35,319 nucleotides of DNA from Clostridiales bacterium (GTDB lineage: Bacteria; Bacillota; Sulfobacillia; Sulfobacillales; Sulfobacillaceae). A program made the position numbers and the translations under genes. The stretch lies in NCBI GenBank assembly GCA_027365485.1, contig DAHXNH010000061.1:1-35319 (forward strand). Direction: 5' to 3'. Positions within the stretch are counted from its first letter, which is position 1. The number at the start of each line of letters is the position of its first letter. A model generated the notes under the pieces. It had not been told where the DNA came from. It searched no databases and saw only the letters and a list, made by a program, of their open reading frames with translations. Positions 1 through 35,319 of this stretch are shown here, piece by piece.

Positions 1-1306
1 TATCATAATGAAATAGGTCGGCGAACCGAGCCCAGTTAATCGCCAACATGAGTTGGCGTTCCGCCTGCTCTTTGGAGAAATGCTCTTCGAGAATGTCCAA
101 GAAAAAGTCGAGGGCCATAGCGTGATTGCTTTTAGATGCCAACACCCGTTCGATCAGTCGAAAGATGGGGATCGCTATCAGTTCGCGGCGGATGATGTTT
201 TTGCGTTCGGCGACATCAACATCGGCAAATCGTCGTCCTTGCTCGGTAAGAATCAGATCGCCTTCATCCACCTGGGCTAGATGAAACAACTCGGCGGTAT
301 CGGTGACCGGTAGCAGGTCGTCCACTTCGAGCAGCAGTTCAGCGCCCAGCCGATACAAATCGTCGCGACCGCCGCGGTCGCTGACCAATTCCAAAAGCCC
401 AGTGAGCATAGAAAGATGACCGTAGGGGATGGGGCTGAGGCGGGCTCTCTCGCCCTCGGGGGTCTGGGTGTTTCCATGCTGGGGAGCGAGTTGAATCGGC
501 CGGGCCTTTTGATCTTCATCGCGGCCCGTGACAATCTTATACACTAAGTCCACCAATTGGACGAATTCTGCTGATTTCCGGTTTCGGGGATAGGGAAGAG
601 AAATGGCGAGGTCCTCCGCAATGCGGGCCGGATTTTTGGACAGAATGATAATCCGATCGGCCATATAAACGGCCTCTTCGATACCATGGGTGACCATCAA
701 AATCGCTTGCAGAGGAATTTTCGAGTCAATCCAAAGATCCAATAATTCTGAGCGCAGGTTTTCTGCAGTCAAAAAATCGAGCGCTGAAAATGGTTCATCC
801 ATGCACAAGAGTTCCGGATCGACGGCGAGTGCGCGTGCAAAGCCTACTCTTTGCCGCATGCCGCCCGAGAGTTCTTTAGGGAAGGCGTCTTCGTACCCAT
901 TTAAGCCAATCAAATCGATGAGACGGATGGCCTTTTCGCGACGCACCGCGAGCCCGATGCCCTTGGCCGTCAGGCCCAGTTCCACATTTTGTTGAACGGT
1001 GAGCCAAGGATACAGGGCGAACGATTGAAAGACCATGGACGCATGAGGATTGGGTCCGGCAACGGGCCGACCACGGTATAATACCGTGCCAAACGATGGT
1101 TCGGAAAGGCCGGTGACAATGCGCAAGAGCGTGGATTTACCCGAGCCGGAAGGGCCAAGCAAGGCGACGAATTGCCCCCGTTCAACGGCAAGATTAATGT
1201 CGTCCAGCACTAAAATGTCGTAGTTGTCAGGCTGAGAATACATTTTGGTGACGCCCAATATCTTGAGCAGGGAGCCGTCGCGTCCCGGTTCGGTTGTGGT
1301 TATCAA
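1..1306 (-). CDS. ABC transporter ATP-binding protein, nitrate/sulfonate/taurine type, with C-terminal AAA-associated domain (3' end outside the window)
   Basis: This is the cytoplasmic ATPase of an importer that probably carries a small anion or organosulfur/nitrogen compound. About 435 residues are visible and the frame runs open off the window edge. Walker A GPSGSGKST is at about 51-59, the Q-loop at 94, signature LSGGMRQR at 146-153 and Walker B LLCMDEP at 166-172, followed by the D-loop and the H-loop histidine (VTHGIEEA). The roughly 180 residues after the nucleotide-binding domain resemble the AAA-associated C-terminal domain found in some NitT/TauT-type ATPases. The only start codon after the upstream in-frame stop is TTG, preceded by a G-rich stretch that can serve as ribosome-binding site. 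The gene lies 83 bases behind the fused permease and is probably co-transcribed with it. No substrate-binding protein is visible, so the substrate is unknown. Confidence 0.93.
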   Translation of the reverse strand, partial: MITTTEPGRDGSLLKILGVTKMYSQPDNYDILVLDDINLAVERGQFVALLGPSGSGKSTLLRIVTGLSEPSFGTVLYRGRPVAGPNPHASMVFQSFALYPWLTVQQNVELGLTAKGIGLAVRREKAIRLIDLIGLNGYEDAFPKELSGGMRQRVGFARALAVDPELLCMDEPFSALDFLTAENLRSELLDLWIDSKIPLQAILMVTHGIEEAVYMADRIIILSKNPARIAEDLAISLPYPRNRKSAEFVQLVDLVYKIVTGRDEDQKARPIQLAPQHGNTQTPEGERARLSPIPYGHLSMLTGLLELVSDRGGRDDLYRLGAELLLEVDDLLPVTDTAELFHLAQVDEGDLILTEQGRRFADVDVAERKNIIRRELIAIPIFRLIERVLASKSNHAMALDFFLDILEEHFSKEQAERQLMLAINWARFADLFHYD

Positions 1307-1389
1307 TGCTGCACCCCCATCGGGCCAAGTAGCTCATGGCCCCTAAAATATTTTGTTTGAGCGCCAGAAGCTTTTGCTCCGGGCTCCCG

Positions 1390-3102
1390 CTAAGAGAGAG
1401 AATAGCGATCGGTCGCTTGACGGTAAAGCGGCCGCCAGACCAGCCGATTGATGATCACTACGGTTAATGAGAGCACTGAGGATGCCAGCAGCAAAGCAGC
1501 AAAGTGTCCATCGGTGGAATCTTTGGCAATCAGCGCACCTACGCCAAAGGTGGTGTAAATGTGATCTCGAAAGCTTACATACTCGGCGACGATACTAGCA
1601 TTCCAGGCTCCGCCGCCGGCGGTGATGATACCGGTAATTAAGTAAGGGAAGATCGCTGGCAAGATCAGAGTGCGCCAAATATCTGAGCCCTTCAAGCCAA
1701 ACATTCGGGCGGCCTCTTTTAAATCTTCGGGAATCGCGGACGCACCAGCAATGACATTAAATAAAATGTACCACTGTGTGCCTAACACCATGAGCAGAAC
1801 CGAAGCGATGGTCAGCCCGCCGCCGAGCACAAAGAGAAGAGCCACCAATCCAGGAAACAACGCGGTGGCGGGCACCGACGCGGCGATTTGACTAATTGGG
1901 GTCAGAGACTTGGCATAGCGGGGATTCAAGCCGATCCACACTCCGACCGGAACCGTCCACGCGACAGAAATAGCCAGGGATGCTACCACCCGGAGCAAGG
2001 TGGCTCCGGTGGCCAAACTGACGACCAGGACGGTTTGTAGATTCAAGCTCGCGGCCAGTCGGATGCCACCTTCTAATGCGCTGAATAACGCGAAGATCAC
2101 CGCTGCCGTGATGAGGGTGCGCAATAGACCAGTCAAGCTTCCAATCCATGTGCTACGAGCACGCCACTGCGGAATGCCCACGCCAAAGAATCGGTCGATG
2201 GCTTCGACGACGGGAATCAACACGGCGGTTTGCAGCCAGCCTACGATGCGAGAACGGCGCAAGATGACCAAGACCGCCGAGTGAAACTGGGCCTCGCCCT
2301 CGACCATCTCCATCTTGAACTTATCCGACCAAGCCAACAGAGGACGCCATACCAATTGGTCCATGGCGACGATGACGGCGATGAGGGCCGCGAGGCCGAG
2401 GACCTCTTTGCCCCACCGTCCTTGATTGGCGGCGGTTTGCAGGTAAGATCCCAGCCCCTGCAACTGATATTGGTGATGGCCTAACGAGAACATTTCCGCG
2501 GCCATTAAAAAAAACCAGCCGCCGGCCCACGACATCATTGAATTCCATACCAGCCCGCCCATCGAAAACGGCAATTCCAAAGTGCGAAACCGCTGCCAGG
2601 GAGTCAGCTGCAAAGACAGGGCGCTTTCGCGCAAATCCCGCGGAATCGTAATCAGCCCGTGATACAGGGCGAATACCATGTTCCATACTTGACCGGTAAA
2701 GATGAGAACGATCGACGCTAGATTGACGCCTAGATGAGAGTGAGGGAAGAGGCCAATAAAAGCGAGCAAGACCACCGGTAGAAACGATAAAATGGGGATG
2801 GATTGGAGGATGTCGAGGAGAGGGATGAGGATCTTCTCCGCACTCTTATTATAGGCCGCATAGTAAGCGTAGACCATGGTGAAGGCTAGTGAAATGACAT
2901 AGGCCACGGCCATTCTGAGCCAGGAATAGGTAGCATACAAGGGGAGCTTGCCATAAGCCAGAGAAATTCCACCCGTTTCAGGCAAGCCGTGGGATTGGTG
3001 GGTCGCCCAGGCAATAACTAGGGAGATCACTGCCAAAATGGCAATTCCAATGAAGATATCCGCGTAACCACTCGACGATTCACTCTGCTGCGACCCGATC
3101 AT
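1390..3102 (-). CDS. ABC transporter permease, two fused BPD domains (NitT/TauT family)
   Basis: This 570-residue membrane protein contains two complete binding-protein-dependent transport permease domains in tandem, roughly residues 1-280 and 300-570. Each carries its own EAA-type coupling loop: ESALSLQLTPW in the first half and EAARMFGLKGSD in the second. Most NitT/TauT permeases have one domain of about 260 residues and act as dimers, so this chain is effectively a pre-formed dimer. The start is ATG with a strong AAAGGAGG Shine-Dalgarno. It is first in a two-gene minus-strand operon with the ATPase. The fused layout is known in this family. The substrate (sulfonate, taurine, nitrate, bicarbonate or other) cannot be read from the sequence. 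Confidence 0.92.
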   Translation of the reverse strand: MIGSQQSESSSGYADIFIGIAILAVISLVIAWATHQSHGLPETGGISLAYGKLPLYATYSWLRMAVAYVISLAFTMVYAYYAAYNKSAEKILIPLLDILQSIPILSFLPVVLLAFIGLFPHSHLGVNLASIVLIFTGQVWNMVFALYHGLITIPRDLRESALSLQLTPWQRFRTLELPFSMGGLVWNSMMSWAGGWFFLMAAEMFSLGHHQYQLQGLGSYLQTAANQGRWGKEVLGLAALIAVIVAMDQLVWRPLLAWSDKFKMEMVEGEAQFHSAVLVILRRSRIVGWLQTAVLIPVVEAIDRFFGVGIPQWRARSTWIGSLTGLLRTLITAAVIFALFSALEGGIRLAASLNLQTVLVVSLATGATLLRVVASLAISVAWTVPVGVWIGLNPRYAKSLTPISQIAASVPATALFPGLVALLFVLGGGLTIASVLLMVLGTQWYILFNVIAGASAIPEDLKEAARMFGLKGSDIWRTLILPAIFPYLITGIITAGGGAWNASIVAEYVSFRDHIYTTFGVGALIAKDSTDGHFAALLLASSVLSLTVVIINRLVWRPLYRQATDRYSLS

Positions 3103-3340
3103 TGGCTATCGCCCTCCTTTCGACGGGATCATCAATGCTAGGGAAGGCGTCAAAGAAGAGCCGATGAAAGACTTGACGATTCCAGAACCATCATACCCAG
3201 ATTGTTGGAAAAACGAAAGAATCGTCCCTTGTCCGCGAAGATAAGATTGCCTTCGGGGAATCCGGGTGAGTTTGTGACTGCCAAGGAAGGATTTACTTGA
3301 AAAAAACAGAATAGATAGAGGATTGAACGAAGCATCCGGC

Positions 3341-3414
3341 CGCATCGTTAGGTGTGATGGCACCGAGATGCCCATCGTTAGGTTCAGTGCCTGAGACGCC
3401 TAGATACCGATGCG
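3341..3414. repeat. Dyad with internal direct repeat
   Basis: CGCATCG (3341-3347) is matched by its exact inverse CGATGCG (3408-3414). Inside lie two direct copies of CATCGTTAGGT (3343-3353 and 3373-3383) and a small GGCA/TGCC hairpin between them. There is no gene here. It could be a protein-binding site, part of an untranslated leader, or a remnant of a duplication. The function is unknown. Confidence 0.5.
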
Positions 3415-3427
3415 ACCTCAGGGAAAA

Positions 3428-3510
3428 GCAAGGAAGCAAGGAAGCAAGGAAGCAAGGAAGCAAGGAAGCAAGGAAGAAAGTAAAGAAAGTAAAGAAAGTA
3501 AAGAAAGAAG
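3428..3510. repeat. Purine-rich tandem repeat (6 x 8 nt, then 3 x 9 nt)
   Basis: Six perfect head-to-tail copies of GCAAGGAA fill 3428-3475. Three perfect copies of GAAAGTAAA follow at 3476-3502, then a degenerate purine tail. The array is almost pure A/G on the plus strand. Perfect copies suggest recent slippage-driven expansion, so the number may differ between strains. Units of 8 nt would shift any reading frame passing through, or change promoter spacing. It lies between the ABC operon and the stop-free segment before the histidine kinase. Confidence 0.95.
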
Positions 3511-4335
3511 ACGGTCGGCGGCAGTCCAGGGGGCACCGTGTACGACGAAAGGAGCATGGCCATGGCAGGCTTGATGCGTGAACCTCCCCAAAAGTTTATC
3601 ATACCCGATGCGGGAAAAAGGCGTCAGCAGTCTTTAGAGCGGGGTGGTGCGGGTGCTGTTGATCCCGGGCTATGGTCTCGACTGGTCCCCGGGTCGCGCA
3701 TTCGATATCGCCGGGTCCGATTACCTCATGGGCTCGATATTGCCCCGTTTAGGGGAGAACGTGTGATCAGGTGCATCGGAGTCGCTGCGATGGTGCAGTT
3801 CGAACCGAAGCCTCAACCCGGAGGGGCAGCAAGCCTGCCGACGCTCTTTTTGGATGGCGAGAGACGGCCACATAACCGCCGCTTGCATCCGTTAGCGAAT
3901 AATAATGACCTCGAGGGGATTTGCGCTGGTCGGCAGGATAGGTTCGAACCAGGGCAACTGTCGCTCGTATCCGCCCCAGCGGCGGGACGTAAACCTGACC
4001 GACGGACCTTTGCCCGTAGAGACGGTCGTTTGCCGAAGCCGTTTGCGCCCAGACTACCGATGGGTTGCGGCCAGAGGGTGATGAAGGAGTCGGGGACGAA
4101 AGTCGTGGCCCATAGGAGCCGGATTAGGGTTTTAGAAAGGCCCCAACTGTCCCTCCCATCCCTCGCCGATCGAGGGCGGGCAAGCCGCCGGGACCGATGT
4201 TCGCTCAGGCCGGGGACGAATGGATATGGGGACGGGATGATCCCGAGGGCGCTAGACCGAGACAAGACAGGAACAAGATGGGCAGAGCCTATGTGGCTAA
4301 CCTTCCCGGGCCGAAAGGACGTGGATTTTCCAATT
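3511..4335 (+). other. Long stop-free segment, not convincingly coding; possible structured RNA
   Basis: One plus-strand frame is open to 4353, with a good AAAGGAG site 7 nt before an ATG at 3562, which would give 263 residues. The translation is very rich in Arg, Pro and Gly, uses many AGG/AGA codons and has no recognisable domain. In a 50-codon sample GC by codon position is about 68/56/52 percent, unlike neighbouring genes where the second position is lowest. As RNA, several stems can be drawn: CCCC/GGGG at 3743-3755, GGCAG/CTGCC at 3825-3839, a bulged 9-bp helix GTCGG-CAGG with CCTG-A-CCGAC (3929-3937 with 3994-4003), CCCTCG/CGAGGG at 4160-4176, CGGGA/TCCCG at 4233-4245, and a GAC-GAAA-GTC loop at 4095-4104. 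Short stems of this size are expected by chance in GC-rich DNA, so the RNA reading is only a hypothesis. It matches no RNA family I can name. Confidence 0.35.
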
Positions 4336-4336
4336 G

Positions 4337-5623
4337 ATGGACGGATCTTGTAAAATGGATTATACATTTAATCTTCTTCCTGGCATTACTTTGACCAACG
4401 CGTTTTTGGTGTCGAATCAAGTCCTGGATCGATTGTCGATGCGTTGTTGGCTCTTTGACATGCAGGGAATCTTGATTTGGTTGAATTCCAGTGCCAAGCG
4501 TGAACCGATTGCACTGAGTACCTTGACGGCGTTGGCAGAGGCTAAAAGAAACCACGGCAACACCGCTGCGGTCTTAGACGATGGCAGCGTGGTCAGATGG
4601 ACGACGATTCGCGATCTCCAAGGCACGGTGATTGGTTGGTTAGCGCTTTCGGACCGCGTAGAGACGAAGCGGGAAGGTTCGCCTATCATGCAAACCGGGG
4701 TAGCCGTATGCCAGGAAGGAACGTTTGTCATGGCCACTGCCGCCGCGTGTACGCTGATGCGCCAAGATTTGGTAGGCATGGCTTGGGATGATCTGCCTGG
4801 GCTACCCCGATGGAGGAATTTAGTGGAAGGGCCGGTCGAACAATGGCTCGTGGATCCGAGGACCGGGCAGCACTGGCATCTCCTGCGGGCCGGGTTTACG
4901 GTCATGATCGAATCTACTCCATGGCCAATGGCCGATGAGCGACCGCCGGTCTGGTCGACTACCGCCGAGATGGTGCACGAAATCCGAAACCCATTGACGG
5001 CGTTGCGGGGCTTTATCGAGTTGGCTCTTAAGGCCCCGGAGGCCAGGGATTATCCCGAATTCTTGCAAAAAGCCCTGGTCCAAGTGGAACGATTGGACGC
5101 CATCACCGCCGAGGTGCTGCTGGTGGCTAAGCCCTTGATGCCAAAGCTCTGCGCAATTACCTTGGTCGAGGCAATCACCGCCGCGTGGGCGATGATTGAC
5201 CCGGGTTTAAGAGGACACATTGTGCTGGATGTGGATGAGAATGTAGGGATGGTCGAAGCCGACCCTGATTTGTTCCACCAAATCTTAATCAACATCTTAA
5301 AAAACGCCGTGGAGGCGATGAAAGGTCAGGGTCGAATTCGTATTGGCAGTGATCAGAGGCAAGACGTGACCGTGGTTCGGGTTCAAGACGATGGACCTGG
5401 GATGTCGGACCAGGTAATGACCAGGATATTTGAACGCAGCCAAACCACCAAAGCGGGGGGATCCGGGTTGGGGTTGGTGATTGTGCAGCGATTAATGCGC
5501 GAGCATAGCGGGCAAGTGCGGGTGACTAGTAGTCCATCAGGCACGCTCGTGGAATTGGTGTTCCCGACAACCGGCTCCGCGACCATGCCAACGTCCTCGC
5601 CCCAAACGCCAAGGGTGCCTTAA
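4337..5623 (+). CDS. Sensor histidine kinase (HisKA + HATPase_c), orphan
   Basis: This protein of about 428 residues has no clear transmembrane segment and is probably a soluble sensor kinase. The first 200 residues form an unassigned, possibly PAS-like input region. The H-box MVHEIRNPLTALRG follows, with the phosphoacceptor His at about residue 214. The ATPase domain shows the N-box (NILKNAVEAM), G1 (DDGPGMSD) and G2 (GSGLGL). No response regulator lies nearby, as is common for sporulation phosphorelay kinases (KinA/B-like), but that role is only inferred. The start is uncertain: TTG at 4334, ATG at 4337 and ATG at 4355 are in frame after an upstream stop, and none has a good ribosome-binding site. 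It occupies the place upstream of holA often held by comEC in related genomes. Confidence 0.9.
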   Translation: MDGSCKMDYTFNLLPGITLTNAFLVSNQVLDRLSMRCWLFDMQGILIWLNSSAKREPIALSTLTALAEAKRNHGNTAAVLDDGSVVRWTTIRDLQGTVIGWLALSDRVETKREGSPIMQTGVAVCQEGTFVMATAAACTLMRQDLVGMAWDDLPGLPRWRNLVEGPVEQWLVDPRTGQHWHLLRAGFTVMIESTPWPMADERPPVWSTTAEMVHEIRNPLTALRGFIELALKAPEARDYPEFLQKALVQVERLDAITAEVLLVAKPLMPKLCAITLVEAITAAWAMIDPGLRGHIVLDVDENVGMVEADPDLFHQILINILKNAVEAMKGQGRIRIGSDQRQDVTVVRVQDDGPGMSDQVMTRIFERSQTTKAGGSGLGLVIVQRLMREHSGQVRVTSSPSGTLVELVFPTTGSATMPTSSPQTPRVP

Positions 5624-5652
5624 AGCAATCAAACTTAGAAAGGAGAATGCTG

Positions 5653-6615
5653 GTGAAGGTCTGGGATGCAATCAACCATGTGAGCGAGGCCCCATTGGCC
5701 CCGGTCTATATTTTGGTGGGATCTTCGGATTATTGGATAGAAACATGGATGCGCACCTTGATCCATCGCGCCGAGAAGGATTATGGGGAGGTTGAGGTTT
5801 CGCGCCTGGGTCGCTCGGGCGCGCTTGAGTGGAACCGTTTGCTGGAAGCTTGGCAGACGCCTAATTTGTGGGGAAATGCACAAATCTTTTGGGTAGAAAA
5901 TCTCGCCGCGAGTCCGCCAGCCCGCATAGCTCCAGAGTGGTTTCAGCCCACTGCCGGACGTCATTTGGTGGTATGCGAGACGAAACGCGGACCGGCTAGC
6001 CGACTCTTCACCCACGCCGTCGGAGTGGAAGTGGAGTCTCCCCCAGCCAACTGGTGGAAACGGTGGATTGCGCTCCGGGCTAAATCCCGAGGCATCAACT
6101 TGGGAGAAGATGGCAATGACGTGCTAGCTCTGCTCATTCCCAAGGACGGGCACCACTTAGAGCAAGAGTTGAACAAAATGGAATTGCTGCGGGGCGAGGT
6201 GGATCGCTGGAATGGACCCTTAATCAGATCGTGGATTCTGCCCGAATTGGGCGAAGAGTCGATCTGGGCGGTGACCGACGCGCTTTTAGCTAAAGATGGG
6301 CGTGCGCTTAATGGGGCGTTGAAGAATGCCCTCGCCCAGGGAAAGGCGCCAGTGATGCTGCTAGCGTTGATGGCCCGACAATTAAGCTCCATCCGGCGGG
6401 CAAAAAGAGCGTCATCCGAAGCGGCCTTTCAAGCTAGCGAAAGCGTGCCACCTTTTGTCTCGAGAAAAATCTATCGAGAAGCAAAGAAATGGCGAGAAGC
6501 CGAGGTGGTTCAGGCGATTGGGTGGGCGGCGGAATTGGATCGATGGTTCAAAGATAGCTTAGGTGAGCCCGGGGTTTCGTTAGTTCAGTTCGCTCTGCTG
6601 TTAGTGAGTGGATGA
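5653..6615 (+). CDS. holA: DNA polymerase III subunit delta
   Basis: This is the delta subunit of the clamp loader, which opens the beta sliding clamp. The protein has about 320 residues, normal for the Firmicute family (YqeN). The N-terminus has the opening typical of delta, PVYILVGSSDYWIETW, and the C-terminal helical collar region includes LLALMARQLSSIRRA. GTG is preferred as start because AGGAG lies 7 nt before it. The in-frame ATG two codons upstream would sit only 1 nt from that site. Position next to rpsT matches the conserved holA-rpsT arrangement and supports the call. A perfect terminator begins at its stop codon. Confidence 0.93.
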   Translation: MKVWDAINHVSEAPLAPVYILVGSSDYWIETWMRTLIHRAEKDYGEVEVSRLGRSGALEWNRLLEAWQTPNLWGNAQIFWVENLAASPPARIAPEWFQPTAGRHLVVCETKRGPASRLFTHAVGVEVESPPANWWKRWIALRAKSRGINLGEDGNDVLALLIPKDGHHLEQELNKMELLRGEVDRWNGPLIRSWILPELGEESIWAVTDALLAKDGRALNGALKNALAQGKAPVMLLALMARQLSSIRRAKRASSEAAFQASESVPPFVSRKIYREAKKWREAEVVQAIGWAAELDRWFKDSLGEPGVSLVQFALLLVSG

Positions 6616-6645
6616 AAAGGCCCTCGGAATTCCGAGGGCCTTTTT
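6615..6645. terminator. Bidirectional intrinsic terminator between holA and rpsT
   Basis: A perfect inverted repeat with 11-bp arms (GGCCCTCGGAA and its complement, 6619-6640) is flanked by AAAA on the left and TTTTT on the right. It can stop transcription of the convergent holA and rpsT units from both sides. It begins at the last base of the holA stop codon and ends two bases before the rpsT stop codon. Confidence 0.95.
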
Positions 6646-6646
6646 C

Positions 6647-6919
6647 TTATCCCGCGTGTCGAAGCTTGTTGAGACGTTGGCTCAATCGAGATTTGCGGCG
6701 ACTGGCGGTGTTGCGGTGAATCGCGCCTTTTTGAGCCGCTCGGTCCAATCGCGCATAAACAAATCGCAAAGCTTGTTCCGCAGTTTGCACATCGCCTTGA
6801 TTTAACGCCACTTCGAACCGTCGAATTGCCGTACGGAACATCGTTTTTTGAATCTTGTTGCGAAGCGTCCTCACCTTGGTTTGGCGAATGCGCTTTTTCG
6901 CAGACTTAATATTGGCCAC
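6647..6919 (-). CDS. rpsT: 30S ribosomal protein S20
   Basis: This primary 16S rRNA-binding protein has 90 residues, the usual S20 length. The sequence begins with the family hallmark ANIKSAKKRIRQ after the initiator. It continues with KVRTLRNKIQKTMFRTAIRRF and ends in a basic tail with NTASRRKSRLSQRLNKL. The GTG start follows a GGGGG stretch and is preferred to the longer open frame because S20 starts at this point. A strong sigma-A promoter lies just upstream. The gene is monocistronic and divergent from spoIIP. In Bacillus gpr separates rpsT and spoIIP; it is absent here. Confidence 0.97.
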   Translation of the reverse strand: MANIKSAKKRIRQTKVRTLRNKIQKTMFRTAIRRFEVALNQGDVQTAEQALRFVYARLDRAAQKGAIHRNTASRRKSRLSQRLNKLRHAG

Positions 6920-6940
6920 AACTATACCCCCTGAACGAGA

Positions 6941-6969
6941 ATTATAGCAAAGTCTCTGACGGCAGTAAA
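6941..6969 (-). promoter_or_regulatory. Sigma-A promoter of rpsT
   Basis: Read on the minus strand, -35 TTTACT (6964-6969) and -10 TATAAT (6941-6946) are separated by exactly 17 nt. The gene start is about 20 nt downstream of the -10 box, so the leader is short. Confidence 0.88.
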
Positions 6970-7018
6970 GCGTCCATCTGGGGTCAGCAAAGAAGATCCC
7001 CTCGCCTATCACCGTCTG

Positions 7019-7047
7019 GCATATTAGCCAAAAATTTCCATACACAT
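7019..7047 (+). promoter_or_regulatory. Sigma-E-type sporulation promoter of spoIIP
   Basis: A -35 element GCATATT (7019-7025) and a -10 element CATACACA (7039-7046) are spaced 13 nt apart. The known Bacillus subtilis sigma-E consensus is close to KMATATT, about 14 nt, then CATACAMT. Only the last -10 base differs. It lies about 35 nt before spoIIP, a gene known to be in the mother-cell sigma-E regulon. Confidence 0.85.
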
Positions 7048-7080
7048 GGATACAAAGGACGTTAGAGGAGGGATGGGTGG

Positions 7081-8277
7081 ATGAGGAAGCCACGGATAAT
7101 TTGGTTGCCGAAAGTCCGCAGCAAACGGCGAACCCCTCGACCGACCTTTGTGGCTGGCGCCCCCGGCAATCCCTCGGCCCCGCCGGCGCCGCGGCCTCGG
7201 CGGGGGAGCCATTTAATGGCTTGGCTGTATGGTCTCACCCTGGCGCTGGCGGGCACGGTTTTGTGGTTGACCCCCTCGCGGTCGACGGCGGTCGTGCCCG
7301 TGAGCGCCAACGCGTATCCGCGGTTTCAAATGTCGTGGTTCTCGAAGGCACTGGCCAAAACTGAGGTGACGGTCACCTCGGCCAAAATGTGGCTCCGCTC
7401 GGCGATGCCGCTCTCGGAGCTTCAAGACTCGGCCGTTGGCCGTTGGGATTGGCCGAGCTTGATCGGAGCGGGAGTGGCGGACCTAGCGGGAACACGATTG
7501 GACTCGCTGCAAGGGCTCGTGGCGGAGGAAATTCCTGGCATTAACTTGGTGAGTCGACCGCGCCCTGTCACCAAAGCAAGACCGCATCGTGGTTCGCAGC
7601 CGAGTCACTCGGTGATGGCGGGGCTGCCCGGGGATGGAGGACGGATTTGGGCAGTCCTCGGGTCCGCCCCGGAAGTGGGACTGTATCAGACGTTCAGTAT
7701 GCAATCATTTGCCTCGGAAATGGGTCCTAATACTGCGGCGCTTTATACTCGCGAGTGGAAGAAGACCATTGTTAATGTGGGCTGGAATCTCGCTTTGGAT
7801 CTGCATCAACTCGGCATCGCAGTGGTCCAGGCTAGGGTGAATAATATGGCCGAAGGTCTCTTGGCCAGCGACTACAGCGCCTATCAGACCGCTCAGCGAT
7901 TGCTCCAAGACTTTCCTTCGGTAAACGTTTTGTTGGACGTTCAGCGAGGACAGGCAGCGGGCGCCAAGAACACGGTCATGATAAGGGGGCAGAAGATGGC
8001 CCGAGTCAGGTTGGTGGTGGGCACCGGAAAGCTTTTGCCGGATCCTGACTGGCAAAAAAATGAAGCCTTCGCGGCACAGTTGAAATCTGCCCTGGAGTAT
8101 ACGGATCCCGGCATCATGGCCAACAACGGCATCGATATCGTCCCTTATCGAGAGAATCAGCAATTGTTGGGTCACGATCTCATCGTGGAAATTGGTGGGC
8201 CGAACAACACCATGGCGGAAGAAGATCGTTCTGCTGGCGCTTTAGCTGCGGCCCTTAAGCGACTTTTTAACGATTAA
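7081..8277 (+). CDS. spoIIP: Stage II sporulation protein P, cell-wall amidase
   Basis: SpoIIP is a membrane-anchored N-acetylmuramoyl-L-alanine amidase and endopeptidase that, with SpoIID and SpoIIM, drives septal peptidoglycan hydrolysis and engulfment. The protein has 398 residues. A basic N-terminus is followed by one transmembrane segment at about 45-64 ([19 protein letters not shown]) and a linker. The catalytic domain shows [12 protein letters not shown] (family: H-T-H/N-S-E type, altered here), then [17 protein letters not shown], and [37 protein letters not shown]. The first zinc-ligand motif, usually like IYHTHNTESY, reads [10 protein letters not shown], so some ligands look substituted. 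The C-terminal ExGxxxNTxEE-like motif is intact. The ATG start has GGAGG 9 nt upstream. It sits directly before lepA as in Bacillus. Confidence 0.9.
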
Positions 8278-8380
8278 CGGTAGGCAGGGGGGTGACGCAA
8301 AGCCCGACCGCTTTTCAATGCGGTGCCAACTTGTTAGGATAGAAGGACGGCTATCGCGATATCTGGCAAGGAGGCTTGGC

Positions 8381-10177
8381 GTGGATCCTCGGCACATACG
8401 AAATTTTTCAATTATCGCCCATATCGATCATGGCAAGTCAACGCTCGCCGACCGGATTCTAGAACGAACGGGTACCGTGGCGGCACGAGATATGGCACCG
8501 CAATTACTCGACTCGATGGATCTTGAGCGCGAACGGGGAATCACCATTAAAGCGCAGGCGGTTCGACTCACCTGGACCTACGAAGGCCAGGAGTACGAAC
8601 TGAATCTGATTGACACTCCGGGGCATGTCGACTTCACTTATGAAGTCTCGCGCGCGCTGGCAGCCTGCGAAGGGGCGTTGCTGGTGGTCGATGCCGCCCA
8701 AGGAGTGGAAGCGCAAACCCTGGCCAACCTCTACTTGGCGCTAGAGCATGATCTGACCATTATTCCGGTGATCAATAAGATCGATCTGCCCAACGCTGAA
8801 GTTGAACGAGTTCGTGAAGAATTGATCGAGGTTGGGGTTGATGGGATCGAGGCCTTGGCGGTGTCGGCGAAGAAAGGCATAGGGATCGACGAGGTGTTGG
8901 CGGCTGTGGTGACGCGGGTGCCTCCGCCCCGAGGACCACGGGACGCCCCTTTAAGGGCGCTGGTGTTTGATTCCCGATTTGACAGCTATAAGGGCGTGCT
9001 GGTCTTTGTTCGGGTGATGGATGGCGGCGTCGGCGTCGGTGACAAGATTCGGTTCATGTCGACCGGTAAGGAGTTTGAGGTGAGCGAGGTCGGCGTCTTT
9101 CGGCCGGAACTGACGCCGATCAGTGCCTTGGAGGCAGGAGAGGTGGGGTATGTAGCCGCTGCGATCAAGACCGTGGAGGAGACTCGAGTGGGCGATACCA
9201 TTACCAAGGCCGCAAACCCCGCTCGGGAATCCTTGCCAGGATACCGACCGGCTCAACCCATGGTGTTTTCCGGGCTCTATCCGGTCGAGTCCAGCGACTA
9301 TGGCCGTCTTCGAGAAGCTTTAGAAAAGTTGAAACTAAACGATGCCGCGCTGGTCTTTGAGCCCGAAACCTCGGCTGCTCTGGGCTTTGGCTTCCGTGCG
9401 GGATTTTTAGGACTCTTGCATCTTGAAGTGGTGCAGGAACGATTGGAACGGGAATACGGGTTAACCCTGATTACCACGGCCCCCAATGTCGTGTATGAGG
9501 TGCACTTGGTCGGCGGCCAAATACTGCGGGTGGATAATCCTAGTTTGATGCCCGTGGCCGGAGACATCTTGTCTATCCTAGAGCCAGTGGTGGAATCGAG
9601 CATCATTACTCCGGCCGAATATATCGGCCAAGTGATGGAGTTGGCTCAAGAGCGGCGTGGGGATTACCAAGGGCTGACCTATTTGGATCCCAAGCGGGCG
9701 ATGTTAAACTATCGTTTGCCATTGGGTGAAATCATGTTCGATTTTTTTGATCAACTGAAAAGTCGGACCCATGGCTATGCTTCGTTCGACTATCAACCCA
9801 GCGGGATGGCCGCAGCAGCGTTGGTTAAAATGGACATCTTACTCAACGGCGAGCCTGTCGATGCGTTGTCGACCATCGTGCATCGCGACCGCGCCTATGC
9901 CAAGGGTAAAGCCTTGGCGGCAAAACTCAAGGAACTCATCCCACGGCAAATGTTTGAGGTGCCGATTCAGGCGGCAATTGGCAGCAAGGTGATCGCACGC
10001 GAAACGGTTCGCGCCATGCGGAAAGATGTTTTAGCCAAGTGCTACGGCGGCGACATTACCCGCAAGCGCAAGCTGTTGGAAAAGCAGAAGGAAGGCAAGC
10101 GGCGCATGAAGTCGGTGGGCAGTGTGGAGATTCCGCAAGAGGCCTTTATGGCGATTTTGCGCGTAGAGGACGTGTGA
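8381..10177 (+). CDS. lepA: Elongation factor 4 (ribosome back-translocating GTPase)
   Basis: LepA is a translational GTPase that acts on the ribosome under stress. The protein has 598 residues, the normal length. The N-terminal G domain shows G1 AHIDHGKS, the switch I region [11 protein letters not shown]3 DTPGHVDF, G4 NKID and G5 VSAKKG. EF-G-like domains II, III and V follow ([18 protein letters not shown]), and the LepA-specific C-terminal domain has the basic stretch [21 protein letters not shown] is chosen as start because AAGGAGG lies 6 nt upstream and the product begins like other LepA proteins; an upstream extension of 21 codons is unlikely. The stop codon region overlaps the possible first start of hemW. 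Confidence 0.98.
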
Positions 10178-10179
10178 GT

Positions 10180-11385
10180 GTGGAGCCGCGCCTAGATGCT
10201 TGGGGGGTTTATGTGCATGTGCCCTTTTGCCCACGCCGTTGCACCTATTGCGACTTTGCGATCGCTGTGGGCAAGAGCGCCGAGGAAAGGGAGCGTTACG
10301 TTCAGGCGGTGCTTGGGGAGTGGCAGACCGAAAAGCTCCCTGCGGGGGAGCCTCTTGCGGTCTATTTGGGTGGCGGTACTCCGTCCATGCTCAGTCCGGC
10401 CCAAGTCGAGCAAATCCTTCAGGCGATTCGATTGCGCAGTGGAGGCCTAGGCGTTGAGGTCACCTTGGAAGTGAATCCGGAGACGGTGGACCCAGAGCGC
10501 TTGCGTGGATTTCGTCGGGCCGGGATTACTCGGATTTCCATCGGCGCCCAAGCTTTGCAAGATCATCATCTATCCGCCATGCACCGAGGCCACCGCGCAG
10601 CCGATGTGGCGCTGACCGTGACCTGGGCTCGGGCAGCCGGGTTTGATTCAATGAGTGTCGATGCGATTTATGGCTGGCCTGGGCAGACTTTAGGGGAGTG
10701 GCAGGAGACGGTCCGCGGAATCGTGGCCATAAACCCGGATCATCTCTCGCTATATCAGTTGCAAGTCGAGCCGGCGACTGCGCTCAGCCGAATGATGAAA
10801 GCCCAGATTCTTCAGCCGGTCGATCTGGACTTGACAGCCGACATGGCTGATTGGGCTGAAAGTTACTTGATTGCCGAGGGCTACGACCGCTATGAGATTT
10901 CTAGCTACGCGCGGCCGGGTCACAGCGGACAATTGAACCGTTTATATTGGACGATGAATGCCTATGTAGCGGTGGGGATGGGAGCGCATAGCTTCAATGG
11001 CACTCGCCGGTGGTGGAATGTGCGTGCTTTTCCCGAATATTTGGCCAGAATCTCGGCCGGACACGACCCTGAAGACGGGGCAGAATCTTTGCCCAGAGAG
11101 GCACAAATGCGGGAGTATGCGTGGCTCGGACTGCGTACGGTGCAAGGCTTTAGTCGAAGTCGCTTCTATGATCGGTTTGGCCAAGATCCAATCGAAGCGT
11201 TTCTTCCGGTGTGGCTGAACTTGAATCAAAATGGGCTCCTGGCCTGGAACTCCGATCGGATCTGGCTTCAGCCGCGGGGATTGGACCTCGCTAATCAAGT
11301 GATGGCCGCTCTCGTCGATGCCACCGTGATGCCGCCGGTTTCTCCTTTAGCCTCGACTCTGAGGCGAGCAAATTCGGAAAGATGA
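10180..11385 (+). CDS. hemW: Radical SAM heme chaperone HemW
   Basis: HemW is a radical SAM protein that binds heme and delivers it to respiratory enzymes; it was formerly annotated as oxygen-independent coproporphyrinogen oxidase. The protein has about 401 residues. The cluster motif CPRRCTYCDF (CxxxCxxC) lies near the N-terminus, followed by GGGTPS and the VTLEVNPE motif. The CxxxCxxC ends in F, as in HemW, rather than showing the extra cysteine of true HemN, which supports this assignment. GTG at 10180 has GAGGA 9 nt upstream. An alternative GTG at 10174 overlaps the lepA stop codon as GTGTGA. The lepA-hemW-hrcA order is conserved in Firmicutes. Confidence 0.94.
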   Translation: MEPRLDAWGVYVHVPFCPRRCTYCDFAIAVGKSAEERERYVQAVLGEWQTEKLPAGEPLAVYLGGGTPSMLSPAQVEQILQAIRLRSGGLGVEVTLEVNPETVDPERLRGFRRAGITRISIGAQALQDHHLSAMHRGHRAADVALTVTWARAAGFDSMSVDAIYGWPGQTLGEWQETVRGIVAINPDHLSLYQLQVEPATALSRMMKAQILQPVDLDLTADMADWAESYLIAEGYDRYEISSYARPGHSGQLNRLYWTMNAYVAVGMGAHSFNGTRRWWNVRAFPEYLARISAGHDPEDGAESLPREAQMREYAWLGLRTVQGFSRSRFYDRFGQDPIEAFLPVWLNLNQNGLLAWNSDRIWLQPRGLDLANQVMAALVDATVMPPVSPLASTLRRANSER

Positions 11386-11633
11386 CCATGTCCTAAGGTG
11401 AGTGGACTTTGCTTCGTGTCCGGTGGTGGTGACGTTCCCAAAGGCCCGAGAGAGCGATATGATAGGGGACGAAGGGATCTTTTAGCAAGCACTGAGATCG
11501 GCTCTGGTCGTCGTCTTTTTGGGCCGCGGCGAGGGGAGCGGTTCTAAGGGCCGGGCGATCGGTTTGGGGATGATGGTCTGCCTTTCATTTGGTCAACGAA
11601 CGACCCGGGGCGGGTTGGTGCCAGAGCACTCTC
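11386..11633. other. Intergenic region hemW-hrcA
   Basis: No gene is supported in this stretch. A weak terminator-like element is present: GACGA (11468-11472) can pair with TCGTC (11511-11515), directly followed by TTTTT, with an internal GATC/GATC pairing. It would separate the lepA-hemW unit from the heat-shock operon. The rest shows no feature I can name. Confidence 0.4.
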
Positions 11634-11663
11634 TTGACAGAAGGAATTTCCTGATGATAGTCT
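11634..11663 (+). promoter_or_regulatory. Sigma-A promoter of the hrcA operon
   Basis: A perfect -35 TTGACA (11634-11639) is followed after 16-18 nt by weaker -10 candidates GATAGT (11656-11661) or TAGTCT (11658-11663). The CIRCE operator begins about 15 nt after the -10, the usual spacing for an HrcA-controlled promoter. Confidence 0.75.
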
Positions 11664-11677
11664 CAAGGTTACAAGAG

Positions 11678-11704
11678 TTAGCACTCGTCTTCTCAGAGTG
11701 CTAA
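11678..11704 (+). promoter_or_regulatory. CIRCE operator (HrcA binding site)
   Basis: This is a perfect match to the CIRCE consensus TTAGCACTC-N9-GAGTGCTAA. It lies between the promoter and the hrcA start, so HrcA is expected to repress its own operon and release it on heat shock. Confidence 0.98.
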
Positions 11705-11720
11705 TTGCGAGGTGACAAGT

Positions 11721-12734
11721 ATGGATGGGCGCAAGCAACGCGTGCTGGAACTCTTAGTGGAGGACTACGTGAACACCGGGGAGCCGGTGGGTTCGCGTAC
11801 TCTTTCGCGTAAATACCAACTCGGCGTGAGCCCAGCCACCATTCGCAACGAGATGGCGGACTTGGAAGTCGAGGGGTATTTGGAACATCCGCATACGTCT
11901 TCGGGACGAGTACCTTCCGATAAGGGCTATCGCTATTACGTGGACCAATTGCTGGAGCGGCCCGGCTTAGATCGGTCGCTGATTCAGTGGATTCAAGACA
12001 GCTATCGCGCTCGAGTGCGGGAACTGACCTGGTTTATGCACCAGACGGCCAAGCTGGTGTCTGACATCACCGCGTATCCTACGTTAGTCATAGCTCCCAG
12101 AGTCAGTGATGCGCGTTTAATGGAGTTGAGTTTGGTGCCGATGCGGCCGGGACTCGCGGTGTTGGTGCTGCGAATGGATTCCGGACTGATTGAAAGTCAG
12201 ACCATCGCGGTGCCGGCCGAACTTTTGGGTAGTGACTTGGCGGCAATGGCGGCAGAATTGAGCCGCGGCCTGCACGGAGTGGCGGTTAGGGACTTGGAGA
12301 GTGCGATCTGGCGTCGGCTCAAGGGCGATCTGATGCGCCATCGACAGTTCTGGGAAGAGATGGTGCAGCGTCTGATTGAAGTGGCTGATGACGAGGAGCG
12401 GGTGGCCGTCTCAGGGACCCGGAACATGCTAAATTATCCTGAGTTTCGAGACGTCGATAGATTGGCACGAGTGCTCGGGTTCTTCGAAAAGGAAGCGGAA
12501 ATTGATCGCCTAGTCAGCGGACGGTCTCCCGTGGGCATTGAGGTGATGATTGGAGCTGAGTTGCCTTCGCTGGATATTCAGGATTGTAGTGTGGTCACGG
12601 CAGCTTACCGAGTCGGTCGCAAGGTGGTGGGCCGGGTTTTGGTATTGGGCCCGCGGCGTATGCACTACGGTCAGGTGATCGCGGTGTTGGAAACGGTTTC
12701 GGAGGAACTGTCGAGAGCGTTAGAATGGGCTTGA
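11721..12734 (+). CDS. hrcA: Heat-inducible transcription repressor HrcA
   Basis: HrcA binds CIRCE and represses class I heat-shock genes; its activity depends on GroEL. The protein has 337 residues, typical for the family. The N-terminal winged helix includes GEPVGSRTLSRKY and SPATIRNEMADLE, followed by the conserved HPHTSSGRVPSDKGYRYYVD. The middle and C-terminal parts form the GAF-like dimerisation domain. The ATG start has GAGGTGA 5 nt upstream, and the CIRCE element lies directly before it. It is first gene of the operon hrcA-grpE-dnaJ-prmA-rsmE. Confidence 0.98.
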   Translation: MDGRKQRVLELLVEDYVNTGEPVGSRTLSRKYQLGVSPATIRNEMADLEVEGYLEHPHTSSGRVPSDKGYRYYVDQLLERPGLDRSLIQWIQDSYRARVRELTWFMHQTAKLVSDITAYPTLVIAPRVSDARLMELSLVPMRPGLAVLVLRMDSGLIESQTIAVPAELLGSDLAAMAAELSRGLHGVAVRDLESAIWRRLKGDLMRHRQFWEEMVQRLIEVADDEERVAVSGTRNMLNYPEFRDVDRLARVLGFFEKEAEIDRLVSGRSPVGIEVMIGAELPSLDIQDCSVVTAAYRVGRKVVGRVLVLGPRRMHYGQVIAVLETVSEELSRALEWA

Positions 12735-12772
12735 GCAATCGCGAAAAGATTTAAGGGGGCAGGGAATCGACG

Positions 12773-13375
12773 ATGACCGAGGATGAACAAAAACAACCCG
12801 ATGGGGTAGACGAGCCTTTCACTGAAGTACTCGAGGAAGAGGAGGTGGAGCCGTCGGTAGAGACTGCGGTGAACACCGACTGGGAAGGGCTGGCGGCTAA
12901 TCGTTATGATCAACTGGTTCGACTGCAAGCGGACTTTGAAAACTTTAGGCGTCGTGTCGACCGTGAACGAGTGGAAGCCGAGGCCCAAACTATTGGAAAA
13001 CTATTGAGTGCACTCTTGCCCGTTTACGACAATTTAGAGCGAGCGGTGCGTTTTATGCCCACCGAAGGTGACGCCAAGGCGTGGCGCGTGGGTGTGGAGA
13101 TGACACTGAAGGGCTTCAACGAAGCCCTTGAACGTTTGGGTGTAGAAGTCATTGCCACCGTGGGCGAGAAATTTGATCCTCGTCTGCATGAGGCGATTCA
13201 GCAAGCCCCAAGTGAATTCGCCGATGGCGTGGTGGCGGAAGAATTGCAGAAGGGATTTCGGTGGCGGGAACGGATTTTGAGAGCGGCGCTGGTGAAGGTG
13301 TCGACCGGGCCTGAAGTCGCCGTCGAGGAACCTTTGGACGAATCGGGAGACGAGCACGCTGATTTTGAGGCATAG
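12773..13375 (+). CDS. grpE: Nucleotide exchange factor GrpE
   Basis: GrpE is the nucleotide exchange factor of DnaK. The 200-residue protein begins with a long acidic disordered tail rich in Glu and Asp. The helical dimer region includes [16 protein letters not shown], a family hallmark, and the C-terminal beta domain carries RLHEAIQQ and [14 protein letters not shown]. The ATG follows a purine-rich leader. It lies 38 nt after hrcA as expected, but the next gene is dnaJ, not dnaK, which normally sits between them. Its DnaK partner must be encoded elsewhere. Confidence 0.97.
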
Positions 13376-13404
13376 CCGAAGGACTTGACAAGGGAGGGAC
13401 GGGA

Positions 13405-14523
13405 GTGGCCAAACGAGATTTATATGAGATTTTGGGGGTGTCCCGCGACGCCTCCAGCGAGGAAATCAAGCGGGCCTTCCGGCAACTGGCACGGAAACAT
13501 CATCCCGACGCCAACCAGGGAAATCCTCAGGCGGAAGAGCAGTTTAAAGAGATTAATGGCGCCTATGAAATCTTGAGCGATCCTCAAAAGAGGGCGCAAT
13601 ATGATCAGTTTGGTGATCAAGCGCAAGGCGCGGGCTTTGGCCAGGGGGATTTTGCTGGATTCGGCGGGTTCAACGATATTTTCGACATGTTTTTTGGCGG
13701 CCAAGGCGGTGCCGGGGGTCGACCGGGTCCTGAGCGAGGGCCTGATTTGCGGCAAGATGTGACCATTGACCTGGAAGACGTCATGACCGGGGTCGACCGA
13801 GAAGTACGCTTAGTTCGTGACGAAATTTGTCCGCGGTGTCATGGTAACGAGGCTGAGCCCGGCACACGTATCGAAACCTGTGCCCAGTGTCACGGAACAG
13901 GCCAAGTGCAGCATATTCGGGACAGCCTTTTGGGAAGAATTCGCCAAGTCGAGACTTGTGCGCGTTGTCGGGGCACTGGAAAGACCGTGACCACCCCCTG
14001 CAAAGAGTGCCGGGGACGGGGTCAGGTGCGGGTTGAAAAGCGGCTGACCATCACCATCCCTCCGGGAGTCGATGATGGGAATAGACTGCGAGTGCCCAAC
14101 GAAGGGGGCGCAGGCCAACGGGGAGGTCCCAACGGTGACCTCATGGTGATGATTCATGTCAAGCCACATGCGCGAATTCGTCGTCAGGGGCAGGATTTGA
14201 TGGTGGATGCTGCTCTGGGATTTGCGCAAGCGACTTTGGGCGCGGACTTGGAAGTGGAGGGAATCGGTGCCCGGGAAACGATTCATATTCCGCCGGGAAC
14301 ACAACCGGGCACAGTGTTTCGGGTCCCTCGCTTGGGATTGCCTCGCTTGGGTAGCCCTTCGGTGAAGGGCGATTTGCACGTCCAAGTCACCGTGTCGGTG
14401 CCAACCTCGATTTCCCCTAAGGAGCGCGAATTGTTGCGACAATGGGCAGAATTGCGTCATGAGCTTTGTCACGGAGATGACCGGGGAATCCTGAAGAAGG
14501 TCAAAGATGCCCTGGGAAGGTAA
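13405..14523 (+). CDS. dnaJ: Chaperone DnaJ
   Basis: DnaJ is the J-domain co-chaperone of DnaK. The protein has 372 residues, normal length. The J domain occupies about 1-70 with the HPD motif (KHHPDANQG). A Gly/Phe-rich linker follows ([17 protein letters not shown]). The zinc domain has four CxxC modules: [24 protein letters not shown] and CKECRGRG; the first lacks the final glycine of CxxCxGxG. The substrate-binding C-terminal domains follow, including [12 protein letters not shown]. The GTG start has GGGAGGGA upstream. It starts 29 nt after grpE with no space for dnaK, and its end overlaps prmA by 17 nt. Confidence 0.98.
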
Positions 14524-15418
14524 TCATCCCGCCACCCCGGAACGATATTGGGCGGTATGTATTCGGGCACCCAAGCATGAATTGGAAGCGGCGGCGTCGT
14601 GGTTGATGGAATTTGGAGTAGCCGGGGTGCAGTGGGAGGATGGGCTGGCGGTCACTCCGTTATTTGCCGACGGCCCGTGGCAACCTTCAGGGGCGCCTCA
14701 TGTGACGGCATATTTTCCCCAGGATGAATCCTGGTCGGGAGTTGAGCGGGAATTAAGGGCGATTGTGGCCCAAAAAGGCTGGCAGTTGGAGTTGAACGAT
14801 GTGGCCAGCCAGGATTGGGAACACGCCTGGAAGGCTTTTTATCAACCGATCGCACTCCGAGAGGGCTATGCCATCGTGCCTGAATGGGTAGTCGACGCGC
14901 CCTTTGCCGCCGATAAAATGGTGCGCCTGGACCCGGGAATGGCGTTTGGCACGGGAACGCATGCTACCACGCGCTCGTGCTTAGATCTTCTGATTGAACA
15001 CGGGGCGGCTAGGCCCCGTGTGCTGGATTTAGGTTCGGGTTCTGGGATCTTGGCTTTGGCGGCGGCCAAACTGGGGGCGTTTTCGGTAGACGCGGTGGAA
15101 CCGGATCCGGTGGCGGTTCGGGCCTTGACCCATAACATCGAATTGAACGGAATGCAGTCTCGGATACGGGTGATTGCGGGGACTTTCGATGATCTTGAGG
15201 ACGACGGCCGCTATCAGATTATTTTGATGAACTTGATTCGTGAATTGATTATTCCGCTATGGCCGAAGGTCCAGGCACGTCTTGCCGGATATGCCATCCT
15301 TTCCGGGATTTTGGAAGATGCGGTCGGCGACATTGAGACCGTAATCGATGCGTCGGGCTGTCACGTAGCGCAATATCGATTAGCCGACGGGTGGGCCACC
15401 CTCCGGGTGACCCAATGA
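14507..15418 (+). CDS. prmA: Ribosomal protein L11 methyltransferase
   Basis: PrmA is an SAM-dependent enzyme that trimethylates ribosomal protein L11. The protein has 303 residues. A small N-terminal L11-recognition domain ([17 protein letters not shown]) is followed by the Rossmann methyltransferase core: [11 protein letters not shown], motif [16 protein letters not shown], and [10 protein letters not shown] at the catalytic NxxxxxL-like position. The ATG lies inside the end of dnaJ with AAGGT just upstream, so translation is probably coupled. The dnaJ-prmA-rsmE order is conserved in Firmicutes. Confidence 0.95.
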
Positions 15419-16131
15419 TTCGCATGGCTTTTTCAGCGGAGCGTTTGGCAGCCGGACGCATCATCCTCGATGCAGCGGAGGCGCATTACTTGGGGCCGGT
15501 GATGCGTCTTCAGAGCGGTGAGGCAATTGAGGCATTGGTAGAAGGGCTGGGCTTGTTTCGGGCGGTGTTGGCTCAAGATGGGCGTGTTTTGACCGCCGAA
15601 GAAAGCATAGCCAAGGTGGAGAGTCGTTTGATGGAGGTTACTCTATGTCCCGCTTTGATTAAACACGACCTGCTGGCCGAAGTGGTGGAAAAGGGAACGG
15701 AAGTTGGCATTAGGGCATTTGAGCCCTGGGTCAGCGAGCGCAGCGTGGTGCGGAGCGTGTCGGAAAACAAGTGGTCGCGGTGGCGGGCCATTGCTAAGGA
15801 AGCCAGTGAACAATCTCGGCGCAATAACCTGCCCGAGTTTTTTTCGTTAAAAGACGGAGCAGAAGGTTTGGCCCTCGCCCCTGACCAGTTGGGGATCGTG
15901 TGGGATCCGAACGGGATGGAGCTCAGGGATTGGTGGCACGACTTTTTTTTCGATCGGTCCGTGAAGACTGTGACCGGCCCGGAAGGCGGGATAAGCTTGG
16001 CCGAGCGGGATGTTTTGCTGGCCCAAGGGTTTTCTCCCGTACGCCTTGGCAGTCAGATTTACCGTGCCGAAAACGCCGGCGTGTTTGGCGCGCTGCTTTT
16101 GCAATTTTTGGCCAGTGGGACCCATGGTTAG
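15415..16131 (+). CDS. rsmE: 16S rRNA (uracil-1498-N3)-methyltransferase
   Basis: RsmE is a SPOUT-fold enzyme that methylates U1498 of 16S rRNA. The protein has 238 residues. The N-terminal PUA-like region contains AHYLGPVMRLQSGE. The SPOUT domain shows KGTEVGIRAFEPWVSERSV, the cofactor motif GPEGGISLAE, and LGSQIYRAENAG at the trefoil knot (family LGxRILRxETA). The usual Arg after LG is changed to Ser-Gln here. The ATG overlaps the prmA stop codon as ATGA. A run of eight T at 15943-15950 encodes Phe-Phe-Phe and is a possible polymerase-slippage spot. Confidence 0.93.
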   Translation: MIRMAFSAERLAAGRIILDAAEAHYLGPVMRLQSGEAIEALVEGLGLFRAVLAQDGRVLTAEESIAKVESRLMEVTLCPALIKHDLLAEVVEKGTEVGIRAFEPWVSERSVVRSVSENKWSRWRAIAKEASEQSRRNNLPEFFSLKDGAEGLALAPDQLGIVWDPNGMELRDWWHDFFFDRSVKTVTGPEGGISLAERDVLLAQGFSPVRLGSQIYRAENAGVFGALLLQFLASGTHG

Positions 16132-16206
16132 CTTCCATGATTGGTGGAGACTGCTAGAGTGATCGGTTTTCGATTCGGTGATGCTAGGGTGCGAGGAGGG
16201 GCGCAC

Positions 16207-16356
16207 GTGGGCAAACTGATCGAGCTGAAATTTTGCGATATTTGTCACAAGCCAGTGGTGAAAAAAGAGATGCCGTCCCTGTCTAGTGGTTTTCTCGAGA
16301 GCACCCTATGCAAAGAATGCGTGACCAAATACGGGCACCTCTACCGTCCCTGGTAG
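16207..16356 (+). CDS. Small zinc-ribbon-like protein, function unknown
   Basis: This 49-residue protein has two CxxC knuckles (Cys10-Cys13 and Cys35-Cys38) separated by 21 residues, the pattern of a small treble-clef or zinc-ribbon domain. I do not recognise the family. GTG is chosen as start because GAGGAGG lies 7-8 nt upstream; a longer frame reaching back to 16141 lacks such a site. It sits between rsmE and rpsU, where Bacillus carries other genes such as mtaB. Its stop codon is inside a strong hairpin (16335-16363) that overlaps the -35 box of the rpsU promoter. Confidence 0.75.
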   Translation: MGKLIELKFCDICHKPVVKKEMPSLSSGFLESTLCKECVTKYGHLYRPW

Positions 16357-16363
16357 GGGTGCC
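16335..16363 (+). terminator. Hairpin at the end of the zinc-ribbon gene, possible terminator
   Basis: GGCACC-T-CTACC pairs with GGTAG-G-GGTGCC (12 positions, with a T-G wobble in the middle) around a short loop. Only a weak T run (GTTTG) follows. It contains the stop codon of the upstream gene and abuts the rpsU promoter, so it would insulate rpsU from read-through. Confidence 0.6.
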
Positions 16364-16365
16364 GT

Positions 16366-16395
16366 TTGACACGATTTCCGACCCGACCATATAAT
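16366..16395 (+). promoter_or_regulatory. Sigma-A promoter of rpsU-yqeY
   Basis: Consensus -35 TTGACA (16366-16371) and -10 TATAAT (16390-16395) are spaced 18 nt. The rpsU start is about 46 nt downstream. Confidence 0.93.
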
Positions 16396-16441
16396 AGTAA
16401 GAAGGTAACCCCGACCCGTTCGGGAGAGGGGAGGGAGAAAA

Positions 16442-16621
16442 ATGTCAGAGGTCAAGGTTGGCAAGAATGAAAGCCTGGACAGTGCCCTGCGCCGCTTTAA
16501 GCGCCAAATTCAAAAGGCGGGCGTATTGGCGGAGGCACGCCGTCGCGAGCATTACGAAAAGCCTAGCGTTCGGCGCAAGAAGAAGTCGGAGGCTGCTCGT
16601 AAAAAGAGTACCAAGCGGTGA
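16442..16621 (+). CDS. rpsU: 30S ribosomal protein S21
   Basis: S21 is a small basic protein of the 30S platform, active in initiation. This copy has 59 residues, normal for the family. It shows the hallmark pattern [19 protein letters not shown], then [22 protein letters not shown] and a Lys/Arg-rich tail. The ATG follows a GGGAGG-rich leader. A consensus promoter lies upstream, and yqeY follows immediately, as in Bacillus. Confidence 0.97.
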
Positions 16622-16644
16622 GTGGGCAAAATGGGGGATTAATC

Positions 16645-17094
16645 GTGTCTTTGATTGACCGTCTCAACCAAGATCTTAAAGATGCTATGCGCGCACGTGA
16701 TCCAGTGCGTTTGAATGTGATCCGTGGGGTGAAAGCAGCAATTATCGAGGCAGAGACACGCCGAGAACGCACGTCCGTAGATGATAGTGACGTTTTGGGC
16801 ATCATTGCTCGGGAAGTCAAAGAACGACGGGAAGTGCTGGGTGAATTCGAGCGTGCTGGTCGAGACGATCTGGTGCAAAAGGCTCAACAGGAGATTCGTG
16901 TACTGTCCGAGTATTTGCCTCAACCCTTCTCTGATGAAGAATTAACCGACCTGATCCGGCAAGCGATTGCGGAAACTGGCGCCAGTGGTGCGGCGGGCAT
17001 CGGTAAAGTGATGGGATGGCTAGCACCGAAGATTCGAGGCAGGGCCGACGGAGGGGCCGTTTCTCAACGCGTCAAGGAATTGTTGGGTTCGTGA
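16645..17094 (+). CDS. yqeY: GatB/YqeY domain protein
   Basis: This 149-residue protein belongs to the YqeY family, related to the tail domain of GatB of the tRNA amidotransferase. Its exact role is unknown, perhaps tRNA-related. It shows LIDRLNQDLKDAMRARD at the N-terminus, RLNVIRGVKAAI, ERREVLGEFERAGRDDL, LSEYLPQPFSDEEL and GKVMGWLAPKIRGRADG, all characteristic. GTG at 16645 has GGGGGA 7 nt upstream and gives the usual length. A GTG at 16618 overlapping the rpsU stop is possible but would add nine residues. The rpsU-yqeY operon ends at a strong terminator shortly after this gene. Confidence 0.95.
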   Translation: MSLIDRLNQDLKDAMRARDPVRLNVIRGVKAAIIEAETRRERTSVDDSDVLGIIAREVKERREVLGEFERAGRDDLVQKAQQEIRVLSEYLPQPFSDEELTDLIRQAIAETGASGAAGIGKVMGWLAPKIRGRADGGAVSQRVKELLGS

Positions 17095-18119
17095 TCAAAC
17101 ATCCAGGCTCACCTCCGCCCCAAGGGAAACTACCTTGGGGTCTTTTTTTTCTGAGTTTGTCGCTGATTGTCGTCGGAGCAGGGACTCCGTCGACTGGAGT
17201 CAGCCGGCCATCGGGGTTGGTAGCGCTTTATGGCCAACCCCAAGCCCATGCGGAAAACGCATTTGTGGCCCAATTTGGCGTTCGTGGAGGCAGGCCCATC
17301 AGGGTCCCTTTGGCGCTCGGCCGCTTGGGCCTGGTGGGTCAAATCAATGCCTTGGTGAGCCGAGGCTCGTCTTGGCAAGCGACCGTGGGGACGAAGGTGG
17401 TGTGGGGACAGAACCATCGAATTGTGGGCCAAATGAAGGTTCCAGACGGGGCCACGGTGACGTCGCTGGGATGGTCGGGTTCCTCGTTGTTCGGGATTCA
17501 GGCCGATGTGACCGGGGGAAGACTCAAGTTGATGCGGTTTGGCAGTGATCACCGCGATTACCGAGTGGGATCGGTTCCCGCGGGCATTGCGACGATATGG
17601 CAAGGTAGGGATGGCCCTTATGTGAGTGTGATTGATCCCAATCTCGTCGTATGGTATGGCGATGACGGAGCCAAGACGTCAAAAGTATTGAGCGGGGTCG
17701 CGGCCTCATTTTGGATGGGGTATCGAGGGAACCAGGGACTAGTCGCCTACAGTCAAGGCCAAAGTCGCTTTGGCTGGGCCTGGCTCAGTCTAGATCGCAT
17801 CCGGCGCATCACCACCACCAATCCCCGGCGGGCAGTGCTCGGGGTGACCGACTCCTCGAAGATATGGGGATTTGGTGCTTTTGGCGTGGTTCCGCTGGAA
17901 CATGACCGTTTCGATTTTCAGCGCATAAGCGCTTGGCCGGGGCCGATGCCGACCACGCTCAGCGTAGTCCAAAACCAAGGGCGATGGTGTCTTTTTCTTG
18001 GCGGAGCGGGCCAAGGCTATTGGTTTGATACCGCCACCGGAAGATTTGGTCCATCGTTTCGTCTCGGGCTGCCAACCGGCACCGTCATTCGCCAAATCGC
18101 CTTGTTAACGACCGGTTAG
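17091..18119 (+). CDS. Predicted secreted protein, possibly beta-propeller-like, function unknown
   Basis: I do not recognise this family. The 342-residue product has a basic start and a hydrophobic segment at about 16-30 (WGLFFLSLSLIVVGA) that looks like a signal peptide or anchor. The rest is rich in Gly, Val, Trp and Arg with recurring beta-strand-like stretches (VVWGQNHRIVGQM, VTSLGWSGSSLFGIQADV, DPNLVVWYGDDG), which could suggest a repeated beta or propeller fold. GTG overlaps the yqeY stop as GTGA. An intrinsic terminator falls inside codons about 10-20, so expression from the rpsU promoter should be attenuated. There is no better start beyond the terminator that keeps the hydrophobic segment. 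It ends with a 4-nt convergent overlap with the next minus-strand gene. Confidence 0.72.
   Translation: MIKHPGSPPPQGKLPWGLFFLSLSLIVVGAGTPSTGVSRPSGLVALYGQPQAHAENAFVAQFGVRGGRPIRVPLALGRLGLVGQINALVSRGSSWQATVGTKVVWGQNHRIVGQMKVPDGATVTSLGWSGSSLFGIQADVTGGRLKLMRFGSDHRDYRVGSVPAGIATIWQGRDGPYVSVIDPNLVVWYGDDGAKTSKVLSGVAASFWMGYRGNQGLVAYSQGQSRFGWAWLSLDRIRRITTTNPRRAVLGVTDSSKIWGFGAFGVVPLEHDRFDFQRISAWPGPMPTTLSVVQNQGRWCLFLGGAGQGYWFDTATGRFGPSFRLGLPTGTVIRQIALLTTG
17118..17150 (+). terminator. Intrinsic terminator of rpsU-yqeY, inside the next coding region
   Basis: A perfect 8-bp stem CCCCAAGG/CCTTGGGG with a 7-nt loop GAAACTA is followed by TC and eight T. This is a textbook Rho-independent terminator 23 nt after the yqeY stop. 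It lies within the predicted signal-peptide codons of the downstream gene. Confidence 0.93.
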
Positions 18120-18790
18120 AGCCAGATAGTCGGCGCCGGATCGCCTCGAAATTTCGCCCGTTGCGGAGGGGTTCGGCCAAACCACGGCGGGGCCACGATT
18201 GGTTTCGGCGATGCTCCGCTTAAATCGACTACGCTCAAGGAACGGCCCAAGGCGTCGGCTAAGGTGGAGGCAAAGGGGACATCCAAGGCGCCGTAAAGGT
18301 GCCAATTCGGATGCAAACTGAGAGCCCAATAGGCGGCGTCCCAGCCCCAACTGAGGCCGTCGATCCAGATCCCCTGCCCAGAATCGAGATCGGGCACTAG
18401 GGCGGCGGCATGGCCCAAAGCACTTAAACTCTGACCGGGCAGACGCTGCATCATGATCCTTTGCAGTCCGGCCTCAGCCATTAGCGATTTTAAGCGAAGC
18501 CACTGGCCGGGCTGGTCGGGAATGGGGATTTCGAGATCGTATGCTTCCGAGAAAGTCGCCAGCGATTGCCAACTGGCCCAGCCCCGGACTCCAGGCATCC
18601 GAGTAGTCGACCCCAGCGAGGGCAGCGAGGCTGTCATGGGAAAATCTGTCGCGTCCTCCAGATCATAGAGGACGTGGGCTCGGTTCGATCGAGCCAATCG
18701 GAAGCGCTCGGCTAATATAAGCCTCCACGACGCCTCCATGGGAGCGTCGCTCCATCGGAAAAGCGGCATCCACAACAGGCGAGATTTCAT
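18116..18790 (-). CDS. Hypothetical protein, 224 residues
   Basis: No family is recognised. The product is soluble-looking, rich in Trp, Leu, Ala and Pro. The segment GIWIDGLSWGWDAAYWAL followed by HPNWHLYGALDVPFA faintly resembles the glycine-rich loop and first acidic strand end of a Rossmann methyltransferase, but the motif is too degenerate to name a function. The start is ATG without a clear Shine-Dalgarno; later in-frame Met codons exist. It lies downstream of the radical SAM gene on the same strand across a 354-nt gap. Its stop codon overlaps the stop codon of the convergent secreted-protein gene. The coding call rests on the long frame and protein-like composition. Confidence 0.6.
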   Translation of the reverse strand: MKSRLLWMPLFRWSDAPMEASWRLILAERFRLARSNRAHVLYDLEDATDFPMTASLPSLGSTTRMPGVRGWASWQSLATFSEAYDLEIPIPDQPGQWLRLKSLMAEAGLQRIMMQRLPGQSLSALGHAAALVPDLDSGQGIWIDGLSWGWDAAYWALSLHPNWHLYGALDVPFASTLADALGRSLSVVDLSGASPKPIVAPPWFGRTPPQRAKFRGDPAPTIWL

Positions 18791-18870
18791 CTAGTGGCGC
18801 GGGCGGGGAGCACGCGGGCTGCCTTCAGCCACCCCCTTTCCCGCTTCTCCCTTCTTTGAAATACGCTTGG

Positions 18871-19000
18871 ACTCAGCGCAAGCCCCGAACCTATGCTGTG
18901 AAGCAGTGATTGGGGTTCAGGCTTGCCGTACGACGAGAACCAAAAGCGCCTGCCTTCGCTTCGTGCATGCCCTTGAGCAAAATCGGGGCAAGCTTTTTTT
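18871..19000 (+). ncRNA. Candidate small RNA with its own terminator
   Basis: A compound hairpin at 18878-18926 pairs GCAAGCC with GGCTTGC (7 bp) and GAACC with GGTTC (5 bp), capped by TGCT-GTGA-AGCA, a 4-bp stem with a GNRA tetraloop on the plus strand. About 40 nt later a terminator follows: GC-A-TGCCC pairs with GGGCA-A-GC, then seven T (18994-19000). No plus-strand gene lies between 18119 and this terminator, so it needs its own transcript. I could not find a clear promoter and the 5' end is a guess. It matches no RNA family I know. Confidence 0.4.
18965..19000 (+). terminator. Intrinsic terminator without an upstream plus-strand gene
   Basis: The stem is GC-A-TGCCC / GGGCA-A-GC with one A-A mismatch and a 13-nt loop, followed by TTTTTTT. 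It faces rightward although both flanking genes are on the minus strand. Confidence 0.6.
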
Positions 19001-19144
19001 GGCCTCGGCTGCCCCCGCATTCGCACGGTTTCTACATTAGGGCCCTTTACCAATTGGTCTATGGTCATCGCCTGCAGCCAACCAAGAGAATCTGTGGCGG
19101 ACCGGCTTTCGCGCCTTGGCCACAGTCGTTTCACCTTCCTGCGG

Positions 19145-20056
19145 TTATGGCAAGGACAAGGACGGTTCGATCTCACCTAGGGTTTCGATGACTCCGTCAA
19201 GACCGGCCTCAGCCAATAAAATCTCTGCGTCATCCGACGTAATCGCTCGGAGATTAAGATGCACCGCCACATTGGGCAGCATGGCTTTAATCGCCTTAAG
19301 CGTACGCAAGATTTGATCAAGGCGGGGTCCTGGCACCATGGCCAAACCACTGCCCTCGGGATCGAAACATTGCAATTCAAGGTACTCCAAACCCGCGATC
19401 AGAGTTTGGAGATGATCCAAATGTTTGAGAATGTGTTCGTAATTGGTATGGCCGTCAATCATTAGACCAGCCACGGTTTTAATGCCTGACTGATGGGCCA
19501 CTCGGTGAATTTCTAAAAACCGCTCGACACTGAGACGATATGGGGCCACCTGTTGACGGACAGAGTCAACCAACAATTCGGAGCCACCCGGCCCGATGTG
19601 GTCCATCCCAGCGTCGCGCCACTCCGTCAAGATCTGCCGGGCAGGGCGATTTTCCCGCCGGCACAAATGGTCGATTTCGACCGCAGAGAACGCGTGGACC
19701 GGGAGGCCCGATTGGCGTTTGACCGCCGCGATTAAGCGCGTGAAATAGAGACTGGGCTCACCAAAGCTAAGGCCTGTGACCAATTTAACGAAATCAGCAG
19801 CCGGGCCGTGAGCCAACTCGGCGGTGGCTTGGGCAATTTCCAGCACTGGCGCCGGAGGGCGATTTTTGTTGAGCAGCGCGACTCGGTGAAACCCGCAAAA
19901 ATCGCACCCCGCCCAGCACCCTCGGGTGGCAATGATCTTGACGGCGCGACGTCGAGGCAGGCCCGATTGCCGCGGATACCACGGCACCGGCGGTTCCGAG
20001 TCTCGCAACCAATGTTCGGCTTCGCTTCGAATGAGCTCAAGATTTTGACTGTCCAT
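19145..20056 (-). CDS. Radical SAM protein, MqnC/MqnE/CofH-like
   Basis: The 303-residue protein has the radical SAM cluster motif CWAGCDFC (Cys47, Cys51, Cys54; CxxxCxxC). Later motifs resemble the futalosine-pathway menaquinone enzymes MqnC/MqnE and the F420 enzyme CofH: an IGPGGSELLVDSVRQQVAP segment (family pattern PGxGAEIL...VR), FLEIHRVAHQSGIKTVAGLM (family: WLEVxRxAHxLGxxTTATMM) and a GHTNYEHILKHLDHL-like loop. At 303 residues it is shorter than the roughly 360-390 of those enzymes. It lacks the usual GG(L)HP motif, so the exact reaction is open. The ATG start has no obvious Shine-Dalgarno. It is divergent from yqfC and precedes the 224-residue hypothetical gene. Confidence 0.8.
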   Translation of the reverse strand: MDSQNLELIRSEAEHWLRDSEPPVPWYPRQSGLPRRRAVKIIATRGCWAGCDFCGFHRVALLNKNRPPAPVLEIAQATAELAHGPAADFVKLVTGLSFGEPSLYFTRLIAAVKRQSGLPVHAFSAVEIDHLCRRENRPARQILTEWRDAGMDHIGPGGSELLVDSVRQQVAPYRLSVERFLEIHRVAHQSGIKTVAGLMIDGHTNYEHILKHLDHLQTLIAGLEYLELQCFDPEGSGLAMVPGPRLDQILRTLKAIKAMLPNVAVHLNLRAITSDDAEILLAEAGLDGVIETLGEIEPSLSLP

Positions 20057-20141
20057 GATTATGCGAACTTCGACGTCTGACTTCAGGTTTCCTGCTTAAA
20101 GATAGGGAAAATAGGGAAGTCGACTGGGGGCGGTCAACGCT

Positions 20142-20170
20142 TCATGCCGACAGGTGGGTCAGCATAGCAT
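20142..20170 (+). promoter_or_regulatory. Possible sigma-E-type promoter of yqfC-yqfD
   Basis: TCATGCC (20142-20148) and CATAGCAT (20163-20170) are spaced 14 nt, the sigma-E spacing. The -10 matches CATACAMT at 6 of 8 positions; the -35 match is poor. It is proposed because yqfC/yqfD are sigma-E genes in Bacillus subtilis. Confidence 0.3.
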
Positions 20171-20254
20171 GGAGAGGACGAGAAGTGAGCGCATCGGCGG
20201 CTGACGATCGTGAGAGCCAAAATAAGGGCAGAGAGAGGGAGTAGCGATGCGAAG

Positions 20255-20563
20255 ATGCTGCCATCGCTTATCGCCATGAAGCGACGCAGTCGGTTAGGCA
20301 GTCTGGCCGAATTCATTGAGGTGCCCCCCGAAGCACTATTGAACGTGAGCCGGGTGGAAGTCGTAGGCAGACTCCAGATTCGCGTGGAAAACCATCGCGG
20401 GTTGATCCAATTTGACTCGGCGCAGATTATTTTGTCTTTGCCGGAGGGGCGCATGGTCATCGATGGCCAAGCGCTATCGATGGGATGGATTGATGGCAAG
20501 GATTTGTTGGTGAAAGGTCAGATATCCGCGCTGCGGTTTGAGGAGGCAGGCAATGCTGAGTGA
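20255..20563 (+). CDS. yqfC: Sporulation protein YqfC
   Basis: YqfC is a small protein of the mother-cell sporulation programme; its molecular role is unknown. The chosen frame gives 102 residues. Conserved features are LAEFIEVPPEALLNVSRVEV, GRLQIRVENHRGLIQF (the family's IENHRGL core) and the strand VIDGQALSMGWIDG. The start is uncertain: ATG at 20255 has only a distant GAGGGAG, while ATG at 20276 (95 residues) gives the usual family length but has no site. The end overlaps yqfD by 11 nt, and the pair is always adjacent in spore formers. Confidence 0.9.
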   Translation: MLPSLIAMKRRSRLGSLAEFIEVPPEALLNVSRVEVVGRLQIRVENHRGLIQFDSAQIILSLPEGRMVIDGQALSMGWIDGKDLLVKGQISALRFEEAGNAE

Positions 20564-21773
20564 ATGGCTTTGGCGCCAATGGACAGGGTGGGTCAAAGTC
20601 CGCCTGCACGGCCCAGAGTGCGAAAGGGTGATCACCGACCTGGTCGCTCAAGGGCAAAAAGTTTGGGGACTTAGTCGACGACCGGGGGGGGACGTCGATT
20701 TCGTCATCGGACGGCCGGGGGTGGCGGCGTTACACCGAGCCGCCAGGAAGCGACCGGTTCGAGTGCACTTCCGAAAGCGCGGCGGCGTGGCATTTTCTCT
20801 GAAAAAACTCCGCGCTCGCCCCATGCTCGGCGTCGGATTCATAGGCGGCCTGTTGGCAGTGTTGTGGTTTCTAGGACGCATTTGGATTGTGGACGCGCCG
20901 ATAGCCGAGCAACCGGCCAAGGTCCATCAAGAATTAGTACAAGCCGCCTACGAGGACGGGATCCGTCCAGGAGTGGGCAGGGCCAGGGTCAATTTGACAG
21001 AGGTGGCAGAGCGCATGCAAAAACAGTTGGGGGGATACTTTTGGGTCCGCCTCAGTTTGCACGGCGTGGTGGCAGAAATTCAGGCCGCTCGAGTCATTGA
21101 GCGCCCAGGATATCGAACTCCGAGTCGGCTGGTGGCGGAGCGGGCGGGTACGATTTTAGCGGTGGAAGTTTATATGGGCGAGTCTTTAGTCGCGAGAGGC
21201 GAGCGGGTGCGCGCGGGCCAGTCCCTAATTCAAGGCAGCCGGTCGATGCTCGCTCTGGACGGACGTCGCTCGGACCAGGTGGTGGCGCCTGCAGCCGGCC
21301 AAGTGTGGGCTAAGGTGGTCCATCGCGTGCGCGCCTATCAACCACTCAACGCACGTGTCGAACTTGCGCAACCAGGCCGCTTTGTCCGCCGCCAACTGTT
21401 GGTTGAGCGGGGAACGAAGCTTAATCTGACGTGGGGCAAGCCCCAATTTCGACAGTATCGAGTGACCTCTCGGACCGTGCCCATCCTCTATCGTGGAGTC
21501 GAATTGCCCGTCGAGTGGCGTCGGGTAGTATATAATAAAATAAAAGAGCATCTCCGTCGACTGACTCCGAATCAGGCGATGGCCTTGGCAGTCAGGAGAG
21601 CAGAACGCGAGATAGCGTCTCAACTCCCGAAGGGAGGACGTTGGCTAACCAAAGCGCGCCAGGTACAACAGGTACAGGGTGGAGTGTGGATTACGCTCAG
21701 TTGGCAGGCGGAACAAAATATCGCGATCTCGCCTGAAATCTTCAGGCGGGCACCATCCGACAAAATTCTCTAA
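20553..21773 (+). CDS. yqfD: Sporulation protein YqfD
   Basis: YqfD is a membrane sporulation protein with a role in efficient sporulation that is not defined in molecular detail. The 406-residue protein begins with a cytoplasmic part (CERVITDLVAQGQKVWGLSR). One transmembrane segment is near residue 90-110 (MLGVGFIGGLLAVLWFLGRIWIV), and a long extracytoplasmic region follows with VRLSLHGVVAEIQ, ERAGTILAVEVYMGESLVARGERVRAGQ and a distal helical part. The ATG has AGGAGG 6 nt upstream. It precedes the PhoH gene by 11 nt, as in Bacillus. Confidence 0.93.
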   Translation: MLSEWLWRQWTGWVKVRLHGPECERVITDLVAQGQKVWGLSRRPGGDVDFVIGRPGVAALHRAARKRPVRVHFRKRGGVAFSLKKLRARPMLGVGFIGGLLAVLWFLGRIWIVDAPIAEQPAKVHQELVQAAYEDGIRPGVGRARVNLTEVAERMQKQLGGYFWVRLSLHGVVAEIQAARVIERPGYRTPSRLVAERAGTILAVEVYMGESLVARGERVRAGQSLIQGSRSMLALDGRRSDQVVAPAAGQVWAKVVHRVRAYQPLNARVELAQPGRFVRRQLLVERGTKLNLTWGKPQFRQYRVTSRTVPILYRGVELPVEWRRVVYNKIKEHLRRLTPNQAMALAVRRAEREIASQLPKGGRWLTKARQVQQVQGGVWITLSWQAEQNIAISPEIFRRAPSDKIL

Positions 21774-21784
21774 GGAGGTTTGGC

Positions 21785-22777
21785 TTGCCACAAACCCAGT
21801 GGGTGATTCAAGACAATCGGGCGGCGACGACGCTCCTAGGACGAGGCGATGAACACTTAAAGGTGATCGAAGAGGCTCTGGCCGTCAAGCTGACGGCTCG
21901 CGGCAACGTGATTGCCATTCAGGGCTCGGAGGCGGCTGAATCGGAGACCCGCAACGTTCTGGATCTTTTGGCAGAGTGGGTCTATGCGGGTGAGGCAGTG
22001 CGGCGGGAGACGGTGGTGACCGCTCTGCAGGCGGTCAAAGAGGGCTCGCAGCGTGAATTCTTACACTTGCTGACAGAAACGGTATTTACCACTCCGCAAG
22101 GCAAGGTGGTTCGTCCGAAGACCATCGGCCAACAGCAATATATCGAAGCCATCCGGCATCATACTCTGGTCCTGGGGATGGGTCCGGCGGGTACGGGAAA
22201 GACTTACCTAGCGATCGCGATGGCAGTGCAAGCACTCAGATCCCAAGCCGTGGAGCGAATTATTCTGACTCGACCGGCGGTCGAGGCTGGCGAAAAACTG
22301 GGATTTTTACCGGGAGACTTGGAGGAGAAGGTGCATCCTTACCTCAGTCCACTGTACGATGCCTTGCACCAGATGCTGGGAGTGGAGGCGGTGGATCGAG
22401 CCCGGGAACGTGGTCAAATTGAGATCGCTCCCTTGGCCTACATGCGGGGTAGAACCCTACACAGCAGTTTCATCATTCTCGACGAAGCCCAGAACGCGAC
22501 TTACGCTCAAATGAAGATGTTCTTGACACGGCTTGGCTTGGGTTCCAAAATCGTGGTAACCGGCGATGCGACTCAGGTGGATTTGCCGCGAGGAGAACGT
22601 TCCGGACTTTCCCTAGCGGCCAAGATCCTGGGCGAAGTTTCCGATGTTTCGGTGGTGGAACTGAGTGAGCGCGACGTAGTCCGACACCCCTTGATTGCTA
22701 GGATTATCGCAGCATATGAGCGATTCGAGGAGGGCGGAGAGGCGGAGGGACATGAGCACCATATTGAAAGGGCGTGA
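21785..22777 (+). CDS. phoH: PhoH-family ATPase
   Basis: This P-loop protein of 330 residues belongs to the PhoH/YbeZ family, which is linked genetically to YbeY and RNA metabolism. Walker A GPAGTGKT is at 133-140 and Walker B SFIILDEAQNA follows. Other conserved stretches are LTRPAVEAGEKLGFLPGDLEEKVHPYLSPLYDAL, GRTLHSSFII and VTGDATQVDLPRGERSGL. The N-terminal 110 residues contain the small nucleic-acid-binding-like part (LLGRGDEHLKVIEEAL). TTG is the start, with TAAGGAGG 5 nt upstream. It overlaps pgpH by 26 nt and belongs to the yqfC-yqfD-phoH-pgpH-ybeY run. Confidence 0.97.
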   Translation: MPQTQWVIQDNRAATTLLGRGDEHLKVIEEALAVKLTARGNVIAIQGSEAAESETRNVLDLLAEWVYAGEAVRRETVVTALQAVKEGSQREFLHLLTETVFTTPQGKVVRPKTIGQQQYIEAIRHHTLVLGMGPAGTGKTYLAIAMAVQALRSQAVERIILTRPAVEAGEKLGFLPGDLEEKVHPYLSPLYDALHQMLGVEAVDRARERGQIEIAPLAYMRGRTLHSSFIILDEAQNATYAQMKMFLTRLGLGSKIVVTGDATQVDLPRGERSGLSLAAKILGEVSDVSVVELSERDVVRHPLIARIIAAYERFEEGGEAEGHEHHIERA

Positions 22778-24899
22778 ATGGTGGACGGCCATGACCGGGG
22801 AGCATCGCCCCTGGCTGAAAGGTCGTTCGGCTCGCCAACTGTCCATCGCTGTAGTGACCTGGTTGGCGGTGAGCGCAATTTTTACCGGCGGCCTGCTCTC
22901 CCAAAGGGTCGATGTGCAGGTCGGGGACTTGGCACCGAGGACCGTTTATGCACCCTATGGGGTCATTGATTGGGGCGCCACCGAGCGGGCCCGAGAAGCT
23001 GCGGCGGCTCACGTTTCTCCGGTGTATACGGTGGATGGGAACGTGTTTGTTCATGCTCAAAAGGAATTAACGGACCGATTTTCCTTAATCTCATCCCTTT
23101 CCCATGATACCGCAGCACCGATGGCGGAACGAGAAGCGGTGGCGGAGCAGGATGTGCCCATCGGCTTGCCGCCGATTAATTGGGCCCAAGTGTTGACGCT
23201 GCCCGCCCCTCAACTCGATCTCTTAGAACAATATGCCTCCCTCATCTTGTCTTATGTGATGGGCCCTGGGGCCAACAGTATCCACAATACCAGCCGCGGC
23301 TTGAAAACCGCTCAACTTTACGCTTCGGATGTTGCAGCCGTCGAAGAATCGGATCCCGGTCTTCGACTGTTTTTGACCGATCTTTCGAAGAGTTTAATTT
23401 CTGCCAACACCTTCTTTAACCGGACGGATACCAAGGAGCGCCGGCAATTGGCGGCGAGTGAGGTGCAACTGGTTAAGATTTTGAAGGGAGAGACGGTGTT
23501 GGTGCAGGGGCAGCGGGTGACCCCAAACGACATTCGCATCCTGCGCGAGGTGGGCCTTCTCGAAGATGGGGTGAACCCGGCTCCTTACGTAGGCTCGGTG
23601 TTGCTAAGCGCCATGCTGATCGGGGTGTTGTCAGCCTATCTTTGGTTCCAACGAAGGCGTTTGTTGCAAGAAGATTCTCAAATTGTTTTTACCGGCGCTA
23701 TTTTGGTTTTGTCTCTGATTGCCTCCCTGCTGCTATCGGGGATTTCGGCAGTGACCTATCTCGTCGTGCCGACCGCCGCAATTATGGTCGCGGTGCTGTA
23801 CGACTCTGGACTGGGAATCGTCTTGGCCGGAGTCTTGAGCTTAGCCGCAACCATTTTGACCGGCGCTGGGACCACCGTGGGCTTGGTTTCGTTTCTCGGT
23901 GCAGTGGCCGGAGTGCTGGGAGTGAAGCGGTTGTCCCAGCGGTTCGATATTTTGTGGGCGGGTGTGGCGGTAGGCGTGGTGACCCTTTTGAGTTTACTAG
24001 GTTTGGACCTGATGCAAGGGGCCTCGCTGGTGGAACCGTTGGTATGGCAGGACTTGGTCTTTGGCTTGGTCGACGGCCTCTTGGCGGCGGCGTTGGCAGG
24101 CGGTCTTTTGCAACTGGTGGAGGTGCCGTTAGGGCTGGTGACGGCGATGAAGTTAATTGAGCTTTCCAATCCCAATCAGCCGCTGTTGCGCAAGTTATTG
24201 GTCGGGGCCCCGGGAACTTATCACCACAGCATCATGGTCGGGAACTTGGCGGAAGCGGCGACCGAGGCCGTGGGAGGGAACTCGCTGTTGGCCCGGGTGG
24301 GTGCCTATTACCACGACATTGGCAAGTCGAATCGGCCATACTTCTTTGTCGACAATCAGTTCGGCGGCGACAATCCCCACGATAATCTTTCCCCGACCTT
24401 ATCCGCCATTATCATTTCTTCTCACGTGCGCGAAGGAATAGAACTCGCTCGGCAGCATCACTTGCCTGATGCGATTGTGCAGTTTATTCGCGAACACCAC
24501 GGCACGACCTTGATGAGTTATTTTTATCAAAAGGCAGTGTCGATTGATACCGGGGACGGGGTGGTCGAGGAAGACTTTCGCTATGAAGGACCTAGACCGC
24601 AAAGTAAAGAGACGGCGATTGTCATGTTGGCGGATGCCAGCGAGGCAACCTGCCGTACGCTAAAACACCCGACCCCACAGGGCATTGAGCAGGTGGTGCG
24701 GCGGTTGATTAATGAACGCCTGCAAGATGGACAGTTGGATGAGTCGGATTTAACCCTGAAGGACTTGGATACGGTAGCGCGAACGTTTACTCGGGTACTT
24801 ACCGGAATATTTTATCAACGGGTTGAATATCCCGAGCGTGTGCTGCGTGAAATAGAAAAGAACCCTCCGCCTGACGACCATGCTCCGCGCGGGCACTAA
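22752..24899 (+). CDS. pgpH: Cyclic-di-AMP phosphodiesterase, 7TM-HD family
   Basis: PgpH (YqfF) hydrolyses c-di-AMP to pApA at the membrane. The protein has 715 residues. One N-terminal membrane span (LSIAVVTWLAVSAIFTGGLL) leads to a large extracytoplasmic 7TMR-HDED domain. A cluster of about seven spans follows from SVLLSAMLIGVLSAYLWF to LAAALAGGLLQLV, and then a cytoplasmic HD domain: GTYHHSIMVGNLAEAA, HDIGKSNRPYFFVDNQ, SSHVREGIELA and EHHGTTLMSYFY. The HD pair and flanking histidines are intact, so it should be active. The ATG at 22752 has GGAGGGA upstream within phoH. A gap of 132 nt without a supported gene follows before ybeY. Confidence 0.96.
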   Translation: MSTILKGREWWTAMTGEHRPWLKGRSARQLSIAVVTWLAVSAIFTGGLLSQRVDVQVGDLAPRTVYAPYGVIDWGATERAREAAAAHVSPVYTVDGNVFVHAQKELTDRFSLISSLSHDTAAPMAEREAVAEQDVPIGLPPINWAQVLTLPAPQLDLLEQYASLILSYVMGPGANSIHNTSRGLKTAQLYASDVAAVEESDPGLRLFLTDLSKSLISANTFFNRTDTKERRQLAASEVQLVKILKGETVLVQGQRVTPNDIRILREVGLLEDGVNPAPYVGSVLLSAMLIGVLSAYLWFQRRRLLQEDSQIVFTGAILVLSLIASLLLSGISAVTYLVVPTAAIMVAVLYDSGLGIVLAGVLSLAATILTGAGTTVGLVSFLGAVAGVLGVKRLSQRFDILWAGVAVGVVTLLSLLGLDLMQGASLVEPLVWQDLVFGLVDGLLAAALAGGLLQLVEVPLGLVTAMKLIELSNPNQPLLRKLLVGAPGTYHHSIMVGNLAEAATEAVGGNSLLARVGAYYHDIGKSNRPYFFVDNQFGGDNPHDNLSPTLSAIIISSHVREGIELARQHHLPDAIVQFIREHHGTTLMSYFYQKAVSIDTGDGVVEEDFRYEGPRPQSKETAIVMLADASEATCRTLKHPTPQGIEQVVRRLINERLQDGQLDESDLTLKDLDTVARTFTRVLTGIFYQRVEYPERVLREIEKNPPPDDHAPRGH

Positions 24900-25031
24900 C
24901 TCAAGTCGAACGCACGACGGATCCTGAGCTGCGGGCTTCACCATGGCCGTCGCAGTGGGAATCGATGAGGTGAGCAAAATGAGTGGGGCAGGCCGAAAAA
25001 GGCCAATATTTGCTTAAGGGAGTCTTGTTCA

Positions 25032-25484
25032 GTGGCAGTAGAGATCCTCAGTGAGCCGGAATGGTGTGGGGAGTGGGAGGCGACGGTCCGTCAAGCCATC
25101 TTGCAAACCTTGAAGGCGGTCGATGAGTCTGAAGAAATTGAAGTCAGCGTTCTTCTGACCGATGATATCACCATTCATGATCTCAATCGAACGTATCGGG
25201 GGGTGGACCGGCCGACCGATGTGTTATCCTTTGCCCAACGCGAAGGCGAGGATGCGTCAGAAGACGCAGGGGTATTAGGGGACGTGGTGATTTCGATTGA
25301 GCGTGCTCGCCTACAGGCCGGTGATTATGGGCATTCGCTGGGTCGCGAGGTGGGCTTTTTAGCCGTCCACGGCACGCTCCACCTTTTGGGTTGGGATCAT
25401 GAGGATGCGGATGAGGAACAAGCGATGATGAACAAAACAGAAGAGATTTTGTTGGCCATCGGGCTCAGCCGTGAAACGCGCTGA
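25032..25484 (+). CDS. ybeY: Endoribonuclease / rRNA maturation factor YbeY
   Basis: YbeY is a zinc-dependent protein for 16S rRNA 3'-end maturation and ribosome quality control. The 150-residue protein has the zinc-binding motif HGTLHLLGWDH with His113, His117 and His123. The upstream RPTDVLSF and LGDVVISIERA signatures are also typical. The GTG start has AAGGGAG about 10 nt upstream. Its last 14 nt overlap dgkA. It lies next to PgpH and near Era, the usual partners. Confidence 0.97.
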   Translation: MAVEILSEPEWCGEWEATVRQAILQTLKAVDESEEIEVSVLLTDDITIHDLNRTYRGVDRPTDVLSFAQREGEDASEDAGVLGDVVISIERARLQAGDYGHSLGREVGFLAVHGTLHLLGWDHEDADEEQAMMNKTEEILLAIGLSRETR

Positions 25485-25959
25485 ATCCTTGCGGGAGTCG
25501 TTTGGCTATGCCTTTCAGGGGCTGTGGTATGCGTTCAATACCCAAAGGAACCTGCGCCTTCACTTCCTGACGGCCTCTTGTATCTTGGTGCTCGGTTGGT
25601 TTTTATCTTTGCCCCCGCGCTCGTTCATCAGTGTGTTGACCGCAGTGATGGTGGTGATGGTGGCGGAAATGCTCAATACCGCCGTGGAATCGGTGGTGGA
25701 CCTGGCCAGCCCAGAGTTTCATGAATTGGCGCGGATTGCGAAGGACGTGGCGGCTGGAGCCGTCTTGCTGGCGGCGCTAGGGGCGGCCGCGCTAGGGGTG
25801 TGGGTCTTTGCCCATCCCCTGCTCGAACTGCCCCACCAGGTTATGTTACGATTTACCCATCAACCGGTGGTCGCCACGCTGTTATTGGTCATGGTCGGTG
25901 CAATGTTGGGTTTGGTGCTGTGGATTCCGGGACATTATCAAAAGAGCCGTTGCAAGTAG
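25471..25959 (+). CDS. dgkA: Diacylglycerol/undecaprenol kinase with extra C-terminal membrane segment
   Basis: This integral membrane lipid kinase is of the DgkA family; Gram-positive members mainly phosphorylate undecaprenol. Its motif AEMLNTAVESVVDL carries the catalytic Glu/Asn signature, and ARIAKDVAAGAVLL matches the third conserved stretch. At 162 residues it is longer than the common 120-130. The extra part contains one more hydrophobic span (ATLLLVMVGAMLGLVLW) and a basic end. The GTG start lies inside ybeY; no strong Shine-Dalgarno is seen, so coupling is likely. An extension of this kind is known in some Firmicutes. Confidence 0.93.
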   Translation: MKRAESLRESFGYAFQGLWYAFNTQRNLRLHFLTASCILVLGWFLSLPPRSFISVLTAVMVVMVAEMLNTAVESVVDLASPEFHELARIAKDVAAGAVLLAALGAAALGVWVFAHPLLELPHQVMLRFTHQPVVATLLLVMVGAMLGLVLWIPGHYQKSRCK

Positions 25960-25991
25960 GTACGCGAGTCGAGAAAGGGGAGACCTGATTC

Positions 25992-26045
25992 GTGTTAGGG
26001 TTTCGACCCGAATTGAAGTGTAGGGTTCGGCGGAGACCGTCGTGA
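25992..26045 (+). other. Possible 17-codon leader ORF before the CNNM/CBS gene
   Basis: GTG preceded by GGGGAG at about 8 nt opens a 17-codon frame that ends as GTGA exactly over the start of the next gene. The segment also contains the hairpin GGGT-TTCG-ACCC and an alternative pairing CCGAA/TTCGG. It could be a coupling leader or chance. Confidence 0.25.
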
Positions 26046-27325
26046 ACATACATTGGTTGCGGATTGGCATTTTGGTGTTGCTCTTGATTTTTTCTAGTAT
26101 CTATTCGATGGCCGAAACGGCGATGATGTCGTTGTCTCGGGGAAAAGTGCGCCATCTTGCAGAAGAAGGCAACCCTCGCGCCTCTTGGCTGGAACGCCTG
26201 GTTCGGGAACCGAACCGCCTGTTAAGTACGGTGTTGGTCGGTAATAATATTAGCAATGTCATTGCTTCGACCTTGGCCACCGCGCTGTTCATCGGCTACT
26301 TTGGTGCGATGGGCGTGACTTGGGCTACGGTCGTGATGACTTTGGCCATCTTGATGTTTGCCGAGATCCTGCCGAAGACGTATGCCGCACATAATCCGGA
26401 TCGCGTGGCGGCCAAGTTGGCGCCATTTTTGGAATTGTCGGCGCGGTTGTTTTATCCCATCGCTCAAGTCATGACGTGGCTTGCGGTTCGGGTGATTCGG
26501 GTCTTCGGTGGCAAAGCAGAGGGCAGTAGGCTGGTGACCGAAGATGAAATTCGCAACCTAGTCGAAGTGGGCGAAGAGGAAGGCCTTTTGGAAGAAAGTG
26601 AACGGGAAATGATCCAAGGAATTTTTGACTTCGGGGACACGGTAGCCCGGGAAGTGATGGTACCTCGGATTGACGTCAATGCCTTGGAGGCGACGGCTAC
26701 CTTGAGCCAAGCGGCCGATGCGGTGGTCCATTGGGGCCATTCCCGTCTGCCGATTTATCGGCAGACGGTCGACGATATTGTGGGGGTCATCTACGCTCGA
26801 GATATTTTGGCCTACTTAGACGAGCGAGCACCGGATACGATGGTGCAGGACTTAATGCGGCCAGTCCATTATGTGCCTGAAACCAAAAAAATCGATGAAC
26901 TGCTGGCGGATTTTCGCCGTCAGCGCACCCACATTGCGATTGTCTTGGATGAATATGGAGGGACAGCAGGGATCGTTACCATTGAGGATTTGTTAGAGGA
27001 GATCGTCGGAGAAATTCAAGACGAGTATGATGACGAAGAATTATCCGTACGTCCCATCGATGACCAGCGTTTCGAAGTGGACGGGCGGATGCAGTTGGAA
27101 GAATTGAATGATTTGTTGGCGGTCGAACTGCCCCACGAAGACTTCGACACGGTTGGCGGATTGATCTTGCATTTGCTAGGACGAGCACCGGTGGAAGGTG
27201 AACAGGTGAGTGCGGATGGACTCAAATTTTCAGTGGCCAAAGTGGTCGGGCGGCGGGTGAAGCGGGTTATCGTTCACCGACGGAGTTCAGAGAGCGAGAG
27301 CAGAAGCGGGGGGCAGGGACAATGA
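26042..27325 (+). CDS. CNNM-domain / CBS-pair / CorC_HlyC transporter-associated protein
   Basis: This 427-residue protein is of the hemolysin-C/CorC-like (UPF0053) family, related to CNNM magnesium transport proteins. An N-terminal DUF21 membrane domain spans about 1-190, with the signature [21 protein letters not shown] and PEEILPKT-like AEILPKTYA. It is followed by a Bateman module of two CBS domains ([55 protein letters not shown]). The CorC_HlyC domain closes the protein ([20 protein letters not shown]). The role is probably magnesium or cobalt efflux or homeostasis. The GTG start has GGAGA upstream. The end overlaps cdd as ATGA. Confidence 0.95.
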
Positions 27326-27732
27326 CAGAGATGAAAGGCGAGGGTGTGCGCTCGCTGGTGGATCAGGCCCGCGAAGTTCGAGACCGCGCCTATGCTCCGT
27401 ATTCTAAGTTTCCGGTGGGGGCGGCCCTTTACTGCGAAGACGGGTCCGTGATCTTAGGGTGTAACGTCGAAAACGCGAGCTATCCCCTCGGACTCTGCGC
27501 TGAGCGGGCGGCGGTCGCCACCGCGGTGGCTGAGGGTCATCATCGGTTTTTGGCGATCGCGGTCGTAGGATCAGGGCCCAGGCCGTTGACTCCTTGTGGA
27601 GGGTGTCGTCAGGTCTTAAGCGAGTTTGGGGATCTGTGGATTATTGCCGCCAGCGGCACCGATGGAACCATTCGCCAATATCGGCTGAGCCAATTGCTGC
27701 CTGAATCCTTCGGGGAGGCCGATCTATTGTGA
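27322..27732 (+). CDS. cdd: Cytidine deaminase
   Basis: Cdd converts cytidine and deoxycytidine to uridine forms in pyrimidine salvage. The 136-residue protein is a tetrameric-type zinc enzyme. It has AYAPYSKFPVGAAL, the active-site motif CAERAA (Cys59, catalytic Glu61) and PCGGCRQ (Cys92, Cys95); three cysteines bind zinc as in the Bacillus enzyme. ATG overlaps the preceding stop, and its stop overlaps the era start as GTGA, giving tight coupling. The cdd-era pairing is conserved. Confidence 0.97.
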   Translation: MTEMKGEGVRSLVDQAREVRDRAYAPYSKFPVGAALYCEDGSVILGCNVENASYPLGLCAERAAVATAVAEGHHRFLAIAVVGSGPRPLTPCGGCRQVLSEFGDLWIIAASGTDGTIRQYRLSQLLPESFGEADLL

Positions 27733-28616
27733 CCTATCGATCGGGCTTTGTGGCCTTGGTGGGTCGTCCCAACGTGGGCAAGTCGACCTTGTTGAATGCT
27801 ATTTTAGGTCGAAAAATTGCTATTGCCACGCCTAAACCGCAAACCACGCGGCTTAGCATTCGTGGAATTTTACACAGCCAAGATGCCCAACTGGTGTTGG
27901 TCGATACGCCGGGAGTCCATCGGGCGACGAGCAAGTTGGGGCACCGGATGGTCAAGACGGCTAAGGCGGAGGCTAGGGGGGTGGATGCCCTGTGGCATAT
28001 TGTCGATATCAGCCGGCCACCGCGGGAAGAGGATCAATGGGCAGCGGATATGTGCCGGGCGGCAGAGTCGCCAACGTGGTTGATTGCCAACAAAAGTGAT
28101 TTGGTGGGTCGGGTGGACGAGCGGATTAAGGCCTACCAGCAGATCTCGGACTATGCCGCCTGGTATCCAATTTCTGCTCTGCGCGAAGAAGGATTAGAGC
28201 GCTTAATTGCGGACGGTTTGGCGGCTTTGCCCGAAGGCGATCCCTATTTTCCGGAGGATATGGTGACCGATCAGCCGGAAGACACCTATGTCGGTGAAAC
28301 CATTCGCGAGCAAATCTTAATGGCAACCCAAGATGAAGTACCCCACTCCGTCGCCGTCGTGGTCGACGAGCGCACCCGCCGATCCGCGGAGATGATGTAT
28401 GTCCGAGCCACCATCTATGTGGAGCGAGAGAGTCAAAAGGCTATCCTGATTGGTGCCAAAGGGCGCATGCTGCGTCGCATCGGAGAGAGCGCTCGGCGCG
28501 AATTAGAAACCTATTACGGGCACGCGGTCTATCTCGACGTTTGGGTGAAGGTGAAGCGGCATTGGCGGGAACAAGAGGAGTGGCTGACCCGCCTCGGGTT
28601 CCAGGCCCCGGAGTAG
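27729..28616 (+). CDS. era: GTPase Era
   Basis: Era is an essential GTPase that binds the 3' end of 16S rRNA and assists 30S assembly. The protein has 295 residues. G1 GRPNVGKS is at 12-19, the switch region KPQTTR follows, G3 DTPG is near 60 and G4 NKSD near 120. The C-terminal KH domain shows VPHSVAVVV, YVERESQKAILIGAKGRMLRRIG and VYLDVWVKVKRHWRE. The start is GTG within the cdd stop codon. It acts in the same pathway as the nearby YbeY. Confidence 0.98.
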   Translation: MTYRSGFVALVGRPNVGKSTLLNAILGRKIAIATPKPQTTRLSIRGILHSQDAQLVLVDTPGVHRATSKLGHRMVKTAKAEARGVDALWHIVDISRPPREEDQWAADMCRAAESPTWLIANKSDLVGRVDERIKAYQQISDYAAWYPISALREEGLERLIADGLAALPEGDPYFPEDMVTDQPEDTYVGETIREQILMATQDEVPHSVAVVVDERTRRSAEMMYVRATIYVERESQKAILIGAKGRMLRRIGESARRELETYYGHAVYLDVWVKVKRHWREQEEWLTRLGFQAPE

Positions 28617-28620
28617 GTGG

Positions 28621-29385
28621 ATGCCAGCCTATCGCGATCAAGGCATCGTGCTACGGTGCAAACTCTATCGAGATAACGATAGCCTGGTCACCTTGTTTTT
28701 AATTAATCACGGCAAAGTGGCCGCCGTAGGTCGGGGAGTACGAAACCCTAAGAGTCCTTTAAACGGAGGACTCTATCCGTTATCCTATAGTGGGTTTGAG
28801 TTATACCGGGGCAGAAGTTCTCTAGAATCCATCACCACCGCCGATGTGATTCGTGGATTCGGCAAAATTCGGGGCGATCTCGATCGCATCGGTTGGGCGA
28901 GTGTGCTGGCCGAGGTCGTCGACGAGTGTTTTTCTGACCATGACCCTGCTCCTGAGGCATTTTATATTTTAGTGGCTGGGCTACAAGCTCTGAACGAGGG
29001 GAGGCATCCCCCTTCGGCGGCCATGGCGGCAATTTGGCAACTGCTTCGTGCGGCCGGATTTGTGGATCGTTTTGATTATTGTCCCCATTGCGGAGTGCGA
29101 TTGGACGGGCCCCTGGTCTGGGTCAGCGGGGCGAAAGACCCTTCGTGCCCGCTGTGCGCCGGATCAAAGCGCACCAAAACGTTTTCGTCGGGTGCGGTGA
29201 AGACGGTCAATCGCTGGCTTGAGGCGACGCCCGACAAATTTGGCGGGGTGGAAGTGCGTGGCCGGCTAATCCAGGAGATGGTGGACTGGCTGTCGATGAC
29301 CCTGGCAAGCCAAATTCATCGGATCCCAAAAAGCTTGGGCTTTATCAACCAATTGTTGGATCAAGAAGTGGAGGAACCGCGTTGA
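28621..29385 (+). CDS. recO: DNA repair protein RecO
   Basis: RecO anneals DNA and with RecR loads RecA on SSB-coated ssDNA. The 254-residue protein has an N-terminal OB fold ([20 protein letters not shown], then [17 protein letters not shown]). A helical domain follows with a four-cysteine zinc finger [10 protein letters not shown]...CPLC. ATG has GGAGTAGGTGG just upstream and starts 4 nt after the era stop. The end overlaps glyQ as TTGA. Confidence 0.95.
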
Positions 29386-30251
29386 CAGCAACGATCCAAG
29401 ATGTGGTCATGCGTCTCAAACAGTTTTGGATGGAACAAGGTTGCCTTTTGGCTGAGCCCTACGACTTAGAAGTGGGCGCAGGCACGATGCACCCATTGAC
29501 GTTTTTCCAAGCCCTGGGTCCGAAACCGTGGAAGGTGGCGTACGTGCAGCCGTCGCGAAGACCGGTAGACGGTCGTTATGGGGAAAATCCGAATCGGTTG
29601 TATCAGCATCATCAGTTTCAGGTGATTTTAAAGCCGTCCCCCGATGATGTGGTGGATCGCTACTTGGATAGCCTAAGCGCGCTTGGGATTGACCGTGAGG
29701 CTCATGACATCCGGTTCGTCGAGGACAATTGGGAAAATCCGAGTTTGGGGGCCATGGGCATGGGCTGGGAGGTGTGGCTAGACGGGATGGAAATCACCCA
29801 GTTTACCTATTTTCAACAGATTGGCGGGCAAGAATGCCGGCCGGTTACCGCCGAAATTACCTATGGACTAGAACGCCTAGTGAGCTATCTGGCCGGGGTC
29901 GACGATGTCTGGTCGATCTTGTGGGCGCCAGGCGTGCCCTACACCGAACTGTACCGCCGCAACGAATGGGAACAGGCGACCTATAGCTTTGAACTGGCCG
30001 ATCCAAGCTTACTGACGGAGTGGTTCGCTCGGTATGAAACCGAATCGAGGCGGCTGTTGCTCCAAGACGTGGTGCGACCCGGGTATGAGTTTCTGTTGAA
30101 GGCCTCTCACGTCTTCAATACCTTGGATGCGCGGGGGGCCATTTCAGTCACCGAACGCCAAGCCTATATCGCCAGGATGCGATCGCTAGCGCGCATCGCC
30201 GCAGAAAAATGGCTAGAACAATCAAAAGCAGCAATGGAGGTGACTGGGTGA
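29382..30251 (+). CDS. glyQ: Glycyl-tRNA synthetase alpha subunit
   Basis: This is the catalytic class II subunit of the bacterial alpha2beta2 GlyRS, which charges tRNA-Gly. The protein has 289 residues. It shows [27 protein letters not shown], motif 2-like [19 protein letters not shown] with [10 protein letters not shown], and [24 protein letters not shown] is the start, with GGAGG 7 nt upstream, and it overlaps the recO stop. It is translationally coupled to glyS through a GTGA overlap. No T-box leader is present, since the gene sits inside an operon. Confidence 0.98.
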
Positions 30252-32305
30252 CGGAGCTCCGTTTCTTATGGGAAGTTGGTGTGGAGGAAATTCCGAGTCG
30301 CTATCTGGCTGAGGTTACCCGGGAACTTTATGGGCGGATGACCGAGGCGTTGGCGGCCGAGCGCATTGGGGCAGGACCCTTGCAGGCAGATTCGACCCCT
30401 CGGCGGCTGGTGGTTTACGGCTCCGTGCGCGCTGAGCAAGATCCGAAATGGACTATCGTGCGCGGACCACGGCTGGAAGCGGCCTATCGCAATGGCGCAC
30501 CCACGCCTGCGCTGGAAGGGTTTTTGCGTCGATCGGGGGTGCCGGTCGACGAGCTGACCGAAGAGACGATCGACGGCAAACCCTATCTGGTCGCTCGACG
30601 CCGCGAGGCGGAAGAATCGGCGGCCGTGGTGTTGCCGAGGGCGGCATCGAAGGCGTTTTTGGCGATGAATTTACCCCGCAGCATGCGCTGGGGAAGCGGC
30701 CAATGGCGATTTGTTCGCCCCGTTCGCTGGACCGGGTTGTGGTTGGAGAATCAAGCCCTAACCTTCACGATCGCCGGCGTAGCTTCAGGTTCACTGAGTT
30801 ACGGCAATCGAACCGATCACCCGGGCGCTTTGGTGGTGGAATCGGCCGAGGCGTATCCCCGGCTGATGGAGTCCGTGCTCAAGGTGATCTTAAATCAGGA
30901 TCAACGGCGGGAGGCTATCGTGGCCAAAGGCAGGGCCTTGGCAGAGGGGTCTGGCGGCGAAATGGCAGCCGATGACGCCTTGCTCGACGAAGTGGCGGCT
31001 CTGGTCGAATGGCCGGTGCCTTTCCGGGGCGCGTTTGACCCGGAGTTTTTAACTGTGCCGGAACCCATTTTGGTCACCGCGATGAAGGTCCATCAGCGCT
31101 ACTTTCCCATGTACAATCCCAGCGGAGGTCTCCTGCCCTACTTTATTGGGGTGCGAAATGGCGAGGGTAAAGATCTTGACACGGTGCGTCATGGCAACGA
31201 AAAGGTGCTGCGCGCTCGATTGAAAGATGCCGATTATTTCTACCGCCAAGACATCAGTCAACCCTTAGCCACTCGCATTCCACGGCTGGCACAGGTGGTC
31301 TTTCATGCCAAGTTGGGGACGTATGCGGATAAAATCGAGCGCATGATGAAGCTCTGGGAAGAGACCAGGTCGTTGTGGAGCCTGGATGCGACGGAGGCCA
31401 GCGCCGTTTTGCGAGCGATACAATTGCTGAAATGTGATTTGTTAACGCATGTGGTGGAGGAATTTCCCGAGCTAGAAGGGGTGATGGGTGGGATTTATGC
31501 CAAGCACGACGGCGAATCCGACATAGTTGCCGATGCCATCATGGATCAATATTTGCCCCGATGGCAAGGCGATCGGATTCCGAAAAATCGGGTGGGCGCG
31601 GTGATTGGACTGTTAGATCGAACGGATACCTTGGTGATGTCGTGGGCTCATGATATCCAGCCCACGGGTTCTGAAGATCCGTTTGGGCTCAGGCGGGCGG
31701 CTTTGGGGATCGCACGGATTGGGACCGAGTCTGATGTCGCTCCCGGCTTGCGTTTAATCACGCTGTTGGAGACGGCCAAGGCTCTGTATGGGCTGGATCG
31801 CCTCGATCTGATCGGACTGCGCGATTTGGTGATTTCTCGGTTGAAAAGCTTTTGGGCAGACAAGTCTCAGGTTGAAGCGGTAGATGCCCTGCTGGCCAAG
31901 GACGACGTCTTAGGCACGCTGGCCAGCCGGGTCAGCGAGTGGAAGCAAGTCGCGGATAGTGCGGGCTGGAATGCTTATTTGGCAGGATTCAAACGCATCG
32001 ATCGAGTCGTGCGAGACTGGAACCAGTCCCATCTTGAACCTTTCTATGGCGATCCTCAAGAAGAGCGGTTGGCCGCGGCAACGCGACAGGCTGCCGCGGC
32101 GTCTCAGCGCGGGGTATCGTCCTGGTGGGCGGCCATGCCCAATGTGCTCGATGGCCTGACGGAACTGTTCGAGCGAGTCTTGGTCATGGATGCCGATTTG
32201 ACCGTGCGTAGCCGGCGGTTAAGTCTTCTCGCAGCTTGTCGCCAAGAACTTGCGCGGTTTTGGGATCCTTCGAGATTTTCAGCGCAGGATAGCCAGAAGG
32301 GGTGA
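30248..32305 (+). CDS. glyS: Glycyl-tRNA synthetase beta subunit
   Basis: This is the tRNA-binding subunit of the tetrameric GlyRS. The protein has 685 residues, normal for the family. The N-terminus reads [17 protein letters not shown], as expected. The body contains [18 protein letters not shown], an HD-like domain ([22 protein letters not shown]) with HD degenerate as usual, and the C-terminal anticodon-binding DALR-like part ([11 protein letters not shown]-like, here [15 protein letters not shown]). The GTG start with GGAGGTGA immediately upstream overlaps the glyQ stop. Confidence 0.98.
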
Positions 32306-32309
32306 CCCA

Positions 32310-33170
32310 ATGAGTCAGGATCTATCGTCTCAGGTCTTCATTATATCCGACGCCCTGGCGGGGACGGGAGAGCGTGTGTTTCGAGCGGCCATGGTTCAGT
32401 TTGCCAACCGCGAGTTGGAAGTGAAGCGAGTGCCGCACGTCCGCAGTCAGGAACAAATCGACACCCTGATGGAGGAGGTGCGGCGCTGCCGGGAGCCGGT
32501 AGTGCTGTATACGTTGGTGGAGTCGAAGTTGCGACAATATTTACAGCAGCAGGCGGAGGCGGTTGGGGTGACGGCCATCGATCTGCTGGGCCCGATCTTG
32601 GATCGGCTGAGTGAAGTCTTGGCAGAGTCGCCTAGCGAAATCCCAGGGCTGACTCATCGTGTCGATAGCAACTACTATGCTAGGGTGGAGGCAGCGGAGT
32701 TCGCGGTCCGATTTGACGATGGCAAGAGCCCGAAAGGGATTCGCGAAGCCGATCTGGTCCTTATCGGCGTCTCTCGGACGTCGAAAACACCGCTAAGTCT
32801 TTATCTGGCGAATCGTCAGCTTAAAGTGGCCAATATCCCCGTGGCTCCTGAACTTCCGCTGCCAGAACGCTTAGAGGAACAAGCCAGCAAGGTGGTGGGC
32901 CTAACCATCGATCCTTCCCTCCTGCTTTCCGTCCGCCGCGAAAGAATGAAGAGTTTGGGAATGCTGGGCGCATCCACCTATGCCTCTCAGGACCGCATCG
33001 CAGCGGAGTTGGCGTTTGCCCATCGGCTTTTCGAACGTTTGGATTGTCCGGTGATTGACGTTAGCCACCAGGCGGTCGAAGAAACCGCCGATAAAGTGCT
33101 TAGTGCTTGGAAGACGCGCCGCAGTGCAATGAATGGCGCGTCAGTACCGTCGTCAAAAGAGTGGTCGTGA
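32310..33170 (+). CDS. ppsR: Pyruvate, phosphate dikinase regulatory protein (DUF299)
   Basis: This bifunctional serine/threonine kinase and pyrophosphorylase switches pyruvate phosphate dikinase or PEP synthase off and on, using ADP and phosphate. The 286-residue protein is of the YqfL/DUF299 family. The P-loop-like GVSRTSKTP is at about 153-161. Flanking conserved parts are FIISDALAGTGERVFRAA, HRVDSNYYARVEAAEFAVRFDDG and KVANIPVAPELPLP. ATG follows GGGGTGA and begins 4 nt after glyS. It follows glyS as in Bacillus. Its target enzyme is not in this window. Confidence 0.93.
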   Translation: MSQDLSSQVFIISDALAGTGERVFRAAMVQFANRELEVKRVPHVRSQEQIDTLMEEVRRCREPVVLYTLVESKLRQYLQQQAEAVGVTAIDLLGPILDRLSEVLAESPSEIPGLTHRVDSNYYARVEAAEFAVRFDDGKSPKGIREADLVLIGVSRTSKTPLSLYLANRQLKVANIPVAPELPLPERLEEQASKVVGLTIDPSLLLSVRRERMKSLGMLGASTYASQDRIAAELAFAHRLFERLDCPVIDVSHQAVEETADKVLSAWKTRRSAMNGASVPSSKEWS

Positions 33171-33242
33171 CCGGAGCGCTGGCCTTAAATGACTGACAAG
33201 GATTCCAGGCGGCAAGAGCGCAGTCGCCAAAAGGAGCGAGAG

Positions 33243-33986
33243 ATGATCCGACCGTTGATCTTGGGACATCGCGGCTATAGTGCACGATACCCAGAAAATA
33301 CTCGTTTGGCCCTGGTTAAGGCGATGGAGGCGGGAGCCGATGGTATTGAACTCGACGTCGATCTTTCTTGTGATGATGTGGTCATGGTCATGCATGATGA
33401 GACCGTGGATAGGACCACCGATGGCCATGGGCCTCTTCATGACCTCTCCTATGCAGCGCTGCGCAAATTGAATGCCGCGAAGGGGTGGACGAGTGCTTGG
33501 GAACCGATACCGACCTTACAAGAAGTTCTCGACGATTTGTATCAGGTGCATCCGCACGGACTGTACAATATCGAAATTAAAGTCTCGGACGGGCGCTGGC
33601 GGGAGGTAGTCGATCAGACTCTCAGGATCTGCCGTGACCATCCGCTCCGTCAACATATCCGCTATTCTTCCTTTCATCAACCGAGCCTGGAGTATCTGTT
33701 AAGCCAGGATTCGCTGGCTCAGGCGGGGTTATTGCTGGCGAATCTACCCCAGGACCTCGGCCAGATTTTTGCCAACCAGGGGTGGATCGCCTTGCACTTG
33801 TGGCAGGGCGCGGTCGATTCTGCGGTGGTGTCTCGATGCCATGAAGAGGGGTTGGACGTGGCCGTGTTTACCGTAGACGACGAAGAGACCATGCGCCGCA
33901 TGGTGCAGGCAGGGGTGGACGTCATGATCTCCAACCAGGTTGGGCGAGCACTAGACTTTGTCGCTAGCCTATCGCGTTCCGATTAA
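33243..33986 (+). CDS. ugpQ: Glycerophosphodiester phosphodiesterase
   Basis: The enzyme hydrolyses glycerophosphodiesters to sn-glycerol-3-phosphate and an alcohol. The 247-residue protein is of the GDPD family, without a signal peptide, so probably cytoplasmic like UgpQ. Catalytic features are GHRGYSARYPENT (His9, Arg10, Glu17), IELDVD (Glu36, Asp38) and HDETVDRTTDG (His51). The later NIEIKV and FTVDDEETMRRMVQAGVDVMISNQ are also typical. ATG has AAGGAG 6 nt upstream, so an extension of 18 codons is rejected. Its stop codon lies in the loop of a long hairpin. Confidence 0.95.
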   Translation: MIRPLILGHRGYSARYPENTRLALVKAMEAGADGIELDVDLSCDDVVMVMHDETVDRTTDGHGPLHDLSYAALRKLNAAKGWTSAWEPIPTLQEVLDDLYQVHPHGLYNIEIKVSDGRWREVVDQTLRICRDHPLRQHIRYSSFHQPSLEYLLSQDSLAQAGLLLANLPQDLGQIFANQGWIALHLWQGAVDSAVVSRCHEEGLDVAVFTVDDEETMRRMVQAGVDVMISNQVGRALDFVASLSRSD

Positions 33987-34014
33987 CACGGATCGCGAAT
34001 AGGCTAGGTTCTTT
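33964..34014 (+). terminator. Terminator-like hairpin containing the ugpQ stop codon
   Basis: CTAGCCTAT-CGCG pairs with CGCG-A-ATAGGCTAG (13 pairs with one bulged A), with additional CC/GG pairing toward the loop. The TAA stop of ugpQ is in the loop. The T run after it is short (GTTCTTTGG), so efficiency is uncertain. Confidence 0.7.
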
Positions 34015-34031
34015 GGGGTCAAGTCTTGCTA

Positions 34032-34056
34032 CATCGTCAGCATCGTCAGCATCGAG
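34032..34056. repeat. Short 9-nt tandem repeat
   Basis: CATCGTCAG occurs twice head to tail, followed by a partial third copy CATCGAG, in the short gap between ugpQ and the convergent MFS gene. No function is evident. Confidence 0.8.
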
Positions 34057-34064
34057 CAGAGAGA

Positions 34065-35243
34065 TCAGCTTGATGGAGGCTTTAAGCGCAGCGAAAAAGG
34101 CACACTCAACAGCAAAAGCCCTGCGGTGACTTCGAGAGTGGAGACGACGCCGATGCGCGAGGCTAAGAGGCCTAATCCGCCTACGCCTAACGCTCCCAAG
34201 GTGTTGCCCACCCCTAAAGTTAATCCTGAGGCCATTCCTTTATTGTCAGGAAACAACGCCTGGCCGTACACCATCACCACGGAACTGGTGGCATAAAGCG
34301 AAAATCCTAAAAGGCCCACGCTGATCCAGATGGCGAGGCCATGGGCATGCAAGAACCACCATAAGACTGCGCTAGACATGACCGCTGAGCCTACCAACGT
34401 CGGTTTGGGCCCGAACTTGTCTGAGAGCATTCCTCCGGTGATATTTCCCACGCTGCCGACTAAAAACATGGTCGTCAACAAACCTGCAGCTTCACCTAAG
34501 GGACGATGCAACGAATGCCACAATATAGGGACCATGGTCAGCGTTCCAGTGGAAGCAAGATTGCGGAGAAAGACGACGACGAGTAAATTGCCCGCAGCTT
34601 TCAAGCCGTGGCGAAAAGCTGGGGTCCAAAGCGCGCCGGTCCTCGCTCGGGGAGCGGGGACCGGGCGAAGCACGAGGGCCATCACCAAGGCCATGGCCAT
34701 GCCAGGCAGGGCAAGGATCCACAAGCCGTGGCGACCCCAGTACAAAAACGCGGTCGTGGCAGCCACTGGGGCCATTGCTCGTCCCAAATTGCCGCCCACC
34801 ATGAAAAGACTCATGCCCATACCCTTGCGCGAGCCAGCGAGTTCGCCGACCAGAGCTGAGGCGTGGGGATGAAATGCCGCATTACCCAGTCCGCCTATCA
34901 ACAAGGCCAGCACAAATATGGCATAGGTAGGGGCATACGCTAGAGCGGTGGCAGAAATCATGCTCCCAACCAATAGCCCTCCGACCACAAAATATCGAGT
35001 GCCGACGCGATCGGCCCATAAGCCCATCAAAGGTTGAAGCATTTGCGTGGTCAGAGCGGCAATCGACCCCAAGAGGCCTGCCAAAGCAATCGAAAAGTGC
35101 ATAGAAACCATCAGCACTGGCAACAGCGATGGGTACAAGTTGGGGTAGGCGTCGTTGAGAAAATGCGCCAGAGTATAATACCCGACTTTCCACGAAGGTT
35201 TATCGTTTGCGCCCCTGAGACTCGTTGGGGATGCCGAAGTCAT
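34065..35243 (-). CDS. MFS transporter, fosmidomycin-resistance (Fsr) type
   Basis: This membrane efflux protein of the major facilitator superfamily has 392 residues with about twelve hydrophobic segments. Family marks include LAHFLNDAYPNLYPSLLPVLM near the N-terminus (Fsr-like HxxxDxxxG/N region), GLWADRVGTRYFVVGG in the loop 2-3 position, NAAFHPHASALVGELAGSRKGMGMSLFMVGGNLGRAMAP, and GGMLSDKFGPKP. HPxA and GGNLG-type motifs are characteristic of Fsr proteins. The real substrate is unknown. ATG at 35243 has GGAGGTGAT 4 nt upstream and is preferred to the longer frame starting at 35282. The gene is convergent with ugpQ and its promoter region runs to the window end. Confidence 0.9.
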   Translation of the reverse strand: MTSASPTSLRGANDKPSWKVGYYTLAHFLNDAYPNLYPSLLPVLMVSMHFSIALAGLLGSIAALTTQMLQPLMGLWADRVGTRYFVVGGLLVGSMISATALAYAPTYAIFVLALLIGGLGNAAFHPHASALVGELAGSRKGMGMSLFMVGGNLGRAMAPVAATTAFLYWGRHGLWILALPGMAMALVMALVLRPVPAPRARTGALWTPAFRHGLKAAGNLLVVVFLRNLASTGTLTMVPILWHSLHRPLGEAAGLLTTMFLVGSVGNITGGMLSDKFGPKPTLVGSAVMSSAVLWWFLHAHGLAIWISVGLLGFSLYATSSVVMVYGQALFPDNKGMASGLTLGVGNTLGALGVGGLGLLASRIGVVSTLEVTAGLLLLSVPFSLRLKPPSS

Positions 35244-35319
35244 CAAATCACCTCCATTATCTACTGACAATAACTGTATCATGACACATTCAGTATAAAT
35301 CTGTCTAAGAAATTCTTCC

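What the first reader, a model, noticed from the sequence alone, without database searches (positions are those of the whole stretch)
3511..4335. 820-nt stop-free segment with non-coding codon statistics: unrecognised large RNA, or novel protein?
Seen: one frame stays open for about 270 codons although random expectation at this GC is about 30, and an ideal Shine-Dalgarno precedes ATG 3562. Yet the translation is Arg/Pro/Gly-rich, uses many AGG/AGA codons, and its codon-position GC pattern is unlike the neighbours. As RNA it offers many stems, including a bulged 9-bp helix around 3929-4003 and a GAAA loop. Individually these stems are not above chance. Both readings are open: an undescribed structured RNA or a fast-evolving protein.
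Basis: partly seen in the sequence, partly recalled or inferred. Interest (0 to 1): 0.6.

Follow-up and report, generated by a model that had tools for sequence, protein, structure and literature searches.

The report
Decayed remnant of an IscB element
The puzzling open stretch is the worn-out, internally deleted remains of a mobile gene for an RNA-guided DNA-cutting enzyme (IscB), and is neither a new structured RNA nor a new protein.

Summary
The open frame is real (GTG 3538 to stop 4353, 271 codons), but it is neither a new RNA nor a new protein. It is a heavily diverged, internally deleted copy of an IscB gene, the RNA-guided HNH/RuvC nuclease of HEARO/omegaRNA elements. Such elements, intact and broken, are abundant in this bacterial family. 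The frame keeps the IscB start (ATG 3562, Shine-Dalgarno included) and the C-terminal part (3826-4317), in order and in one frame. The middle (RuvC-I/II, HNH) is missing. The relic's 3' end (about 4200-4336) matches intact elements' 3' ends and stops at the start codon of the downstream histidine-kinase gene, where intact copies usually sit. Against six IscBs the frame scores 81.8; the best of 161 other window frames scores 44.7. The RuvC-III His/Asp are replaced and no HEARO RNA is detectable upstream. In the only other genome of the genus searched, a 3' remnant sits at the same place with two in-frame stops, and about 676 bp is gone. Similarity to IscB has faded about equally at all three codon positions, as neutral decay predicts. 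RNA folding is no better than shuffles. One oddity: so decayed a frame should have gathered stops. A second such relic end lies at 18758-18903 (-).

The parts
3538..4353 (+). Open frame of 271 codons: relic of an internally deleted iscB gene
   Evidence: mean local score against 6 IscBs 81.8, other 161 frames of the window mean 31.2, sd 3.6, max 44.7
3548..3564 (+). Shine-Dalgarno AAAGGAG and start ATG 3562, in the place of the iscB start of relatives (GAAGGAG...ATGGC)
   Evidence: read from sequence beside 10 relatives; DNA 3480-3680 against 9 iscB starts z 3.9, 0 of 200 shuffles
3562..3651 (+). Remains of the IscB N-terminus (PLMP region; name recalled and seen in PMC9755519 passages)
   Evidence: frame residues 3-38 align with IscB 6-41; residues 8-45 z 3.5, 0 of 300 shuffles, profile 10 of 5000
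3652..3825 (+). Stretch without clear match; the IscB middle (RuvC-I/II, bridge helix, HNH) is missing
   Evidence: DNA z 0.32; residues 39-96 z 2.1, 13 of 300 shuffles
3826..4317 (+). Remains of the IscB C-terminal third (RuvC-III region to the C-terminus)
   Evidence: residues 97-260: z 17, 0 of 300, profile 0 of 5000; IscB 315-474 aligned with 106-259; DNA of 3850-4200 alone not significant, z 1.05
4200..4336 (+). Remains of the element's 3' end, stopping at the start of the histidine-kinase gene
   Evidence: z 8.4, 0 of 200 shuffles; same bases in the sister z 10.3; one of the two places on top of a blind scan of 1466 tiles
3481..4156 (.). Part missing from the sister species G001 (deletion there; limits by BLAST)
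3426..3507 (.). Tandem arrays (8-base unit x 6.9, 9-base unit x 3.8) lying where the HEARO RNA would be in an intact element
   Evidence: the first array is also in the sister
4334..5623 (+). Histidine-kinase gene directly downstream (ATG 4337 or TTG 4334)
   Evidence: Pfam HisKA and HATPase_c

Best explanation
An IscB-HEARO mobile element once sat directly in front of the start codon of the histidine-kinase gene, before the two genus members held here separated. It lost the middle of its gene (RuvC-I/II, bridge helix, HNH), and its omegaRNA region is no longer recognisable. What remains has decayed without protein-level constraint. The old iscB frame has stayed open here for 271 codons, which gives a long, Arg-rich frame with un-gene-like codon statistics. 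In the sister species a further deletion of about 676 bp removed all but the 3' end. Shown: homology, order, the missing middle, the 3' end at a gene start, decay in the sister. Inferred: insertion before the split, neutrality, absence of function.
For: Protein: score 81.8 against 6 IscBs, other 161 frames max 44.7, reversed IscBs 37.7; first of 5162 profile targets, 10.8 bits against at most 6.4 in 3000 protein shuffles; separate pieces significant and in order. DNA: 3' end z 8.4, the sister's z 10.3, start region z 3.9; a blind scan finds the 3' end here. Context: 35 of 61 genomes have IscB matches at E<=1, 16 of 35 have HEARO at E<=0.001; other copies with the middle missing: L108, L109, L110, L111, L113, L119; 12 of 13 element 3' ends are followed by 4 bases and ATGA, 10 of 13 with a frame of at least 80 codons starting within 12 bases. 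Decay: two stops in the sister, RuvC-III His and Asp replaced, similarity lost evenly over codon positions.
Against: No Pfam, NCBIfam, PHROGs or PDB match for the frame itself; a broader 15-sequence IscB profile does not pick it out. No HEARO trace upstream. DNA of 3850-4200 alone is not significant (z 1.05), and a lepA control for the start test gave z 1.9, 8 of 200. A frame decayed this far should hold several stops (about one change in 30 makes one), yet holds none. The base after the relic's ATG is G, not the A usual in intact copies.
Confidence: 0.88

Rival explanations
1. A miniature IscB-derived protein (N-terminal PLMP region plus C-terminal part, no nuclease) was kept and is still translated in this species, for example as an RNA- or DNA-binding protein.
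For: Frame open for 271 codons despite strong divergence; start and Shine-Dalgarno retained; protein-level similarity exceeds DNA-level similarity in 3850-4200.
Against: Two stops and a large deletion in the sister; 9 of 18 differences at third positions, p 0.11; similarity lost evenly over codon positions; un-gene-like codon statistics.
Confidence: 0.06
2. Chance open frame in non-coding DNA; only the 3' end is an element remnant.
For: Open runs this long occur in about 1% of Markov shuffles (18 and 17 of 2000); DNA of 3850-4200 alone shows nothing.
Against: Residues 97-175 (3826-4062), outside the 3' end, match IscB on their own: z 9.1, 0 of 300 and 0 of 5000 shuffles, and the N-terminus lies in order and in frame.
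Confidence: 0.04
3. Undescribed large structured RNA.
For: GC-rich, many possible stems.
Against: Folds no better than shuffles (z +1.28 and 0.02); no Rfam family; missing from the sister; protein homology explains the stretch.
Confidence: 0.01

Closest known systems
IscB, RNA-guided endonuclease of HEARO/omegaRNA elements (NCBIfam NF040563; PDB OgeuIscB 7xht, 8csz), here the subfamily of L068/L071/L105/L024
   Same: N-terminal and C-terminal sequence in order, Shine-Dalgarno and start, Arg-rich, 3' end at a downstream gene's start codon
   Different: Lacks RuvC-I/II and HNH; RuvC-III His/Asp replaced; no HEARO RNA upstream; about 22% identical in the C-terminal part
Internally deleted IscB copies of the same bacterial family, such as L113 (G031:C64) and L119 (G024:C52)
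   Same: A short N-terminal piece joined to the C-terminal third, 3' end at a gene start
   Different: Much less diverged; L119 still has a weak HEARO match (38 bits)
HEARO RNA (Rfam RF02033)
   Same: Expected directly upstream of an iscB start
   Different: Not detectable in 3120-3620 nor by DNA comparison in 3200-3565; tandem arrays lie there

Membership tests
IscB (functional member) | Match to the curated IscB model (NF040563) or to RRXRR (PF14239) | tested here: not met
   No match for the frame; the relative L068 matches with 418 and 225 bits
IscB (functional member) | RuvC and HNH catalytic parts | tested here: not met
   Middle missing, RuvC-III His/Asp replaced in the alignment (motif naming recalled)
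IscB (functional member) | HEARO/omegaRNA directly upstream | tested here: not met
IscB (descent from) | N-terminal and C-terminal IscB sequence in order in one frame | tested here: met
IscB (descent from) | Element 3' end next to ATGA of a downstream gene | tested here: met
   3' end z 8.4, next to ATG 4337, though followed by G and not A; 12 of 13 other 3' ends have 4 bases and ATGA
Non-autonomous (still mobile) IscB derivative | Several copies with the same deletion junction | tested here: not met
   One place only in the own genome; no comparable copy among 61 genomes apart from the sister's remnant of the same place
Structured RNA | Folding beyond shuffles | tested here: not met
   z +1.28 and 0.02
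Structured RNA | Covariation in the stems | not testable with these tools
   No homologues of most of the segment

The most novel reading that the evidence does not exclude
The frame is a living miniature of IscB that has shed its nuclease and its guide RNA, keeps the two end parts that (recalled) contact the guide RNA and the target-adjacent motif, and has been kept open by selection in this species as a binding protein in front of a two-component kinase gene.
Probability: 0.05. Interest if true: 0.6.

Novelty: new member of a known kind. Interest (0 to 1): 0.17.

Why it matters
It shows that a striking open frame with un-gene-like statistics can be a fossil of an RNA-guided nuclease element too worn for Pfam, NCBIfam, PHROGs or Rfam to recognise, and that comparison with closely related intact copies settles it. 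This family of bacteria is rich in intact, internally deleted and decayed IscB-HEARO copies, a good place to study how these elements die and whether internally deleted copies still move.

Tried and rejected
Repeat or insertion element in the own genome: one place only. Recent insertion in this genome rather than deletion in the sister: rejected, because the sister still holds the last ~180 bp of the relic. Known RNA families: none. tRNA/tmRNA: none. HEARO remains in 3200-3565: not above chance. A broad IscB profile (15 sequences) failed to pick the frame; the narrower subfamily profile did. A DNA profile of whole elements gave only weak hits, of which the sister remnant (E 0.0014) and window 18783-18882 (E 0.0044) were the best (in the larger of its two sets the L107 row was empty through an indexing slip, so that set held 11 of 12 elements). 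A fold of the frame alone was useless (pLDDT 39). Relatives in plasmids and viral contigs: none. Literature: searches (listings seen); of the papers only passages of PMC9755519 were read; Weinberg and others 2009 (HEARO) is not held and is recalled.

Full report
What was checked. The frame exists: GTG 3538 to the stop at 4353, 271 codons. In shuffles of the segment the longest open run averages 128 to 153 codons over six frames, and 271 or more turns up in 3, 18 and 17 of 2000 shuffles depending on the model. The odd codon statistics are real. The RNA reading has nothing behind it: the whole segment folds slightly worse than its shuffles (z +1.28), the highlighted stem region is average (z 0.02), and Rfam shows only chance-level hits.

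The sister species. In G001 (the metagenome-assembled genome FK_Sedi_B_Bin.94 by its contig record) the flanks are 96% identical, but window 3481-4156 is missing. The part that remains, 4157-4353, differs at 18 of 177 sites up to 4333, against 89 of 1287 in the kinase gene and 27 of 966 in the next gene. It carries two stops in the window's frame. Of the 18 differences 9 are at third positions (p 0.11 against one third; the kinase gene with 47 of 89 and the next gene with 20 of 27 are clearly biased). The frame is therefore not conserved between these two species.

The clue. A search of 61 genomes with the frame gave, besides itself and the sister, only weak hits. Several of these covered the same part of the query, residues about 100-260. 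Four of those places carry iscB genes (L024, L027, L028, L032). The protein of L068, which holds the same gene as L028, matches NCBIfam guided_IscB with 418 bits, and three of the places carry a HEARO RNA just upstream.

The tests. A profile of six subfamily members put the frame first among 5162 targets (10.8 bits; best of 3000 protein shuffles 6.4). It aligned IscB 6-41 with frame residues 3-38 and IscB 315-474 with 106-259; the first of these two stretches alone scored -1.6 bits in that profile. Cut into pieces, residues 8-45 score z 3.5, 97-175 z 9.1, 216-260 z 4.0 and 97-260 z 17, while 176-215 (z 0.0) and the middle (z 2.1) do not stand out. Against all 162 stop-to-stop frames of the window with at least 80 codons, this one scores 81.8 and the next 44.7; against reversed IscBs it scores 37.7. 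At the DNA level bases 4200-4345 match the 3' ends of 11 elements with z 8.4, and the same bases of the sister with z 10.3. The start region matches 9 elements with z 3.9. Controls were -0.7, -0.5 and 1.9, the last being a lepA stretch. DNA of 3850-4200 alone is not significant, so in that part the evidence is at protein level only.

Anatomy. The relic has the IscB start with its ribosome-binding site, then a stretch without a match, then the C-terminal third. About 270 residues with RuvC-I/II and HNH are gone. The RuvC-III motif is changed at the His and the Asp (the naming of the motif is recalled). Copies with their middle missing are common among the 20 loci compared (16 new, 4 earlier): L108, L109, L110, L111, L113 and L119. 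The tandem arrays at 3426-3507 lie where HEARO would be, and no HEARO trace was found.

The 3' end. In 12 of 13 the end is followed by four bases and ATGA, and in 10 of 13 a frame of at least 80 codons starts within 12 bases. In the window the end is followed by ATGG, the start of the kinase gene at 4337. The kinase has a paralogue in this genome on G000:C311, 95% identical, and their homology begins at 4346, just after the relic. A blind scan for this 3' end over both strands of the window (1466 tiles) put two places on top: 18758-18903 on the minus strand and this one.

Dead or alive. Between intact IscBs, identity at codon positions 1, 2 and 3 is about 0.8, 0.83 and 0.5. Between the window frame and IscB it is about 0.45, 0.48 and 0.35, over a background of 0.27, 0.25 and 0.26. 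Above background, roughly a third of the similarity survives at each position (my arithmetic from that call). This is what decay blind to codon position would give, though the third position is poorly determined. Against a simple story, about one change in 30 makes a stop, so a frame this decayed should hold several; none is there. A kept miniature protein is the alternative and gets 5-6%.

Context. In the 61 genomes, 35 have an IscB match at E<=1. HEARO is found in 16 of 35 genomes at E<=0.001, in 12 over the cut-off, and in none of 14 control genomes. The window's own genome holds apparently complete iscB frames (G000:C13, open frame 504; G000:C267, 501) and HEAROs over the cut-off (C13, C301).

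Literature. A paper on HEARO nucleases (PMC9755519, passages read) describes them as Arg-rich, says that HEARO ORFs and IscB are one family, names the PLMP part and the C-terminal TAM-interacting part, and reports HEARO RNA hits in 65% of their 5' regions. No paper in the library holds both 'IscB' and 'Sulfobacillus'. That HEARO elements integrate next to ATGA or GTGA is recalled from Weinberg and others 2009, not seen here.

Verdict. A decayed, internally deleted IscB-HEARO relic: explained and of low interest in itself.

Noticed in passing
window 18758-18903 (-): A second remnant of an IscB-element 3' end, ending in CTAG next to the ATGA start of the gene 18116-18790 (-); best of 1466 tiles in a blind scan. 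The frame 18787-19176 (-) over it has no Pfam match.
   Followed up: partly
L068, L071, L105, L108, L109, L110, L113, L115, L119, L120 (3' ends): IscB-HEARO elements of this family end four bases before an ATGA that in 10 of 13 cases opens a frame of at least 80 codons, so they sit directly in front of gene starts, with stop and start overlapping in several. Preference for ATGA is recalled as known.
   Followed up: partly
L108, L109, L110, L111, L113, L119: IscB copies with the middle deleted but both ends kept; possible non-autonomous derivatives.
   Followed up: no
window 3426-3507: Two adjoining purine-rich tandem arrays (units of 8 and 9 bases); the 8-base array is the only place of its 16-base motif in the genome and is kept in the sister with a slightly different length.
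   Followed up: no
window 4346-5647 and L073 (G000:C311): The histidine-kinase gene has a 95% identical paralogue elsewhere in the genome, with limits at 4346 and 5647; the sister has a partly deleted paralogue.
   Followed up: no
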